From the NCBI GenBank assembly GCA_020439745.1, contig JAGQSC010000021.1, forward strand, positions 62,001 to 126,000: a stretch of 64,000 bases of DNA. The letters run 5' to 3'. Source of the DNA: Acidobacteriota bacterium. Its GTDB lineage: Bacteria; Acidobacteriota; Holophagae; Acanthopleuribacterales; Acanthopleuribacteraceae. Each line of letters begins with the position of its first letter. The first letter of the stretch is position 1. The notes under the pieces are model-generated. The model searched no databases and had not been told where the DNA came from. It saw nothing but the letters and a program-made list of their open reading frames with translations. Position numbers and translations under genes: made by a program. Positions 1 through 64,000 of the stretch are shown here, in pieces.

Positions 1-342
1 CCGGTCCAATTCAAGTAGTAGGTTGGGGATCTCTTCGGGTGGATTTTGCAGGTCGGCATCCAACGTGACGATGACTTCACCCGAACTGTACTCCAGGCCA
101 GCGAAAATGGCCGCATGTTGCCCATAATTTCGATTGAGAAATATCCCCACCAGTTCAGGATGAATGCGAGATGCTGTCGAGATGATCTGCCGCGACTGGT
201 CCTGACTTCCATCATCAACCAGAATGATCTCGAACGAGTGTTGCGTTGCTTGGCATGCAGCTTTGCAGCGCACGATGAGCTCGGTGAGATTTTCTTGTTC
301 ATTGAAGACGGGTATCACCAAAGAAAGGTAGGGTCCCATCAT
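1..342 (-). CDS. arnC: Undecaprenyl-phosphate glycosyltransferase (ArnC/DPM1-like), partial
   Basis: This is the N-terminal 114 residues of a family 2 glycosyltransferase; the gene runs off the left edge. The product begins MMGPYLSLVIPVFNEQENL and shows the GT-A fold signatures: VIPVFNE, then ILVDDGSQDQS, then a DADLQNPPEEI block holding the DxD-type metal site. The RNYGQHAAIFAGLE stretch and QNPPEEIP are typical of the ArnC/dolichol-phosphate-mannose synthase group. ArnC transfers 4-formamido-arabinose to undecaprenyl phosphate at the inner membrane; that activity is inferred from the arnB neighbour. The start overlaps the arnB stop codon (ATGA), and AAGGAGG lies 7 nt before the ATG at 342. 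The C-terminal membrane helices lie outside the window, so related Gtr-type flippase-coupled transferases cannot be fully excluded. Confidence 0.88.
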   Translation of the reverse strand, partial: MMGPYLSLVIPVFNEQENLTELIVRCKAACQATQHSFEIILVDDGSQDQSRQIISTASRIHPELVGIFLNRNYGQHAAIFAGLEYSSGEVIVTLDADLQNPPEEIPNLLLELDR

Positions 343-1487
343 CTCAACACCTCCTTGATGGATTGCACCACCGTTTCCACATCTTCCAACCTCATGTCTG
401 GAAATAACGGAAGGGAGACGATGCGTTCGGAATTCCACTCTGTGTTGGGCAATCTAGAGGACAGATTAGCCATTGAATCTCGGTAGTACTTCTGTTGGTG
501 TACTGCCTTAAAATGAATACCAGTTCCTATGTTGCGCCGTTTGAGCGCTTCCATAAATGACAAGCGGTCCAGACCCGTGTTTTCGAGGTTCAGTCGGACA
601 ATGAACAGGTGCCATGCATGTCGCATGGGATAGTCTGGTAGTCCCAGAGGTGTTACTTGGGGGACGTCTGAGAGTAGTTTCAGGTAATGTTCGGCTAATT
701 CAGTCCTTTTCTCAATCAGCGTCTCGATGCGGCCAAGTTGGCTCAGCCCAAGGGCAGCCGCCAGATCGGTCAGGTTGTATTTGAATCCAGGTTCTAGCAC
801 CTCGGCCTGAGGCGAGCGTCCTTGGATGCTGCGGTCAAACGCGTCCACGCCAAGGCCGTGAAATTTTAGTCGCCTGAGTCGTTCCAAAAGATGTCCGTCT
901 TCCGTAGTGACGAGCCCACCCTCACCCGTGGTGATATTTTTGATGGGGTGAAACGAAAAGATCGTCGTCCCCGTGGAACCTACTAAGCGCTGTTTGTACT
1001 GGGTTCCAATAGCGTGAGCCGCATCTTCTACTAATGCAATGTCATGCTGGATTGCCAGCTCTGTGAGTGGATCCATGTCAAGTGCCGCACCTGCATAATG
1101 CACAGGTATGATGAGTTTTGTCCGCCTTGTAATCAGGGGCTCTACTGTGTTTCGGTCGATCATGAGCGTGTGTCGGTCTATATCCGCAAAAACGGGTTTG
1201 GCTCCTGCAAGTACGATTAAGTTCACAGTTGATACCCAAGTCAGTGAAGGAGTGATGACTTCATCGCCCGGCCCGATACCCAGCGCACGCAACATGAGGT
1301 GCATGGCGCCTGTTGCGGAACAAACTGCAAGTGCATTTTGAGCGCCGCAATACTCTTGGACGGCTTGTTCAAATTGGGCCGTAACTGGACCGGTTGTAAT
1401 CCAACCGGATCGAAGTACCTCGGTGACCGCTTGGATGTCGCGCTCGACAATGTTGGGTTTTGAAAACGGCAGAAATGTAGTTCTCAT
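339..1487 (-). CDS. arnB: UDP-4-amino-4-deoxy-L-arabinose--oxoglutarate aminotransferase
   Basis: A PLP-dependent sugar aminotransferase of the DegT/DnrJ/EryC1 family, 382 residues, the usual length for ArnB. It makes UDP-Ara4N, the donor used to cap lipid A phosphates and resist cationic peptides. Family landmarks are all present: FLPFSKPNI at the N-terminus, SGWITTGP, TPSLTWVSTVN, EDAAHAIGT, the PLP-lysine segment FSFHPIKNITTGEGG (K183), LKFHGLGVDAFDR, PGFKYNLTDLAAA and the C-terminal NTEWNSERIVSLPLFPDM. This close match to enterobacterial ArnB makes it distinct from other DegT enzymes. The SD GAGGT lies just upstream of the ATG. It is translationally coupled to arnC and preceded by a 231-bp gap that holds a candidate response-regulator site. 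Confidence 0.93.
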   Translation of the reverse strand: MRTTFLPFSKPNIVERDIQAVTEVLRSGWITTGPVTAQFEQAVQEYCGAQNALAVCSATGAMHLMLRALGIGPGDEVITPSLTWVSTVNLIVLAGAKPVFADIDRHTLMIDRNTVEPLITRRTKLIIPVHYAGAALDMDPLTELAIQHDIALVEDAAHAIGTQYKQRLVGSTGTTIFSFHPIKNITTGEGGLVTTEDGHLLERLRRLKFHGLGVDAFDRSIQGRSPQAEVLEPGFKYNLTDLAAALGLSQLGRIETLIEKRTELAEHYLKLLSDVPQVTPLGLPDYPMRHAWHLFIVRLNLENTGLDRLSFMEALKRRNIGTGIHFKAVHQQKYYRDSMANLSSRLPNTEWNSERIVSLPLFPDMRLEDVETVVQSIKEVLR

Positions 1488-1614
1488 AGTTACCTCATGG
1501 AGGGAATGGATTGGTTGCGGACTCGGAGACCTGCAGAGGCTGTCTTGGCCATGGCGTGGAGACGCGGAACATTCTTAGGTGAAACTTCGGGGGTCCGTAG
1601 GGCCCAATTGCGAA

Positions 1615-1648
1615 ATCGTAGGGTGAACTGAATGAAGGCTGAATGAAG
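1615..1648 (-). promoter_or_regulatory. Tandem-repeat operator and -10 for arnBC
   Basis: Within the gap between the regulator gene and arnB, the decamer CTGAATGAAG (plus-strand spelling) occurs twice, perfectly, at 1628-1637 and 1639-1648, an 11-bp period. OmpR/PhoB-family regulators bind direct repeats at this spacing. Reading toward arnB, a -10-like TACGAT (1615-1620) lies 7 nt beyond the repeats, and they cover the expected -35 position. This is the usual layout for activator-dependent promoters of this family. I see no terminator between the regulator stop and this site. The rest of the 1488-1718 gap shows nothing else I can name. Confidence 0.6.
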
Positions 1649-1718
1649 AAGAATAGGCTTTATCAATGAGAGTCGTTTGGCTCGGTATCATTTTTTCTCC
1701 AAGGCACACATGATGGTT

Positions 1719-2393
1719 CTAGTGCCTGCTTGACACGTAGTAACCGTACCCACGCTTGGTCCGGATGAGATTGCGAACGCCTCGATTATGAAATTTGCGC
1801 CTAAGTGAACACACGTGAACATCAATGGTATTGCTGCTCATTTCAGTGTCCATGCCATAGAGGTGCTCAAACATGAAATCACGACTGATCACCTTATCCT
1901 TGTTCATGGCGAGCAGTTCCAAGATGCTGAATTCCATTTTTGTGAGCTCCAAACGTTGATTGGCAATCTTCACGTTTTTTAGACTGATGTTGACTTCGAC
2001 GGGACCAAAGTTGAGTACCGGCGATTGAGATTGGTAACGACGACGGACCAGTGCCTGCACGCGTGCAAGTAATTCCACGAGTTGGAAGGGTTTGGCTAGA
2101 TAGTCGTCGGCACCTGCTTCAAGTCCCCTAATGCGTTCTTCGACGTTGTTTCGAGCTGAGATGACTAGAACGAACGCAGACTTTTGTTTGCTCCTGATTT
2201 GCTTCAGAACGCCGTATCCGTCCAGTTTCGGAAGAATCAGATCAACAATAGCGACATCGTAGTCATAGCGCTCAAAAAGTTCCATTGCCTCCAATCCATC
2301 ATAGGCAGCATCAACACCATAGCCTTCTGCTCGAAGGCCATCGCTTACAATCCTGGACAGGCGTTTTGAATCTTCAACAAGTAACAAGCGCAT
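1719..2393 (-). CDS. OmpR/PhoB-family response regulator (PmrA-like position)
   Basis: A 224-residue response regulator. The receiver domain (1-115) shows the acidic pocket VEDSK, phospho-acceptor D51 in VDLILPKLDGY, the conserved ISA block and K101 in LAKPFQ. The C-terminal winged-helix domain (about 125-222) has LTKMEFSILELLAMNKDKVISR, then NTIDVHVCSLRRKF and IRTKRGYGYYV, which mark OmpR/PhoB DNA-binding modules. It sits between a PepSY protein gene and arnB on the same strand, so control of the lipid A genes, as PmrA does in enteric bacteria, is a reasonable inference. No histidine kinase gene is visible nearby; the partner may lie left of the window or elsewhere. Confidence 0.92.
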   Translation of the reverse strand: MRLLLVEDSKRLSRIVSDGLRAEGYGVDAAYDGLEAMELFERYDYDVAIVDLILPKLDGYGVLKQIRSKQKSAFVLVISARNNVEERIRGLEAGADDYLAKPFQLVELLARVQALVRRRYQSQSPVLNFGPVEVNISLKNVKIANQRLELTKMEFSILELLAMNKDKVISRDFMFEHLYGMDTEMSSNTIDVHVCSLRRKFHNRGVRNLIRTKRGYGYYVSSRH

Positions 2394-2419
2394 AACTGTG
2401 TCTGTGTGCTGAGAACTTC

Positions 2420-2707
2420 TCAGTCATCGACAGCCGTTCGGGTCTCGCCCGTCTGTGCATTCACAGTAACTTCGATTTCTTTACCTTCAACCATGACCTC
2501 AACTTCATAGATCAACGCGCCTTGATCGTGTTCCAACTCTATGGACGTGACGGTGCCTGGCTGTGCGAGAAGCGCAAATTCGACGGCTTGACAAACACTC
2601 ACCACAACCTTTTCAAGGTCAGCTTGCGATATGTCGTCGTCCGCAGTTGTGGCAAATGGAATAAAAAAGAACGTGGCTAGAATCAGCCATTTTGACCCGT
2701 GATTCAT
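2420..2707 (-). CDS. Periplasmic PepSY-domain protein
   Basis: A 95-residue exported protein. Residues 1-22 form a signal peptide (ILATFFFIPFATTADD). The remainder is a single PepSY module: helix QADLEKVVVSVCQAV, then strands IELEHDQGALIYEVEVMVEGKEIEVTVNAQTGE, matching the family pattern YEVEV..dG...ev.vda.tG. The family contains small periplasmic modulators often encoded beside two-component systems. AAGGGAG precedes the ATG by 8 nt. It ends 26 nt before the response regulator start, so the two are probably cotranscribed and the protein may tune the missing sensor kinase; that role is inference. Confidence 0.82.
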   Translation of the reverse strand: MNHGSKWLILATFFFIPFATTADDDISQADLEKVVVSVCQAVEFALLAQPGTVTSIELEHDQGALIYEVEVMVEGKEIEVTVNAQTGETRTAVDD

Positions 2708-2886
2708 GTTGAACTCCCTTTTTTGAATTGAAATTTTTTTGTTAGAAACCGACCCACAAAGGGTCCGCTCAACGTGTACCCTCTATGAGACCAAGAGATT
2801 TTGCTCAGGTGATGATGAAGGCTGCGTGAAATAAGCCTCATTTTGTTTCCACTTGGATGCGGGTCTTGCTTGTCATTCCTATTCAT
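2704..2886 (-). CDS. Possible small basic ORF filling the PAP2-PepSY gap
   Basis: A 60-codon frame exactly bridges the two flanking genes. Its ATG overlaps the phosphatase stop (ATGA), and its own stop overlaps the PepSY start (ATGA). A weak SD (AGGGA) precedes it. The product would be basic and Ser/His-rich, without a signal peptide, and matches nothing I recognise. Against coding, a candidate operator and -10 for the PepSY gene lie inside it (2798-2831). The double overlap is the only real support, so I list it with low confidence. Confidence 0.3.
   Translation of the reverse strand: MNRNDKQDPHPSGNKMRLISRSLHHHLSKISWSHRGYTLSGPFVGRFLTKKFQFKKGSST
2798..2831 (-). promoter_or_regulatory. Weaker tandem site upstream of the PepSY-regulator pair
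   Basis: Two decamers at 2811-2820 and 2822-2831 keep the 11-bp period and match the arnB-site decamer at 6/10 and 7/10 positions. A -10-like CAAAAT (2798-2803) lies 7 nt beyond them in the direction of the PepSY gene, copying the geometry at arnB. The match is too weak to stand alone; it is reported because the arrangement recurs three times in this cassette. Confidence 0.3.
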
Positions 2887-3803
2887 GAATCCCTGCCAAG
2901 AATGGCACGAATGCCTTTTCGACCCTGTGGCACTCGGATCCTGATGCCCAAGAATTCATTATCAACGACAGGGTCAATGGCGACCCGATCTCGTTTGCCT
3001 TGGTTGATGCGAACGACTCTTCTTCCCATTAGCAGTCCAATGGCGGCGCCAGCGGCAACGTCCGAAGCGTAGTGCGCGTCGCCTTGCACTCTTGAAAGTC
3101 CCACCAAAGAAGCAAGACCATAGCTGACGCTTCGAGCCCATACGTTTGGATAGTGTTCAGAAATGACACTTGCTACCGCAAAAGCCTGCGTTGTGTGGCC
3201 GGAAGGAAAGGAATGGTTGCCACTGAAAGGCTCAAAATTGGTACCAGAATCTATCTCGTTTATGGTGTCACGAGGTCGCGTACGGCCTGTCGCCTCTTTG
3301 ATAAGTGGTGTCACAATCCCTGCGGAAAGCAAACTGGCTATTAGGCCATCTTTGGCAACGTTTACAGGCTTTTCTTCGCCGAAGACTTTTCCCACAAGGT
3401 AGAAACCGGCAAGAGTTGCAAACGAATACTCCTCACCAAATTTTCCGAGCTCCCTGGCCGTCGTATTGAGAGCCGAATTGTTGTGATCTCGTGCGTAGTG
3501 TGCTACTTCGTCATCGAACTGATTGACCACGGCAAAGCTGGCAATGAGATATCCCATCTCACGCCAATTGTCACTGCTCCAGTGAAAAGGCGTCGTGAAG
3601 ACTTCCTTTGTATCGTGCCATAGGAGTCGTCCAAAGGATGGGGTGTAGGGTTCCGACTCCAATTGGTTCAGGTTGAGGTCAATAGGGCCTGATATTCTGA
3701 ATTGAAGACCCTTATCAGAAGCTCTATTCCAGAAGTCAGGATTTACTCCATTTGCATCATCCATCCATCCAGATTGCATCAACAAAATCCAAATAATGTT
3801 CAC
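2883..3803 (-). CDS. PAP2-family lipid phosphatase
   Basis: A 306-residue type 2 phosphatidic acid phosphatase. The three catalytic motifs are complete: KEATGRTRP (KX6RP), PSGH in NHSFPSGHTTQAFA, and SRVQGDAHYASDVAAGAAIG (SRX5HX3D). An N-terminal extension of about 100 residues precedes the membrane helices. PAP2 enzymes include lipid A 1- and 4'-phosphatases and undecaprenyl-pyrophosphate phosphatases. Its place at the head of a cassette with arnB and arnC suggests lipid A or its carrier as substrate, but the sequence alone does not decide. The start is GTG with GGAGG 6 nt upstream. The gene has its own candidate regulator site just upstream. Confidence 0.87.
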   Translation of the reverse strand: MNIIWILLMQSGWMDDANGVNPDFWNRASDKGLQFRISGPIDLNLNQLESEPYTPSFGRLLWHDTKEVFTTPFHWSSDNWREMGYLIASFAVVNQFDDEVAHYARDHNNSALNTTARELGKFGEEYSFATLAGFYLVGKVFGEEKPVNVAKDGLIASLLSAGIVTPLIKEATGRTRPRDTINEIDSGTNFEPFSGNHSFPSGHTTQAFAVASVISEHYPNVWARSVSYGLASLVGLSRVQGDAHYASDVAAGAAIGLLMGRRVVRINQGKRDRVAIDPVVDNEFLGIRIRVPQGRKGIRAILGRDS

Positions 3804-3827
3804 AAAGATCCTCCAAATGTTGGCGTG

Positions 3828-3860
3828 AAAATAGCTGGCCTATGTGAACATTGGATGAAG
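3828..3860 (-). promoter_or_regulatory. Candidate regulator site and -10 for the PAP2 gene
   Basis: Decamers at 3851-3860 (8/10 match to the arnB-site repeat) and 3840-3849 (6/10) keep the 11-bp period, followed 6 nt later by a -10-like TATTTT (3828-3833). A start of transcription near 3821 would leave a leader of about 18 nt. The spacing copies that at arnB, which supports shared control by the cassette's regulator. The remaining part of the 3804-4033 gap holds nothing I can identify. Confidence 0.42.
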
Positions 3861-4033
3861 GTACATGTGACAAAAAGTTAATGTTCCCAGACCTGTACAG
3901 GAAGCATCTACTCTATTGGTGTAACTTGCGAAAGGAAGGCTGCGCAGGGTTAAGCGTGATGACGTGCGCTTCTGAGACACATAGTCCTTGAAACCCGACG
4001 CTGAGATTGTTGATCCAAGTCCCTGACGCGTTG

Positions 4034-4588
4034 TCAATCTTCCCAATAGAAGAGGGCATCGAAATGGACCCAGGGAGCATCGGCGAGAATCGTGGGAATC
4101 GCAGTGCTAGTGGGCATGGCTTCGGCCAGGTCCGTCTTAAATAGTCTTTGAAGGCCACTTTGTGCCATTATCGCATCCACTTCAGGGATAAGCTCTTTAA
4201 CAGCTGGATGACTGAACTGATCGAGAAAGTGAAAATGAGGCAAGTAGGACGAGCCGCCGCGAGAGTGCCAGCATTTGGCACCCTCGCCCAGCACGTAGTA
4301 GGGTGACAACCGCGAATACAGCACAACCAAACCCGAGTAGCAATCGTCCGGGCCAATTTTGAAAGCCGGATCTTCACGGTAGAACCAAGTGTCAACATAG
4401 CTGGCATAACCCGAACCGTAGTGATTGAACACGGCCTTGAATCTAAGAGTCAATCTTCGACAGATTTTGTGCACGATATCTTTCCAATGATCCTCAATCG
4501 CCTGCTCGTTTCCAGAGGCCCATGGCCAGAGGTCTGTGATTGGCTCTTGAGCCAATAAACGATCGATCAATTCGGGTGTCAATATCAT
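4034..4588 (-). CDS. Hypothetical protein, 184 aa
   Basis: A soluble-looking protein beginning MILTPELIDRLLAQ. It is rich in Trp, Tyr and His (WYREDP, SYLPHFHFLDQF, WVHFDALFYWED) and has no signal peptide or membrane helix. I do not recognise the family. The frame remains open far upstream, to 5764, but that part lies antisense to two convincing plus-strand genes and has low-complexity shadow composition. The start is therefore placed at the ATG at 4588, which has only a weak SD. It is divergent from the DinB-like gene. Confidence 0.6.
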   Translation of the reverse strand: MILTPELIDRLLAQEPITDLWPWASGNEQAIEDHWKDIVHKICRRLTLRFKAVFNHYGSGYASYVDTWFYREDPAFKIGPDDCYSGLVVLYSRLSPYYVLGEGAKCWHSRGGSSYLPHFHFLDQFSHPAVKELIPEVDAIMAQSGLQRLFKTDLAEAMPTSTAIPTILADAPWVHFDALFYWED

Positions 4589-4716
4589 CTTGTGAGCAAT
4601 GTAAAACGCATCGCTTTGAGGATCAAGGCGCTTGGGTCTAAGTGCGCCCAAAAAACATTCGATGCAAGTGTTTGGGAAGTGGGTTAGTCTTTGCATACTT
4701 ATTGGGGAGTCCGAGC

Positions 4717-5211
4717 ATGCAGTATGGCGTCTTATCGAGACAATCACGGCAGGAAATGATGGAGTCGTTAGCGGCCATGCCCGAATACGTGGCGGAGCGA
4801 TTTGCGGATCTATCAGCTTCGATGCGCATTGAATCGGGTCCGCACGGTTCGTTTGCGCCCGTCGAGCAGGTATGGCATCTCGCCGATCTGGAAGTAATGG
4901 GTTTTGGAGAGCGCATTTCTCGCTTGCAACTTGAGAAACACCCTGTGCTGCCAGATTTTGCCGGCGACGAGGTGGCTCGACAACGGAACTACAAGTCGCT
5001 GTCCTTAGCTGATGGTCTTGAGGCGTTTCGCCGAGCCAGAGCCCAGAACCTGGATCGGATGGCGGGGTTAACTGCTGAGGAGTGGTCGCATCAGGGCGAA
5101 CAGCAAGGTGTAGGTCCCGTTTCCCTATGTGACCTTCCAGCCATGATGGCGGCCCACGACGAGAGCCATCGCCGTGAGATCGAGATCTGGCTTGCGTTTC
5201 ATGTCCAGTAG
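4717..5211 (+). CDS. DinB-like four-helix metalloprotein
   Basis: A 164-residue protein of the DinB/YfiT superfamily. It has four predicted helices with metal-ligand histidines at family positions: VEQVWHLADLEVMGFGERI for the first and AAHDESHRREIEIWL for the C-terminal pair. Members are often thiol-dependent transferases or of unknown function; the substrate cannot be assigned. The start MQYGVLSRQ at 4717 is chosen because GGGGAG lies 8 nt upstream, although the frame is open 75 nt further. The DUF4256 gene follows 18 nt after its stop, so the two form a probable operon. Confidence 0.72.
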   Translation: MQYGVLSRQSRQEMMESLAAMPEYVAERFADLSASMRIESGPHGSFAPVEQVWHLADLEVMGFGERISRLQLEKHPVLPDFAGDEVARQRNYKSLSLADGLEAFRRARAQNLDRMAGLTAEEWSHQGEQQGVGPVSLCDLPAMMAAHDESHRREIEIWLAFHVQ

Positions 5212-5229
5212 TACGAAGGAGTGAACTGC

Positions 5230-5757
5230 ATGGCCCAACACATTCAACTGCTCGGTTTGTTGGAGAAAAGGTTCCATCAACATATGCATCGCCACCCTCA
5301 GTTGGATTGGTCCGAAGTCGCTGATCGATTGAAGGAAAGCCATCTGGACATATTGCAGGAGATGGAACAATCTGGCGGCGAACCGGATGTGGTGGGTTTT
5401 TCACCCGATTCGATTTGTTTTGTGGACTGTGCGACGGAAAGCCCCAAAGGCCGGCGGAGCCTGTGCTACGACCAGGAAGCCCGCGAAAGCAGGAAGGACC
5501 ACTCGCCCAAAGGCAGTGCGCAGGAAATGGCGGCAACCATGGGCGTGAAGCTCTTGACCGAAGCTGAGTATCGGGCGCTGCAAACGTTTGAACCCTTCGA
5601 CTTGAAAACCTCCAGTTGGGTGGTGACGCCCCCAGAGATTCGGTCACTTGGCGGCGCACTTTTTTGCGACCGCCGCTACGACACGGTGTTCGTCTATCAC
5701 AACGGAGCCCAATCCTATTACGCAGCGAGAGGTTTCCGCGGCGTCCTCCAAATCTGA
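5230..5757 (+). CDS. DUF4256 family protein
   Basis: A 175-residue soluble protein with the family's hallmark blocks in order: SPKGRRSLCYDQEARESRK, QEMAATMGVKLLTEAEYRALQ, FDLKTSSWVVTPPEIRSLGG, ALFCDRRYDTVFVYHNGAQ and SYYAARGFRG. It matches the DUF4256 proteins found scattered across bacteria; no function is known to me. AAGGAG at 5216-5221 lies 8 nt before the ATG at 5230, so I prefer that start over the in-frame GTG at 5221. It is probably cotranscribed with the DinB-like gene. Confidence 0.8.
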   Translation: MAQHIQLLGLLEKRFHQHMHRHPQLDWSEVADRLKESHLDILQEMEQSGGEPDVVGFSPDSICFVDCATESPKGRRSLCYDQEARESRKDHSPKGSAQEMAATMGVKLLTEAEYRALQTFEPFDLKTSSWVVTPPEIRSLGGALFCDRRYDTVFVYHNGAQSYYAARGFRGVLQI

Positions 5758-5950
5758 AAGACAAACCAAGCCGTTGAGAAATTGTCCATAAATCATGGAC
5801 TACGCTTTGTTTTTTGGCGAGTCAGATTATCAAGCTTCCGATCGTGGACTCCATCTTTGCTGAATCTTTTTGACAAAGAATCTATCCTTGTCACGAGAGG
5901 AGAAAGAATCCTGTTGGATCAAAAGACTCTTTCTTCAACTGGGCGACAAG

Positions 5951-6325
5951 ATGGACAAAGGACTGCACCAAAATATTCTGGCGACTATCAAACATATTCC
6001 AGAGGCGAAGCTGGGCATCGGTTTGAAATTGTACGAAAGCTATGGCGGATCCGTATTCTTGTCGCCAAAAGGTGAGTTATTCGAATTTGCTGAGTACTCG
6101 GGCTCAACTAGAAAACTGGAGTCAAGGGAGGAAATACTCACTTCGTTAGCAATAGGTTCGAGAAGATATCCACAGCTCGCGAACCTTTTGCCGTTGCGTG
6201 ATCGTGATGCCAAGATCTGCGATTTATGTGAGGGTGAGGGTGTCGTATTAGTTGGTGTAACCAAAAAGGAAATAATATGTGGCAAATGTGCAGGGCTGGG
6301 GTGGCTGTCGAATAATAATGGATGA
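5951..6325 (+). CDS. Hypothetical protein with CxxCxGxG-type zinc motif
   Basis: A 124-residue protein. The C-terminus carries CDLCEGEG and, about 16 residues later, CGKCAGLGW. This pair resembles one DnaJ-type CxxCxGxG zinc unit and probably binds one zinc. The N-terminal part (MDKGLHQNILATIKHIPE) is unrecognised. The start is uncertain: the frame is open to 5870 with only a TTG there, and the ATG at 5951 has a weak SD. The 193-bp stretch before it has an inverted repeat TGACAA...TTGTCA (5871-5893) but no clear promoter. Function unknown. Confidence 0.5.
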   Translation: MDKGLHQNILATIKHIPEAKLGIGLKLYESYGGSVFLSPKGELFEFAEYSGSTRKLESREEILTSLAIGSRRYPQLANLLPLRDRDAKICDLCEGEGVVLVGVTKKEIICGKCAGLGWLSNNNG

Positions 6326-6391
6326 CAAAGCACTTACGAAAGGTCTCGTTCAAACGCCTATATGTCATAACTTCTCTGAAACGACAGAACC

Positions 6392-6426
6392 AAAACTGGC
6401 CCCGCCATGGATCGACATGACGGGGC
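6392..6426 (-). terminator. Probable terminator of the aldo/keto reductase gene
   Basis: Immediately beyond the reductase stop codon a hairpin forms from GCCCCG (6399-6404) and CGGGGC (6421-6426), with a further CATG/CATG stem inside after one mismatch. On the minus strand it is followed after CAG by a TTTT run (6392-6395). The short T-run makes it a modest intrinsic terminator. Confidence 0.5.
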
Positions 6427-6431
6427 ATGGT

Positions 6432-7412
6432 TTAACGGTTGACCGTGGTCATCCCGCGCTCGTCGTAACGGGTACCTGCGGCTGCGCCCAACGGCGCCAA
6501 CTCGTTGAGGGCGACTACATCAGAATGGCTCAAGTTGACGGACAGCGCTGCGAGATTCTCGTCAATGCGATGGCGTTTGGTGGTCCCTGGAATGGCCATC
6601 ACGTGTCCGGCTTGGGCGAACAGCCAGGCGAGCGCAAGTTGCGCAGTGGTACAACCGTAGGCGGAGGCTCGTTCGGCCATGGCGTCTACAAGTTGTTTGT
6701 TTTGCGCGAAATTGTCGCCGGAGAAACGCGGTGCCGATCGACGGTAGTCGTTCGGGTCCAAGTTTTCGGTGCTCTGAATGCCACCAGAAAGAAATCCTCG
6801 GCCCAATGGACTATAGGCGACAAACGCGATACCCAACTCTTTGCACAGCGGTATATGTGCCTGTTCCGGATCGCGTGTCCAAAGCGAGTATTCCGTTTGC
6901 AACGCGCTGATCGGGTGCACGCTTTGAGCACGACGGATAGTGTCAGGATGAGCCTCGGAAAGGCCGATGTATTTCACTTTTCCCGCCTTGACCAAATCCT
7001 TCATAGCACCTACGGTGTCTTCGATGGGTGTGTTTGGATCCACCCGATGCTGGTAATAGAGATCGATATGTTCCACACCCAATCGCTTCAGACTGTCGTC
7101 ACAGGCCTTACGGACATATTCGGGGCTACCGTTGATGCCGAGAAAGGCACCGGATTCGTCACGCATAACCCCAAACTTGGTGGCGACAAATGCCTGATCG
7201 CGTTTACCTTTGATCGCTTTTCCCAACAATTGCTCGTTGCGCCAAGGACCGTACATGTCGGCTGTGTCCAGCATATTCACTCCCACATCCAGTGCATGCC
7301 GTATGACATCTATGGATTGTTGGTCATCTGCAGGTCCGTAGAAATCGGACATGCCCATGCAACCCAACCCGACTCGAGTCACTTGCTGGTTGCCAATGGT
7401 TAATGTTTTCAT
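6432..7412 (-). CDS. Aldo/keto reductase
   Basis: A 326-residue NADP-dependent aldo/keto reductase of the YakC/AKR13-like group. The catalytic tetrad is visible: D49 and Y54 in [10 protein letters not shown]79 in FVATKFG and H122 in YYQHRVD. Cofactor segments [11 protein letters not shown] and [16 protein letters not shown] are at the expected places. The start [20 protein letters not shown] is typical, with AGGAGG upstream. It probably reduces aldehydes or ketones in the cytosol; the substrate is not deducible. The divergent AraC-family gene 131 bp away is the likely regulator. Confidence 0.9.
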
Positions 7413-7543
7413 GTGCTACCTCCTTGTCTGGTGAAATCTTAACTGCCATTGGCCGTGCACTGAATACCTGTTTCCGTCAGATCCTTGCCTGATCCTCTCA
7501 TCACCCTGGCAATTAATGAAAGGATTTGCTTGAATCGGGGTCT

Positions 7544-8452
7544 ATGAAACAGGATGAATTTCTAGCAGCCGCCCGTCAGTTGGCCGTCAAGGACGGCGTG
7601 AATAAGATCCACGACGATGGGGTGCTTTTGTTCCGTGCTTCAGCGCCCAGACCTCGTGGTGCCGTGCTGTATGAACCACAAATGCTATTTGCTGCACAGG
7701 GGTCCAAAAACCTGTACGTGGGCGATCAGTGTTTTCGCTACGATCCTCGTCACATGATGGTCCTCTCCATTCCGTTACCCTTGGAGGGTGAGATTCCCGT
7801 TGCATCGAAAGAGGATCCATACCTTGCCGTAAAAATCTCAATTCAGCCGCAACTCGTGCACGAATTGACGCAACAAATGGAGCCCGCCAAAGGCAGTTCC
7901 AGTCCGGGTCTGCTGGTGACTCCCATTGACGACGCGTTAATCGATGCAGTCACCAAACTGTTGCTGGCCAGCAAGCGCCCACAAGATGCTCGGATCCTGG
8001 GTCCACCCCTCATTCGCGAGATCCATTACCGTGTCTTGTGTGGTCCACAAGGATCGGCATTGCGTGCGCTGGTTCAAGGCCATCCTCATGGGCGACATAT
8101 CGCTCGTGTGCTCACACAGATCCATGGCTCGTTGGAGGAGCCTTGGGACGTCAATGCCATGGCATCCAAAGCACATATGAGTGCTTCGTCGTTTTTTCGT
8201 CATTTCAAGGCGGTCACCGGTATGGCACCGCTAAGCTATATCAAGTCGCTGCGTTTGCATTGCGCCAGGTCTTACATGCTCCACGAGGGAAACACGGCAT
8301 CGGAGGCCGCGTTTCGTGTGGGCTATGCGAGTGCCTCTCAATTCAGTCGCGAATTCAAGCGCCTATTTGGACGGCCACCCAGTGAGGACCTGCTGCAAAA
8401 CCGCAGTCAGGATGTTCAATTGGCTTGGCCGCTGGCTACACTGGTTTCCTGA
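7544..8452 (+). CDS. AraC-family transcriptional regulator (AraC_N type)
   Basis: A 302-residue regulator. The N-terminal effector domain (about 15-170) fits the AraC_N family: an LLFRASAPRPRGAVLYEPQM block followed by a short cupin-like region. The C-terminal half has two helix-turn-helix units, DVNAMASKAHMSASSFFRHFK and ASEAAFRVGYASASQFSREFK, ending LFGRPPSEDL. AraC_N regulators commonly sit beside oxidoreductases and control them. This one diverges from the aldo/keto reductase, and the 7413-7543 spacer must carry both promoters, though I find only weak hexamers there. The ATG at 7544 is preferred over the upstream TTG at 7526. Confidence 0.87.
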   Translation: MKQDEFLAAARQLAVKDGVNKIHDDGVLLFRASAPRPRGAVLYEPQMLFAAQGSKNLYVGDQCFRYDPRHMMVLSIPLPLEGEIPVASKEDPYLAVKISIQPQLVHELTQQMEPAKGSSSPGLLVTPIDDALIDAVTKLLLASKRPQDARILGPPLIREIHYRVLCGPQGSALRALVQGHPHGRHIARVLTQIHGSLEEPWDVNAMASKAHMSASSFFRHFKAVTGMAPLSYIKSLRLHCARSYMLHEGNTASEAAFRVGYASASQFSREFKRLFGRPPSEDLLQNRSQDVQLAWPLATLVS

Positions 8453-8477
8453 ATTTCCTTCGGTGTTGGCTGAATCG

Positions 8478-8497
8478 TCCTGCCGATATCGGTAGGA
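8478..8497. repeat. 20-bp near-perfect palindrome
   Basis: Arms TCCTGCCGAT and ATCGGTAGGA are complementary except for one G-T pair. It lies 25 bp after the AraC regulator stop. It could be an operator for the downstream secreted-protein gene or part of a weak terminator; no T-run follows on either strand. Confidence 0.4.
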
Positions 8498-8568
8498 TAT
8501 AGGCACATTAGCCATTGAAAAACCGTCCAGACATGTAGCTGTTTCGCGTGGGACAGGGTGACATCATG

Positions 8569-8609
8569 CAGAAAACCCAGTGAGTAGACAAATCAGCTGG
8601 CGTTTTCTG
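8569..8609 (+). promoter_or_regulatory. Leader hairpin abutting the SD of the secreted-protein gene
   Basis: CAGAAAAC (8569-8576) pairs perfectly with GTTTTCTG (8602-8609), and the next four bases CCAG pair with CTGG after a one-base bulge. The 3' arm ends within the SD region GGGAGG (8609-8614) of the gene starting at 8620. A hairpin placed here can shield or expose the ribosome site. No clear promoter hexamers were found in the 8453-8619 gap. Confidence 0.5.
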
Positions 8610-8619
8610 GGAGGAAAAG

Positions 8620-10812
8620 ATGAATCTGATGTTGTACCTGCGCAAGTTTGTTGGTCTGAGTGCATGGGCCCTGCTGTGTAGCGGACCGGTGTTGTCCGGC
8701 GAATTGCGCGACGAACTTGCACAGCTGGATGCGGCTACTGTTTACGTTGCCGAAGGAGAAGCCTATGTGGTCGACCTGAACAGGGTCCAAAAGGCGGCTG
8801 TTTCACCGACCGCGCAAGCCATATTCGATGAGATTTTGAGCCTTATGGAGGCTGCTGGAGAAACCAGTCAGCGTGTTACGGATAGCGAGCTGGGCAGGGC
8901 AGCATTTGTCGAACTGGTCAGGTCGGAATCCCACGATCCTGGGCTATTGCTGCTGATTGCACAGGAAATGGATGAACTTGAAGGTACCTACCCTCAAGAA
9001 CTAACCAGTCGCGTGAGCATGCTTGAGCTGTTTGAGTTGTTGGCGGCGCAATCGTGGTCGGCCAAGCAGATCTCTGGCCTGATTCAAGAGGCTGCAGAGC
9101 CGTATTTGGGGGCGTTGCTGTATCCCGACCTGCCTTTCCGACTCGCTCGCGAATTTCCCGACCTTGATTATGACCAAATCAGCCAGTCGATGGAATTGAT
9201 CAAGGAAGTCTATCGACGCGCATTCCGAATACGCATGAGGCAACTCTTGATGCGTCACATCGCACAGGATTTCGGCGACGGTGGTGAGATTTTGAGTCTT
9301 CGGCAGTTGGCCATGATCGCTGTAGTACCGCTGGAATTTGAACGCGTGAGGGATGAGCTGTGGCAAAAGAACAATCCTATCCCCAGTTGTGGCTATTCCA
9401 ACCGATCGAGCATCAATGCGGTTCAGCATGACCTGCGCGATATCTATACGGAAGCAACGGACTTGAAATCGCGTGTGGATACGGCAAAAACCAATTTGGA
9501 AGACCTTAAGCAAAAGGTTGAAAAAATTGAGAGTCTTTGTGCCACATTAATTACGGCCAAGGAAAATGCCGACCGTGCCAACACGGTGATCACGATTCTC
9601 AAACCGTTGCCCTATGTGGGTCAGGTAGCGACCGCGGCTGGGGTTGCTTTGAATATTGTACGCACGCCTTTGAATGCAGCATACAATCCCGCCAAAACGT
9701 TGAAACCTAAGATGACCACCGCCAAGAATGCATTGGGTCCCATCATTACGGGCCTGGGCTCCACGTCCACGGTTCTAGGGAAGTTGATCACCGAATCGGT
9801 TCGCGTGGATGCCATCCTTTGTTATGGCGACAACTGTGCGACGGGTACGCAATTGGACGCGCTTGCATCCAAAGTGGCGCAACATATCGCCAACATTAAC
9901 AGCATGTTGACGAACATCAATCAGTTCTTAACGCTGGCAGAGCAGTGGATTCAATCAGTGACACCACAATTCGACTTCCTGACGGCCAATTTTGAATGGC
10001 AAATTGGCCAAGTATCCATACAACTAGAAAACCTGCTAGGCCCACTTCTGGACCTTTATGACGGCATCAACGTGCATATTTGTGATCCCTTCGGGTGGGG
10101 CTGGTGCATTTACCTGATGGACTTCCTGGATTCCACGATTGGGTGGATTGTCGACTACATCTCTCAATTCATTGACCCTTTGTTAGAGAACCTTTGGGAC
10201 GCACTGGACATCGAAATGCCCACGCTTCCTGATCTATCCGACTTGTTTGATTTGGATTTGCCCACGCTCCCGTCCTTCAATGTGAATCTGGCGTTCGGCT
10301 TCGATGTGTGCGGCTATGCCTTGGATATCCTGTCCTGCATCCCGCAACTCAGCACCTATTGTCCCGGACTTGATGAGCTACGCACTGGGACCAGTCCTGT
10401 GGGTAGGTATGTTAATGGGCAGTACATTTCGACCCCATACGGCTACGGCTATCATGTGGATACTTCTGGTTCCGGCCAATATGGATATACGTTTTATGGC
10501 TATGAGCCAACCCTTCACACCGCACTGTTTGGGCGTATTGTGGGTTCTGGCCGGTTTCGGCAATACGATACCTTCTACGGCTCATTGCCACAGGGTCGGA
10601 GATACCTTCGTGTGTATGCCATTGCCACCAACGGCACCATAGCAGGTTCGACTGAAGTGCTGAACTACAACGACGGTACGACCTGGAAGTGGAAGACGTT
10701 CACCATATCTGGCCTGAATTCAGGTCAAAAGTACTGGCTTGCCGTGGGTCGGGGAGACGGCTGGTCCACGGACTGGAAACTCACGGCCGAATGGACGGAT
10801 CTCATTCCCTAA
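8620..10812 (+). CDS. Large secreted protein of unknown function
   Basis: A 730-residue exported protein. The signal peptide covers about residues 1-27 (KFVGLSAWALLCSGPVLSGE). Residues 28-240 are mostly helical; about 270-320 is a probable coiled coil (TDLKSRVDTAKTNLEDLKQKV); 320-480 is helical and hydrophobic. An acidic Leu/Pro/Asp-rich stretch follows (PTLPDLSDLFDLDLPTLP). The last 120 residues look beta-rich and Gly/Tyr-rich (YGYTFYGYEPTLHTALFGR) like a carbohydrate- or lectin-type sandwich domain. I recognise no family. SD GGGAGG is strong. It is followed by a terminator and then a two-component system on the same strand, so a link to that sensor is possible but unproven. Confidence 0.75.
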   Translation: MNLMLYLRKFVGLSAWALLCSGPVLSGELRDELAQLDAATVYVAEGEAYVVDLNRVQKAAVSPTAQAIFDEILSLMEAAGETSQRVTDSELGRAAFVELVRSESHDPGLLLLIAQEMDELEGTYPQELTSRVSMLELFELLAAQSWSAKQISGLIQEAAEPYLGALLYPDLPFRLAREFPDLDYDQISQSMELIKEVYRRAFRIRMRQLLMRHIAQDFGDGGEILSLRQLAMIAVVPLEFERVRDELWQKNNPIPSCGYSNRSSINAVQHDLRDIYTEATDLKSRVDTAKTNLEDLKQKVEKIESLCATLITAKENADRANTVITILKPLPYVGQVATAAGVALNIVRTPLNAAYNPAKTLKPKMTTAKNALGPIITGLGSTSTVLGKLITESVRVDAILCYGDNCATGTQLDALASKVAQHIANINSMLTNINQFLTLAEQWIQSVTPQFDFLTANFEWQIGQVSIQLENLLGPLLDLYDGINVHICDPFGWGWCIYLMDFLDSTIGWIVDYISQFIDPLLENLWDALDIEMPTLPDLSDLFDLDLPTLPSFNVNLAFGFDVCGYALDILSCIPQLSTYCPGLDELRTGTSPVGRYVNGQYISTPYGYGYHVDTSGSGQYGYTFYGYEPTLHTALFGRIVGSGRFRQYDTFYGSLPQGRRYLRVYAIATNGTIAGSTEVLNYNDGTTWKWKTFTISGLNSGQKYWLAVGRGDGWSTDWKLTAEWTDLIP

Positions 10813-10820
10813 CAGGCCAA

Positions 10821-10840
10821 GGGCGGGCCTCGGCCCGCCC
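10821..10840 (+). terminator. GC-rich terminator hairpin
   Basis: Arms GGGCGGGCC and GGCCCGCCC are perfect complements with a minimal loop, 9 nt after the secreted-protein stop codon. ATTTACTTT follows, a weak T-rich tail. It separates the secreted-protein gene from the sensor kinase gene. Confidence 0.7.
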
Positions 10841-10894
10841 ATTTACTTTGAGGAGCCTATCGATAGAATAGACCATCAAATACAGAGCTTGATC

Positions 10895-13693
10895 ATGCTT
10901 CGAATTACCATACTCGCCCTTTCTTCCACGGTTTGGGGTCAGGTAACCATTCATCGCACGCTTTCTGTTGAGGACGGGTTGACCCAATCCCAAGTGAACA
11001 GTGTCTGTCTCGACAATCATGGCTATCTGTGGATTGCCACACTGGGCGGCTTGAGTCGGTGGGACGGATTCGCATTCGATCGATTCTTGGAAACTGAAGG
11101 TCTTCCATCCATTGCGGTTGCTGTGGTGAAGAGACACGTGGATCAGGGTGTCTGGGCGGGCTGTTGGGGAGGCGGTGTCGCTCATGTCACGGCACATGGC
11201 GCACAACAGGTTGCCTGGGGCACCTTGCCCCTCGATGCCAATGTGTGGGACATGGCGACCAAACAAGGTCAACTCGTTGCATGTGCCACAGACGATGGTG
11301 TTTTCCTGGAAAACACGCACCTGGTCTTCGATACACCAAGGCGAAATGCCTGTCGTTGCGTATTGTTGCGCAACAACGGGACGCTTGCTGTAGGCACATT
11401 GGATGGCCTTGTTTTGGTGGCGCCTGGTGGCGAGTGGCATAGCGTCAACACCTACAGTGACCACCCGATGGTGGTTTCGTTGCTAGAAACACGTGCGGGC
11501 GAACTTTGGGTGGGCACTTTTGGTAAGGGTCTCTTCAAACTGGAAGAGGATCATTTGGTTGCCTACCAACAAAACGGCAAGCTTCTAGATAGCCGAATTG
11601 CATGTATGTACGAATCACAGGCAGGTGACATCTACTTTGGGACGCATTTGGGTGTCAACGTGGATAGGCATGGTACGTTGCGCCACTTGAAAACCGAAAA
11701 CGGTCTGCCTCATCAAATGGTGCATGCCATGACCCAGCTTGAGGGTGGGTCCCTGCTATTTGGCACTTTTGCGGGTGTCTGTTTTTACGATCCACTTGAA
11801 AGGATTACCAATGTGACAGGTGGTTTGCGCCATCCCACAGTCAATGGCATCGCACAACGTAAGGACGGCACCGTGTTGATCTCCACTTATGGTGGAGGGC
11901 TGCATGCGGTTAGTGAGTCCTTGGTTTTGGATTCGGACTTTTCGTTGGCCCATGAGAAAGCCACCATGCTCACAGTGGCGGTTGGCAGCGACCAGGATGT
12001 CTTCGGCGGCATGGACGGTGGCGGTTTTTACCTTTATGGTGCCAAACGGACAGTCCGATATAGCCATGACCAGGGCTTGAGAAGCGCCAATGTGACGACC
12101 ATCTGCCCCATGACCGACCGTGTTCTGTTCGGTACCTATGACGGGGTTTACCAATGGCAAGCCGGCCAGGTGAAGCGAATAGCCTTACCAGTACCTGCGT
12201 GTGCGGTGACCCAAATCGTGAAGGTCGATGATCACGAAGTTCTAGTCGCCACCGACGGGTGGGGTGTCTTTCGAGGCAAGCCCGATGATTGGGAACATCT
12301 TCGCAAGGACACAGACCTTCCTGTGGAGCACGTAAGCGCAATTGCCCTTTGGCAGGGCAAGCTCGTCATCGGACATCCGGGTCGCGGCATCTGGATTGAA
12401 AAGGACGGAGGCTGGCAACACGTGGGTCGTGATGATGGATTAGCCAGTCTTTTTGTCGTTTCTTTACTTGCGACGCCGGAAGCCATCGCAGCTGGCACCC
12501 TTTCTGGATTGGCAGTTGTTCGACCCGAAGGATCAGGGTGGGTGGTGGACCAGTGGAACCACCGCCAAGGGCTGGCAGGGGATGAATGTCAGTCGGGTGC
12601 ACTGTTCATGGATCGTAAGTCACGAATATGGGTGGGTACCAATCGAGGCGTCTCGGTCGTGGATTTGAACCAATTGGGGCAGACCCATGTCTCTCCTCCC
12701 AAACTGGATATCAAACAGATCCAAGTGGGAGACTCGGTCTATACCCCTTTTGATGCGCCTAAATCGGTTGCGGCAAGGGATGCCAGCCTAGAATTTCAGT
12801 TTGTAGGCATCGACTTGGAGCAGCCTCAAGCTGTTTCTTATCAGTATCGACTAGGTAAAACTCATGAATGGCGCGACTTGGACCAGCGCGAACTTGCATT
12901 GGCCAATCTGGATAATGGTTCCTATGTCTTTGAATTGCGTGCTCGTAGCGGCATGTCCTTGTGGAGTGATTCCTTTAGATACGCCTTCAAGGTATTGCCC
13001 TATTGGTGGACCTCCTGGTGGTTCGTGGGCTCCATCACGCTTGTCCTCTTGGGCCTGGGGATCTGGGTCATTCGCTGGCGCTTTCAGCAGGTGCTGGCAC
13101 TTGAGCGGATTCGAGCCGGGATTGCTGCAGACTTACACGATAATTTGGGCGCTGGATTAAGTCAGATAGCCATATTGAGTGAGGTACTGTTGATGCGTGA
13201 AAAACACGCGGAAGGGCGAACAGGCCTCATTTCTATTCGTGATACGGCCCGTGAGCTGGTCGATTCCATGTCGGATATTGTGTGGCTGGTGAACCCCAAA
13301 CGTGACCGTGTTTATGATCTGGTGGGCCGACTGCGGACCTGCTACGAGTCCATCGCTTCTCTATCTGATATTCGCTTCACGGTGGTCAACCAGGTGAAGG
13401 ATTTGAGGCTTCCTATGGACACCCGACAACAACTTTATCTGGTGTTCAAGGAAGCGATCGTCAATAGCATCAAGCATTCCGGTTGTTCAGCGTTGGATCT
13501 AACCTGCCAATGGCAGGGCCGTTGGTTGCAGATATGTCTTCGTGATGACGGTTGCGGATTCGATCCCCAACAAAATGCCAAGGGTAATGGACTGGATAAC
13601 ATGCGGACTCGGGTAGAATCGTTTCACGGCGCGTTGAGAATCGAAAGCGTGGTCGGTGTGGGTACGACGATCTGTGTCAGTGCGGCGGTGTAA
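10895..13693 (+). CDS. Propeller-type (Y_Y_Y) sensor histidine kinase
   Basis: A 932-residue hybrid-type sensor. A signal segment (MLRITILALSSTVWGQ) precedes a periplasmic region of two-component-regulator propeller repeats (SQVNSVCLDNHGYLWIATLG is the first of about a dozen). Then come a Y_Y_Y domain ending near residue 705, one membrane helix (about 709-727) and a cytosolic kinase. The H-box is AADLHDNLGAGLSQIAILSE, with H748 as the likely phospho-acceptor. The ATP-binding part shows IVNSIKHSG, DDGCGFD and GNGLDNMRTR, the HisKA_3/NarX-like layout. The start MLRIT at 10895 is chosen because it gives an intact signal peptide; upstream codons belong to the previous gene's terminator region. 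Its partner regulator starts 3 nt downstream. Confidence 0.9.
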   Translation: MLRITILALSSTVWGQVTIHRTLSVEDGLTQSQVNSVCLDNHGYLWIATLGGLSRWDGFAFDRFLETEGLPSIAVAVVKRHVDQGVWAGCWGGGVAHVTAHGAQQVAWGTLPLDANVWDMATKQGQLVACATDDGVFLENTHLVFDTPRRNACRCVLLRNNGTLAVGTLDGLVLVAPGGEWHSVNTYSDHPMVVSLLETRAGELWVGTFGKGLFKLEEDHLVAYQQNGKLLDSRIACMYESQAGDIYFGTHLGVNVDRHGTLRHLKTENGLPHQMVHAMTQLEGGSLLFGTFAGVCFYDPLERITNVTGGLRHPTVNGIAQRKDGTVLISTYGGGLHAVSESLVLDSDFSLAHEKATMLTVAVGSDQDVFGGMDGGGFYLYGAKRTVRYSHDQGLRSANVTTICPMTDRVLFGTYDGVYQWQAGQVKRIALPVPACAVTQIVKVDDHEVLVATDGWGVFRGKPDDWEHLRKDTDLPVEHVSAIALWQGKLVIGHPGRGIWIEKDGGWQHVGRDDGLASLFVVSLLATPEAIAAGTLSGLAVVRPEGSGWVVDQWNHRQGLAGDECQSGALFMDRKSRIWVGTNRGVSVVDLNQLGQTHVSPPKLDIKQIQVGDSVYTPFDAPKSVAARDASLEFQFVGIDLEQPQAVSYQYRLGKTHEWRDLDQRELALANLDNGSYVFELRARSGMSLWSDSFRYAFKVLPYWWTSWWFVGSITLVLLGLGIWVIRWRFQQVLALERIRAGIAADLHDNLGAGLSQIAILSEVLLMREKHAEGRTGLISIRDTARELVDSMSDIVWLVNPKRDRVYDLVGRLRTCYESIASLSDIRFTVVNQVKDLRLPMDTRQQLYLVFKEAIVNSIKHSGCSALDLTCQWQGRWLQICLRDDGCGFDPQQNAKGNGLDNMRTRVESFHGALRIESVVGVGTTICVSAAV

Positions 13694-13696
13694 TAA

Positions 13697-14329
13697 ATGG
13701 TTCGCGTAAGTATCGTAGAAGACCAGGATCTGATACGGGAGGGGCTTGCCATCCTGGTGGACGGCACGCCGGGACTAGAGTGTATTCATCAACATGCTTC
13801 CGCCGAATCGATGCTGTCGGTCATCCAACAGCAGCCGCCAGACGTGGTATTGATGGACATCGAACTCCCTGGCATGAATGGTATTGAGGGGGTCAAAGCC
13901 GTGAAAGCCGCGATGCCCGATTGTGAAGTGCTTATGCTGACTATTTACGAGGAAAACGAAAAGGTCTTTGACGCATTGTGTGCGGGTGCGAGTGGTTATT
14001 TGGTGAAGAAGACACCACCGGCGCAAATCCTGGAGGCCATACTCGAAGCTGCCCGGGGGGGGTCTCCGATGAGTTCGCAAATTGCCCGGAAAGTCGTTCA
14101 CCTACTGAGACACGAGCGATCAACGCCCGACACCAATCCATTGACTGACCGAGAATGCCAGATCTTGAAAGCCTTGGCAGACGGTAACGGCTATAAAGCG
14201 ATTGGTCACGACTTACATATCAGCGTCGACACGGTGCGCTTTCACATCCGCAATATCTACCTCAAATTGCAGGTTCACACGCAATCGCAAGCGGTGGCAC
14301 ATGCCGTTCGCCGTGGATTGATTGATTAG
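13697..14329 (+). CDS. NarL/FixJ-family response regulator
   Basis: A 210-residue regulator. The receiver domain has VEDQDLIREG at the acidic pocket, D54 in LMDIELPGMNG and the lysine in YLVKKTPP. The C-terminal LuxR-type HTH is LTDRECQILKALADGNGYKAIGHDLHISVDTVRFHIRNIYLKL split around residues 148-190. It begins 3 nt after the histidine kinase stop and is surely its cognate partner. The target genes are unknown; the upstream secreted-protein gene is one candidate. It overlaps the convergent decarboxylase gene by 4 bp. Confidence 0.93.
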   Translation: MVRVSIVEDQDLIREGLAILVDGTPGLECIHQHASAESMLSVIQQQPPDVVLMDIELPGMNGIEGVKAVKAAMPDCEVLMLTIYEENEKVFDALCAGASGYLVKKTPPAQILEAILEAARGGSPMSSQIARKVVHLLRHERSTPDTNPLTDRECQILKALADGNGYKAIGHDLHISVDTVRFHIRNIYLKLQVHTQSQAVAHAVRRGLID

Positions 14330-15753
14330 TCGCGCCAATGACCCTCTTCTATGGCGAGGATCAGTTGCTGGATGGTGTCGGCATGGGTGTGTGGGTTCAT
14401 GATCGACATGCGCAGGTAACGTTTGCCCGCTACGACAGCGGAACTCAAATGAAATAGCCCTTTCTTCAATAATCCCTCACGGATGGAAATCTGCTGTGCG
14501 TCATCGGTTCCAAATCGAAAACACAGGATGTTGGATTCTGGCGGAAAGGGACACTCAAATCCCGCTCGGCTGTGGAGCAATTGGTAGGCTTCACGAGCAA
14601 AATCGTATCGGTCTTGCACATAGGAGGCAACACCGGACTCTCCGCGAAATGCGAGGTTCAGGAGCACTTTGGTGGCCATCGGTGCCTTGGTGCATTCCAC
14701 GGTACGGTGGATCAGGTCGACACCGCCCATTGAGTTACCGTACATAATGTAATTCGCTTCCTGCTGCATGGCAGACATCATCTTCCTGGCGCAGCGAAAC
14801 AAGACAGCTGTGCTCAACCCCGATGTCCGCAACATTTTGTGGGCGTCCCAAATGGTGGAGTCTGCTAGTTCCAGACCGTCGAGCAATCCGCGATACTTGG
14901 GAGACAGCAATGCCGACGCGCCGTGAGCGGCATCCACATGCAACCAAACATTCGATTCGCGACAGATTTCTCCTATAGCTCGCAGTGGATCGTGCAGTCC
15001 GCTGCCCGTTGCACATGCGCTGGCCACCACGCACATAACCCGGCCTCTTTGCTTGGCTTGGCGAATCGTGGATCCCAGTTTTGAGGCGTCGATCACGTCG
15101 CGATCATCCACAGGAAGAGGGATCAGACGGCGATGCCCGATGCCCAGGATACTGATCGCTCGAGCCACTGAATAGTGAGCCGCTGGTGCTGCCATAACAA
15201 ATAGGTCGTCTGGTGTGCCTTGCTCCCAAGCTTCTGGTGCCGCTGCTGCGCGAGCGGCCAGCAATGCCGTCAAATTTGCCAACGACCCGCCGTGCGTGAA
15301 CACGCCACCACCATGCATGCCGTCAGCTCCTTCGTAGGGTTCGGGCTGCCAACCCACATGTCTCAACATCCAGTTGATGACCGCAAATTCGACGGTAGCT
15401 GCACTTGGTCCCATCTCAAAAATCGCTAAGGGATTGTTAATCACGCCGTGAATCAATTCGGCAAGCGCGGTGGGTGCATCAGGCACTGCCACCTGGTGAG
15501 AGAGGTAGCGGGGGTTGTGGAACCTGGTTGTAGGTTTGAGGTAATGATCCAGCCATTCTGCATACCTGTCCGGTGTCATGCCACCTTCAGAGAGCCAATG
15601 ATCCAACTCTAGGTCCGCCGCAATTTCGGCCATGGGTTGGATGGCCGCTGCCTCCTGGTCGTTCTCGCTCCGCTTCTTGTAGGCTAAAAGTTGTTTAGCT
15701 GTGCTGTTCAGGGCTTGCTCGAAAGCAACATCTTCGAGGTGAATTGGCGCCAT
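14326..15753 (-). CDS. PLP-dependent group II amino acid decarboxylase
   Basis: A 475-residue fold-type I decarboxylase of the glutamate/aromatic/diaminobutyrate family. Landmarks: NPRYLSHQV near residue 80, GGVFTHGGSLANLTALLAAR for phosphate binding, HVDAAHG (272-278) with the PLP aspartate, and the Schiff-base lysine K306 in WDAHKMLRTSG. The length fits the diaminobutyrate decarboxylase branch, but the substrate cannot be fixed from sequence. GGGAGGTAAGT precedes the ATG. The divergent Lrp-family gene, 107 bp away, probably controls it in response to an amino acid. Confidence 0.87.
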   Translation of the reverse strand: MAPIHLEDVAFEQALNSTAKQLLAYKKRSENDQEAAAIQPMAEIAADLELDHWLSEGGMTPDRYAEWLDHYLKPTTRFHNPRYLSHQVAVPDAPTALAELIHGVINNPLAIFEMGPSAATVEFAVINWMLRHVGWQPEPYEGADGMHGGGVFTHGGSLANLTALLAARAAAAPEAWEQGTPDDLFVMAAPAAHYSVARAISILGIGHRRLIPLPVDDRDVIDASKLGSTIRQAKQRGRVMCVVASACATGSGLHDPLRAIGEICRESNVWLHVDAAHGASALLSPKYRGLLDGLELADSTIWDAHKMLRTSGLSTAVLFRCARKMMSAMQQEANYIMYGNSMGGVDLIHRTVECTKAPMATKVLLNLAFRGESGVASYVQDRYDFAREAYQLLHSRAGFECPFPPESNILCFRFGTDDAQQISIREGLLKKGLFHLSSAVVAGKRYLRMSIMNPHTHADTIQQLILAIEEGHWRD

Positions 15754-15860
15754 ACTTACCTCCCATGTTGTGAATAATACGACGCGTCAATGCGTGAGTT
15801 ATTGCAAATTCATGCCGATTATGGGTCTCTTTTTGGAATTCTATGCTAAAATTTTGAGAA

Positions 15861-16349
15861 ATGAACCTTGACGAAATTGATCGGCGAATACTGGCCGAGT
15901 TACAGGCAGACGGTAGGCTGTCCAATCAGGACCTTGCACACCGGGTGAACCTGACACCGTCCCCTTGCCTAAGGCGGGTTCGTATGTTGGAAAAGTCCGG
16001 CTACATACAAGGTTATCGAGCCGTGTTGAACCGTGACCGAGTAGGACTTGGGCTAACGGTTTTTGTTGAGATAAAGGTGGCAAGTCATGGCGAGGAGGGG
16101 ATCAGCAGTGCCTTACAGGCTGCCCTATCCGAGCTGATCGAAGTGGTTTCCTTCCATATTGTCTCTGGCGAGGCTGACTTTCTCTTGGAGGTGGTTGTGC
16201 CGGATCTGCGAGCCTACGAGCACTTCTTGATGGAACGACTATTGAAGTTTCCATCGATCAAAGAAGTTCGAAGTAACTTTGCCATCCGCTCCCGGAAAAC
16301 ACACGCCCCGCTGCCCTTGAACCACTTAACCTTAGAGACAAAGATTTGA
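15861..16349 (+). CDS. Lrp/AsnC-family transcriptional regulator
   Basis: A 162-residue regulator. The N-terminal AsnC-type HTH (LDEIDRRILAELQADGRLSNQ, then RVNLTPSPCLRRVRMLEKSG) precedes the RAM ligand-binding domain (VSFHIVSGEADFLLEVVVPD, KEVRSNFAIR). The length and order are standard. Divergence from a PLP decarboxylase gene suggests it senses that enzyme's substrate. An AT-rich, roughly symmetrical stretch CTAAAATTTTGAG sits just before its ATG and may be an autoregulatory site. The SD is weak. Confidence 0.93.
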   Translation: MNLDEIDRRILAELQADGRLSNQDLAHRVNLTPSPCLRRVRMLEKSGYIQGYRAVLNRDRVGLGLTVFVEIKVASHGEEGISSALQAALSELIEVVSFHIVSGEADFLLEVVVPDLRAYEHFLMERLLKFPSIKEVRSNFAIRSRKTHAPLPLNHLTLETKI

Positions 16350-16381
16350 GACGATTGTCATGGATTCGATTTCAGTGCGGT

Positions 16382-18271
16382 CTAGTTGCGCTTAAACTTC
16401 AGAGTCACTTTTGTGCCCTTGCCGGGCGATGTATCCACACGAATGGCACCCCCACAGGATTGAATCGCTTCGCGCGCTGCGGCGATGCGCAACCCAATTT
16501 GAGAATCATTTTCTGTATTCTTTCCCAAATCGGCCTGAGACGTGCCTGCTCCGTTGTCGATTAATTGCAGCAGAATATCGTGGTCTGTTTGGTGCGTGCC
16601 TACAGTGATGCGTCGATCATCCATGCCATCCGTGCTGTCCACTGCATTGAGAAACAAGTTGAACAAGGCATGTGCCATCACTCGAGGCTTGGCTTTGATC
16701 GGCGTCAATTCCTGATTGAGTTGCGCGATCCACTTGATACCTTTTTCTTCAAGTAACACATCGTTTACGGACTGGATGGTGTTGACCATATGGTTGAGAT
16801 CCACCATATCCAGATTGCCATCGGTGGTAAGGGTCTCGATAGCAGCAAGAACACCCTCCAACTTACCATTGGAACCGCTTACCTCGCGGACCTGATGCAA
16901 CAGTGAAGGCATCAGGTAGCCAAGGGGTTCGTATCGTTGCAAGTTCGCAAGTTGTTTCTGAATGGCGCTCATGAATGACAGGTCGCGGATAATGGCGGTG
17001 AATGCAATGATCGTATCGTTTTGATTCTTGATCGGCGAAAAAGTGATATTCACGGGGACTTGCCGATGGTCCTTAGCCTGAAGTTTGGTCTCAAAGCCTT
17101 TTACCACCTTGCCGCTCACCACAAAAGCGAGCACCTTGTTGAGGTCTGTCAACTGATCCTGGCCAAACAAAATATTGATGTTCTGGTTGAGAATCTCCTC
17201 GCGTGTGTAGCCAAACATCTCTTCGGCTGCCTGGTTCCAGTTTTGGACCACCCACAGGTCGTTGAATGTGATGATGGCTTCGCCAGCAAAATTGACGAGA
17301 CTTTCTAAAAACCGCCGTATCTTCAAGTTATCTGAGTTCGATTTCTCCAACTGTTTGTAAAGGATCGACAGCTCTTCGTTTTTCTTCAGCAGTGCTGCCT
17401 GGCTGTTTTTCAAGTCGGTATACAAACGCGCTGTTTCCATGTTGGAAGTCAGCGCTTTCTGAAGCAGCTTGTCGCCAGATGAGCGATCGTCTTCTTGCAC
17501 CGAATGGGTGTATTTCAGAACCGTACGACCGCCTCGTGCCACACGCGGACTGAAGGTTTCATCGGGTGATTGGGCTTGTGTTTCTGCCGCCTCTGCCGAT
17601 TTCTTGGCCTCAGCCGAAGTGGCCAGGATCGATTGCTCCAGTTTTTCAATCACGCCTTCTACGTTCTTTACATTCTTGGAAAGTTGGTACTTGTTGAATA
17701 TGTAGCGAACGGTCTGCTTCACGGCTTCGATAAAAGTCTCAAGTACCCCATCGCCTTTGATAGCGACTGCCTCGAAGAAGGGGACATTGCGAAAATTGAG
17801 TTTTTGGTTCAATACGTCCAGAGGCAAGGCAGAAGAAAGGTCACGCTTGTTGTATTGCATGACCAGGGGTACCTCTTTGATGTTCAATCGGTTGGCCTGC
17901 AAATTGTGATAAAGATTGTTTATGCTCTGCACGTTTTCGTGCAGTTTGTTCTTTTCGGAATCTGCGACAAAAATCACGCCATCGGCACCACTCAACACAA
18001 TGCGCCTGGTTGAGTCGTAGTGAACCTGACCGGGCACCGTATAAATTTGGAGCTTTATGGAGTTGCCGTAGACATAACCCAAATCTACGGGAAGTAGATC
18101 GAAAAAGAGGGTGCGATCCTCCATGGTGTTCACGCTGAAGAGATCCGTCTTTTGGGTCGGATCGGTCATTTCATGGAGTTTTTGCAGATTGGTCGTTTTC
18201 CCGGAAAGGCCCGGCCCGTAAAACACGAGTTTGACCAGAATCTCATTGTCCTTGGTGTTGAATTGAACCAT
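16382..18271 (-). CDS. MglA-type GTPase fused to a PAS domain and histidine kinase
   Basis: A 629-residue fusion. Residues 1-195 form an MglA-like Ras GTPase: P-loop GPGLSGKTT (19-27), R53 and T54 in MEDRTLFFDLLP, YTVPGQ with Q82, and NKRD (141-144). These sit at the same numbering as Myxococcus MglA, including its intrinsic Arg finger. A linker (196-265) leads to a coiled coil (about 283-320), a PAS domain (about 320-435), a degenerate phospho-acceptor region LLHQVRE (H459, with Gln where Glu is usual) and an HATPase with N538/N542 and DNGAG (572-576). The start MVQFNTKD matches MglA N-termini; the upstream TTG is less likely. The protein is presumably cytosolic and links polarity GTPase signalling to phosphorylation. 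Confidence 0.88.
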   Translation of the reverse strand: MVQFNTKDNEILVKLVFYGPGLSGKTTNLQKLHEMTDPTQKTDLFSVNTMEDRTLFFDLLPVDLGYVYGNSIKLQIYTVPGQVHYDSTRRIVLSGADGVIFVADSEKNKLHENVQSINNLYHNLQANRLNIKEVPLVMQYNKRDLSSALPLDVLNQKLNFRNVPFFEAVAIKGDGVLETFIEAVKQTVRYIFNKYQLSKNVKNVEGVIEKLEQSILATSAEAKKSAEAAETQAQSPDETFSPRVARGGRTVLKYTHSVQEDDRSSGDKLLQKALTSNMETARLYTDLKNSQAALLKKNEELSILYKQLEKSNSDNLKIRRFLESLVNFAGEAIITFNDLWVVQNWNQAAEEMFGYTREEILNQNINILFGQDQLTDLNKVLAFVVSGKVVKGFETKLQAKDHRQVPVNITFSPIKNQNDTIIAFTAIIRDLSFMSAIQKQLANLQRYEPLGYLMPSLLHQVREVSGSNGKLEGVLAAIETLTTDGNLDMVDLNHMVNTIQSVNDVLLEEKGIKWIAQLNQELTPIKAKPRVMAHALFNLFLNAVDSTDGMDDRRITVGTHQTDHDILLQLIDNGAGTSQADLGKNTENDSQIGLRIAAAREAIQSCGGAIRVDTSPGKGTKVTLKFKRN

Positions 18272-18328
18272 GCACAATTCCCATGTTGGCATTCGGGCCA
18301 AACATTACTTGATAGAGACGTAGGGCCA

Positions 18329-18358
18329 TTTTAATGCAGGGGTTTGGGCTTTGTCGAG
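18329..18358 (-). promoter_or_regulatory. Promoter of the GTPase-kinase gene
   Basis: On the minus strand TCGACA (18353-18358) and TAAAAT (18329-18334) are 18 bp apart in the gap between pta and the GTPase-kinase gene. This gives the fusion gene its own sigma-70-like promoter with a leader of about 50 nt. Read-through from pta is also possible, since I see no terminator. Confidence 0.5.
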
Positions 18359-18370
18359 TTTTGCGGTTAA

Positions 18371-19360
18371 TTAAGCAAATTCACTTTGAATTGCGGTAAT
18401 CGCGCTAACCAATACGATGTCCTCCGTGTGGCATCCACGGGATAAGTCGTTCATGGGTTTTGCCAGGCCTTGGATGACTGGTCCCAAGGCCATGGCGCCC
18501 GCCAGTCGTTCGGTGAGCTTGTAGGCGATGTTGCCGGCATGAAGATTGGGGAAAATGAGCACATTGGCCTGACCCTCCACGGGTGAGCCGGGGGCCTTGC
18601 GTTTGGCTACGTGGGGTACTAATGCCGAATCGGCTTGTAGTTCTCCGTCAACTTTCAGGGTGGGGTGTTCGGCACGCACCCGTTGCATCGCGGAACGGAT
18701 GGGGACCAGGCTCTCGTGTTCTGCACTTCCATAGGAGGAAAATGCCAAGAACGCGACCCGCGGGTCGGTCTGCGCCAACTGACGCCAACTGCGAATTGAG
18801 GCATTTCCAATGGCAACCAGTTGATCTTCGCTGGGTTCTGGAATTACGCCGCAGTCGGCATAAATCAATGCCGTTTCTCCACGCCCCTCTCCCAAGATCA
18901 TGGCAAAGAAACTCGACACCCATTGAATGCCCGGAGCCAATCCCACGAATTGAATGCCCGTACGGACTGTTTCTGCGGTGGTGTGGACCGCGCCCGCCAC
19001 CACGCCATCTACATCATCAAGCCGCAACATAACCGCGGCTTGAACCATACGGTCGGCAGCGCGATCCAAAGCTTCCTGGCGGGTGATGCCTTTGTGTTTT
19101 CGAATCTCGAATACGGTGTCCCCATACTTGCGTTGCAAGGAGGAAGGCTCCGCAATTTCAAAATTGGGTTCAGGCAATCCCATCGACCGACGTTCTGACT
19201 CAAAAGCTGCGCCGTCACAAATAAGCACGGGACGTGCGATTCGCGTGTCGGCAAGCTGATAGGCGGCCCGGATCACGCGGGGATCTTCCCCTTCGGGCAA
19301 GGCAATCCGGCGGTCCAATTGTTTGGCCCGCTCAATGAGTTCTGCTTTGAATGCCGTCAA
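18371..19360 (-). CDS. pta: Phosphate acetyltransferase
   Basis: A 329-residue enzyme of the short Pta type (PTA_PTB domain only). It interconverts acetyl-CoA and acetyl phosphate. Key segments: RIALPEGEDPRVIRAA at the N-terminus, GAVHTTAETVRTGIQ, a DCGVIPEPSEDQL block, FSSYGSAEH, KVDGELQADSALV and ANVLIFPNLHAGNIAYKLTERL. These are the standard Pta landmarks. Its ATG overlaps the stop of the class II DAHP synthase gene (ATGA), so the two are translationally coupled. No acetate kinase gene is next to it in this window. Confidence 0.92.
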   Translation of the reverse strand: MTAFKAELIERAKQLDRRIALPEGEDPRVIRAAYQLADTRIARPVLICDGAAFESERRSMGLPEPNFEIAEPSSLQRKYGDTVFEIRKHKGITRQEALDRAADRMVQAAVMLRLDDVDGVVAGAVHTTAETVRTGIQFVGLAPGIQWVSSFFAMILGEGRGETALIYADCGVIPEPSEDQLVAIGNASIRSWRQLAQTDPRVAFLAFSSYGSAEHESLVPIRSAMQRVRAEHPTLKVDGELQADSALVPHVAKRKAPGSPVEGQANVLIFPNLHAGNIAYKLTERLAGAMALGPVIQGLAKPMNDLSRGCHTEDIVLVSAITAIQSEFA

Positions 19361-20715
19361 AGTCCGTTCCGATGCGAACGCAGCAATTCACTTACATGGA
19401 AGGCTATTTCCAGGCTCTGTTTGGCATTCAAGCGTGGGTCGCAAGCCGTACTGTAGCGATACGGTAGTTCTTCATCTCGAACCTCATCGGTTCCGCCCAC
19501 GCATTCTGTGACATGATCGCCCGTCAGTTCCAGATGAATGCCCCCTGGCACGGTGCCCTCGGCACGGTGGATCTGAAAGAATTGATTGACCTCTGACAGA
19601 ATCTTATCGAAATGGCGAGTCTTGAAGCCACTGGTCGAAAGGAACGTATTACCGTGCATGGGATCACAGCTCCAGACCACATCTGCCCCCATTTCCTTGG
19701 TTCGACGAACCAAACCAGGCAGGAATCCTGCGATTTTTTCGGCACCGAATCGGGTGATCAGCACGATTCGACCCGGTTCATTTTCAGGATTCAAAGCGGT
19801 AATCAACGAGCGTAACGAATCGGGATCGCAAGTAGGGCCCACTTTGACACCAATCGGGTTTCGCACGCCGCGAAAGTACTCCACGTGGGCGCCATCGATT
19901 TGTCGCGTTCGATCGCCGATCCACAACATATGTGCAGAGCAGTTGTACCACTGCTGCGTGAGTGAATCCACTCGTGTCAAAGCTGACTCATAGTCGAGCA
20001 ACAAACCTTCATGGGATGTGTACAAGTCCACCTGGTGGAGTTGTGGAAATCGGCTGGAATCCAGGCCGCAAGCTCGCATGAACTCCAGCGACTGATAGAT
20101 AGCTTCGGCCATGGAGTCAAACTTATGCACCAGGGGACTGTTCTTGACGTAATCCAGATTCCAGTTGTGAACACGTGACAAGTCGGCAAATCCACCATGA
20201 GTAAATGCTCGGAGCAGGTTTAACGTGGAGGCTGACTGATGATAAGCCCGTAAGAGACGCTGGGGGTCGGGAGTACGCGCTGCCGGCGTGGGTTCCAGAC
20301 TGTTGACACAATCGCCACGGAAAGTCAGTAATTCCTCGCCATTCACCACCTCGGATGGTTTGGAGCGCGGCTTGGCATACTGACCCGCAATGCGACCCAG
20401 CTTGACCACGGGTTTCAGACCGCCGTAAGTGAGGACGACTGCCATTTGTAGGATGATCTTCAATTTCTCTTTGATGATTTTGGCGTGGGACTGGCGAAAC
20501 TCTTCAGCACAATCACCGGCTTGAAGTAGAAATGCATCGCCGCGCGCAACTGCGGCTAGGTGATCTTTGAGTTGTCGCACTTCTCCTGCGAAAACCAGGG
20601 GTGGCTGTTGTTTGAGTTCGTCAAGGACTTCCTGGTGGACAGATTCATCCGGCCAAGGCGGCTGCTGTGCCGCTTCCTTATCTCGCCATGAGTAGAGGTT
20701 CCAGTTTGGGGCCAT
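19357..20715 (-). CDS. aroF: 3-deoxy-7-phosphoheptulonate synthase, class II
   Basis: A 452-residue plant/Mycobacterium-type DAHP synthase, the first step of the shikimate pathway. Diagnostic segments: WSWRD-like NLYSWRDKEAAQQPPWPD, LLQAGDCAEEF, KPVVKLGRIAGQYAKPRS, GDCVNSLEP, YTSHEGLLLDYE, WIGDRTRQ, VGVKVGPTCD-like GVKVGPTCDPD, WSCDPMHGNT and GGIHLELTGDHVTECVGG. The MAPNWNLYSW start at 20715 has GGGAGGG upstream and fits the family, so the 23 in-frame upstream codons are excluded. It has its own promoter and ends in an overlap with pta. Confidence 0.92.
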   Translation of the reverse strand: MAPNWNLYSWRDKEAAQQPPWPDESVHQEVLDELKQQPPLVFAGEVRQLKDHLAAVARGDAFLLQAGDCAEEFRQSHAKIIKEKLKIILQMAVVLTYGGLKPVVKLGRIAGQYAKPRSKPSEVVNGEELLTFRGDCVNSLEPTPAARTPDPQRLLRAYHQSASTLNLLRAFTHGGFADLSRVHNWNLDYVKNSPLVHKFDSMAEAIYQSLEFMRACGLDSSRFPQLHQVDLYTSHEGLLLDYESALTRVDSLTQQWYNCSAHMLWIGDRTRQIDGAHVEYFRGVRNPIGVKVGPTCDPDSLRSLITALNPENEPGRIVLITRFGAEKIAGFLPGLVRRTKEMGADVVWSCDPMHGNTFLSTSGFKTRHFDKILSEVNQFFQIHRAEGTVPGGIHLELTGDHVTECVGGTDEVRDEELPYRYSTACDPRLNAKQSLEIAFHVSELLRSHRNGL

Positions 20716-20742
20716 GGGTCCCTCCCACAATAAAATTCGCCT

Positions 20743-20770
20743 ATTATAGCCGCAGGGTTTCATTCGCCAA
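20743..20770 (-). promoter_or_regulatory. Promoter of the aroF-pta operon
   Basis: On the minus strand TTGGCG (20765-20770) and a perfect TATAAT (20743-20748) are 16 bp apart. Transcription from about 20736 would leave a leader of about 21 nt, just enough for the GGGAGGG ribosome site. Confidence 0.6.
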
Positions 20771-20784
20771 GCACCAATTGACAC

Positions 20785-20814
20785 AAAAAAAGACCCGGAC
20801 CTAGGGCCCGGGTC
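20785..20814 (-). terminator. Intrinsic terminator of nrdJ
   Basis: On the minus strand GACCCGG (20808-20814) and CCGGGTC (20792-20798) form a stem with a 9-nt loop, followed directly by seven Ts (20785-20791). It lies 27 nt past the nrdJ stop and insulates the aroF promoter behind it. Confidence 0.88.
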
Positions 20815-20840
20815 GTACCAGTTCGACTAGGAGTGGCGAA

Positions 20841-23800
20841 CTAACTACAGCCTGTGGTGGCACCGCAGGTATCGCATTTGAGGCATGTCCCATTGCGTAC
20901 AAGCGTCAGATTTCCGCAGTCCGGGCAGGGATCGCCTTCATAGCCTTTGAGTCGCGCAATGCGTTGATGGGTCGTCGCTTGCGCTTCTCCCTTGGTTTGA
21001 ATTTCTACTTTCGTCATTTTCATGATTTCGGAGAATTCCACATCCGTTTCGTCCAGGTCATCGTCTTCTTCAACGGCAGGTGAGGGCGGTACATGGGCGT
21101 ACTCGTGACGTGAAAGATAGTTGAATCCCAGTTCTCGGAACACAAAGTCGATCACAGAATCACTGAACTTAATATTGTCGTGACCTACAACGGATCCGCT
21201 TGGTTCGAACTTGGTGAAAACAAATGCATCCATGTACTCTTCCAAGGGCACGCCGTACTGAAGGCCCAATGAAACCGCAATTGCGAAACAGTTCATGAGG
21301 CTGCGGAACGCAGCACCTTCACGATGCATGTCGAGGAAGATCTCTCCCAAGCGCCCGTCTGGGTATTCACCGGTCCGCAAATACAGTTTGTGGCCACCGA
21401 TCACTACCTTTTGGGTGTAGCCTGTGCGGCGATTGGGTAACAGGGCCCTACGCGCCTGAACCATCTGAGTCATGGCTTTGGCCGTTTGGACCACTTTGTC
21501 GTGGGTGGATGATTGCGCTTCATCAATGAGCAACTCATCGGTAATGACTGACAGCGGTTGGCTCAGCTTGGAACCATCACGATAAAGGGCGATGGCCTTG
21601 AGTGCCAGCTCCCATGCTTTGTAGTACACCTTGTTGATTTGCTCTACGGTCGCTTCGTTGGGCATATTAATGGTCTTGGATATGGCACCGGCCAAGAAGG
21701 GTTGTGCAGAAGCCATGATATTCAGATGACCTTCGTAGGCAATAAACCGTTTACCTCGTGTGCCGCACTTGTTGGCACAATCAAACACCGCATAGTGTTC
21801 TTCCTTGAGGAAGGGCGCGCCTTCGATGGTCATGGTTCCACAGCAGTAATCGTTGGCTGCTTGTATTTCTTCTTTGCTGAATCCTAAATGGGTCAACAAG
21901 TCGAATTGGTAATCGTCAATGTGTTCGCGTCCTATGCCCAACGTCTGTACCAGGAAGTCTTCACCCAGTGTGTAGCGATTGAACGAGAACTTGATGTCAA
22001 AGACAGAGCCCAAAGTGGATTCCAACTTGTCCAGTACGCTGGTGGTGAATCCCTTGGATCGTAACGATTCGTGGTTGATGTGGGGCGCACCTTTGAGCGT
22101 GCCCGTTCCGCGACAGTACTCCGTAATGCGCTGGATCTCGTCCTGGTTGTAGCCCAAGTTGCGCAAGGCAAGAGGCACCGATGAATTGATGATCTTGAAG
22201 TAACCGCCTCCGGCGAGTTTTTTGAACTTGACCAGTGCGAAATCAGGCTCAATACCAGTAGTATCGCAGTCCATCACCAGTCCAATGGTGCCCGTGGGTG
22301 CCAGGACCGTGGTTTGGGCATTGCGATATCCATGTTGTTCACCCATGGCCAAAGCGTCGTCCCAGGCGCGTTTGGCCGCATCCAACAGGTATCCGGGGCA
22401 ATGCGATGAGTCTATGCCCATGGGCTTCACTTCCAACTGCTCGTATTCGCGTTCGTCGGCGTTGTAGGCGGCCCGGCGGTGATTGCGAATGACGCGTAAC
22501 ATATGGTCCTTGTTGCGCTTGTAACCCGGAAACGCGCCCAACTCAGAACTCATTTCGGCGGACGTTTTGTAGCAAGTACCCGTGAGGATGGCCGTGATGG
22601 CACCCGTGATCGCGTTGGCTCGATGTGAATGATAGGGGATGCCACAAACCATTAACAGCGCGCCCAGGTTGGCGTAGCCCAGTCCAAGCGTTCTGAACTC
22701 GTAGGAACGTTCGGCAATCTCGCGACTGGGGAACTGTGCCATCAATACCGAAAGCTCAAGAACCACCGTCCAGGTACGACAGACATCGGTAAACGAAGTG
22801 ACATCAAATGTATTGGTGGCACTGTCGTAAAAGCGCAGTAGGTTGACCGAAGCAAGGTTACACGCCGTATCGTCCAGGAACATGTACTCGCTGCAGGGAT
22901 TAGATGCATTAATGCGGCCATCCTCTGGACAGGTGTGCCATTCATTAATGGTGGTATCGAATTGCAGACCTGGGTCCGCGCTACTCCAGGCCGCAAATCC
23001 GACTTTCTGCCATAAATCTTCGGCCAGAATTTCCTTAGTGACCTTACCGCTTGATCGTGCTGTTAACTGCCACTGGTCGCCATTTTGAACCGCGCGCATG
23101 AAGTCATTCGTCACGCGAACGCTGTTGTTTGAGTTCTGTCCGCTTACAGTGGCGTAGGCGTCAGATTCCCAGTTGACATCGTATTCGGGGACTTCAAAGT
23201 CCTTGTAGCCCTGTCTGGCAAGCTGCAACACGCGATGGATATAGGATTGCGGAACATGACTGTCAACTGCCTTACGGATACATGTTCGCAATGTGGCGTT
23301 ATCTGCAGGGTTATCGTGGAGTTCCCCTTGCTCGTCCCAGCATGCGCGAATAATGTCGCGTAGTGCCGATTTCGTGGCGCGGCTACCCGCGACCAATGCC
23401 GCGACCTTTTGCTCCTCCACCATTTTCCATTCAATAAAGGACTCAATGTCAGGGTGATCGATGTCCAAGGTCACCATCTTGGCTGCTCGACGCGTCGTAC
23501 CGCCTGATTTGATGGCACCCGCGGCCCGGTCCCCAATCTTCAAAAAACTCATCAGACCCGAGGATCGTCCACCTCCGGACAGCGGTTCACCGGCAGCGCG
23601 AATACGACTGAAATTGGAGCCCGTTCCAGATCCGTATTTGAATAAGCGCGCTTCACGGGTCCACAAATCCATAATGCCGCCTTCGTTGACCAAATCATCG
23701 GCGACACTTTGAATGAAACAAGCATGGGGCTGAGGGTGAGAATAGGCGTCCTTGGAACGCTGTACTTTGCCTGTCTGTGGATCCACATAATAGTGACCCT

Positions 23801-24314
23801 GAGCGGGTCCATTGATACCGTAAGCCCATTCCAGACCCGTGTTGAACCACTGCGGGGAGTTGGGTGCAACCATTTGGCGCGCCAACATGTGACTCAGCTC
23901 GTCGTAAAAGACCTGGGCATCCTCTTCCGAAGAAAAATAATCGTGTTTCCAACCCCAGTATGTCCAACACCCAGCAAGGCGATTGAATACCTGGCGGGCA
24001 TCGGTTTCCATGGTGTAACGGGCATCTTCGGGAATCTGCTCCAGCGATTTTTCATCCGGCTGACTGCGTTGCAACCAGCTGGGCACGTTCTTCTCTGATA
24101 CACGTTTCACACATGCGGGTACACCAGCCTTGCGGAAGTATTTCTGTGCCAATACATCCACGGCCACCTGAGACCAATCTGCAGGAACCGTGATGTTCTC
24201 TGCTGAGAAAACCAACGTCCCATCGGGATTTCTGATTTCGGATGTCTTCTTGACGAATTGGATGTCATGGTAGGGCGACTGACCGGCCACAGTAAAACGA
24301 CGAGCAAACTTCAT
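20841..24314 (-). CDS. nrdJ: Vitamin B12-dependent ribonucleotide reductase (class II)
   Basis: An adenosylcobalamin-dependent ribonucleotide reductase of about 1157 residues, full length for NrdJ. It reduces ribonucleotides with or without oxygen. The N-terminus [15 protein letters not shown] is typical. The R1 core shows [78 protein letters not shown] and [20 protein letters not shown]. The C-terminus has the [18 protein letters not shown] and CGATTGCS cysteines that re-reduce the active site or bind zinc. The start at 24314 is chosen by family N-terminus over the ATG 18 nt upstream. It is divergent from comEC, with an NrdR-type promoter and a folded leader. Confidence 0.96.
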
Positions 24315-24352
24315 ACTTACTCCCCCGAGCATCTTTATTTATGAATGAATTA

Positions 24353-24434
24353 AAAACCTTCAAGTCAGGTTTCTTCGCAGACAGCAGCGGCGGGCCCCCG
24401 AGGCGGAGAAACCATCACATCAATGTAAGGTTTT
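24353..24434 (-). ncRNA. Structured nrdJ 5' leader (class unknown)
   Basis: The predicted nrdJ transcript starts near 24433, exactly where an outer stem begins. AAAACCTT (24427-24434) pairs with AAGGTTTT (24353-24360), both perfect. Inside it GGTTTCT (24407-24413) pairs with AGAAACC (24368-24374), enclosing a GC-rich loop region, and a small ACAT/ATGT hairpin may sit between the stems. The leader ends about 40 nt before the start codon. It lacks a B12-box-like segment and is too short for a standard cobalamin riboswitch. A conserved nrdJ RNA motif has been described by comparative genomics; I cannot test whether this is a member. Confidence 0.55.
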
Positions 24435-24439
24435 CTAGG

Positions 24440-24493
24440 ATATTATGCCTATATTTTGTGGGTGTCAACAGTTAAATATACTATATGTTGTGC
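24440..24493 (-). promoter_or_regulatory. nrdJ promoter with paired NrdR boxes
   Basis: On the minus strand TTGACA (24463-24468) and TAATAT (24440-24445) are 17 bp apart, a near-consensus promoter. Two sites resemble the NrdR box ACACWATATMTWGT: GCACAACATATAGT (24480-24493, 12/14), upstream of the -35, and CCACAAAATATAGG (24448-24461, 11/14), inside the spacer. Their 32-bp offset is about three helical turns, the usual NrdR arrangement. Repression by NrdR-ATP/dATP is the expected logic. The nrdR gene is not in this window. Confidence 0.8.
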
Positions 24494-24561
24494 TAACTGA
24501 AAAATACTCGGAAACCCTTGGCAACGATAGGTTTTTGTCATTTTAGGTCCCTTTGGGGGCG

Positions 24562-24567
24562 TATAAT
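24562..24567 (+). promoter_or_regulatory. -10 hexamer of comEC
   Basis: A perfect TATAAT lies 17 nt before the comEC ATG, so the leader would be only about a dozen nucleotides. I see no good -35 at the right spacing. There is no strong SD before the start either, which suggests low expression, as is usual for competence permease genes. Confidence 0.45.
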
Positions 24568-24584
24568 GGGGCCAATTTATCGCC

Positions 24585-26795
24585 ATGAAACGTTCAGAAA
24601 AAGTCTTTGATTCGCAGGCCGTTGCGTTTATTTTGGTCGCGCTTATGCCACTTGGCATCTTGTGGGGGATGGCATCAGATTGCCCCAATATTTTGCTAAG
24701 TCCATGGCTGGGATCATTACTTTGGTCGTTGGCCTCGGGACTCGTCTGGTGGCGCAAGCCTGTATCAGCTGCTTGCCTGACGGGTGTGTTCACCTTATGG
24801 GTAGCGCTCTCGATTGGAAACGGTTGCGCTGCTGCACTCGTTTCGCAATGGGATGACTCCTGGTTTGCGTTCCCGGTTGAATTGGATGGGGAAGTAGTGA
24901 CCCAACAGCCGACAAAGTTTGGGACTCGAATAACGCTGCGAGATGTCAAACCCACGAACCCAGCCTCTGATGGATTTCCCAGCCATGAGCTGGTGGTGTA
25001 TTTTCCGCCCGCTGACGGTGTGTTGCAACGTGGAGAACGCATTCGGGGTTGGGTGCGTCTGCACCGGCAACATTCAGTCAGAACGCTTCGCTTGCCATTC
25101 CATGAATTGAATGACCGGTTAAAGCCTAGAGTCTATGGAAGCGTCAAGGACTGGAGACTGATGTCTCATGGGGATCTAACAGCTCGCGATAATCAACGGC
25201 TCTCTCCGTTGGCCAATGAGCTTTATGAACTCTTCTTTAAAGGCCAACCGGCGAGAAACTGGCGTGACCTGTTACAGCCACTTGGGGTCGGGCATCTATT
25301 GGCGATCTCGGGCATGCATTGTCTGTTTGTGTATTTGATGGTGCGCGTGTGCTTGTTTTGGGTACGGCAACCGTACTTGAGAACAGTGGCAGTGGTCACT
25401 GTACTCATAAGTTTTGCCGGATGGATGGGATGGTCCGCGTCTGTGGTCCGCGCTACGATTATGTTGATTATCTGGCAGATCATGCCCATCACCAATCGGC
25501 CTCGGTCATGGCTGCGGGGATGGTCGGCGTTGATGATTGCGCTGTTGGTCCTGAACCCAACTGTCACCTTGCAACGAGGGTTCTGGTACACCTTTGCAGC
25601 AAGCTTGGGTATCGTCTTGGGACTCAGGCGTACACCCAAGTCGGCCTTTGATCACCCCTTGGATGGGACATTGCGGTGGTTCCTTCCCGTCTTGGCAGCT
25701 CAGGTCTTTGTCATGCCGATTGGCTTGATGTTTACCGGTCATGTGAATCTGATTTCGGCCATTTGGAATCTTGCGGGCATGGTGCTTTTGATCGCGTTGG
25801 TGGGTCTGGCTGTTCTGGCTGCTATCGCGCATGTGGTTCCTGCTATGGCGGGAGGTGTGAATACCCTTGTGGATGCCGTAGGCAGCACCTGTGAATGGCT
25901 ATCATCCATGGACTTGGCGTTCGGCTTGGTACGCCGCCCCCAGGTTCCCTGTTTGGTCGTGGTCTGTTTGCTTGTTTTTAGTGTTTGTCTCTTTTTGGGC
26001 AAGCGTGAGGTGCGTTGGTACTTATTGCTAGCCATGGCCACCGTCTGGTTGTTTCTGGGTAGACCGCAACTGAAACCGGGACTCTTGATGTTGGATGTGG
26101 GGCAAGGACAGGCTTGTGCGCTGGTAAGTGAGACGGGCGACACGTTATTGATCGATGGAGGAGGCAAACTACCCTGGGGCATCACCCTTGACACCGCGCT
26201 TAAACTGTCGGGAAGCGGTCGGTTAGTCGCGGCTGCGATCAGTCATCACAATGCGGATCACTACAATCTACTTGATGGTGTGGCAGCGGACGTTCCTTTG
26301 CTGGTCCCCCAAACACAAGCCTACCTTTTTGCCACGAATCCGTGGTTCGGCAGCCATTTACTTTACCCACTTCGGACTGGCGACATGCTGCCGATCGGGT
26401 CGTGGGAGGTGACCGTGGCCTGGCCTGACGCAGGAGAAGACGGCCCCAATAGTAACGAAACGGGTCTCGTGTTGTGTGCTCAAGATACGAAGATCACGGT
26501 CTGGATCATGGGCGATGCGGGTCACTACGTGGAGCAAAGGCTGGAAGGAACATGCGCAGACGTACTCGTGGTCGGTCATCACGGAAGCCGCTCAGCCAGT
26601 TCAGATGACTGGATTCGTCGTTTGAATCCAGAACTTTCCTTAATTTCATGTGGGCGCGAAAATCGCTTTGGGCATCCTCATTTGGAGGTGTTGACCAGTC
26701 TTGAGTCCACGGGTTCTCAAGTCTTGAACAGTGCGGTTTTGGGGTCCATTCATGTGGATTCCAATCTCATTGTGACTCCCGTTTGGCATCCCTAA
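24585..26795 (+). CDS. comEC: DNA internalization-related competence protein ComEC/Rec2
   Basis: A 736-residue membrane protein with the three expected parts. The N-terminus has two or three hydrophobic helices and a DUF4131-like OB region. The Competence domain (about 205-480) contains LQPLGVGHLLAISGMHCLF and many helices. The C-terminal metallo-beta-lactamase domain (about 500-736) contains MLDVGQGQACALV, DTLLIDGGGK, SHHNADHYNLLDG and VLVVGHHGSRSASS. ComEC carries single-stranded DNA across the inner membrane during natural transformation. The metal motif reads HHNADH where HPDADH is common, still with the key His/Asp/His. It diverges from nrdJ and is followed by the NrdD-like gene on the same strand. 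Confidence 0.93.
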   Translation: MKRSEKVFDSQAVAFILVALMPLGILWGMASDCPNILLSPWLGSLLWSLASGLVWWRKPVSAACLTGVFTLWVALSIGNGCAAALVSQWDDSWFAFPVELDGEVVTQQPTKFGTRITLRDVKPTNPASDGFPSHELVVYFPPADGVLQRGERIRGWVRLHRQHSVRTLRLPFHELNDRLKPRVYGSVKDWRLMSHGDLTARDNQRLSPLANELYELFFKGQPARNWRDLLQPLGVGHLLAISGMHCLFVYLMVRVCLFWVRQPYLRTVAVVTVLISFAGWMGWSASVVRATIMLIIWQIMPITNRPRSWLRGWSALMIALLVLNPTVTLQRGFWYTFAASLGIVLGLRRTPKSAFDHPLDGTLRWFLPVLAAQVFVMPIGLMFTGHVNLISAIWNLAGMVLLIALVGLAVLAAIAHVVPAMAGGVNTLVDAVGSTCEWLSSMDLAFGLVRRPQVPCLVVVCLLVFSVCLFLGKREVRWYLLLAMATVWLFLGRPQLKPGLLMLDVGQGQACALVSETGDTLLIDGGGKLPWGITLDTALKLSGSGRLVAAAISHHNADHYNLLDGVAADVPLLVPQTQAYLFATNPWFGSHLLYPLRTGDMLPIGSWEVTVAWPDAGEDGPNSNETGLVLCAQDTKITVWIMGDAGHYVEQRLEGTCADVLVVGHHGSRSASSDDWIRRLNPELSLISCGRENRFGHPHLEVLTSLESTGSQVLNSAVLGSIHVDSNLIVTPVWHP

Positions 26796-26801
26796 ACGCG
26801 T

Positions 26802-26831
26802 TTGCCGCGCCTTGCCAATTGGCGCTAGAAT
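26802..26831 (+). promoter_or_regulatory. Candidate promoter of the NrdD-like gene
   Basis: TTGCCG (26802-26807) and TAGAAT (26826-26831) are 18 bp apart, in the 60-bp gap after comEC. Transcription from about 26838 would give a short leader before the GTG at 26856. Cotranscription with comEC is equally possible, as the gap lacks a clear terminator. Confidence 0.4.
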
Positions 26832-26855
26832 GGCACACGACTTTCGGGGGCCCTG

Positions 26856-28988
26856 GTGGATCAAAACAAGGACAAGCAGCGGAATCGTCCCAAGTCAGCC
26901 GAGCATATCGACCGACTGAACGAGTTTCATCGCCACGCGTCCCTATTCGAAACGGCTCGTTCACCTGAGGCCAATATTGACTTTGAGCGTATGGCCATTC
27001 TCTTGAGCGAAGAATTTGATGTGCCCTACCACGAAGTACACGACGTGTTGCGTTATGTTCGAGGGCACGTTTCGGACCTGGGCTTCAGCAAACCGCCGGC
27101 AAGTTTGGTGTTGGCTTGGGTTTCCGGCCTTTTGCGACAGCGCGGGTATGATATTGCCGATCTTCCTGCAAATGCGGTTGAAGTACCGTTGGAACATGTG
27201 GAATTGAATATTTTCCACCCTACAGGTGCCTTTGCAGGTGCTGACCAGAATCCAGAAGCGACGTCACGGCGTTTGGCTGAACGCATCAAATCTCAGTTTG
27301 CCGTTCAACGCGTTTATCAGAGTGATGTCGTGGCGGCCCACGAACAAGGTCTGATCGAATTGATGGACCTGGGTTCCGTAGATCGACCCCATGACATGTT
27401 CATTACGCCAGATTATGTGAAGGCATACGGGCTTCCAGCTTCCAGTTGGTCGCCCAATGCAGGCCCCGCCAGACGCCCCGATGTTTTGTTGGCCCATCTG
27501 GTCCGATTTACCAGAGAACTCCAGAACCAGTTTGCAGGCGAAATTCACTGGGGCTTTTTTAACACCTTACTCATGCCATTTCTTGCTCCGTTAGACGATG
27601 ACGAAATGGAGCAGTTTTGTCAGCAACTTATCTTCGAGTTTGCTCAGTTGAATGCGGGTCGAGGGGGATCAGGTCCCCGTGTAACGCTGGATTTCGACTT
27701 CGATTTGCCACGGGGACTCGCGGAAGTCCACGCCGTGGGCGTTGGGGGCGGGAGAGATAGTTCGCCGCTTTCAGCCTACGAGAATGACCTGCAGCGTTTT
27801 AACCGCGTGTTTCTGCAGGTGCTATCCCGTGGAGACCGCCGCGGATCGCCGTTTCTGCGCCCTCATATCGTCTTTCACCTCAATCGCACAGATACAGGTT
27901 GGACAGAACTACATCACTTGCTCTATCGAACAGCCTTGCGCAACGGCAACCCATCCATTGCGGTCAGTGACCGCATGAGGAGTTTTGGCGCCATGGGACG
28001 CTTACCTCTTAACCAAAGCGATGTGATGGAGATGATGGTGAATCCTATTAAGATGCGAGGATTCTCGATTTCTGCGGTTGCCATTAATCTGGCATCGCTC
28101 TGGCTTCGCGATGACGGTACCAAATTCCAAGAGAACCTGACGAGCGCGCTTGAGTTGACGCTTTCAGCTCATCGACAGAAACGCATGTTCATATCCCGCT
28201 TGATGGCTTACGGGGCGCGTGGACCTTTGCGTTTTCTACGACATCGTTTTGATGATTTGCCGTTTCTTAAGTTAGATGATTCAACCCAGGCCGTTCATTT
28301 GGTGGGACTACTTGAAGCAGCACGCCTGATGATTGGTGCCCACCACGCTGCTCCTGATGCGGTGGTTCGGGCCGCCTCGCAAATTGTGCACGACGTCCAG
28401 TGTGCCATACGGGAACTTAACCAGTTACACAAGTTGAATATGATTCTGGCCGAGTTGGGCGACGATGAAGTCACGTACCGGATGGCCAAAATGGACATGA
28501 AACGCTATGGCCAAAAGTACAGTCCCTTCTTGCTGCGTTCTGCGCGACAGGCAGAGCCCTTTTACAGTGCCGGAACGGCTTTGTTTGCCTGTGATGAAAT
28601 GGATTGGCGTTTGCGTTTGCAGTTGGAAGGCAAAATGCACAGCGATATTGAAGGCAACTGTGAGATTACCTTTTTCACGCAAGACCGCGACTTGGAACAG
28701 CCAGAGTTACCCCAACTACACCACATGTTTGTGACCAGCGGTGCTCAGCGGATGAGGGTAGCTCCCGATTATCGTCTATGTCTGAACTGTTACCACTTGT
28801 TTGTAGATCGGAGTTGTCAGGATCCCTGCCCCAACTGCAGAGGTGGTCTGGTCACAGATTACGGATTTGCCCAAAGCGGCTACGCCCCGGTATCCACCTT
28901 TTGCCGGGGCAAACGTGTGGAATGGGAGTTGCGGACACGCTGGGATGATCGACCTGGCGCCGCACAACAGGTTCTGCCTCTGGACTGA
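26856..28988 (+). CDS. Anaerobic ribonucleotide reductase (NrdD)-like protein, apparently without active-site cysteines
   Basis: A 710-residue protein that follows the NrdD fold order. ELQNQFAGEIHWGFFNTLLM, PFLAPLDDDE and QQLIFEFAQLNAGRGGSGPR correspond to the NrdD segments around QNEWAGAQAF, LAPFV and FNLNVPSR. FNRVFLQVLSRGDRRGSPF and FSISAVAINLASL match FNRAF..EGDARG and GVVTINLPR. The C-terminal zinc site is kept (C642, C645, C658, C661), as is SGYAPV (G675), at the glycyl-radical position. Missing are the YCxGW segment (here near 178-186) and the CCRL thiyl cysteine (here GAMGRL, 378-383). It is probably not a working reductase; a regulatory or nucleotide-binding role is speculation. No activase gene (nrdG) is nearby. 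The start is a GTG with a weak SD. Confidence 0.72.
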   Translation: MDQNKDKQRNRPKSAEHIDRLNEFHRHASLFETARSPEANIDFERMAILLSEEFDVPYHEVHDVLRYVRGHVSDLGFSKPPASLVLAWVSGLLRQRGYDIADLPANAVEVPLEHVELNIFHPTGAFAGADQNPEATSRRLAERIKSQFAVQRVYQSDVVAAHEQGLIELMDLGSVDRPHDMFITPDYVKAYGLPASSWSPNAGPARRPDVLLAHLVRFTRELQNQFAGEIHWGFFNTLLMPFLAPLDDDEMEQFCQQLIFEFAQLNAGRGGSGPRVTLDFDFDLPRGLAEVHAVGVGGGRDSSPLSAYENDLQRFNRVFLQVLSRGDRRGSPFLRPHIVFHLNRTDTGWTELHHLLYRTALRNGNPSIAVSDRMRSFGAMGRLPLNQSDVMEMMVNPIKMRGFSISAVAINLASLWLRDDGTKFQENLTSALELTLSAHRQKRMFISRLMAYGARGPLRFLRHRFDDLPFLKLDDSTQAVHLVGLLEAARLMIGAHHAAPDAVVRAASQIVHDVQCAIRELNQLHKLNMILAELGDDEVTYRMAKMDMKRYGQKYSPFLLRSARQAEPFYSAGTALFACDEMDWRLRLQLEGKMHSDIEGNCEITFFTQDRDLEQPELPQLHHMFVTSGAQRMRVAPDYRLCLNCYHLFVDRSCQDPCPNCRGGLVTDYGFAQSGYAPVSTFCRGKRVEWELRTRWDDRPGAAQQVLPLD

Positions 28989-30110
28989 TCAGATACAGTT
29001 GGCCAGTTTTGTGTGATCCTCGTTGGCACTCAGCGCTGCGGTATTGATTTGACTGGACATATCTGTTTGTGAACTGAATGCCCGACGCATGGTCTGTGTC
29101 ATTTGAATGCTCGAACGAATGAACTGTTCCAAATGTGTGTAGCAAGTCGTAAAGCTTCGCACGTCTTGCTGCATCGCCACATCGAATGCCTGTACATCCA
29201 TACCGCTAAGCATCGTCTGAAGCTTACTTGCATATGAGCGAAATGAATTGAAGTCATTAGTGATTCCTGCCAAGGTGCTTGAGGCATCGCTGGGCCGGTC
29301 TCCTCTCATATAACTCCTATAAAGCTGTTCCAGTTGGGTAAATGCCTGCTCCATTCTGGCGCGCATTTGTGGATGTTCCTTCAATAAAGCCTCGAAATTA
29401 GGCGGGCTGGTGTTCGGATTTGTGTCATGTGGGGTTAAGGTCACTGTTTTGGTGGATGTATCCAAATTGACGACGTATCGATTGAGGAAGTCTTGGCCAA
29501 GGAGTCCCACGACGCCCATATGTTGAATACCCGAAATGGTGTGAGCGGCAGCCGAAAAATCTCGTTGAATGGCGCCGCCCACGGAAATCTCGTCCAATAC
29601 CACAAGTTGTGCATGGGAACGACCACCCACGCCCTGAAGCGCCACCTGGGATCCGTTACGACTGCCATAACGGCTGGCTAAGTCTTCATTGATGACTGTG
29701 ATTGATGCCCCAGTATCCAGAATGATGCGGTGGGGTCCTTGCCCATTGATGGATACATCCACAACAACAGCGTTTCCTATGTTGTCGTAGGGAAAGGTAA
29801 CCGAGGCCTGAGTGCTGTTGTCAGACTTGAAATTGTCGTTGGTCAGCACAATGGTTTTGCGCGGTAGCGCAACTTGGTTGATCTGCTTAGGTGTCAGGGC
29901 GTCCTGCGTTTGAGTCGGAGGGGCTTGGTTCATTGCATCTGTCTTGGACCAATCCACGACTGATTTGGGGAGGGTGAATGTCTGGCCATCCATCCGAATG
30001 TGTACTTGTTCGTCCACCACATCAAACCGCTCGCATTTCATGGCTTTTCCGTTGGTTAGAATCAACGTCTTTGTGGACTGCCAAACGAGGACGAGCAATG
30101 CAAGGATCAA
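28989..30110 (-). CDS. Retropepsin-like aspartic protease, exported
   Basis: A 373-residue protein with an N-terminal signal or anchor (MILALLVLVWQ). A clan AA aspartic protease domain covers about 105-225: the catalytic IILDTGASITVI (D132), the flap region around VALQGVGGRSHAQ and the closing GVVGLLGQDFLNRYVV. These single-domain enzymes dimerise. Residues 235-373 are helical and unrecognised, with many Met/Gln and repeated Phe. The substrate is unknown. It is coupled to the upstream dsbD gene by an ATGA overlap and abuts the convergent NrdD-like gene with no gap. Confidence 0.8.
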   Translation of the reverse strand: MILALLVLVWQSTKTLILTNGKAMKCERFDVVDEQVHIRMDGQTFTLPKSVVDWSKTDAMNQAPPTQTQDALTPKQINQVALPRKTIVLTNDNFKSDNSTQASVTFPYDNIGNAVVVDVSINGQGPHRIILDTGASITVINEDLASRYGSRNGSQVALQGVGGRSHAQLVVLDEISVGGAIQRDFSAAAHTISGIQHMGVVGLLGQDFLNRYVVNLDTSTKTVTLTPHDTNPNTSPPNFEALLKEHPQMRARMEQAFTQLEQLYRSYMRGDRPSDASSTLAGITNDFNSFRSYASKLQTMLSGMDVQAFDVAMQQDVRSFTTCYTHLEQFIRSSIQMTQTMRRAFSSQTDMSSQINTAALSANEDHTKLANCI

Positions 30111-32155
30111 AGAGCACTCCTTTGGTTGCGTGTGGTAGCCGCAGTTTCAATGGCATCAATCACCATATTTTTCGTGATCACTTCAGGTAAAACAATGGGT
30201 TCGTTCTGGCCTGGATAGATGACATAGAGTGGGACACCTGCGCGATCGAATGATGCGAGCATTTGTGTGATTTGGGGATCGTATTGGGTGTAGTCAACCT
30301 TCATGGTGACCACATCATTTGATGTGAATGCATCTCTCACAGATTTCGAATCGATGACCAACTTCTCATTGAATTTGCAGGTTGCGCACCATTCCGCTGT
30401 GAAATCCATAAAGACAAGTTGATTGCTTTTTCGGGCCTGTGCAAGTTGGGTCTCACTGTAGGGCACCCAGTCTATGCGTGACGGTGCCTGGATACGCATA
30501 CCCATGGTTGCTCCCAAGAGCGTGATACCCAGGGCCGTGAAGATGCCTAACCAGCGTTTACTTGAGTATTGTGCTGTTCCTGCTATCCACAGTGCGAGGC
30601 CTAAAAAGGTCAAAAACACCAGAGTCCCAATGACCGCAGGGTGCCCTTTCAAATTGCCCAATACCCAGAGTAACCAGACGACGGTTAACAGCAGGGGAAA
30701 ACCGAGAAAAATCTTGAATTGCTCCATCCAAGCACCGGGTTTTGGTAGGTAGCGCAGCAGTACTGGTGCGGCACACAAGGCGAGGTAGGGGAGTGCCAAT
30801 CCGACAGCCACAAACTGAAAAACCACAATCAGTTGCCAGTTAGGTGCGGTCATGGCCCATCCATAAGCAGAACCCAACAGCGGCGCGGTACATGGCGTGG
30901 AGAGCAAGGTCATGAGGATCCCGTTGAAGAAGGCGCCTGCGGGCCCAGACTTCATGGTCCACTCCGTCATGCCTGACGATTGCGGCGGATTAATGGTAAA
31001 GACCCCAAAGAAGCTCAGGCTCATGACGAAAAGGAGGCCGATCATGAAGACCACAAACGGCGCATTCTGAAACTGAAAACCAATGCCCACTTGTTCACCA
31101 GTCATCTTGAGGCCCACGATAACCCCTGAAATTATGAGGAAACTGCACATGATGCCCAAGGTGTAGACAAAACCAAGCATCACGCGCCGGCTGTGTGATT
31201 CGCCAGCTTCACCGATAAAACTCATCACCTTAAGCGAGAGGACCGGAAGCACACAAGGCATCAGATTGAGTATGATGCCGCCCACAAGTGCCAAAAGTAA
31301 TATGAAACCAATGCCCTGCTTGGTGCCCGAATGGTTGGTTACAGCTTTGACGGAACCCACGTCGGGATGGACATTAATGCGATAGGCCTGATCGCCAAAC
31401 ACCAGCACGCCCCACATGTTCAAATCTTCAGGAACGGTGTCTTCCCAGGCCTCATACGCTAAGTCGAACACCAACAAATCACCATCTTGCTGTACCGATA
31501 CGGATTTGAGTTCCCCGTATGGGTTGGTGCCTGGAAAATAGGTGGCACCCTCGGGATTAAAGGCCTGGGTTTTGGGCGTCACCTGAATGGTGCCACTCCA
31601 ATGGGTGCCCTTGAATTGGGTCTTGCTGGCATAGGTGAATGGTACATCGGAGTCATGTTGGGCCGGTATTTGCCTGGCCGCCTTACTCAATGTCTCAAAT
31701 TGCGATGATTGCTTAGGCTCACCGACATCCAAAGTGATGGAGACTTCAGCTTTGCCTGGAATACAGATTTCCTTGCATTCCAGCCATTGCACTTCCGCTT
31801 CGATGGTGATCGTTGGGGCATCACCCGAATAGACCGCTTCCGTAAAAAGGTATGTCGTGCTGTCGTACCCGTAGGTTACGAATCCTGCAGCGTCTACAAA
31901 CCGCAAAGGTACCGGATATTGAAGCTTCCCCGTGCTGAGTCCGTCTAGTGCTTGCCACTCAACGGTGGTGGGCAGGCCGGATGATCCTGGGTTTTCCCAA
32001 TAGGTGTGCCAGTGATCGCGCATATCCATTCTTAAGGCGATTTGAAACGGCTCACCCTTTTTGATGACTTGATGGTCGGAGACCAAACGCACATCCACGT
32101 GAGATGCGCCAAAACAAACCAAAGCGCTGAACGCAATGAACCAGATACCCTTCAC
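30107..32155 (-). CDS. dsbD: Thiol:disulfide interchange protein, DsbD family
   Basis: A 682-residue inner-membrane reductase that moves electrons from cytosolic thioredoxin to the periplasm. A signal peptide (FIAFSALVCFGAS) precedes the periplasmic DsbD-alpha-like domain, with C127 and C131 in WLECKEICIPGK. Eight membrane helices follow, with LMPCVLPVLSLKVMSF and TPCTAPLLGSAYGWAM carrying the transfer cysteines. The C-terminal thioredoxin domain has WCATC (C590/C593). I place the start at the GTG at 32155 because AGGAG lies 5 nt before it and it gives a clean signal peptide; an upstream TTG lacks these. Coupling to the aspartic protease may mean both act on envelope proteins. Confidence 0.9.
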   Translation of the reverse strand: MKGIWFIAFSALVCFGASHVDVRLVSDHQVIKKGEPFQIALRMDMRDHWHTYWENPGSSGLPTTVEWQALDGLSTGKLQYPVPLRFVDAAGFVTYGYDSTTYLFTEAVYSGDAPTITIEAEVQWLECKEICIPGKAEVSITLDVGEPKQSSQFETLSKAARQIPAQHDSDVPFTYASKTQFKGTHWSGTIQVTPKTQAFNPEGATYFPGTNPYGELKSVSVQQDGDLLVFDLAYEAWEDTVPEDLNMWGVLVFGDQAYRINVHPDVGSVKAVTNHSGTKQGIGFILLLALVGGIILNLMPCVLPVLSLKVMSFIGEAGESHSRRVMLGFVYTLGIMCSFLIISGVIVGLKMTGEQVGIGFQFQNAPFVVFMIGLLFVMSLSFFGVFTINPPQSSGMTEWTMKSGPAGAFFNGILMTLLSTPCTAPLLGSAYGWAMTAPNWQLIVVFQFVAVGLALPYLALCAAPVLLRYLPKPGAWMEQFKIFLGFPLLLTVVWLLWVLGNLKGHPAVIGTLVFLTFLGLALWIAGTAQYSSKRWLGIFTALGITLLGATMGMRIQAPSRIDWVPYSETQLAQARKSNQLVFMDFTAEWCATCKFNEKLVIDSKSVRDAFTSNDVVTMKVDYTQYDPQITQMLASFDRAGVPLYVIYPGQNEPIVLPEVITKNMVIDAIETAATTRNQRSAL

Positions 32156-32211
32156 GAATACTCCTAGTGTCGCAGTCGGAACATCCTTACGTTTCAAATG
32201 GTTTGGAGTTC

Positions 32212-33372
32212 CTAGGCCTGTTCTTCCTTGGCCGTGTCTACGGATTCTACATCCTCAGGATTCGAATCCCTCATTAAGATTCCTTCATGATACAGCTCTG
32301 AAGACAGGTAGCCCCGATAAGCCCGCTTCACAATCACCATCAGAACTGCTGATGTAGGTAAGGCCAGGATCATGCCGGAAATACCGAAATAAGAACCGCC
32401 GACCATAAGGGCGATCATAACGAGCACGGGGTGAAGTCCCACGGACTCACCGACAATCTTGGGCGTGATTACCATACCTTCGAGCATTTGACCCACCACG
32501 AACGTGATTGCGGCCACCAGGGTGTAGACCCAGCTATGTGTGGACAAATAAGTTAGACCGATGGCGGGCAACATACCCAATGCGATACCCAGGTAGGGAA
32601 CCAGATTGGCGAATCCCGCGATTACAGCAATCAAAAGGAAGGCAGGGCACTTCGCGAAAAACAAACCCACCGCGTATATGAGAGCGAGAATCACAGCCAC
32701 CGTCAACTGACCCTTCAGGAAACTGCCCAGGGCGCGATCTATCTCACTGAACAGGGACACCACTGCCTCTCGTCGTCCCAGAGGGATCAACTCCGAGGCT
32801 TTAACTTTCATGATGTCGAAGTCGCGTAAGAGATAAAAAGTGAGCACGGGAACCACAATGAAACCAAGAATCCCTGCCAGGAATGATCCCAAAGATTTGA
32901 AAGACGCGGCAATACTCGAGCTGAGCCCACGAACCAGCGTGCCACCATGAGATTTGGCTTGTTCTTGCAACCAAACCATAGCCTCGTTGAATTCGTCTTG
33001 GTGTCTTACTTTGAATTGCTGAAATTCGGGCATGAATTCGACACGTAGACGTTCCAAATACACAGGAAGTCGGTCGGCAAGATCGTTGATTTGCTCGATG
33101 AGCCTTGGAATCACGTACAGTGCGAAGCCAGTGAGAATGAGCGAAAGGATGAACAGGAGTAAGATGATGCCCCAAGTCCGGGGAATCTTCCATGCCTCAA
33201 ATCGATCGATTACGGGGTCGAACACATAAGCCGTAATCAGGGCAATCAGTACAGGGGCAATGACTTCCCTTACAGAAATTAATAGGATGAGGGTGACCAG
33301 AACTGCCAAGACATAAATCAAACTTCGCACCCAGGCCTTGGCAAAGTGCTTGGAAAAAGAAAAATCGCTCAT
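32212..33372 (-). CDS. AI-2E family transporter (PerM-like)
   Basis: A 386-residue integral membrane protein with about eight helices. Typical features: FDPVIDRFEAWKIPRTWGI after the first helices, a periplasmic helical stretch (LPVYLERLRVEFMPEFQQFK), VVPVLTFYLLRDFDIMK, FANLVPYLGIALGMLPA and the C-terminal LEGMVITPKIVGESVGLHPV. The family name derives from one member proposed to export AI-2; other members are ion exchangers or of unknown role, so no substrate is assigned. The start MSDFSFSKHF at 33372 avoids overlap with the divergent uppP start; the SD is weak. It lies 56 bp before dsbD on the same strand. Confidence 0.88.
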   Translation of the reverse strand: MSDFSFSKHFAKAWVRSLIYVLAVLVTLILLISVREVIAPVLIALITAYVFDPVIDRFEAWKIPRTWGIILLLFILSLILTGFALYVIPRLIEQINDLADRLPVYLERLRVEFMPEFQQFKVRHQDEFNEAMVWLQEQAKSHGGTLVRGLSSSIAASFKSLGSFLAGILGFIVVPVLTFYLLRDFDIMKVKASELIPLGRREAVVSLFSEIDRALGSFLKGQLTVAVILALIYAVGLFFAKCPAFLLIAVIAGFANLVPYLGIALGMLPAIGLTYLSTHSWVYTLVAAITFVVGQMLEGMVITPKIVGESVGLHPVLVMIALMVGGSYFGISGMILALPTSAVLMVIVKRAYRGYLSSELYHEGILMRDSNPEDVESVDTAKEEQA

Positions 33373-33448
33373 GAACAGGCATTGTAACCATTCTCGATAG
33401 GTCGATCCATGGTAAAAAGGCCGTCTTTGATGATCGGGGAGTAGGCGC

Positions 33449-34255
33449 ATGAGTTTATGGCTTTCATTTGTTTTGGGAATCGTTCAGGGTTTGACGGAGT
33501 TTTTCCCTGTTTCGTCTTCGGGTCATCTTGCGTTGGCTGCTTGGCTTGGCGGTCAGACAGAGGGAGATCTGACTTTTGACATATTGGTGCACCTGGCGAC
33601 GTTGGCGGCTATCTTGGTGGTGTTTCGACACGACTGGATTCAGTTGGCGCGGTCGGTGTTGATGCGTGAGCACGGTGACTTACCCCGCCAATTGCCGCTC
33701 TATCTAATCTTGGCTACGTTGCCTGCAGTGGTGGTGGGACTGGGGTTCAAAGATCGTGTTCTATGGGTTCATGATCGCCCTTATATGGTGGGCGCACTAC
33801 TATGTGTCACGGGTCTTTGGCTGTTGGGGGGGCTCTGGCGACAAGACGGAACCAAGTCCTATGTTGATTTGGGTTGGACGACTGCACTGATCATCGGTCT
33901 TGCTCAAGCCGTGGCCGTATTGCCTGGGATCTCGCGTTCAGGCGCGACGATTATGATGGGTATTTATCTGGGATTGAACAGACGCGATTCAGCTCGTTTT
34001 TCGTTTATGTTGGCGGTGCCGGTCATAGCCGGCGCGGGTCTGTTGGCCATCAAAGATCTGTTGGAAATGCCCTCCGACCAATGGCAGCAATTGTGGGGTG
34101 CCTATGGGCTGGGATTTGCCGCAGCATTTGTGTCTGGACTGTTGGCGCTGAGGTTGTTGATGTGGTTGCTAACCGGGCGCCGTTTCTTTTTGTTTGGTGT
34201 TTATTGCTTGGTGGTGGGTCTCACGGCTGTGGTTTGGGGATGGCTGTCGCCGTAG
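33449..34255 (+). CDS. uppP: Undecaprenyl-diphosphatase
   Basis: A 268-residue BacA-type enzyme with all catalytic blocks: GIVQGLTEFFPVSSSGHL, FDILVHLATLAA and the second repeat's AVAVLPGISRSGATIMMG. It recycles undecaprenyl pyrophosphate to the carrier lipid used for peptidoglycan, O-antigen and Ara4N transfer. Several helices follow to a WGWLSP end. GGGGAG lies 7 nt before the ATG. The gene is divergent from the AI-2E transporter and its 3' end overlaps the convergent cupin gene by 35 bp. Confidence 0.95.
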   Translation: MSLWLSFVLGIVQGLTEFFPVSSSGHLALAAWLGGQTEGDLTFDILVHLATLAAILVVFRHDWIQLARSVLMREHGDLPRQLPLYLILATLPAVVVGLGFKDRVLWVHDRPYMVGALLCVTGLWLLGGLWRQDGTKSYVDLGWTTALIIGLAQAVAVLPGISRSGATIMMGIYLGLNRRDSARFSFMLAVPVIAGAGLLAIKDLLEMPSDQWQQLWGAYGLGFAAAFVSGLLALRLLMWLLTGRRFFLFGVYCLVVGLTAVVWGWLSP

Positions 34256-34613
34256 GTCCCATGCCGGTTTCCTTATAAATCCCGCCCTTGGGTGACACGA
34301 CTGCATGGAACCTATGGGCGGGTGCCACATAGCTCTCACCTGCTTGGAGCACCATAGTCCGTGTCACAGGTTGGTCAAAGCGGACTTCGATGGAACCTTC
34401 AATCACCGTTGTGATACGGGCGTCGGGATGGGTGTGTGGCGGTATGGAGGTGCCAGGTGCCATTCTCACGAGTATCAAATAAAGGCCGGGCTCTGATTCC
34501 TCACCCACGGCCCAACACACCTCCAAACCGGGTATCTGGGGTATAGCCTGCCAGGTGACCTGGCTGGGACTGATGACATCCTGCCAGGCAAGACACAAGA
34601 GACACGTGATCAT
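34221..34613 (-). CDS. Exported single-domain cupin
   Basis: A 130-residue protein with a short signal-like N-terminus (MITCLLCLAWQDV) and one cupin barrel. The metal motif region is PPHTHPDARITTVIEGSIEV, with the second motif around ESYVAPAHRFHAVV. Such proteins bind a metal and small ligands; the function is unknown. Its start overlaps the enoyl-CoA hydratase stop (ATGA), so the two are coupled, although their roles do not suggest a common pathway. The 3' end overlaps uppP. Confidence 0.75.
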   Translation of the reverse strand: MITCLLCLAWQDVISPSQVTWQAIPQIPGLEVCWAVGEESEPGLYLILVRMAPGTSIPPHTHPDARITTVIEGSIEVRFDQPVTRTMVLQAGESYVAPAHRFHAVVSPKGGIYKETGMGPTATAIPKPQP

Positions 34614-35383
34614 GTGCCGTTGTACCGAGGCTGTCTTTTCTCACGAAAAGCACGCAGTCCTTCCAACCGATCTTCGGTGGGTATGGTTTGCGCGTAGCAC
34701 AGGCGCTCAATTTCGAGTCCTTGTTCCAGGCTGCCCTGAAAGCCCAATTGAATGGCTTTTTTGGCCATTTGCAAAGCGATCGGTCCATTGGCGGTGATTT
34801 GCGTAAGCATGGCCAAAGCGCGTTCCTCTAATTGGTCAATCGATTCGAGCCCGTGCACTAATCCTATCTGTTCCGCCCGCTGTGCGCTGATGGGTTCGGC
34901 TGTGAATATGAGTTCTTTGGCTCGGGCCTGTCCTATGATGCGAGGCAGTAGTTGCGTCCCTCCTGCGCCTGGAATGATCGCGAGCCTGGTTTCGGTAAGA
35001 CCCAACCTGGCACTGTCCGCCGCCAATCTCAAATCGCAGGATAAGGCCAGCTCTAGCCCGCCGCCCAAGGCATGGCCGTTGATCATGGCAAGCGTAATTT
35101 TGTTGAGGTGATACAGCCGGAGGAATGTTCGTCTCAAACGGGCGACAAAAACTGCCACTTCCTGTGGCTCCATGGCCTGTCTCTCCTTGAGATCGGCTCC
35201 AGCACAGAATGCTCGCCCCCGGCCGGTGAGTAAGACTGCCCGGATGTCAGTGTCTCGTTCAATCTCATCTAGGGCCTTTTCTAACAGAAGGATGAGTTGG
35301 TTCCCCAACGCATTCATTTTTTCCGGGCGATTGAGTGTTAAGCGAGCTACGTTGTCATGTGTTGTGTACTCAAGATCAGCCAC
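34610..35383 (-). CDS. Enoyl-CoA hydratase/isomerase family protein
   Basis: A 257-residue crotonase. The oxyanion segments are RAFCAGADLKE and ALGGGLELALSCD. Both candidate catalytic glutamates are present, one in GGGLELA and one in LTETRLAIIPGAGGTQLL. The sequence resembles the methylglutaconyl-CoA hydratase/AUH branch, but leucine catabolism partners are not in the window, so the substrate is left open. The start is GTG with GGAGG 7 nt upstream. It is coupled to the cupin gene. Confidence 0.85.
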   Translation of the reverse strand: MADLEYTTHDNVARLTLNRPEKMNALGNQLILLLEKALDEIERDTDIRAVLLTGRGRAFCAGADLKERQAMEPQEVAVFVARLRRTFLRLYHLNKITLAMINGHALGGGLELALSCDLRLAADSARLGLTETRLAIIPGAGGTQLLPRIIGQARAKELIFTAEPISAQRAEQIGLVHGLESIDQLEERALAMLTQITANGPIALQMAKKAIQLGFQGSLEQGLEIERLCYAQTIPTEDRLEGLRAFREKRQPRYNGT

Positions 35384-35404
35384 GGATGGCCTCCATAAAC
35401 GAAT

Positions 35405-35426
35405 CGGGCCGGGTTAACCCGGCCCG
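35405..35426. terminator. Perfect GC-rich palindrome after glnN
   Basis: Arms CGGGCCGGG and CCCGGCCCG enclose a TTAA loop, giving a 9-bp perfect stem 16 nt past the glutamine synthetase stop. No real T-run follows on the minus strand, so it is either a weak intrinsic terminator or a transcript-stabilising hairpin. It also lies just upstream of the enoyl-CoA hydratase start. Confidence 0.55.
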
Positions 35427-35442
35427 TAAGTCTATCCTATTT

Positions 35443-37563
35443 TCACAACATGAACAGTAGTTCGTGATAAGTGGGTAGTGCCCAATCGTTGGCATCCACC
35501 AACGATTCCAGCGAATCGCAGTCCGAACGCACGCGGTCCATGACCGGTACGATTTGGTTGCGGTAGTAGAAGGCCGACTCCTTGGCATGTTCAAAACTGG
35601 GCGCTGCTTCCACTTTCGCTTCCAGCTCGTCACGTGAGGCCAAAAGGCGAGCGATATGTGATGAGATTTTGTCCAGATAAGCCGCTTGGGAGCCAAGCAC
35701 TCCGGCAGCATCCATGCCGGCGGAGGCTGTGGCTTGTGCCAGTGCTTGAATGGACTGTGCGACATGGGTTTGATGCCTGAAGCTGGACGGAAGCACATGA
35801 TTGTCGACCATGCGCAACAGGGTTGAGGATTCGATATCGATTTCCTTGGCATAGCCTTCCAATTTTACGTGCATGCGGGCCTCGATCTCGGGTTCCGCCA
35901 ACACGCCGGAGCGGGTGAGAAACTCACGCACGTCATCGCGTTCCCAAACGATCAACGCTTCAGGTGTGGTCCTGAGGTTCGGCAGGCCGCGTTTTTCGGC
36001 TTCGGCAACCCAAGCATCGGCGTAGTTGTTGCCCTCAAAGCGGATGGGTTTGGACCGTTTGATGAAGTGGCGCAATACGCTGAGGATCGACTTTTCTGAA
36101 CGATCCTTCTGCGTTTCCAACATGGCGTTCATTTCGTCGAGACTCTCGGCGACTGCCATGTTAAGGATCACAGTGGGAAGTGATACCGACTGACTCGAGC
36201 CCACAGCGCGAAACTCAAACTTGTTGCCAGTGAAAGCAAATGGGGACGTGCGGTTGCGGTCGGTGGTGTCGCGTACGACTTGCGGTAATTCGGCGAGACC
36301 CAGATCGATCTCCGAGATCACAGCAGACGTCAGGTCCATGGAGCTTTCTACAAGATCGAGCAGACCAGATAGGTGCGAACCCAGGAATACCGACATGATG
36401 GCAGGTGGCGCTTCATTGGCCCCCAAACGGTGGTCGTTACCGCTGGATGCGATGGTGGAACGCAGTACATCACCGCGTTTGTGAATCGCGTGCACAGCAG
36501 CGACCAAGAAATAGAGGAAACGCAGGTTCTTGTGTGGCGTGGAACCCGGTTCGAGTAGGTTGGTCCCTTCATCGGTCTGCATGGACCAGTTGAGGTGTTT
36601 ACCTGAGCCGTTGACACCAGCAAAAGGCTTCTCGTTCAGTAGCACTTCGAGACCGTGTTCTTTCGCTACCTTCTGCATCACATCCATCGTCAACTGGTTG
36701 TGATCTGCGGCGAGGTTCGCTTTTTGGAAGATAGGTGCCATCTCGAATTGATGGGGTGCCACTTCGTTGTGACGGGTTTTGCAAGGAACACCCAAACGGT
36801 ATAGTTCACGCTCGACTGCTTCCATGTACATCAATACACGGTCCTTGATGGTACCGAAGTAGTGATCCTCCATTTGCTGACCTTTGGGCGGTTGGCATCC
36901 AATTAATGTGCGCCCAGCCATGATCAGGTCGGGACGCTGATTAAAAAACTCCTGATCGACAAGGAAATACTCCTGTTCGGCGCCCACCGTCGAAAAGACT
37001 CGGGGTTTGCGGCCGGTGAGTAGTTCAAGTGACTCAGATGCTGACTGGTTCAGGACGCGCTCTGAGCGAAGGAGGGGCGTCTTTTTGTCCAGGGCATGAC
37101 CCGTATAGGAAAGGAACACACTAGGGATGCACAATACGGCAACGTTACTGCGCTGCATCACGAATACGGGACTGGATGGATCCCATGCGGTGTAGCCCCG
37201 TGCTTCGAAGGTGCTACGCATACCGCCGGAGGGGAAACTGGACGCGTCAGGCTCGCTTTGGATGAGCTGGGAGCCAGAAAACCGTTCAATCGCAGTGAAA
37301 TCTTCGTCCAAAGTCAAAAAGGCATCGTGTTTTTGAGCGGTTCTTCCGGTCAAAGGTTGGAACCAATGCGTGTAGTGTGTAGCATTCAATCCGACGGCCC
37401 ACTCCATCATGGCGTGCGCGATTTCGTTTGCTTCTTCAAGGGACAGTCGAGCTGAACCGTCAATGGCCCGCTTGAGGGCATTAAACGTGGGCTTCGAAAG
37501 GCAGGCTTTCATGGTTCGCAAATCGAAAACATGGCTGCCGAAGATCTTGGTCAAACTGGGCAT
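35443..37563 (-). CDS. glnN: Glutamine synthetase, type III
   Basis: A 706-residue type III glutamine synthetase, the long dodecameric form, which makes glutamine from glutamate, ammonia and ATP. Recognition points: the N-terminal FGSHVFDLRTMKACL block, HYTHWFQPLTGRTAQKHDAF, FPSGGMRSTFEARGYTAWD, GAEQEYFLVD, KTRHNEVAPHQFEMAP, NGSGKHLNWSM and RLGANEAPPAIMSVFLG, then the type III C-terminal helical region. The start MPSLTKIFG has AAAGGAG 7 nt upstream. A strong promoter and a leader of about 170 nt lie upstream, suggesting dedicated nitrogen control. Confidence 0.95.
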   Translation of the reverse strand: MPSLTKIFGSHVFDLRTMKACLSKPTFNALKRAIDGSARLSLEEANEIAHAMMEWAVGLNATHYTHWFQPLTGRTAQKHDAFLTLDEDFTAIERFSGSQLIQSEPDASSFPSGGMRSTFEARGYTAWDPSSPVFVMQRSNVAVLCIPSVFLSYTGHALDKKTPLLRSERVLNQSASESLELLTGRKPRVFSTVGAEQEYFLVDQEFFNQRPDLIMAGRTLIGCQPPKGQQMEDHYFGTIKDRVLMYMEAVERELYRLGVPCKTRHNEVAPHQFEMAPIFQKANLAADHNQLTMDVMQKVAKEHGLEVLLNEKPFAGVNGSGKHLNWSMQTDEGTNLLEPGSTPHKNLRFLYFLVAAVHAIHKRGDVLRSTIASSGNDHRLGANEAPPAIMSVFLGSHLSGLLDLVESSMDLTSAVISEIDLGLAELPQVVRDTTDRNRTSPFAFTGNKFEFRAVGSSQSVSLPTVILNMAVAESLDEMNAMLETQKDRSEKSILSVLRHFIKRSKPIRFEGNNYADAWVAEAEKRGLPNLRTTPEALIVWERDDVREFLTRSGVLAEPEIEARMHVKLEGYAKEIDIESSTLLRMVDNHVLPSSFRHQTHVAQSIQALAQATASAGMDAAGVLGSQAAYLDKISSHIARLLASRDELEAKVEAAPSFEHAKESAFYYRNQIVPVMDRVRSDCDSLESLVDANDWALPTYHELLFML

Positions 37564-37720
37564 CTGAGTCTCCTTTGGGTTGATCATCTGGCTTGAGACA
37601 AAAGGATTCCGTTCAGTGTCTGGTGCGACAACCAGCCACTGCAGGTAACGTGCGACCTACCGGAACGCCTAATCAGGCTTTTCATCTCGGTGATCGAGCA
37701 CGTCGCGATTCGTGTTCGAC

Positions 37721-37732
37721 CCTGAATTCAGG
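37721..37732. promoter_or_regulatory. 12-bp palindrome at the glnN transcription start
   Basis: CCTGAATTCAGG is a perfect palindrome located a few bases inside the predicted glnN transcript start (about 37736). Its position suits a repressor site; nothing in the sequence identifies the regulator. Confidence 0.35.
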
Positions 37733-37742
37733 AAAACTAAAA

Positions 37743-37771
37743 ATAATAGGGATTACTCGATCGGTTGTCAA
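37743..37771 (-). promoter_or_regulatory. glnN promoter
   Basis: On the minus strand a perfect TTGACA (37766-37771) and TATTAT (37743-37748) are 17 bp apart. Transcription from about 37736 leaves a leader of about 173 nt before the glnN ATG. That leader contains a plausible GTAGGT/ACCTGC hairpin but no riboswitch I can recognise. Together with the divergent TPR-operon promoter it accounts for the 370-bp stretch without a gene. Confidence 0.72.
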
Positions 37772-37853
37772 CCCTGAAAATATCAAATCGCGAACTCATA
37801 AGTGTCAATTTTCACCAAAACACTGGTTCTGGTTGTGTTTGGGGTTGGTTAGC

Positions 37854-37882
37854 TTGGAAAGGATTGTCAAATCAGGTAAGAT
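37854..37882 (+). promoter_or_regulatory. Promoter of the TPR operon
   Basis: TTGGAA (37854-37859) and TAAGAT (37877-37882) are 17 bp apart, upstream of the large TPR gene and divergent from the glnN promoter. Transcription from about 37889 would leave a leader of about 45 nt. Confidence 0.5.
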
Positions 37883-37933
37883 GACGGAAATACCACAACG
37901 ATATTGACCTCCACATCCTTGGAGCCGGCCCGG

Positions 37934-40900
37934 ATGGAAAAGGCACTTGCCAAACAACTTGATCGCATACGCAAGGCTGCTGACAAGGGCGGTTTCGATA
38001 AGGCATTGTCGTTGGCTGACGAGGTGATGTCTCAATATCCCGGTTCGAAAGAGCTCATTTCGGAACGTTTGCGTGCCTTGATGCATTGCCGGCCTTGGTC
38101 CGATGTATTACAGCAACTCAAGCAAGCGGCGGCGCGATTTGAACTCGTCGATTTGCTGTTGGCGGACTCTCGAGATATGTTGCGCCACCTTTTTGTGGAC
38201 AACGCGCCTTTCCGCGGTGCACTGCTTGACTACTTGATGAATATTCAGGCTTTCGACCAGATTACCTACTTAATTCGGGATCTGGAAGAAGCGGAACGCA
38301 TCCGGATGGTGGAGAGTTGGTCTGCTCTGGCCGACGAAATCCAGGATGAAGCAGTAGCCACGTCCTGGCGAGTGGCTGCCGGACTGGGTTGGATGGTAAC
38401 TGGCCATCACGATCGTGCTTGGGAGATGTGGCAAGGCGCATTGAGGCGGGACCCTCGTTTCCTGAAAAAAATCATGGCACTGTGCAACCGATTACCCGAC
38501 TTCGACCTGAGCAGCTTGCACAACAGGCTACGTATTATTCGGCTCATCGTGGCCGCTGGAAAGCGCGATGAGTCATTGAGTTTGCTGCAGGCACTTGGCG
38601 CTGAGAAACCCGAGAATGCCTTGCAAATTCTCATAGAGATACCCGAAATCATGGGTGAGGATGTGGTTGAACGAGATGTTTGCCAACTGCGATTCAACCT
38701 CGCATGCCAACTGGCGGACCGTGAATTGATGGGTAATGTCATTGCCGACATGCTCCAACTGGATGAGGCGGATCTGTTCGCTTTTCAGAAACAAGCTCTG
38801 GTTAATTTAGAAGACAGGCAATTCAAACGCTATGTGCTCCTGCAAATAGGAGAGTTGTACATTCGCAAAGGGCTGTGGGAACCCGCTGCGTTGTTGTTGG
38901 AGAGTCTGCATCAAGAAGACGAACACCCGGAAGTCGTGGCTCTGATGGAGCATGTGCTGGATAACTACCCCATCCTGCCACACTTGCATTTGACCGTCGC
39001 GCAATTCCAGGTACGCAACAACTACAAGGAAAATGCTTTACGCCACCTCACCCTCATTAAAGAGGTGGGCGAATTCACGAACCAGATACGCGAACTCCTT
39101 GAACCTTCTCTGGCGGAGTCATTCGACAGCGACTATGCCGACTTCCTGTTCGACATCCTGCCACAGGACTCCTCGTTGGCAGCATTATTGGCATTGCGGA
39201 TGACCGCAGACGCAGATTCGGTGGAAGAGTCCTTCTACGAACGCGTGCTCATCAAAGCACCCCAATTGGATAGACCGCCATTCTGGTTAATGGCGTTGGC
39301 AGAAGTGTGCCGTCTAAGTGGGAAACGCGATGAGTCTGTGGCCCATGTCGCCGAACTCTTGCAACGTTTTCCTGAGTTGAGCCCTGAAGCCTTGAGAATC
39401 GCAGAATATCTCACAGAAATCCCGGGTCATTTTCAGCCACTGGCAAAAGCGATTGCCGAGAACCTGGACCAAATGGAGCCACGTGATCTCTGGCTGATCG
39501 TCAAACGTCAATGTGAGAAGGCGTTCCCCGCCATTGCGACTCAGCCTGTCGTCAAAAGTGAAGACCGCGACACCACGATTACTGACCAAGGTCAAAAAGA
39601 CGACAAATCTCCATTTAGCAAAGGATTGAATGAAATCACGTCATTCGTTTCCGAGGGTGAAATGCAGGCAGCCGCCCAAATGGCCGAACGGCTGGCAGAG
39701 CGATATCCTGACCGATTTCGTATCGTGTTGTCCTGTCTCGAACGGTTCCGCGAAGATGATTCGAATCGGATCCTTTGGGACAAGTGTCGGCTCAATATCC
39801 TTATCCGCGCTGAAGCCTACGACGAAGCCGCTCAAGCAGGGCAGGAAATCCTCATGGGGCCTGTGCCTCAGGATCAACTGGCATCGATCCAACAGCTGGT
39901 TGCTTTTGCCCATGAGGGGCGGGGGCAACATGGTGAAGCGCTCAAGTTCTTTTGCCTGAGTTCCAAGAACCCCCGATTCTACAGTGCCAATAAGACCCAT
40001 CTCATTCGATTGTTGTTTCCTCACCATAAGGAGATGGTGAACGAGGTTCTTCAGGTAATCATGCTGCACAAAGACACCGCGTCGTGGCAGCGGGTCTTGT
40101 CGTCTTGGGAACGCAACGAGCCCAAGGACAAAGAGGAGCGGCGCCGATGGCAAATGCGGTTCGCGCAACACGCACGTGATCCAGAAGCCCTCATAGAGGT
40201 GGCAAAGTGGGCACTGGCTGAAGGGCGCGTCAAAGACGGTTCCACCGCACTTTCCCAACTGAATTTGAAAACCAACGGATTAGAGTCAGCGCTTCAAGAC
40301 CTGGTGAATTCGGTCAAGTCAAAAAATCCCCAAGACATACAGGCCGGATTCGTACTCGGAAGGTATTTCCTGGTTCATGAAGAAATTCCCAAATCGGTTA
40401 CTGCTTTTCGCGAATTAGTTTCTCGTGCACCGGAAGCAGCGCCGCGATTGTTCGAATACCTCAAGAAGTTCCTTGACGTGCATCGTGAACACCAAGGAAA
40501 CGTTCGATTGTTTGGGCTTCTGATTCGGGTTGGTCTTGATCTGAATTACATGGACGAATGCGTGGCGGCCCTAAATGCACTGGGTTCTGAGGATCGGCTA
40601 GGTGCCTTAACGTTGGCCGATGGCATCACGCGGGTCATGTTGAAACCGGGATCTTCGCCAGCGGCACTGGTCGCACTTATGGAATTGTTCTCCAATTGGG
40701 GTGCCCACGATCGCGTCGTCGACTTGGCCATGAACGGTCAATTCGGTCGAACGGATGTGGAACGTCGTGTGGCTATTCTGGAAAAGGCTTTGGACGACAG
40801 TCACCATGGTGAACGGGCCCAATTGGCACTTGCGACGTTGCATTTCTCAATTCAACAGTTTGATGCCTGTCGTTCCGCATTGAGTCTGATCCAGGACGAT

Positions 40901-41635
40901 GATGTGAGAAGTCAAGCCCTGGAACTCTACAACAAACTGGTCGAACGCTTCCCCAAAGATGCATCACTGGTGCGCGAAGCTGCCTGGGCTTCTTGGCTCA
41001 ATGGTCGCTATGATGAGGCCGTTCGTCACTTTACGTTGCTCTTTGATTTGGGCGATCCAATTGCCGCCGTGGAGGCTTACGCCGCATTGGCCGAACGTGA
41101 GGTGCCTGTGAGTTTTTCGGATTTGTTGGAACGCACGGGCATTCATCATATTGAAGCTTTGCGCCAGTTGCGGGTGGTGTATGGCCGTATCCGCGAAATG
41201 GACCTGCTGCGTTGGGAGCGACAAGGCGGACCCATACCTGCTGAATCACTTGAATGGTTGTTATCTGTTGGTCAGCTGAAGCGTTTCCACCAATTATTCG
41301 AGAAAATGCGCTCTTTTGTGGACCGTCACTTAGGTGAACGGTTACAAGCACTGTATTTGGCCGCCCAAGGAAAACCCTACTTTGGGGCGATGCGCTTGGC
41401 ACAAGGTGCACATGATGTGGTTCTGAAACGCAGCCTTCTAGCGAGCTGTGGCATGCACGAAGCTGCGTTGTTGATTCGCGATGACAATCACATCACGCCC
41501 TTGTGGCTAAAACGTGAATTTCTCAATAACTACGGCCAACCCAAGTGGATCAACATGCAAGTCACCCACGCTCAATCGGCGAGAACTGAATATTCGGAAC
41601 GCAGCCAAATGCGCGGTCAGGAGTCCGCATCATGA
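37934..41635 (+). CDS. Giant helical-repeat (TPR-like) protein
   Basis: A protein of 1233 residues built almost entirely of helix pairs. Degenerate TPR/HEAT-like units recur, for example KGGFDKALSLADEVMSQYPG at the start, GLWEPAALLLESLHQEDEHP near 320, and LNGRYDEAVRHFTLLFDLGD near 1010. There is no signal peptide or membrane helix, so it is probably a cytosolic scaffold. I recognise no named family. The start MEKALAKQ at 37934 has TTGGAG upstream; the in-frame TTG at 37904 is less likely. It is translationally coupled (ATGA) to a second TPR protein, and the pair likely act together. Confidence 0.8.
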   Translation: MEKALAKQLDRIRKAADKGGFDKALSLADEVMSQYPGSKELISERLRALMHCRPWSDVLQQLKQAAARFELVDLLLADSRDMLRHLFVDNAPFRGALLDYLMNIQAFDQITYLIRDLEEAERIRMVESWSALADEIQDEAVATSWRVAAGLGWMVTGHHDRAWEMWQGALRRDPRFLKKIMALCNRLPDFDLSSLHNRLRIIRLIVAAGKRDESLSLLQALGAEKPENALQILIEIPEIMGEDVVERDVCQLRFNLACQLADRELMGNVIADMLQLDEADLFAFQKQALVNLEDRQFKRYVLLQIGELYIRKGLWEPAALLLESLHQEDEHPEVVALMEHVLDNYPILPHLHLTVAQFQVRNNYKENALRHLTLIKEVGEFTNQIRELLEPSLAESFDSDYADFLFDILPQDSSLAALLALRMTADADSVEESFYERVLIKAPQLDRPPFWLMALAEVCRLSGKRDESVAHVAELLQRFPELSPEALRIAEYLTEIPGHFQPLAKAIAENLDQMEPRDLWLIVKRQCEKAFPAIATQPVVKSEDRDTTITDQGQKDDKSPFSKGLNEITSFVSEGEMQAAAQMAERLAERYPDRFRIVLSCLERFREDDSNRILWDKCRLNILIRAEAYDEAAQAGQEILMGPVPQDQLASIQQLVAFAHEGRGQHGEALKFFCLSSKNPRFYSANKTHLIRLLFPHHKEMVNEVLQVIMLHKDTASWQRVLSSWERNEPKDKEERRRWQMRFAQHARDPEALIEVAKWALAEGRVKDGSTALSQLNLKTNGLESALQDLVNSVKSKNPQDIQAGFVLGRYFLVHEEIPKSVTAFRELVSRAPEAAPRLFEYLKKFLDVHREHQGNVRLFGLLIRVGLDLNYMDECVAALNALGSEDRLGALTLADGITRVMLKPGSSPAALVALMELFSNWGAHDRVVDLAMNGQFGRTDVERRVAILEKALDDSHHGERAQLALATLHFSIQQFDACRSALSLIQDDDVRSQALELYNKLVERFPKDASLVREAAWASWLNGRYDEAVRHFTLLFDLGDPIAAVEAYAALAEREVPVSFSDLLERTGIHHIEALRQLRVVYGRIREMDLLRWERQGGPIPAESLEWLLSVGQLKRFHQLFEKMRSFVDRHLGERLQALYLAAQGKPYFGAMRLAQGAHDVVLKRSLLASCGMHEAALLIRDDNHITPLWLKREFLNNYGQPKWINMQVTHAQSARTEYSERSQMRGQESAS

Positions 41636-42273
41636 CAGAAGCACTAACCAATCGCATGATTCAGTTGGAACAAGCGGTAAAGGTCCTGAAAGAAGAGTTT
41701 GGCAAGGATCTACCCTTGCATCACGTGATCCAGTCCATTAACCGTTTGGAACAGCGCCTTGAGAACCTGGAGACCCGTCTCCAGGATGAACAGGATTCAG
41801 CGGTTGGCCCATCCGAGCGAGAGTTGCGTCAAACCAACGATTACGCGGTCCAGCTTTTTTACATGAACGAACTGGACCAGGCCGCTCAATTGTTAGGCGA
41901 CCTGAGCCACAAATACACGGATGAATGCGTGGTGTGGAATAACCTGGGTGCCGTGTACACCGCCATGGGGAAAGACGACCTGGCCCAGGCAGCGTTGCGC
42001 AAAGCACTGGAATGTAATCCACAAGCTGTGCAATCCATGAATAATCAGGGTGTTCTGGCTTTGCTGGATGAACATCCCGAAAACGCGTTGGAAGTGTTAG
42101 AAGAGGCACAGCGCCACGAACAACACAACATCAAAGTCTTGCTGAATCTCGCTCAGGCCTATGCCGCTTTGGATCAGCCCGACCGCGCCGTGGAGTTATG
42201 GCGTAGGGTTTTGACGATCGACGAAGGGCAGGTAGAAGCGCAACAATCTCTGAAACAGTACTATCAACAATGA
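41632..42273 (+). CDS. TPR-repeat protein
   Basis: A 213-residue protein. An N-terminal coiled coil (LTNRMIQLEQAVKVLKEEFGK, then LEQRLENLETRLQDEQD) precedes at least three classic TPRs from about residue 65: DYAVQLFYMNELDQAAQLLG, VWNNLGAVYTAMGKDDLAQA and VLLNLAQAYAALDQPDRAVE. It is probably a cytosolic adaptor. It overlaps both neighbours by ATGA junctions and so sits in the middle of a tightly coupled three-gene set with the giant repeat protein and a 60-residue protein. Confidence 0.85.
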   Translation: MTEALTNRMIQLEQAVKVLKEEFGKDLPLHHVIQSINRLEQRLENLETRLQDEQDSAVGPSERELRQTNDYAVQLFYMNELDQAAQLLGDLSHKYTDECVVWNNLGAVYTAMGKDDLAQAALRKALECNPQAVQSMNNQGVLALLDEHPENALEVLEEAQRHEQHNIKVLLNLAQAYAALDQPDRAVELWRRVLTIDEGQVEAQQSLKQYYQQ

Positions 42274-42452
42274 AACACAAGCTTTACGACGAGATCATTC
42301 AATTCTGGGTGGATCAGGACCAACGGGAACTGATGCCAGATCGTATGACCCGGATTGAACGCTTACGCGCTTTTCTGCTGATTGACCAACAAAAACAACA
42401 GGAAATCACAGAACCGGACGACCATCAGGATCCCGATCTGTCAGATACCTGA
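42270..42452 (+). CDS. Small acidic-tailed protein of the TPR operon
   Basis: A 60-residue protein, MKHKLYDEIIQFWVDQDQ followed by RMTRIERLRAFLL, with an acidic tail (EPDDHQDPDLSD). It probably forms two helices. The ATGA overlap with the TPR gene supports translation. The last 47 bp overlap the convergent queG gene, so its tail is constrained by queG coding. No family recognised. Confidence 0.6.
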   Translation: MKHKLYDEIIQFWVDQDQRELMPDRMTRIERLRAFLLIDQQKQQEITEPDDHQDPDLSDT

Positions 42453-43359
42453 TATTTCGAGCCAGGCCAATCTGTTTGGCGCGTTTGACCGGAGACTTGC
42501 GAAATAAGTGGCGAAAGGCGTCTTCGCTGATTTCGTTCAATTCACGACTTGTCAAATCCTGGTATGCGGGCCGTGGACGGAACTGTTCCAACCGTGGCGG
42601 TTGAGCAAATTTGTGGGTCCAAGGGCAGACCTCCTGACAGATATCGCAGCCAAAGACCCAGTTGGCGAAGTCCAAATGACGTGGTAGGTCACCGCGATGT
42701 TCAATGGTCAGGTAACTAATGCAGCGATTGGAGTCTACGACAAATGGTTCGGGGAATGCATCGGTTGGGCAAGCATCCAAACAGGCTCTGCACTGGCCAC
42801 AATGGAAGGGATGAGGTTGTGACCAGGGCAGTCTAATGGTGGTAACGACTGTGGATAGAAAAACCGTGGAACCGTATGCCTTCGAGATCAGACACCCGTT
42901 TTTGCCAATCCATCCCAGCCCGGATCGCTCTGCCCAATAACGTTCCAGAACGGGACCTGTATCAACATAGGCGCGCTGCCTACTACCTGGGAAAAGGCGC
43001 TCCATGTGTTGGCATAGTTGAATGAGTGGCTTCAACAACACATCGTGGTAATCATCACCCGCGGCATATCTCGCCAAATTGTAAGGACCAAGTTTGACAG
43101 GCTGGGGTGTATACGGCGTTAAGAGGACCAGAACACTCTGGGCATTTGGCACGACCAGACGCGGATCCAGCCGTTTTTCCAGGCTTCGGGCAAACCATCC
43201 CATACCTGCATGATAACCGCGTGCGACCCAGTCGCGAATGCGGTTTGGGTGGGTCACAGGTCCAGCTGGCGCAGCTCCTATTTCCGCGAAACCTGACTTC
43301 TGAGCCATCTCTCTCAGCTCATCAAAAGGTGGGCCATTCCAGCTTTGGGGGTCAAACAT
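42406..43359 (-). CDS. queG: Epoxyqueuosine reductase
   Basis: A 317-residue cobalamin- and iron-sulfur-dependent enzyme that completes queuosine in tRNA. Diagnostic segments: GYHAGMGWFARSLEKRLDPR, LARYAAGDDYHDVLL, YVDTGPVLERYWAERSGLGWIGKN split by the family's usual spacing, and two 4Fe-4S motifs, CGQCRACLDACPT and CDICQEVCPW. NRCISYLTIEHRG is also a hallmark. Its C-terminus is somewhat shorter than in forms with a HEAT-repeat tail. With nrdJ it is a second B12 user in this window. Confidence 0.95.
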   Translation of the reverse strand: MFDPQSWNGPPFDELREMAQKSGFAEIGAAPAGPVTHPNRIRDWVARGYHAGMGWFARSLEKRLDPRLVVPNAQSVLVLLTPYTPQPVKLGPYNLARYAAGDDYHDVLLKPLIQLCQHMERLFPGSRQRAYVDTGPVLERYWAERSGLGWIGKNGCLISKAYGSTVFLSTVVTTIRLPWSQPHPFHCGQCRACLDACPTDAFPEPFVVDSNRCISYLTIEHRGDLPRHLDFANWVFGCDICQEVCPWTHKFAQPPRLEQFRPRPAYQDLTSRELNEISEDAFRHLFRKSPVKRAKQIGLARNIRYLTDRDPDGRPVL

Positions 43360-43439
43360 TTTTGATCCATTTCACGATAAGTTATGATGATGGGCTACTC
43401 AAAACAATCATCGCATACCCATTTGCGGAAAGGCAGCCA

Positions 43440-44972
43440 TTGAACAAGTCAGATTTGAAACATCGGCTCAATGAGATCATCAATGATCCGGGTGCAACCA
43501 ACGCCGTGGGTATCCAGAGACCTGCTCCAGAAAATCGCATTTTCACCAATCGTAACCTGAAGCTCAGTCGAATACTTGCGGTTGGGTTTGATCTCGATTA
43601 CACATTGGCCCAATACCGCCAAGAACAGCTGGACTCGTTGGTCTTTCAGCAAACAGTGGCCTATTTAGTGGCTGAAAAGGGATATCCGGAGTCGATTCAA
43701 ACTCTGAAATACGATCACCAGTTTGCAATTCGCGGATTGGTCATTGATATGGAGTTGGGTAATGTGTTGAAGATGGACAAGTTCCGCTATGTAAGCCTGG
43801 CCTTTCACGGGTTACAAGTGATTAGCGGTCGGTCTCGACGAGAAATGTACAACCAAGAGCGCGTGACGTTCAGTTCCAAGCGGTTTCGAGTGGTTGATAC
43901 CCTGTTTGAACTGGTGGAAACCTATTTGTATAGCGCGTTGATTGATCATTTGGAAGGGCGCGGTGAAACCGTCAATTATGGCCAGCTGTTTTCGGATATC
44001 CGTGAAACCGTTGATCTCAAACATAGAGATCACTCGCTGAAGAATGAGATTATGAGACAGCCCGGCGTATACATTGAGCGTGATCCCTTGTTGCTGCCCG
44101 CTCTTTACCGATTTGCACGAAGTGGCAAACGACTTTTTGTGGTCACGAATTCCGAAGCAGACTATACCGAATTCGTATTGGATTACCTGTTCCGCAGTTC
44201 AGATGCCTATTTCCCGTCATGGCGCCAATGTTTCGAGTTGGTTTGCACTGAATCGCGCAAACCTTCGTTTTTTGAGGCCGGTCGTCCCTGGGAAGTCTTG
44301 GCCGAAGGACCCTGCTTCTTCGTACGTGGGGGCAGTTTGAGGCAGTTAGAGGCCAAACTCGGCATCGCAGGGGATGAGATCATGTATGTGGGCGATCACA
44401 TCTACGGTGACATCCTACGCAGCAAACACAGCTCTAGTTGGCGAACGTGTATGGTGGTCCCCGAACTCAAGGAACAAATACGTGTGGATCACGAGGTGAG
44501 GCCGCTTATCTTGGATCTCATGGGTTGTGAATCCAAACGCAAGGAATTGGCCATGGAGTTTCACATGCGCGGCAATCAGGTGAAGCTGCTCTATCAGTTC
44601 AAAGAAGTGGAAAGTGACGACCTGGATCCCGATGAGTTGAATCGCATTGATCAAAAAATCGCGGAGATCAATCGCAAACTGGAGAAGAACAACCGGGAGT
44701 TGTCACGCCTTTTGTACCGTTCTCACCAATTGCGAAGTTCCATCAGCAGTTCGTTCAATCCCTATTGGGGACGACTTTTTCAGACCGGTGGTCAGCTCAG
44801 TGCGTTTGCAGAACAGATTCGGGATTACGCATGTATCTACACGTCTTCGGTCAGTAATTTCAACTTTTACTCCAGCCAAGGGTATTTGCAGAGCCACGTC
44901 ACACCCATGCCTCATGAAATGGAGACGCACACGGCCGAACTGGACTTTGATGAGCCTTTGGAGCGCAGTTAA
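43440..44972 (+). CDS. HAD-IG family 5'-nucleotidase
   Basis: A 510-residue protein related to eukaryotic cytosolic purine 5'-nucleotidase (NT5C2). HAD motif I is GFDLDYTLAQY (D51 and D53), motif II is FVVTNSEADYT, and the acidic motif IV is MYVGDHIYGDIL. A C-terminal helical extension (RKELAMEFHMRGNQ to SRLLYRSHQ) has coiled-coil character. It probably dephosphorylates IMP/GMP-type nucleotides. The start is a TTG at 43440 with GGAAAGG 6 nt upstream; no in-frame ATG is suitable, and the long upstream open frame is antisense to queG. Confidence 0.85.
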   Translation: MNKSDLKHRLNEIINDPGATNAVGIQRPAPENRIFTNRNLKLSRILAVGFDLDYTLAQYRQEQLDSLVFQQTVAYLVAEKGYPESIQTLKYDHQFAIRGLVIDMELGNVLKMDKFRYVSLAFHGLQVISGRSRREMYNQERVTFSSKRFRVVDTLFELVETYLYSALIDHLEGRGETVNYGQLFSDIRETVDLKHRDHSLKNEIMRQPGVYIERDPLLLPALYRFARSGKRLFVVTNSEADYTEFVLDYLFRSSDAYFPSWRQCFELVCTESRKPSFFEAGRPWEVLAEGPCFFVRGGSLRQLEAKLGIAGDEIMYVGDHIYGDILRSKHSSSWRTCMVVPELKEQIRVDHEVRPLILDLMGCESKRKELAMEFHMRGNQVKLLYQFKEVESDDLDPDELNRIDQKIAEINRKLEKNNRELSRLLYRSHQLRSSISSSFNPYWGRLFQTGGQLSAFAEQIRDYACIYTSSVSNFNFYSSQGYLQSHVTPMPHEMETHTAELDFDEPLERS

Positions 44973-45005
44973 GCGGAGGCGGGTTCCTATCCTGCTCGGG
45001 ATTGA

Positions 45006-45040
45006 TATAATTAGGGCGGCGGAATGTGTTCACTTCCGCC
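45006..45040 (+). promoter_or_regulatory. -10 element and 5' hairpin before the P5C dehydrogenase gene
   Basis: A perfect TATAAT (45006-45011) is followed, at the expected transcript start near 45018, by GGCGGAA (45018-45024) pairing with TTCCGCC (45034-45040). An inner GTG/CAC extends the stem. A transcript that starts with a hairpin is often stabilised. I find no good -35 and no T-run, so an alternative reading is a weak terminator of the nucleotidase gene. The rest of the 44973-45165 gap holds nothing else I can name. Confidence 0.4.
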
Positions 45041-45165
45041 TGCATGCGGTAACCATCGCAGTCTCTGTTCCCCCTTCCCCTAAATAAACAGCGCATGGCG
45101 CGCACGAGCTATCTATGTGGTGGCTTGTGTCTTATATGCTATTCCCAAATTCAGGAGTCCACTGC

Positions 45166-46794
45166 ATGTCCAACGCCTTTTTTAAAGTACCGCCCCCGCA
45201 AAATGAGCCAGTACGCAATTATGCGCCCGGCTCTGCCGAACGCACTTCATTGGAGATGCAACTCCATGCAATGGCCAATGACGTGGTGGATATACCCATC
45301 ATTATCGGTGGGGAGGAAGTACGAACTGGCAACACGAAGCCATGTGTGATGCCCCATGATCATCAGCATGTGTTGGGCCACTACCACCAGGCCGGTCCAA
45401 AGGAGATCGAAGCTGCGATCGCTTCCTGTAACCAGGCATGGCATACATGGTCAGAGATGGCCTGGGAAGATCGAGCGGCTGTGTTCTTGAAGGCTGCTGA
45501 GTTGTTAGCGGGCCCATACCGGGATGTGCTCAATGCCGCAACCATGCTAGGTCAGTCGAAAACCGTTCTGCAGGCAGAAATCGATTCCGCCTGCGAACTG
45601 ATTGATTTCTATCGCTTTAATCCTCATTTCATGGCGTCACTTTATTCCGAGCAGCCCGAATCACCGCTTGGCGTTTGGAATCGCAGCGAGTATCGCGCTT
45701 TGGAAGGGTTTGTGTTTTCCGTAACGCCTTTCAATTTCACATCAATCGCAGGCAATCTGCCTACTGCGCCCGCCATGATGGGCAACGTGTCGATCTGGAA
45801 GCCGGCCTCCAGCTCTGTCTATTCCGGATACTTCATCATGAAACTACTCGAAGAGGCAGGATTGCCGCCCGGTGTGATCAATTATGTGCCCGGATCTGGT
45901 GCTTCGGTTGGCAATGCGGTGATTGCACATCAGGACCTGGCAGGTGTGCATTTTACAGGTAGTACGGGAGTGTTTCAGGGTATGTGGCGATCGATAGGTG
46001 AGAACATTGCTCGTTACCGCAGTTACCCGCGAATTGTGGGGGAGACTGGAGGCAAAGACTTCATATTTGCCCATGAATCAGCGGACATAGACGCATTGGC
46101 CATTGCTATTCTTCGCGGTGCCTTTGAGTATCAAGGCCAGAAATGCTCTGCCGCTTCCCGGGTCTATGTGCCCAAAAAACTGTGGTCCAAGCTGAAGCCT
46201 CGATTACTTGCAGAGATGGAAACGGTGACTCAGGGTGACGTCCGCGATTTCAGTAACTTCATGAGCGCGGTCATCGATCGAGGCGCTTTCAACAGCATCT
46301 CTGATTACGTCCAACACGCGAAGCAGGCGGCCGATGCAACCGTGATTTTTGGTGGAACATGCGATGACCGTAAAGGTTTTTACATCGAGCCCACGGTGAT
46401 CGAAACCAGCAATCCATCGTTCAAGACGATGTGTGAAGAAATTTTTGGTCCTGTGGTCACCATTTATCCCTATGATATGTCTTACGAGGAAGCCTTAGAT
46501 TTGTGTGACCGCACGTCCCCTTATGCGTTGACAGGCGCGATTTTTGCCCAGGATCGCGGCGCTATTGCTCAAGCAACGCGATCGTTGCGCCACGCAGCAG
46601 GTAATTTCTACATTAACGACAAACCCACAGGAGCTGTTGTGGGCCAGCAGCCCTTTGGAGGAGGCCGCGCCAGTGGCACCAATGATAAAGCTGGTAGCAA
46701 GATCAACCTTCTGAAATGGGTGAATAGCCGCAGTATTAAGGAGACATTTAACCCTCCTAAGCGGTACGATTATCCTCATATGCGTGAAAGCTAA
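45166..46794 (+). CDS. pruA: L-glutamate gamma-semialdehyde (P5C) dehydrogenase
   Basis: A 542-residue ALDH of the ALDH4A1-like, monofunctional PruA branch. It oxidises glutamate semialdehyde to glutamate in proline catabolism. Family blocks: the N-terminal NEPVRNYAPGSAER, FSVTPFNFTSIAGNLPTAPA, VIWKP-like VSIWKPASSSVYSGYF, GETGGKDF with E293, the nucleophile C327 in YQGQKCSAASR, and GEEIFGPV-like CEEIFGPVVTIYP. The C-terminal QPFGGGRASGTNDKAGS is typical. AGGAG lies before the ATG at 45166; upstream codons are not used. No proline dehydrogenase gene is adjacent, and the PATAN gene follows after 20 bp. Confidence 0.93.
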   Translation: MSNAFFKVPPPQNEPVRNYAPGSAERTSLEMQLHAMANDVVDIPIIIGGEEVRTGNTKPCVMPHDHQHVLGHYHQAGPKEIEAAIASCNQAWHTWSEMAWEDRAAVFLKAAELLAGPYRDVLNAATMLGQSKTVLQAEIDSACELIDFYRFNPHFMASLYSEQPESPLGVWNRSEYRALEGFVFSVTPFNFTSIAGNLPTAPAMMGNVSIWKPASSSVYSGYFIMKLLEEAGLPPGVINYVPGSGASVGNAVIAHQDLAGVHFTGSTGVFQGMWRSIGENIARYRSYPRIVGETGGKDFIFAHESADIDALAIAILRGAFEYQGQKCSAASRVYVPKKLWSKLKPRLLAEMETVTQGDVRDFSNFMSAVIDRGAFNSISDYVQHAKQAADATVIFGGTCDDRKGFYIEPTVIETSNPSFKTMCEEIFGPVVTIYPYDMSYEEALDLCDRTSPYALTGAIFAQDRGAIAQATRSLRHAAGNFYINDKPTGAVVGQQPFGGGRASGTNDKAGSKINLLKWVNSRSIKETFNPPKRYDYPHMRES

Positions 46795-46814
46795 GCGAGG
46801 GCGGAGAACCAACA

Positions 46815-47936
46815 ATGGGTCTCGCAGGCAATCTCTCAACCATGTCCTTGGCGGAGATCTTTCAATGGTTGGCCATTGGAAGTAAAACAGGGACGTTACT
46901 CGTGGAAGGCACCGGAATCACGAAACGGGTCTTCTTCGAGTCGGGAGCTATTGCATCTGCCAACTCGAGTGATCCCAAGGAGCTGATGGGTCAATTTCTC
47001 ATCAGCTCCAATAAATTGACCGATCGGCAGTTGCGTGTGGCATTGGAAATGCAATCTCGAGACCAGACTATGTTGGGCGATATTTTGCTCAAGCAAAACA
47101 TCCTCACTAAAGATGAGTTACTTGATATCTTGCGCACCGCATCTGAAGAAGTGATTTACGATCTATTCGTGTGGACCGAGGGCGATTTTGAGTTTCACGA
47201 TGGCAAAATGCCGGACCGTGAAATCGTCAACTTCAATCTGGACGTCACGCACATTATTCTGGAAGGCGTTCGACGTGCGGACGAGTGGGGTCGTATCAGA
47301 GAAGTATTTCCAGACGGCGCAACTATTGTCAGGCCATGTGTCGACAACATCGTGGACAAATTACCTCTGAGTCGTAATGATGAGAGGTTACTGCGCTTGG
47401 TTGATGGCGAACGCATGATTGAATCCATCGCCATGGACGTAAGGCTTACGCGTTTTGATGTGTTCAAGGGGTTGTTGGATCTGTTTGAGGCGGAACTGAT
47501 CGAAGTGGGCTCTTATGAGGAACTCACGTTCCACACAGGAAATGGTGCCAAACAGGATCCCATCGCTGCCATGCTCACCACCACCAAGAACCTCATTGAT
47601 CGAGGCCAAACCGAACAGGCTGAAGAGATGTTGAGCCGCCTCACCAAAATGGCACCGCAAAACCCTCAGACCAAAAACTTGGAAGACGCACTCCGTGAAA
47701 AACAATTTGAAACGACCGCTAAAGCGATGATTCGATTAGAGGCAGTGCCAGAACTTTCGATGTCAGTCGATGCCATTACGCGTCTTCCGTTGAGTCCCGA
47801 AGAGGGATTTGTTGTTTCTCGTGTGAATGGCATTTGGGACGTGCAATCCATTATTAAGATTGCACCCTTCGACGAAACCGTGTCGTTGAAGATTTTTAAG
47901 AAATTCCTCGATGATGGGGTTGTCCGCTTTAAATGA
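46815..47936 (+). CDS. PATAN/DUF4388 domain protein
   Basis: A 373-residue cytosolic protein. Residues 1-150 form a DUF4388/PATAN module: MGLAGNLSTMSLAEIFQWLA, SKTGTLLVEG, KRVFFESGAIASA, and a helical insertion. A winged-helix-like unit follows (LRLVDGERMIESIAMDVRLT to LIEVG), and a second similar unit ends the protein (VNGIWDVQSIIKIAPFDE to DDGVVRFK), with a short TPR-like stretch between. PATAN proteins are associated with MglA-type GTPases and two-component signalling in Acidobacteria and deltaproteobacteria. The start has GGCGGAG upstream. It is coupled by ATGA to the next gene. Confidence 0.83.
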   Translation: MGLAGNLSTMSLAEIFQWLAIGSKTGTLLVEGTGITKRVFFESGAIASANSSDPKELMGQFLISSNKLTDRQLRVALEMQSRDQTMLGDILLKQNILTKDELLDILRTASEEVIYDLFVWTEGDFEFHDGKMPDREIVNFNLDVTHIILEGVRRADEWGRIREVFPDGATIVRPCVDNIVDKLPLSRNDERLLRLVDGERMIESIAMDVRLTRFDVFKGLLDLFEAELIEVGSYEELTFHTGNGAKQDPIAAMLTTTKNLIDRGQTEQAEEMLSRLTKMAPQNPQTKNLEDALREKQFETTAKAMIRLEAVPELSMSVDAITRLPLSPEEGFVVSRVNGIWDVQSIIKIAPFDETVSLKIFKKFLDDGVVRFK

Positions 47937-49033
47937 ATATGAATGCACCAGGCCACCACGACTTTGACCTCGATCACATGGAGTTAAAGTCGGATGCAGC
48001 CATCCATCCCCCCGTAGAACCTCCCATTCGCCCCAGCGGAAGATTCCGTTGGGTGACCGTCTCGGTCATACTCAACATGGTGTTGGCAGGAGGCGCTGGT
48101 TATTTTTTCTATCGCAATCACCAGCTGATCCAAGAGTCAGGTCATCAGTCACAGCACGCAATTAACTTGGCCCAGGACCTGGAAAAGACGCATCAGCAAA
48201 TTGGGGAGATGGAAGATCAAATCACCAAGTTGACCACTGAAAACAAAGAGTTGCGTCGTGAAATCGACTCGCGCAAGTCCAGCCAACAGGATCTGAAGAG
48301 TGATTTGACCAGCAACGAAAAAAGAGTCAATCAACTGAGTGCGGATTTGGAAGAAATCACCAAGGAACGCGATGTGCTTCATGCCCAAGTGGCCGACTGG
48401 ACCAAAAAACACGCCGCACTACAGGCAGAATTAGCCAAAACGAAAAAGGACCTTCAAGAAGGTGAGAAACATCTGGCTGAAACCAGACAACAATTAACCG
48501 ACCAGGCAGAAGCCGAAGCCCGGTTAAATCAAGCTCTTAAGACTGCGAAGGCAGATGCCAAGGCGGCAAACGATCAACTGGACGAGATGCGCAAACAATT
48601 CAATGACGAGGCCAAGGCAAGTTTGAACCTCATCCAGGAACGTGCAGACTTGCAACGTGAGAACCGAGAACTCAAATCAGCGCGAGTGGCGTGGCAGAAA
48701 CAGGAACAGACGCTTAAGGACAAGATCAAGTCCCTGGAGACCACTCAAGAAGGTGACCTGGTCCCTTTTTCTGCGGAGCTTTCTCCCGCGGAATTGACCT
48801 ACGTGGAACCCTTTCCTGAAGACGTCTTGCCTCGCAGATTCGGACCTTATACCTTACAAGTGCTGATCAATGAGTTTGGTGCGGTTGAACGAGCGTTTTT
48901 TGTCGCCGGCCAACAACCGCCCAGTGGCGAGGCTCGAATCATATTGGAGACCGCGCTCCGCTACAAATTCACGCCTGCCACGCAAAATGGGGTACGCGTC
49001 AAAACCTGGCAGCCCATCATCGTTCACCGATGA
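47933..49033 (+). CDS. Membrane-anchored coiled-coil protein with TonB-like C-terminus
   Basis: A 366-residue protein. A Pro-rich cytosolic N-terminus (PPVEPPIRPSGRFRW) is followed by one membrane helix (about 40-60), a long periplasmic coiled coil (about 65-275) and a C-terminal TonB-like domain. The last part reads FGPYTLQVLINEFGAVERA, then ARIILETALRYKFTPATQNG and VKTWQPIIVHR. The domain order is that of TonB-type energy transducers, but the coiled coil is unusually long and no ExbB/ExbD is present, so a structural link across the periplasm is an alternative. ATGA overlaps join it to the PATAN gene and to dnaG. Confidence 0.78.
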   Translation: MNMNAPGHHDFDLDHMELKSDAAIHPPVEPPIRPSGRFRWVTVSVILNMVLAGGAGYFFYRNHQLIQESGHQSQHAINLAQDLEKTHQQIGEMEDQITKLTTENKELRREIDSRKSSQQDLKSDLTSNEKRVNQLSADLEEITKERDVLHAQVADWTKKHAALQAELAKTKKDLQEGEKHLAETRQQLTDQAEAEARLNQALKTAKADAKAANDQLDEMRKQFNDEAKASLNLIQERADLQRENRELKSARVAWQKQEQTLKDKIKSLETTQEGDLVPFSAELSPAELTYVEPFPEDVLPRRFGPYTLQVLINEFGAVERAFFVAGQQPPSGEARIILETALRYKFTPATQNGVRVKTWQPIIVHR

Positions 49034-50733
49034 GCGATTCGGTCGCGCTCCTCAAGCAAAACCTGAGCCTGTCTGCGTTAGCGGGCCGATACACCGATCT
49101 CAAGCAAAGGGGCGGAAAACTTACGGGCCGCTGTCCCTTTCACAACGAAAAGACACCCTCGTTTTATGTGGATGACACCAAGGGTCTCTTTTATTGTTTT
49201 GGTTGTAAGAAGGGCGGCGACCTAATTCAGTTCGCCTGTGATATCGAAAACATCGCCTTTGTGGAGGCCTTGGACTTTTTGGCCGAGATCGCCGGTGTGG
49301 AGTTGCCAAAGTCCAAGACAAGAGGGCCCGGACGAGAATTGTTGGAACAACTTCGCGCCCTCAACGAGTCAGCCCAAGCATTGTATGCCAAACAATTCAA
49401 GCAGTCGGATCAAGCGCGCGCATACGCTTCTGAAAGGGGCCTAACCGACATGACCATACGTCAGTTTGGACTGGGTTATGCCGCGCCTCAGTGGGACAAT
49501 CTATATCGTTTCCTGCGCGACCAATACGATCATTCACTTTTGCGTCAGTCCGGACTCTTCAAAGAAGGCCAGAACACCTACGACCTCTTTCGTGACCGGC
49601 TCATGTTTCCCGTGCGCGATACCTACGGGCATCTGATCGCCTTTGGGGGGCGTCTCTTTGCGGGTGATGGCCCCAAATATGTCAATTCACCTGAAACCCC
49701 GCTGTTCACCAAAGGGCATCATGTGTACAACCTGAACCACGCGAAGGTGTTCCTCAAAAAGGAACCTGAACTGATCGTGGTTGAAGGCTACATGGATGCG
49801 ATCCAATTGTGTCAGGCGGGGATGAATCGTGTCGTGGCTGCGCTGGGCACGGCGTTCACCGAGGCCCAAGCCAAGTTGTTGAGCCGTTATACCCAACATG
49901 CGGTTTTGAACTTTGATGGGGATGAAGCCGGATTCAAGGCGGCCAAGACCAGCATCGAACGATTGCTGGCGGTTGGCATGTCGGTACGAGTCATCACCTT
50001 GCCAGATGGCCAGGACCCAGATAGCTTCGTACGCGAACATGGATTGGCTGCTTACCTGGATGTGGTCGCATCCGCACCTGACTTCTTTGCCTTTCTGGTG
50101 GCCCAATTGAAGGGCGGTGATACCGCGCAGCAACGGTCGACCGTGGTCCACGAATTGGCTCACACATTAAGTGCATGCGCGGATCCGGTCGTAAAATTGC
50201 ACTATCAACAAAGGCTCTGCAATGAATTGGGTGTAACCATGGATTTACTCGAATCCATGGAGCAGCCGCAAAAGCGTGTGCCGCCCCAGACACCTGCGCC
50301 TCGCATTAAAGCATTGAAACTTACGAAGACCCAAGGGGAGTTCTTGTTCCAAGTGATGCATCAAGCCGATGCTTATCGTGAGTTCTGCGTCCGTCACCCC
50401 GAGGTGACTGACCTCATTGCTCACATTTTCGCTTCATCGCCATCGTTGATCGATTTGATATCTGGCTTAGGTGAGGCACCGTTGGATGTGCTGATCCAGG
50501 CACTTCCCGTGCCAGCCCAAAATGCGGTCCAGGCGACCTTGTTCAGCTCGGAATTTCAGCCGAGCCCGGAGCGAATGGATGCGCTGCTGCCCGATCTCAT
50601 GCGCAGTTTGATTCGGTCAGCAATTGACCAAAACACGAAGGAGCTGCGCGCTTTGGACCCGTTGGACCGAGAAGGCAAGCGAGCCTTGATCCAACAAAAC
50701 CAAACGCTTACGGCCGAACTACACCGGATCTGA
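49030..50733 (+). CDS. dnaG: DNA primase
   Basis: A 567-residue bacterial primase. The zinc-binding domain has C35, H38, C56 and C59 in GRCPFHNEKTPSFYV and FYCFGCKKGGD. The catalytic core has GGRLFAGDGPKYVNSPETPL, the TOPRIM segment VVEGYMDAIQLCQAG and the metal-binding FDGDEAGFKAAKT. The C-terminal helicase-interaction region is divergent but present. It starts within the previous gene (ATGA). The usual partners, rpsU and rpoD, are absent; the gene instead sits behind a PATAN and a TonB-like gene. Confidence 0.97.
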   Translation: MSDSVALLKQNLSLSALAGRYTDLKQRGGKLTGRCPFHNEKTPSFYVDDTKGLFYCFGCKKGGDLIQFACDIENIAFVEALDFLAEIAGVELPKSKTRGPGRELLEQLRALNESAQALYAKQFKQSDQARAYASERGLTDMTIRQFGLGYAAPQWDNLYRFLRDQYDHSLLRQSGLFKEGQNTYDLFRDRLMFPVRDTYGHLIAFGGRLFAGDGPKYVNSPETPLFTKGHHVYNLNHAKVFLKKEPELIVVEGYMDAIQLCQAGMNRVVAALGTAFTEAQAKLLSRYTQHAVLNFDGDEAGFKAAKTSIERLLAVGMSVRVITLPDGQDPDSFVREHGLAAYLDVVASAPDFFAFLVAQLKGGDTAQQRSTVVHELAHTLSACADPVVKLHYQQRLCNELGVTMDLLESMEQPQKRVPPQTPAPRIKALKLTKTQGEFLFQVMHQADAYREFCVRHPEVTDLIAHIFASSPSLIDLISGLGEAPLDVLIQALPVPAQNAVQATLFSSEFQPSPERMDALLPDLMRSLIRSAIDQNTKELRALDPLDREGKRALIQQNQTLTAELHRI

Positions 50734-50793
50734 TCATCTGCGCTAAACTTGGATCGCATAAGTGTCGTTGCAACTGTAATGATTTAAGTCGTT

Positions 50794-51840
50794 TTGCATA
50801 GCGGGGTGTTAGTTTTGCTGATTTTGGTCTTGATGACGTGGGTGTCAGAGGGGTTGCAGGTTCATGCGGTTCCTCAGAATGTGTACAAGATAAGGGATGC
50901 CAAGGGCCAAAGCGAGAGCTGGTTTTTCAATCTGGTGATTGTAGATAAGGAAGGGTGTAGTGAATTGGAGGCCCGGGAATTGGTGGTCGAAATCTGGGGC
51001 GCGAGTGGCCTTCGTGAAACGACAACCTGGCCTGCCGCGGTACTTGAAGAGATGCGGCGAGTTAGTTATCGGCCGACAGCCGAAACGGACGAGCTTTCCC
51101 CTAAACACCTCATGAAGCATGAGGAATGCTTCGATATGAGGCTTTCTTTTCCCAACAAACCACGAACCTGGAATGCGGATCAACTCGTCATCAAACTGGT
51201 ATGCGCTTCTGGCAATCGCGAGCCTATCACTCATCAAATGCGGGTACCCCTCAAGGTCTTTGAACAGAAGACCCAGCTGATCCTCCCGCTGAAGAAGCCA
51301 GGGATCATTACCCAGGGCCCCATCAATAATGGGGGCCATTCCGGGCACGCCAACCAGTTCTCCATAGATTTTATGGGGTTAAACGCCAGCTATGGACCGG
51401 TGAACGACGGCCAAGAAGGACTTTCCTATTTTGCCGGGTGGGGTCAAGAGATCGTCGCGCCCGGTTCGGGCATCGTGGTCTATGTGCGCAAGGATGTCCC
51501 GGACTGTCCACCCGAATCGAATCCAATGGAAATATATGGCGCTTTGAGCGATCCGATCAGAGCCAGAGCTGGAAACTGTGTGGTCATCAACCATGAGAAT
51601 GGCGAGTACAGTGCGCTGATGCATCTTCAGAAGGGCTCGGTGTCCATAGCAGAAGGCGCACGGGTGGAGCGAGGTCAGGTGATCGGTAAGATGGGGAGTT
51701 CAGGTGACGCCTTTGGCGTACATTTGCACTACCAGTTGCAGGATGGCCCCGATTTTTTCCGAGCCAATCCATTGCCTATCAAGTTTGAGAACCTCGATGG
51801 AGTAGAACTCGTTCGCGGCGTGTATGTGACGCCCCAATAA
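50794..51840 (+). CDS. Exported M23-family metallopeptidase
   Basis: A 348-residue protein with a hydrophobic signal segment (VLVLLILVLMTWVSEG), an unrecognised region of about 130 residues, and a C-terminal lysostaphin-type domain. The zinc-site motifs are HANQFSIDFMG (HxxxxxxxD type) and HLHYQLQDG; VVINHENGEYSALMHL lies between. An insertion with a disulfide-like CPPESNP segment interrupts the domain. It probably cleaves peptidoglycan cross-links or acts in envelope maintenance. The start codon is uncertain among TTG 50794, GTG 50806 and ATG 50833; all keep most of the signal peptide. Confidence 0.82.
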   Translation: MHSGVLVLLILVLMTWVSEGLQVHAVPQNVYKIRDAKGQSESWFFNLVIVDKEGCSELEARELVVEIWGASGLRETTTWPAAVLEEMRRVSYRPTAETDELSPKHLMKHEECFDMRLSFPNKPRTWNADQLVIKLVCASGNREPITHQMRVPLKVFEQKTQLILPLKKPGIITQGPINNGGHSGHANQFSIDFMGLNASYGPVNDGQEGLSYFAGWGQEIVAPGSGIVVYVRKDVPDCPPESNPMEIYGALSDPIRARAGNCVVINHENGEYSALMHLQKGSVSIAEGARVERGQVIGKMGSSGDAFGVHLHYQLQDGPDFFRANPLPIKFENLDGVELVRGVYVTPQ

Positions 51841-51844
51841 GTCG

Positions 51845-52534
51845 CTATTTGGGTGCTTCGTTCAGGCGGTGGAACACCAAGGGCGATGAATTACCCATTT
51901 GGGTCCAAGTCCCTTCAATGGCACTACCATCGGACTTCATCACGCCGGTATAGCTCCCATTCACTTGGCCAATGGCGAAAGAGAAGTGGTCGCCGTCCAG
52001 TTTGATGTCGTTCATTTTGAGCTTGGCGTTCTGGTCCATGCTGTCCATGACGCCCGTCAGATCTGATTCGCCCTGACTTATTTCAAGTGCAAGCCTAAGT
52101 TTGATGGGGCCTGCCTCCAACTGTCCAATCCAGTGGCCTACTGCCCCTGTGCCCGTGACGGGTGTGTCTGGTAGGTTCATGGACGGTCGCTGGGGTGGTG
52201 GTGTGTCGCTGGAGTCCAGGTGAAAATCCAATACCTGGGGGCCTTGATGAAAGGTGCCGACGATACGACCCTCCTTCATGACACCGGCAAAACGCGGTTC
52301 TCCGGGCACTCCGGGCATGAGAAAACCCACATTGCCACCATCGATGGATATGTCAGCCAGCGCGTAGTCGTGGATACCTTGGGCGGGAATCGCGATTGTA
52401 CCCGACCAGGTATCTCCATCTTTGAGCGTCACCCAAATCTCGAGCGGATTGCCTGGAATGGAGATGGCACCTTTCCAGGTTCCTTCTTGCGCCCATACGG
52501 TTAGGGAAAGGAAACAGATTGCGACGATTCTCAT
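51845..52534 (-). CDS. Exported protein with two related beta domains
   Basis: A 229-residue exported protein. The signal peptide (MRIVAICFLSLTVWAQE) is followed by two similar beta-rich halves. The first is TWKGAISIPGNPLEIWVTLK to VGTFHQGPQVLDFHL, the second HWIGQLEAGPIKLRLALEIS to EGTWTQMGNSSPLVFHRL. Each has a W.G...., a G.MDS/PAQG-like middle and a closing GT.... strand, suggesting an internal duplication. Similar units precede hydrolase domains in some acidobacterial proteins; here there is no enzyme domain. The ATG at 52534, with AGAGG upstream, is chosen over 17 upstream codons. Confidence 0.7.
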   Translation of the reverse strand: MRIVAICFLSLTVWAQEGTWKGAISIPGNPLEIWVTLKDGDTWSGTIAIPAQGIHDYALADISIDGGNVGFLMPGVPGEPRFAGVMKEGRIVGTFHQGPQVLDFHLDSSDTPPPQRPSMNLPDTPVTGTGAVGHWIGQLEAGPIKLRLALEISQGESDLTGVMDSMDQNAKLKMNDIKLDGDHFSFAIGQVNGSYTGVMKSDGSAIEGTWTQMGNSSPLVFHRLNEAPK

Positions 52535-52662
52535 GGTGACCTCTTTGACATGGGATAAGACAAGCATACAACACCCGGCGTCCATTTCGCAGGTTCCGAA
52601 GTTCCAATCTCAGACACGATCACTTTCCAGCCATGACCTCAGATTGGGTGCAGTTTGAGAGT

Positions 52663-52770
52663 CCTCACGCGAAGGCGCGAAGGCGCAAAGAAAAACCCGA
52701 TATGGATTCTATTGAATGCCGGGGGTGATATATTCGCCCGAAGAGGTAATTCCTCACGCGAAGACGTAGA
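52663..52770. repeat. Two copies of a CACGCGAAG-type short repeat
   Basis: CCTCACGCGAAG occurs at 52663-52674 and again at 52752-52763. The first copy continues as GCGCGAAGGCGCAAAG, an 8-bp periodic CGCGAAGG pattern. Such degenerate CGCGAAG arrays recur between genes in many bacterial genomes. The copies lie in the 52535-52770 gap, which has no gene I can support. Confidence 0.5.
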
Positions 52771-53232
52771 CTAGCTCGCGGTCTCCTGGGGCAATTGGTT
52801 TTGGAACGTCTGAACCGTTTCATGGAACCATTGTGCAAGGGGTGCCCAGGCATCAGGAGGGTCACACCACCAGGTTAGCGAGGCGGAGAGATAAGGGTTT
52901 TTCACATGAATTCCAAAAGTAACACCGTCCAATCCTATTCCTTCTCTAGGCAAAAAAGGAGGTAACGAAATCAGCGCCAGCTTTGATCTTATGCTTTGGC
53001 TTAAGTCTCCACTGATTCTCACCTCTGGGCCATAGGTATCCGGTTTTGGCAACGGGTTATCACTGTCTCGATGCCACAAAATCCGCCTCAGATAGGCGCG
53101 ATCTTCTGACTGGTAAACCAGCCATGATCTATATGGCTCAAATGCCGGGTAGGACCCTATACGGAATTCGGCGTGGGCGTGCTTCGGAGTAAGTAATCCC
53201 TGATAAATCAATGGATGTTCAAGAATTCGCAA
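52771..53232 (-). CDS. Hypothetical protein, 153 aa
   Basis: A soluble-looking protein beginning MRILEHPLIYQGLLTPKHAH. It is rich in Trp, Pro and Arg (WLVYQSEDRAYLRRILWHRDSD, WWCDPPDAWAPLAQWFHE) and has no signal peptide. I do not recognise a family. Its start overlaps the 3' end of the formyltransferase gene by 14 bp on the same strand, which favours cotranscription with that gene and phoH. Confidence 0.6.
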   Translation of the reverse strand: MRILEHPLIYQGLLTPKHAHAEFRIGSYPAFEPYRSWLVYQSEDRAYLRRILWHRDSDNPLPKPDTYGPEVRISGDLSQSIRSKLALISLPPFLPREGIGLDGVTFGIHVKNPYLSASLTWWCDPPDAWAPLAQWFHETVQTFQNQLPQETAS

Positions 53233-54220
53233 GGCGGCGCAGTTTGGTGATGGTTGTGGACATGAGGTCGAGGTACATGCCTTCTTGCAGTTCGTGGCGT
53301 TTCCCGCTGGGGTAGGCCAACAAACCCTGTAGGGACACCCAATGGTCGGCCATTTGGATGGTGGCCCAATTACGCCCTACGGCTTGCACGTGTCCGGTTT
53401 CATGTTCACTGGTTTGCACACGCCCTTTTAGTTGTAACTGCTCGAAACTGACCATGGCCCGGTCAGATGATGCCAGCATGGGGTGGTGGGAGAAACAGGC
53501 TCGACTACGACGTGCCATGGCTTTGGCATTGGCTGTGATGTCCAACACACGGTAGCGGTGGCGAAACGGGGTGCAATAGGTGGGTTCTCCCTTCTGGGGC
53601 GTCGCATTGGTGGCCAATGTCGCCAGTTCCACGGCAGTCAACACGGTGTCACGAACCAGCCGGCGGATGCGCATGTATAGCTGGTCATAGGTATCGGAAG
53701 GCATGATGGTGACGGGTCGCTGTAGGACGATGTCACCTCCGTCCAGTTCGTCGGACATCAGGTGGTAAGTCACACCCAGGCGCGTCATGCCCCTGTCAAT
53801 GGCGTGGAAAAGCGGATCTGCCCCGCGCATGTCCGGCAACAATGAAGGATGGATGTTCAGGCCTCCAAAACGAAAGAGGTCCAGTGTTTCAGCGGCGATG
53901 CGTTTCGGCCAACCCGCTACCAACAGGAGATCTGCTTGAAGACGAGCCAAATGCTGGGTCAGTGACCCATCTTCCAGCCGCGACTCAGTTCGCAAGATAA
54001 GACCGCGCTTTTGACAAATGCCTTGCAAATCCCGGTTCCGCAATCGCTCCGATTTCAAGCGCCAGTGGGAAGGCACCTGACGAAGGACATCTCCGTCAGG
54101 CACCAGAATGAGGGGGAGTCGATGATGACGCGTCAGTAGATTTGCGATCAACCCGTAGTGGCGCTCGCCCGTCGCAAAGACGATGTTAAGGGGTGCACCT
54201 GGTTGACGCGCATCTGCCAT
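53219..54220 (-). CDS. Formyltransferase-family protein (non-canonical Fmt-like)
   Basis: A 333-residue protein with a Formyl_trans_N core. The catalytic region reads GLNIHPSLLPDMRGADPLFHAI with the Asn/His pair, and LMSDELDGGDIVLQ carries the aspartate. The N-terminal PLNIVFATGERHYGLIANLL is Rossmann-like. It lacks the full Fmt C-terminal tRNA-binding signature and the SLLPRYRGAAP spelling of true Fmt, so a formyl- or related carbamoyl-type transfer to a sugar amine is as likely as Met-tRNA. The start shares one base with the phoH stop (TAATG). Confidence 0.7.
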   Translation of the reverse strand: MADARQPGAPLNIVFATGERHYGLIANLLTRHHRLPLILVPDGDVLRQVPSHWRLKSERLRNRDLQGICQKRGLILRTESRLEDGSLTQHLARLQADLLLVAGWPKRIAAETLDLFRFGGLNIHPSLLPDMRGADPLFHAIDRGMTRLGVTYHLMSDELDGGDIVLQRPVTIMPSDTYDQLYMRIRRLVRDTVLTAVELATLATNATPQKGEPTYCTPFRHRYRVLDITANAKAMARRSRACFSHHPMLASSDRAMVSFEQLQLKGRVQTSEHETGHVQAVGRNWATIQMADHWVSLQGLLAYPSGKRHELQEGMYLDLMSTTITKLRRLANS

Positions 54221-55524
54221 TACAACAGGTTACTTGCAAGCTCAGCCAGTTCAGAACGTTCACCTTTGGTCAGTGTCATATGGCCATAGATGCGTTGTCC
54301 CCTGAATCGATTGACCAAGTAGCTGATGCCATTAGTCGATGCGTCCAAGAACGGATTGTCAATCTGGTGCGGATCACCGGTAAGCACGATCTTAGTGCCG
54401 TGTCCGGCACGAGTAATCACACTCTTGATCTCATGAGGCGTGAGGTTTTGTGCCTCATCGATGATCAGGTACTGGTTGGGTATACTGCGACCGCGCATGT
54501 AGGTGAGGGGCTCGACCGACATCCAACCCTTATCAAACAGGTATTGGAAGGAAGGTTGGCCCTTACCATCCGAGGCGTTGCAACTCAGGATGTACTCGAG
54601 ATTGTCGAATATCGGCTGCATCCAAGGTTTGAGCTTTTCATCCACGTCTCCAGGAAGGTAACCGATGTCTTTACCCAGGGGGAGCACGGGTCGGGAAACC
54701 AACAGGCGATGATAATCACTTTCGTCAATGACTTGGTGTAATCCGGCGGCCAGCGCCATCAAGGTTTTGCCAGTTCCAGCCTTCCCGATTAACGTGATCA
54801 GCTTGATCACCGGATCCAGCAACAACTCCATGGCCAGGCGTTGTTCCAGGTTGAGCGGTTTGATGCCCCACACGTCGTGCATGGCTGAAATGGGTTGAAT
54901 CGAATCGCCGTTGGGTGACACGCGAGCCACAGATGTGTGGGCCGGGTTGTCATTGCTTTTCAGAACCAGAAACTCGTTGGCAAACAGATTTGGCTCGGGT
55001 AAATCAATGTAACCGCGTTCATGGAGCTCATCGATTTTCTGGCTAGTGACCAGCAATTCGTCTCGGCCTGTATAGAGCTCGTCAAATTCAACTTTGTCGT
55101 TGCGGTAGTCTTGAGCCGGAATACCTAAGGCATCTGCCTTGATGCGCAAGTTGCAGTCCTTGGTGACCAAAATACATTGGTTTTTGGTGCCGTTTACGCA
55201 TTTCACGGCACAGCCCAGGATGTAATTGTCCGCTGTTTTCGAGGGAACGTTTCCGATCTCAATGGGATCGGCGTGGATCAGTACTTTGAGTGTACCCCCA
55301 CCATCTAGTTCAACGCCCTTGTTCAGCGATCCTTTTTGTCGTTCGTTGTCCAAGAAACGAGAGCAAGTGCGTGCGTTGCGCCCTACTTCCGATTGATCTC
55401 GTTTGAATTTGTCGATCTCCTCAACCACCACCAAGGGGATGAGCACGTTGTTGTCCTGGAACTTGTACATGGCATAGGGGTCATGCAGGAGCACATTGGT
55501 ATCGAGCACAAAATTCTTTTTCAT
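54220..55524 (-). CDS. phoH: PIN-PhoH (PhoH2-type) ATPase
   Basis: A 434-residue protein. The N-terminal PIN nuclease domain has KNFVLDTNVLLHDP (D8), VVVEEIDKFK and TKDCNLRIKADALG. The C-terminal PhoH ATPase has Walker A IGKAGTGKTLMALAAG (about 247-254), PVLPLGKDIGYLPGD, and Walker B YLIIDEAQNLTPHEIK followed by GTKIVLTGDPHQID. PhoH2 proteins are reported to be RNA helicase-RNases. The start MKKNFVLDTN at 55524 has GGAG 6 nt upstream; the upstream TTG is excluded. It heads a likely operon with the formyltransferase and an unknown gene, divergent from hemW. Confidence 0.92.
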   Translation of the reverse strand: MKKNFVLDTNVLLHDPYAMYKFQDNNVLIPLVVVEEIDKFKRDQSEVGRNARTCSRFLDNERQKGSLNKGVELDGGGTLKVLIHADPIEIGNVPSKTADNYILGCAVKCVNGTKNQCILVTKDCNLRIKADALGIPAQDYRNDKVEFDELYTGRDELLVTSQKIDELHERGYIDLPEPNLFANEFLVLKSNDNPAHTSVARVSPNGDSIQPISAMHDVWGIKPLNLEQRLAMELLLDPVIKLITLIGKAGTGKTLMALAAGLHQVIDESDYHRLLVSRPVLPLGKDIGYLPGDVDEKLKPWMQPIFDNLEYILSCNASDGKGQPSFQYLFDKGWMSVEPLTYMRGRSIPNQYLIIDEAQNLTPHEIKSVITRAGHGTKIVLTGDPHQIDNPFLDASTNGISYLVNRFRGQRIYGHMTLTKGERSELAELASNLL

Positions 55525-55661
55525 GAATCGCTCCAATAGATGATATGGATGGATGACCGGATGGGGACGTGATGTTTGGGCAAATGATTGAACTGGTTAT
55601 TTGACAAAAGGGGCAAATGCGTCCCGTCCCAATCGCTCAGTTGGTTTCGCGGTAGTATAGC

Positions 55662-56789
55662 ATGGTGAAAGCCCAAGACTCGATTGCCATCTACATCCAT
55701 GTACCTTTTTGCGGGCAGCGATGTCATTACTGTCACTTCGACATCAAGGTACTCCATCCAAGCTCCCCACGTTCGGACTGGACGGAGCGGTATGTAAATG
55801 CCTTGGAACACGAGCTTGACAGCAATGCGGCAGTCACATCCCAAACCGTACACTCGGTTTTTTTTGGCGGTGGTACACCTTCTCGTTTGTCCCTGAAAGA
55901 CCTGGAACGCATTCTTTCGAGAATTCATACGCAATTCACACTCGCATCGGATGTGGAAGTGACACTGGAGGCCAATCCCGAGGATGTCACTGAGGACTGG
56001 GCACGAGCCCTTTTGACCATGGGTATTAGTCGTGTGTCACTGGGCATTCAAACCTTTGATGACAGGTCTCTCACAGCGATTCGCAGACCGCACGACAGTC
56101 ATCGTGCGCTACTAGCGTTGAAAGCATTACCTGAATTCCTCCGTGGAAGGTCCATTGATCTGATGTTGGGGTTGCCGCACCAGACCCGCGACGGCGTGGA
56201 GCGTGACCTGAAGAGGGTGGCGGAATTTGGGCTGGAACACGTGTCGGTCTATATGTTGGAGCGCGATCTGCCCACGCCACTGGACAAATGTGCCTACCAT
56301 CGTTTCACGGACGACGACTTGGCTGAGTGGTACCTGCTCGTTGCAGACCGATTAGAACACATGGGGTTTGTCCACTATGAGATCTCTAATTTCGCCCGTC
56401 CTGGTTTCATGTCGCGTCATAATCTGACCTATTGGCGAGGCGAGAACTATTTGGGATTGGGACCCGCCGCCCATGGAAGAGTGGGGCTTGATTATCGGGC
56501 CAATCATGCACAGTTAACCCCCTGGCGAGACGCCGTCAATGCCTCTGGGTTTGGCACCGCTGAACATACTGTTTGGACGCCTGTTCAGGCGCGACAAGAG
56601 GCCACAGCCATGGCGCTCCGTTTGGCAGAAGGGGTGAGTCAGGCGAGTTTAACGCCCGCGCAAGTGGGCCTGTTTCAACAGTGGGTTGATACGGGACATG
56701 CCGCCCAGGTGGGTGAGCATTGGCGACTCACCCGACAAGGTTGGCTGATTTCGAATCTTCTGATCAGCGAATTGGAGACTATGCTTTGA
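55662..56789 (+). CDS. hemW: Radical SAM heme chaperone HemW
   Basis: A 375-residue radical SAM protein. The cluster cysteines are C17, C21 and C24 in YIHVPFCGQRCHYCHFD, in the HemW spacing, with FFGGGTPSRL, EANPEDVT, RVSLGIQTFDDRSL and HYEISNFARPGFMSRHNLTYW. The last block and the missing extra cysteine set separate it from coproporphyrinogen oxidase HemN. It inserts heme into respiratory proteins. The start ATG is close behind a -10-like TAGTAT and lacks a clear SD, so the true start might be slightly downstream. It overlaps the convergent DUF3592 gene by 11 bp. Confidence 0.92.
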   Translation: MVKAQDSIAIYIHVPFCGQRCHYCHFDIKVLHPSSPRSDWTERYVNALEHELDSNAAVTSQTVHSVFFGGGTPSRLSLKDLERILSRIHTQFTLASDVEVTLEANPEDVTEDWARALLTMGISRVSLGIQTFDDRSLTAIRRPHDSHRALLALKALPEFLRGRSIDLMLGLPHQTRDGVERDLKRVAEFGLEHVSVYMLERDLPTPLDKCAYHRFTDDDLAEWYLLVADRLEHMGFVHYEISNFARPGFMSRHNLTYWRGENYLGLGPAAHGRVGLDYRANHAQLTPWRDAVNASGFGTAEHTVWTPVQARQEATAMALRLAEGVSQASLTPAQVGLFQQWVDTGHAAQVGEHWRLTRQGWLISNLLISELETML

Positions 56790-57936
56790 TGTCGAACTCA
56801 GCCCGGAAATCGAGACCCGGGATATCGGCGGTCGCCAATAATGTCCAGCGATTGTGGTCTGATTGGGGGACAGGTAACTGAAACAGTAGGTATACTGAGT
56901 CGCCCCTTTGAGGGTGCACGTGTATCTCGATTTGGCTATCCGCATTCCCGCCAGATTTGTGGGGCTTCAACGTGATGTCAAAGCCATTGTCGAATTTGAG
57001 AGCCGCGTTGTTGGTTAGGGTACATTCCCAGGTCGTGCCTGAAGCTGGGGGTTCTTTGAGTGAGAGTGTGGAAATGCCAAATCGGCGCCAGTGCACGATG
57101 TCCAACACAGCTCCCACAGCCATCAATGCGCCGATCACAGGCAGTAATAGCAACAGTGAGGAAACCAAATCCATCTCACCCAGCCGTGGCCAGATGATCA
57201 AGGTTACCGGCAGGCTGATCAGGTTCCAAAACACCGCCATAACCACGCGCAGAATGACTTTCTTTGAGCCATGCGTGGTGTAAACCTGTGGGTGGTGTTT
57301 GGGATTGGGACTGAAGGCGTTGATGAATTTGACCGGTTTTCGCGTCGGGTCTCGCCTCGCCACCTGTTCAGCCTTGGCTGGATTCGGGTCCCTTTTGGCG
57401 CCAGCCAGTGACGAAGCGGCCGCAAAAATGCTGCTTGCTTTGATTTGTTTAACCAGTTGGAAGCCAAAAAAACCAATCAATCCATAACCAACACCGCCAA
57501 AGGTGATCACAAAGACGAGAAAAAAGAGGATCATACCCCAGCGCAACTCAAGATCCAGGTACGCTTCTGAGGGATTCTTGGGATTGACGTAACAAGGTAC
57601 CTGCTCGCCCCGGTCATAGGCCGATTTCAGTCGGTCATATACCCGTTGATGGTAATCACCGATGTTGTCGGAACCACTGGACAGTCCTACTTGGTCGGAC
57701 GTGTACGATGTCCCCTCATACTGGTACACATATGAGGCTGTCACGGAATAGGTAGTGGAATCGGATCCAGAATGAACCTCCAAATTGACAGCCTCCAAAG
57801 TGGCCTGTCTCTCGGGCCAAGAATGGGCTGAACGCCAGTCTGCGAGGGTGACAATGGTCAACCACAGCATGAATGTGCCGACCGCGGCGAAGGGCATACC
57901 GAATAACATAAGGCATCCTGGCTGGCCTTTTTTCAT
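56779..57936 (-). CDS. DUF3592 membrane protein
   Basis: A 385-residue membrane protein. The N-terminal helix (about 8-32) and a DUF3592 region with SVTASYVYQYEGTSYTSDQ and EQVPCYVNPKNPSEAYLD are standard for the family. A second helix pair (about 133-160) follows, then a linker, two more helices (about 228-280) and a C-terminal beta-rich part with STLSLKEPPASGTTWECTLT. Members of the family have no known role. AAGGAG-like sequence precedes the ATG weakly. Confidence 0.75.
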   Translation of the reverse strand: MKKGQPGCLMLFGMPFAAVGTFMLWLTIVTLADWRSAHSWPERQATLEAVNLEVHSGSDSTTYSVTASYVYQYEGTSYTSDQVGLSSGSDNIGDYHQRVYDRLKSAYDRGEQVPCYVNPKNPSEAYLDLELRWGMILFFLVFVITFGGVGYGLIGFFGFQLVKQIKASSIFAAASSLAGAKRDPNPAKAEQVARRDPTRKPVKFINAFSPNPKHHPQVYTTHGSKKVILRVVMAVFWNLISLPVTLIIWPRLGEMDLVSSLLLLLPVIGALMAVGAVLDIVHWRRFGISTLSLKEPPASGTTWECTLTNNAALKFDNGFDITLKPHKSGGNADSQIEIHVHPQRGDSVYLLFQLPVPQSDHNRWTLLATADIPGLDFRAEFDIKA

Positions 57937-58001
57937 GGAGTCCCCACTTATGATGAAATAGGTGACCTAGTCTAACCGATTCCAATCACGTGCATCAAAA
58001 G

Positions 58002-58889
58002 CTACTGAGCTGACCAGTAGCGCACTTTTCGCGTGAACCAAGTTTTGTTGGTACCAAATCGAGTCAGGATCACAATTCCGGTGCCCAAGACTAGGATCGC
58101 AGCCTGGAGTGCGGTTCCTATCCAGGGAATCAAACTGATCAGAGCAACCACCAAAACTGCCACAAACACAGCCGAAACTGTCGATAGATGGCCTCCGGTC
58201 CGCTTTTCGATCACACGACCCGCCCACACGTACACCACCACTTGTCCGAAGATGGCGCAAATGGTTAAGACACACCCGATCAAGATAAACAGCGGTACGC
58301 CAATAGCGACCACCATTAATAAGAAGCTAATGAACAAAGTGGCAGTAAACATGCCCAATGCAATCACGCCCATCAGTGTCGTGCGTGTCACATCGTGTTC
58401 CAAATCGAAACTAGCTTGTCTCACCTGTGTCGGAAACAAGTAAAACAGGGCAATGACCAGAATAAAGACCAGCAATGTACGTGCAAAGAATAAGGCGGTT
58501 AGCGCCTTGCCTGCCAATTTGGGCAAGGCCATCTGTGAGCTTGACGCACTCAACAAGCGAATGGACTCACCTTGGATTTGCGCGCCATCTTCCTGGATCA
58601 CGCGTCCGCCCACACAGACCAGGTTACCGGTCACCGATGCAGATGAGGTGAGCGTAATGGTGCCCCGCAAGACGCTTACGTTTCCATTTACCAGCCCCGA
58701 AATCCGGACATCTGCAAAGGCGGCCCCTACATCGGAATCTACCGAACCGGCGATATCCACATTTCGACCAAAACTAAAGATTTGGCTCGTAAAGGATTTG
58801 TCGGCTTCCACGACGATGGGAAGTTCACCGGTTTGGGCCATTGTGAAGCTGCACGCCCAGAGCAAAATCCACGTAAATCGCATAGTCAT
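58002..58889 (-). CDS. Bactofilin-like (polymer-forming) membrane protein
   Basis: A 295-residue protein. A signal peptide (WILLWACSFTMAQTGE) precedes a beta-helix of bactofilin type (about 40-115): NVDIAGSVDSDVGAAFADVR, ISGLVNGNVSVLRGTITL and SASVTGNLVCVGG repeat the G.v.g.v pattern. Four or five membrane helices make up the rest. The order beta-helix then helices matches polymer-forming cytoskeletal proteins with membrane domains. It overlaps the preceding putative anti-sigma gene (ATGA), tying it to the sigma factor's operon. Confidence 0.75.
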   Translation of the reverse strand: MTMRFTWILLWACSFTMAQTGELPIVVEADKSFTSQIFSFGRNVDIAGSVDSDVGAAFADVRISGLVNGNVSVLRGTITLTSSASVTGNLVCVGGRVIQEDGAQIQGESIRLLSASSSQMALPKLAGKALTALFFARTLLVFILVIALFYLFPTQVRQASFDLEHDVTRTTLMGVIALGMFTATLFISFLLMVVAIGVPLFILIGCVLTICAIFGQVVVYVWAGRVIEKRTGGHLSTVSAVFVAVLVVALISLIPWIGTALQAAILVLGTGIVILTRFGTNKTWFTRKVRYWSAQ

Positions 58890-59383
58890 CGGTCCATAAT
58901 GTGCAAGGATGAGATCCAGCGTTTGATCCCATATGCAAGGATAAATGTACCCAAGAGGATACCGATTAGGTAGGGTAGGTTTCCAGGTTCAACGGCCACT
59001 GAGACCAGACCCGTCACCAATTGCCAACTGGCCGCCAGAATACCTGTGATTTGGCTGAACGATGAATTGGTGTCTGCCATCAAGATTTGAAGTTTTTGAT
59101 GAAAGGCTTCGCTGGCATCAGTGAGGCCCATGGCATCTCGTGTTTCCAAAACGTCCCATACGAAAAAGCCGATGCTCAATACCAACAGTCCGATCGCGTA
59201 GCTTATGGCCAGGCGCAGTTTGATATTTGCTCGGGCGTGATGAACGTGCACTTTAGCCATTACAGACGGCAGGAATTCGGAGGAGACCTGTACGGCAGGC
59301 ATGCGTTTGAAGGCATCCGCGAAGAAATCATCGTCCTTGTCCCAATGCTCAGGAGGCTCGGGCAGGTTCTTTTCTTCAACCAC
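58886..59383 (-). CDS. Putative anti-sigma factor, membrane protein
   Basis: A 165-residue protein. A charged N-terminal cytosolic segment (KNLPEPPEHWDKDDDFFADAF) precedes one membrane helix (about 60-80, LAISYAIGLLVLSIGFFVW), a central amphipathic part and a second helix pair near the C-terminus (LPYLIGILLGTFILAYGI). No zinc-binding HxxxCxxC motif is visible, so the anti-sigma call rests on position: it overlaps the ECF sigma gene by 8 bp and continues into the bactofilin-like gene. Confidence 0.55.
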   Translation of the reverse strand: MVEEKNLPEPPEHWDKDDDFFADAFKRMPAVQVSSEFLPSVMAKVHVHHARANIKLRLAISYAIGLLVLSIGFFVWDVLETRDAMGLTDASEAFHQKLQILMADTNSSFSQITGILAASWQLVTGLVSVAVEPGNLPYLIGILLGTFILAYGIKRWISSLHIMDR

Positions 59384-59990
59384 GGCTTACCTCCTTACGT
59401 ACATCGTCGGCCAGGGCTACTTTCAACATCTCTCGTCCACGGAAAATACGGTTTTTCACCGTGCCCAAGGGCAAATCCACCGCGGTGGCAATTTCTTCAT
59501 AACTGAGTTCGTTTAGGTGTCTTAGGATAATGAGTTGTCGGTAAATATAAGGCAATTGATTGATGGCATCTTCAATGCGTTCGCCCAGCTGACTGGTCTC
59601 AAGCGACCGCAAGGGGCTCAAATCATCCGCAGCGATTTGTTGGCCGATTGTGGGCGCGTCATCGCTGGCAGAGGATTCCAGTGAAAAGGCATCTATTCGC
59701 TTCTTCCTTAGAAAATCGATGGTGGCATTGGATGCAATACGATGAACCCAAGTGGTGAATTTGTATTCCGGATTGTATTTTTCCAATGACGTGTAGACCT
59801 TCAAGAACACGTCCTGACAGAGCTCCATCGCTTCTTCGTAATTGTTGATCATACGAAAGATGTAGTTGACCAGTTTCTTGTTGTATCGAGCCACGATGAG
59901 CTCGAACATCTCCACCTGACCTTGCTTGATCTGCTCGATCAATTCCTCATCGGTCAGACCGGAGTTCGGTCTGTGGGCGCGTGCATTCAT
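59376..59990 (-). CDS. ECF-type RNA polymerase sigma factor
   Basis: A 204-residue RpoE-like sigma factor. Region 2 reads ELIVARYNKKLVNYIFRMIN, with EEAMELCQDVFLKVYTSL and FTTWVHRIASNATIDFLRKK. Region 4 reads AINQLPYIYRQLIILRHLNE, then LSYEEIATAVDLPLGTVKNR. The linker is a little long. The start MNARAHRPNSG at 59990 lies 8 bp after the gcvPB stop; an upstream in-frame ATG at 60026 overlaps gcvPB and is possible. It is transcribed with the glycine cleavage genes and a putative anti-sigma factor. Confidence 0.9.
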   Translation of the reverse strand: MNARAHRPNSGLTDEELIEQIKQGQVEMFELIVARYNKKLVNYIFRMINNYEEAMELCQDVFLKVYTSLEKYNPEYKFTTWVHRIASNATIDFLRKKRIDAFSLESSASDDAPTIGQQIAADDLSPLRSLETSQLGERIEDAINQLPYIYRQLIILRHLNELSYEEIATAVDLPLGTVKNRIFRGREMLKVALADDVRKEVSRG

Positions 59991-59998
59991 GGGTGGGA

Positions 59999-61468
59999 TC
60001 AGGATTCCTTCTGCTCGGGGAGCCAACGGAGAACCGGATAGCGGGCAGCCGTAGTTTCGTCTGCACGCTGGATTTGGGTGGTGAGCGGACCGTTGCGGAC
60101 CGACTCCGGATCAGATGCTGACCTTTCGGCGATGTCGATAAGGGCGCGTGCGAATCGGTTGAGTTCACCGCGACTTTCGGTTTCGGTGGGTTCGACCATC
60201 AAAGCGCCGTGCACGACAAGCGGAAAATAGACGGTAGGTGGATGAAACCCGTAGTCCAAAAGGCTCTTGGCAATATCCATGGTGCTGACGCCGTGTATCT
60301 GCTGACGCTTGTCGTTGAAAACGGTCTCGTGAAGCGTAGGGGCCTTAAAGGGGATTTCGTAATGAGGCTCCAACATCTTACGCAGGTAATTGTTGTTCAG
60401 GACCGCATGTTCTGTGTGGCGGACCAGTCCTTCGCGACCCAATGTCAGGATCCAAGTAAGAGCGCGCACGAGTACCCCGAATTGACCATACCACCCATGG
60501 ACCTTACCCATTGAGTCAGGGCAGTCATGCTGCCAGGTGTAACTACCGTCTTCCAATTGGGTCACCCAAGGCTTGGGCAGGAATGGGGCCAGTTCGGCCG
60601 TGCAACAAATTGGACCAGCTCCAGGTCCACCACCTCCATGAGGGGTGGAAAAGGTCTTGTGGAGATTCAGGTGAAGCACATCGACACCCATATCGCCTGG
60701 TTTGGTTTTGCCAACCAACGCGTTCATGTTGGCGCCGTCCATATATAGGTAGGCGCCTTTGGCGTGTAACATGTCCGCGATCTCGCGAATATGCGTTTCG
60801 AAGATTCCCAACGTATTGGGGTTGGTGATCATCATTCCAGCGGTTTGGTCGTCGATCATCTGGGCTAACTTAGCCACGTCCACGCAGCCCCGTTCGTCCG
60901 AAGGCACTTCTTTCACATCAAAGCCGCAAAGCGACGCCGTGGCAGGATTGGTTCCGTGTGCAGAGTCGGGGACGATGACAGTCGTTCGCTTCTCGCCCTT
61001 GTGGTCCAACAGGGCTTTGATCAACAAGATCCCAGTAAATTCACCATGAGCACCCGCAGCAGGTTGTGTCGAGCAGTGCGGTAGTCCCGTGATATCGCTC
61101 AAGTAAGTCTGCAATTCGTGGATCAATGCCAGACACCCTTGAATATGACGAGGGCGGGCTAGAGGATGGGCGCCAGCTAGACCAGGTAGTGCAGCCATGG
61201 CTTCGTTGATGCGAGGATTGTGTTTCATCGTGCAAGAACCCAAGGGGTACATGCCTTGATCAATGCCGAAATTCCATTGACTGAGTCGCGTGAAGTGACG
61301 AACCACCTCCACTTCGGAAACCTCAGGGAACACGTCGAGCTCATCGCGAACCATTTCCGGTAAACTTTCGGTCAGATCTATTTCTGGGACATCGAGTTCC
61401 GGCAATGGGCAGCCAATCTTGCCGGGCCTTGAGCGCTCAAATATTAAGAACTCGCGAAATGGCTTCAA
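59999..61468 (-). CDS. gcvPB: Glycine dehydrogenase (decarboxylating) subunit 2
   Basis: A 489-residue P-protein beta-type subunit. PLP lysine K271 lies in HLNLHKTFSTPHGGGGPG. Other marks: YPLGSCTMKHNPRINE, QPAAGAHGEFTG, PDSAHGTNPATASL, MITNPNTLGIFE, YLYMDGANMNALVGK and the closing FHPPTVYFPLVVHGALMVEP. The start is a TTG at 61468, giving TTGA with the gcvPA stop; GGAGG lies 7 nt upstream. A longer frame from 61492 places its SD inside the coding sequence, so it is rejected. With GcvPA it forms the decarboxylase. Confidence 0.94.
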   Translation of the reverse strand: MKPFREFLIFERSRPGKIGCPLPELDVPEIDLTESLPEMVRDELDVFPEVSEVEVVRHFTRLSQWNFGIDQGMYPLGSCTMKHNPRINEAMAALPGLAGAHPLARPRHIQGCLALIHELQTYLSDITGLPHCSTQPAAGAHGEFTGILLIKALLDHKGEKRTTVIVPDSAHGTNPATASLCGFDVKEVPSDERGCVDVAKLAQMIDDQTAGMMITNPNTLGIFETHIREIADMLHAKGAYLYMDGANMNALVGKTKPGDMGVDVLHLNLHKTFSTPHGGGGPGAGPICCTAELAPFLPKPWVTQLEDGSYTWQHDCPDSMGKVHGWYGQFGVLVRALTWILTLGREGLVRHTEHAVLNNNYLRKMLEPHYEIPFKAPTLHETVFNDKRQQIHGVSTMDIAKSLLDYGFHPPTVYFPLVVHGALMVEPTETESRGELNRFARALIDIAERSASDPESVRNGPLTTQIQRADETTAARYPVLRWLPEQKES

Positions 61469-62802
61469 AGAACGGCCTCCATTGCCTGGCAATAGGCATC
61501 TAGTTGTGCGCGGGTATTGAGTTCCGTGACGGCAATAAGCATTTCATTGTCGCGGGTACTGTCGAAACGGCCCAAATCCACACCGCCTTGAATGCCTCGC
61601 TTTTCCAATGCGTCAAGTACCGCCGAGGCCGGTCGGTCCAGTTTGATCGTGAACTCGTTGAATATGGGGTCTTCTGTTACGAATATACCGTTGATGTTGC
61701 CTAACTGACGCTTGAGAAACATGGCTTTAGCGTGATTTTGGACCGCTAACTCCCTTAGTCCGTATTTGCCCATGGCAGTCAAATAGATCGTGGCACGAAG
61801 CGCACATAAACCTTCATTGGAGCATATGTTTGACGTAGCTTTGGCGCGCCGTATGTGTTGTTCACGGGCGTTCAAGGTCAACACATAGGCTCGAACACCG
61901 TTGCGATCGACCGTTTGACCGCATATGCGACCGGGCATCTGACGTTTGTCGTCGTCCCTGCAGGTAAAGAAACCCAAGTGAGGGCCGCCAAAATTGGTGG
62001 GGTTGCCAAAGCTTTGTGCTTCGCCAACTGATAAATCAGCACCTTGGGATCCAGGCGATTTCAAGAGAGCAAGACTCAGCGCCTCCATGGTAACGGCCGC
62101 AGTCATCGCACCCTGCGCCCGGGTCATTTCTGCGATCTTTTGAAGCGGTTCTACCGCGCCAAAAAAATTGGGATAGCCCACCACCACAGCGCAAACGTCG
62201 TTGCCCAGGCTGGTCTCAAGTGCATTGAGATCGGTGAGGTGTCCGAGGCAAGGAATCGTTTCAAGGGTCAAGTCCAGGTTCGACAAATAGGTGGCAACCA
62301 CCTGACGATAGTAGGGGTGCACGCCTTCGGAAACTAAGACACGGGAGCGCTTGCGCTTTAGTCGAGAGGCCATCAAGACGGCTTCTGCTGTTGCCGTGGC
62401 ACCGTCGTACATCGAGGCGTTGCTCACATCAAGCCCCGTTAAGACGCACATCATGGTTTGAAACTCGAACAGATACTGAAGGGTCCCTTGCGATATCTCA
62501 GGTTGATAGGGTGTGTAAGAGGTCAAGAACTCCTGGCGCTGTGACAGTGTGTCCACGACCACGGGCCAGAAATGGGCATAGGCACCCCCCCCCATGAAAC
62601 GGGCCCTAAACGATGTGTTCTGTTGCGCGAGTTCTTCGAAATGGGCCCGAATCTCCATTTCGGATTTGGCCTTGGGCACATGGAGTGCATCGTCGAATCG
62701 CAACGACTTGGGAATACTCGTGAACAAATCATCGATGTTTGAGACGCCTATGAACTCCAGCATCTCACTTTTGTCCTTAGGGCTGAGGGGCAGGTATTTC
62801 AC
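61465..62802 (-). CDS. gcvPA: Glycine dehydrogenase (decarboxylating) subunit 1
   Basis: A 445-residue P-protein alpha-type subunit, full length. Segments: the N-terminal YLPLSPKDKSEMLEFIGV, FMGGGAYAHFWPVVVD, SYTPYQPEISQGTLQYLFEF, YDGATATAEAVLMASR, LSVGEAQSFGNPTNFGGPHLG and NICSNEGLCALRATIYL. The start is GTG immediately after the gcvH stop codon. With GcvPB it releases CO2 from glycine and loads aminomethyl onto GcvH. Confidence 0.94.
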   Translation of the reverse strand: MKYLPLSPKDKSEMLEFIGVSNIDDLFTSIPKSLRFDDALHVPKAKSEMEIRAHFEELAQQNTSFRARFMGGGAYAHFWPVVVDTLSQRQEFLTSYTPYQPEISQGTLQYLFEFQTMMCVLTGLDVSNASMYDGATATAEAVLMASRLKRKRSRVLVSEGVHPYYRQVVATYLSNLDLTLETIPCLGHLTDLNALETSLGNDVCAVVVGYPNFFGAVEPLQKIAEMTRAQGAMTAAVTMEALSLALLKSPGSQGADLSVGEAQSFGNPTNFGGPHLGFFTCRDDDKRQMPGRICGQTVDRNGVRAYVLTLNAREQHIRRAKATSNICSNEGLCALRATIYLTAMGKYGLRELAVQNHAKAMFLKRQLGNINGIFVTEDPIFNEFTIKLDRPASAVLDALEKRGIQGGVDLGRFDSTRDNEMLIAVTELNTRAQLDAYCQAMEAVL

Positions 62803-63189
62803 TTACTTTGATTCCTCTTCCACAAAAGACTCGTAGGCTTCAGCATCCATCAATTCGTCCAATTCGGACGGATCGGTAATGCGCACACGAATCAGCCAGC
62901 CGTCGTCGTGAGGGCGTTCGTTTACCAGCTCAGGACGCTCTTCCAAGTCTTCGTTGATCTCTGTGACTTCGCCGGTAATCGGCATGTACACTTCGGCAAC
63001 CGCTTTGACGGATTCCACTGTGCCGAACTCATCGCCGGCCGAAAAGGTCGATCCGTCTTCTGGCAGTTCAACGAACACAATATCGCCAAGTTGATGCTGG
63101 GCATGGTCTGTGATGCCAATCATGGCGAAATCACCTTCAACTTTTACCCATTCGTGGTCTTTGGTGTAACGGTACTCACTTGGATACAT
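62803..63189 (-). CDS. gcvH: Glycine cleavage system H protein
   Basis: A 128-residue lipoyl carrier. The lipoylated lysine is K62 in GTVESVKAVAEVYMPITG. RYTKDHEWVKVEG at the start and PELVNERPHDDGWLIRVR near the end are standard. AGGAGG precedes the ATG at 63189; the frame extends 21 codons further, but this would overlap gcvT and has no SD. It lies between gcvT and gcvPA in the usual gcv order. Confidence 0.96.
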   Translation of the reverse strand: MYPSEYRYTKDHEWVKVEGDFAMIGITDHAQHQLGDIVFVELPEDGSTFSAGDEFGTVESVKAVAEVYMPITGEVTEINEDLEERPELVNERPHDDGWLIRVRITDPSELDELMDAEAYESFVEEESK

Positions 63190-63205
63190 GCAACGCCTCC
63201 TGTTT

Positions 63206-64000
63206 CTATTTCTGCCTTTGGTAAAACGGACCTTTAACGACGCAGGCTGCAACCGCCTTCTGTCGGACTTGAATGGCTATCTCTGTGTTGGGCTCGCTAT
63301 ATGCCACATCCACGTAACCCATGCCAATCGCCTTGTCCAGTGTTGGTGAGTGGCTACCGCTGGTCACCACACCGATCGTCTCTCCAGATGCGTTAGCGAT
63401 GGGGTATCCGTGCCGTGCAATACCTCGGCCGGTCACTTCAAAACACACGAGTTTTCGGACGAGACCCTCTTCTTTGATACGCAGAAGTGCATCTCGCCCC
63501 ACAAACGGATCATCCTTTTTGAATTTCACAACCCAACCCAATCCCGCTTCGAGGGCGTTGGTGGTCTGGTCGATATCGTTGCCATAAAGTGCCATGCGGG
63601 ATTCCAGTCGAAGTGTGTCGCGGGCACCCAAACCTGCAGGCTTGATGCCGTGTTCCGCCCCTTTGTCTAACATGGCTCGCCACAACGAGACGGCATGTTC
63701 GGAAGCACAATAGACTTCAAAGCCGTCCTCTCCGGTATATCCCGTTCGTGAAACAACCGCCGCTACAGCGTTTACCGGGCCCTCATAGAAATGATAGTAA
63801 GGGACTTCGCTGAGATCGCGATCGACCAACTGTTGCAGGACGGTTTCAGCCAACGGACCCTGAATGGCGATCTGCGCAGTTCTATCACTTTCATTGGTCA
63901 GTTCGATGTCGAATCCTGTAGCATGTTGTGTGACCCAAGACCAGTCCTTGTCAATGTTGCCTGCGTTGACCACCATCCAGTAATTGTTCTCGTCAAAGCG
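63206..64000 (-). CDS. gcvT: Aminomethyltransferase (glycine cleavage T protein), partial
   Basis: The C-terminal 264 residues of the tetrahydrofolate-dependent T protein; the gene extends past the right edge. Visible marks: YWMVVNAGNIDKDWSWV, TAQIAIQGPLAETVLQ, VSRTGYTGEDGFEVYC, GLGARDTLRLESRMALYGND, GWVVKFKKDDPFVGRD and GVVTSGSHSPTLDKAIGMGY. It heads the gcvT-H-PA-PB operon. A glycine riboswitch, common upstream of gcv operons, would lie outside the window. Confidence 0.95.
   Translation of the reverse strand, partial: RFDENNYWMVVNAGNIDKDWSWVTQHATGFDIELTNESDRTAQIAIQGPLAETVLQQLVDRDLSEVPYYHFYEGPVNAVAAVVSRTGYTGEDGFEVYCASEHAVSLWRAMLDKGAEHGIKPAGLGARDTLRLESRMALYGNDIDQTTNALEAGLGWVVKFKKDDPFVGRDALLRIKEEGLVRKLVCFEVTGRGIARHGYPIANASGETIGVVTSGSHSPTLDKAIGMGYVDVAYSEPNTEIAIQVRQKAVAACVVKGPFYQRQK

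Follow-up and report, generated by a model that had tools for sequence, protein, structure and literature searches.

The locus and its NrdD-like product

The window (the whole stretch of 64,000 nucleotides analysed here) carries an open reading frame whose limits are those described in an earlier note made from the sequence alone (Table 1). It is the sole NRDD gene of this 5.1-Mb genome. Its product matches the Pfam family NRDD over the full length of the profile (8.6e-50, residues 130-695 against profile positions 6-561 of 562), a score that chance could not produce, in line with the note's view of the whole chain as that of a class III ribonucleotide reductase (RNR), NrdD, although some of the motifs listed there are approximate (QNPEATS, not QNxxAG). 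Against the NCBIfam model of NrdD (TIGR02487), the protein scores 107.7 bits, under the curated cut-off of 326.35, and four full-length relatives are also below this value (117-221 bits). A search of the PDB with the single sequence gave no match, whereas a profile search did. The note had proposed structure prediction as a check, and the AF2 model of the protein (pLDDT 77.8, pTM 0.77) has class III RNRs as its closest solved structures (Foldseek 1e-22, Z 28-30). A homologue from Blastocatellia gave a better model (pLDDT 82.0), with Z up to 35 against NrdD.

The class II reductase NrdJ, encoded close by as the note had pointed out, is a real dNTP source of the genome.

Table 1. Features of the NrdD-like gene and its neighbours, with positions in the window.
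Feature	Position	Strand	Remarks
nrdJ, class II RNR	20841..24332	-	NF005736, 1982 bits, over cut-off; context
comEC	24585..26795	+	TIGR00361, 143 bits; upstream, context only
NrdD-like gene, product almost certainly a pseudoenzyme	26856..28988	+	710 aa, GTG start
N-terminal region, ATP-cone place in relatives	26973..27230	+	eroded; VRxSD...FDxxRI motif lost (alignment)
NxN flap region (covers the substrate in NrdD)	27219..27263	+	reads GAFAGADQNPE, no NxN
DRPHDMFITPDYVKA	27381..27425	+	retains the DRP motif; Asp (aa 180) where NrdD has the reductive beta-A cysteine
Effector/dimer helix, Q253, Q256, R269	27612..27662	+	retained; T. maritima Q207, Q210, R221
Finger-loop region MRSFGAMGRLPLNQSDV	27975..28025	+	without Cys; model pLDDT <50 at 376-385
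Position corresponding to the start of the phosphate-binding helix (TPAE)	28446..28469	+	degenerate
C-terminal zinc site CLNC...CPNC	28779..28838	+	C642, C645, C658, C661; metal binding predicted
Former glycyl-radical loop FAQSGYAPVST	28863..28895	+	Gly present here, not conserved family-wide

A family kept in many Acidobacteriota

Searches of Acidobacteriota genomes returned 11 further homologues at 27-32% identity. A scan of genome contigs with the single protein found no match; the same kind of scan with an alignment found 31 loci, of which 4 proved to be ordinary NrdDs and 4 were later assigned to a related group with all catalytic residues, hereafter the active sister. The named loci amount to 27, almost all from Acidobacteriota, and include the four of the active sister. 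All seven genomes sampled from the window's own family have a homologue, and in an even sample across the phylum Acidobacteriota, 18 of 396 genomes have a match of the grade seen in what we call the pseudo family. A search for viral relatives found none. Except in the Holophagae family f2, no genome checked has an NRDD gene besides the pseudo gene. The degenerate reductase of the window is thus not a one-off, and the same dead version is kept in many Acidobacteriota.

To compare residues, we aligned 37 pseudo homologues (from the window's own family, Blastocatellia, and Chloracidobacterium) with 23 canonical NrdDs and mapped the positions onto the numbering of the Thermotoga maritima NrdD taken from PMC4493059.

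Loss of the catalytic parts

The beta-A cysteine (YC.GW) is found in 23/23 canonical NrdDs and in 4/4 proteins of the active sister, and in none of the 37 pseudo homologues. The pair of cysteines of the finger loop (MGCR/MCCR/SCCR; CCR) is equally complete in the canonical proteins (23/23) and equally absent from the pseudo family (0/37). Five more members beyond these 37 also lack both cysteine sites. In the window protein, the two places read DRPHDMFITPD and approximately GAMGRL, with no cysteine, as the earlier note had observed; its question of whether the cysteines are absent from all orthologues is answered in the affirmative for the members aligned. The parts that hold the substrate have fared no better. 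His114, which contacts phosphate in T. maritima, is kept in 4 of the 37, the base-stacking aromatic residue 227 in none, and Pro498 of the TPAE motif in only one, against all 23 canonical proteins. The NxN substrate flap described for NrdD in PMC11226230 is missing from every pseudo sequence that could be read at that place. More generally, 92 columns are conserved in the canonical proteins and the active sister; 23 of them are lost in the pseudo family (conserved in <20% of the members), the catalytic positions among them, and 25 are kept (>=90%).

At the glycyl-radical place, the note reported a Gly-Tyr pair, and the window protein does have S-G-Y at residues 674-676, but the glycine is one column off the usual register and is not a conserved feature: a glycine stands beside the tyrosine in 4/7 members of the window's family, the window protein included, and is absent in the other 3. 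A radical glycine in register occurs in 3/37 pseudo homologues, the others having N, D, S, Q, or other residues. The activase is also missing. No NrdG passes the cut-off in any of 12 genomes with a pseudo gene, among them that of the window, so that the missing nrdG noted next to the gene holds genome-wide, and no NrdG2 passes it in any of 23, as against 7/7 genomes with a true NrdD. With the catalytic parts and NrdG gone, ribonucleotide reduction by the known mechanism is not possible. The earlier reading of the protein as a pseudoenzyme is therefore strongly supported for the gene and for its family, and we regard it as almost certain that the product descends from a class III RNR and is now a conserved pseudoenzyme.

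Odd-looking radical enzymes do exist (PMC4493059, PMC11528403), and the T. maritima NrdD itself has an isoleucine at the tip of its finger loop. Together with the Gly-Tyr of the window protein, this could suggest that the protein still works as a radical enzyme, with unusual residues. Yet T. maritima NrdD keeps Cys125 and SCCR, and the aminoacyl radical enzymes keep their activase, whereas the pseudo family has no NrdG and no conserved cysteine besides those of the zinc site, and even the glycine is inconstant in the window's own family. We thus consider a working radical enzyme very unlikely. We also looked for the signature of an aminoacyl radical enzyme, i.e. Ala, Ser, or Thr in place of the radical glycine along with an activase: the residue at the site varies, and no activase of the NrdG type passes the cut-off. 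The survey of amino-acid changes at radical sites in PMC11528403 found only glycine in class III RNRs, which would be expected if, as we suspect, the pseudo sequences score under the cut-off for that family.

The loss of catalytic residues and the erosion of the ATP-cone in the window's family would also be expected of a decaying pseudogene. This is hardly credible given the presence of the gene in every sampled genome of that family, the intact reading frames of nearly all members, and the dN/dS of 0.046-0.152 between close pairs of pseudo genes, which indicates that the protein is under purifying selection.

What the pseudo family retains

The four cysteines of the C-terminal zinc site are invariant (37/37 pseudo homologues and 5/5 of the short forms described below); the site is kept and is predicted to bind metal. 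The effector/dimer helix is also well preserved, with Q207 in 37/37, Q210 in 31/37 (Glu in the six others), and R221 in 35/37 of the pseudo homologues. Q253, Q256, and R269 of the window protein are the equivalents of T. maritima Q207, Q210 (beside the effector Mg2+), and R221. A recognisable ATP-cone (Pfam) is present in 28/38 members, the window protein not being one of them.

The retention of the effector helix throughout the family, and of the ATP-cone in most members, makes a role in nucleotide sensing plausible. Against it, the ATP-cone motif is gone from the window's own family, and in the short forms of f2 the effector helix is missing as well. The helix may be kept for dimer packing only. 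Even the canonical NrdDs of Acidobacteriota do not conserve Gln161 of the T. maritima effector pocket, at a place where the alignment is uncertain.

The barrel could instead have acquired a new, non-radical chemistry. It is fully folded in the models and strongly conserved, and two polar residues, D186 and H525, are conserved only in the pseudo clade. However, conserved residues unique to this clade are few, nearly all others being inherited from the active sister; we found no clustering of new polar residues, and hence nothing that points to a new active site. Moreover, the substrate flap, the phosphate motifs, and the base-stacking residue of the old site are gone. We consider a new chemistry in the old barrel unlikely.

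The active sister and the origin of the loss

Four loci (L043, L045, L054, and L069) make up the active sister. Its proteins share with the pseudo family the DRP motif, the ARGGQ loop, the CxxC zinc site, and the form of the ATP-cone, and they are its nearest relatives in the tree, but unlike it they keep all catalytic residues, in the motifs DRPYCSG, [EQ]CCRLSF, and TGYF; DRPYCSG is not readable in L069, where the frame is broken. The protein of L054, from Candidatus Schekmanbacteria, passes the NrdD cut-off with 424 bits and has an NrdG2 (188 bits) 2 kb away. As L069 also has an NrdG nearby, two of the four loci have nrdG close to the reductase gene; none was found within the DNA around L043 and L045. 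In L069 (L069:4399-6359), the gene is split into two overlapping frames, either by an assembly error or by a real frameshift. The QCCR of the sister recalls the NrdD3 of PMC9669993; this is a lead only, and from the motif the two are possibly related.

The tree separates the canonical proteins from the sister, the pseudo family, and the short forms with full support. In one tree, the pseudo family and the short forms fall together on one side of a branch, whose support is only 26, and long-branch attraction may be what joins the short forms to the window's family. For these two reasons, catalysis may have been lost in one event or in two.

Genomic context and the short dead relatives

All 27 genomes tested encode NrdR, and all 27 encode a class I or class II RNR. 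Hence, neither the supply of dNTPs nor the function of NrdR depends on the pseudo gene, which in these genomes is ruled out both as a replacement of NrdR and as the only RNR of its genome.

From the adjacent comEC, the earlier note had suggested a role in DNA uptake. This gene ends 60 bases upstream of the pseudo gene, on the same strand, as might be expected of a component working with ComEC. Its conservation was to be checked, and the linkage turned out to be confined to one genus: apart from the window, only one genus mate has comEC beside the pseudo gene, there with a methyltransferase gene between the two, and comEC is absent from the other homologue neighbourhoods that we examined. We therefore regard a DNA-uptake component as highly improbable. 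The neighbours of the pseudo gene vary (thiD, carB, gltX, comEC), thiD and carB recurring in several Blastocatellia, and across the neighbourhoods examined we found no conserved neighbour hinting at a partner. In eight loci (L038, L042, L056, L059, L062, L063, L064, and L068), thiD, which encodes a phosphomethylpyrimidine kinase, is directly upstream; it overlaps the pseudo gene by 4 bases in L064 and L068, and carB is downstream in several of the eight.

The family f2 of Holophagae has a short dead relative of 587-610 residues, without effector helix and finger loop, in genomes with a canonical nrdD-nrdG elsewhere. In all five loci (L088-L092), its gene follows directly after dnaK-dnaJ, its start overlapping dnaJ, and grpE precedes dnaK-dnaJ wherever the surrounding DNA reaches that far. 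The next gene after the dead relative in these loci encodes an outer-membrane beta-barrel protein. The constant position behind dnaK-dnaJ is the strongest hint that the pseudo protein could be a structural or protein-quality partner, for instance one tied to the DnaK system, without any nucleotide role, and the zinc knuckle, the sole cysteine feature kept throughout, would fit this too. However, the DnaK context is limited to f2, the genes found elsewhere being the varied ones listed above, and outside f2 the residues of the effector helix are kept. We are accordingly doubtful of such a role, and give it little weight.

A split class III RNR was seen in the f2 genome G124 (L095:5686-5890): nrdD ends just past the zinc site, and the glycyl-radical loop is encoded by a short open reading frame of its own (65 aa in L095, ATG start), which is followed by nrdG. 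Split nrdD genes also occur in L070, L071, and L072, which are Patescibacteria/Falkowbacteria loci.

A putative nucleotide sensor

Since the dead version is under strong selection in many Acidobacteriota, it has probably gained another job. What is retained of NrdD is its barrel, together with the dimer/effector helix and the zinc knuckle. In the reading that we favour, the protein would be dimeric and its former specificity site would still accept a nucleotide; most relatives would also bind ATP or dATP at the ATP-cone. The nucleotide state would then be passed on to a partner, the protein being a sensor or regulator and not an enzyme. Taken as a whole, the proposal of a conserved pseudo-RNR working as a dimeric nucleotide-binding sensor or regulator, whose function we infer from retained residues, has in our estimation an even chance of being right.

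Some known systems resemble the pseudo family in part. NrdD (T4 1H7A, T. maritima 4COJ/4U3E, P. copri 8P2S) shares with it the barrel (about 460-570 aligned residues, Z 28-35), the four-cysteine zinc site, the residues of the effector/dimer helix, and, in most members, the ATP-cone; unlike NrdD, the pseudo family lacks the beta-A and finger-loop cysteines, a conserved radical glycine, the NxN flap, TPAE, and NrdG. NrdR likewise combines an ATP-cone and a zinc ribbon in one protein, but it has no RNR barrel. HCMV UL45, an inactive herpesvirus homologue of the RNR large subunit, is another dead RNR catalytic subunit with a different role (PMC5469499). It differs in being class I and viral, and in its lineage and role.

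We found no bacterial family of RNR pseudoenzymes described in the open-licence literature that we searched, where the dead RNR subunits are viral. Among 1,375 class III sequences analysed in PMC9669993, the beta-A cysteine is conserved in 92.6%, and the part of that work used here does not discuss dead members. In a table of PMC12816986, three Chloracidobacterium species have the entry 'NrdD-like paralog (Class III), Present (no NrdG)'. This paralog very probably belongs to the same pseudo family, as the genomes G096, G123, and G165 carry the pseudo gene as their only NRDD gene. The entry is one table row in a species description and contains in itself no analysis of residues, family, or function. 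A cellular family of RNR pseudoenzymes that discarded the active site, kept the allosteric half, and is now devoted to nucleotide sensing in Acidobacteriota is what the retained residues tentatively suggest, at slightly less than even chances.

For genome annotation, the NRDD domain of these genes is a warning, as it can be misread as a capacity for anaerobic DNA synthesis where this is impossible by that route. The pseudo family would also make it possible to tell apart what the NrdD zinc knuckle does for structure and what it does for catalysis. Finally, if the chemistry has been lost and the regulatory half kept, nucleotide sensing could be studied in these proteins apart from catalysis.
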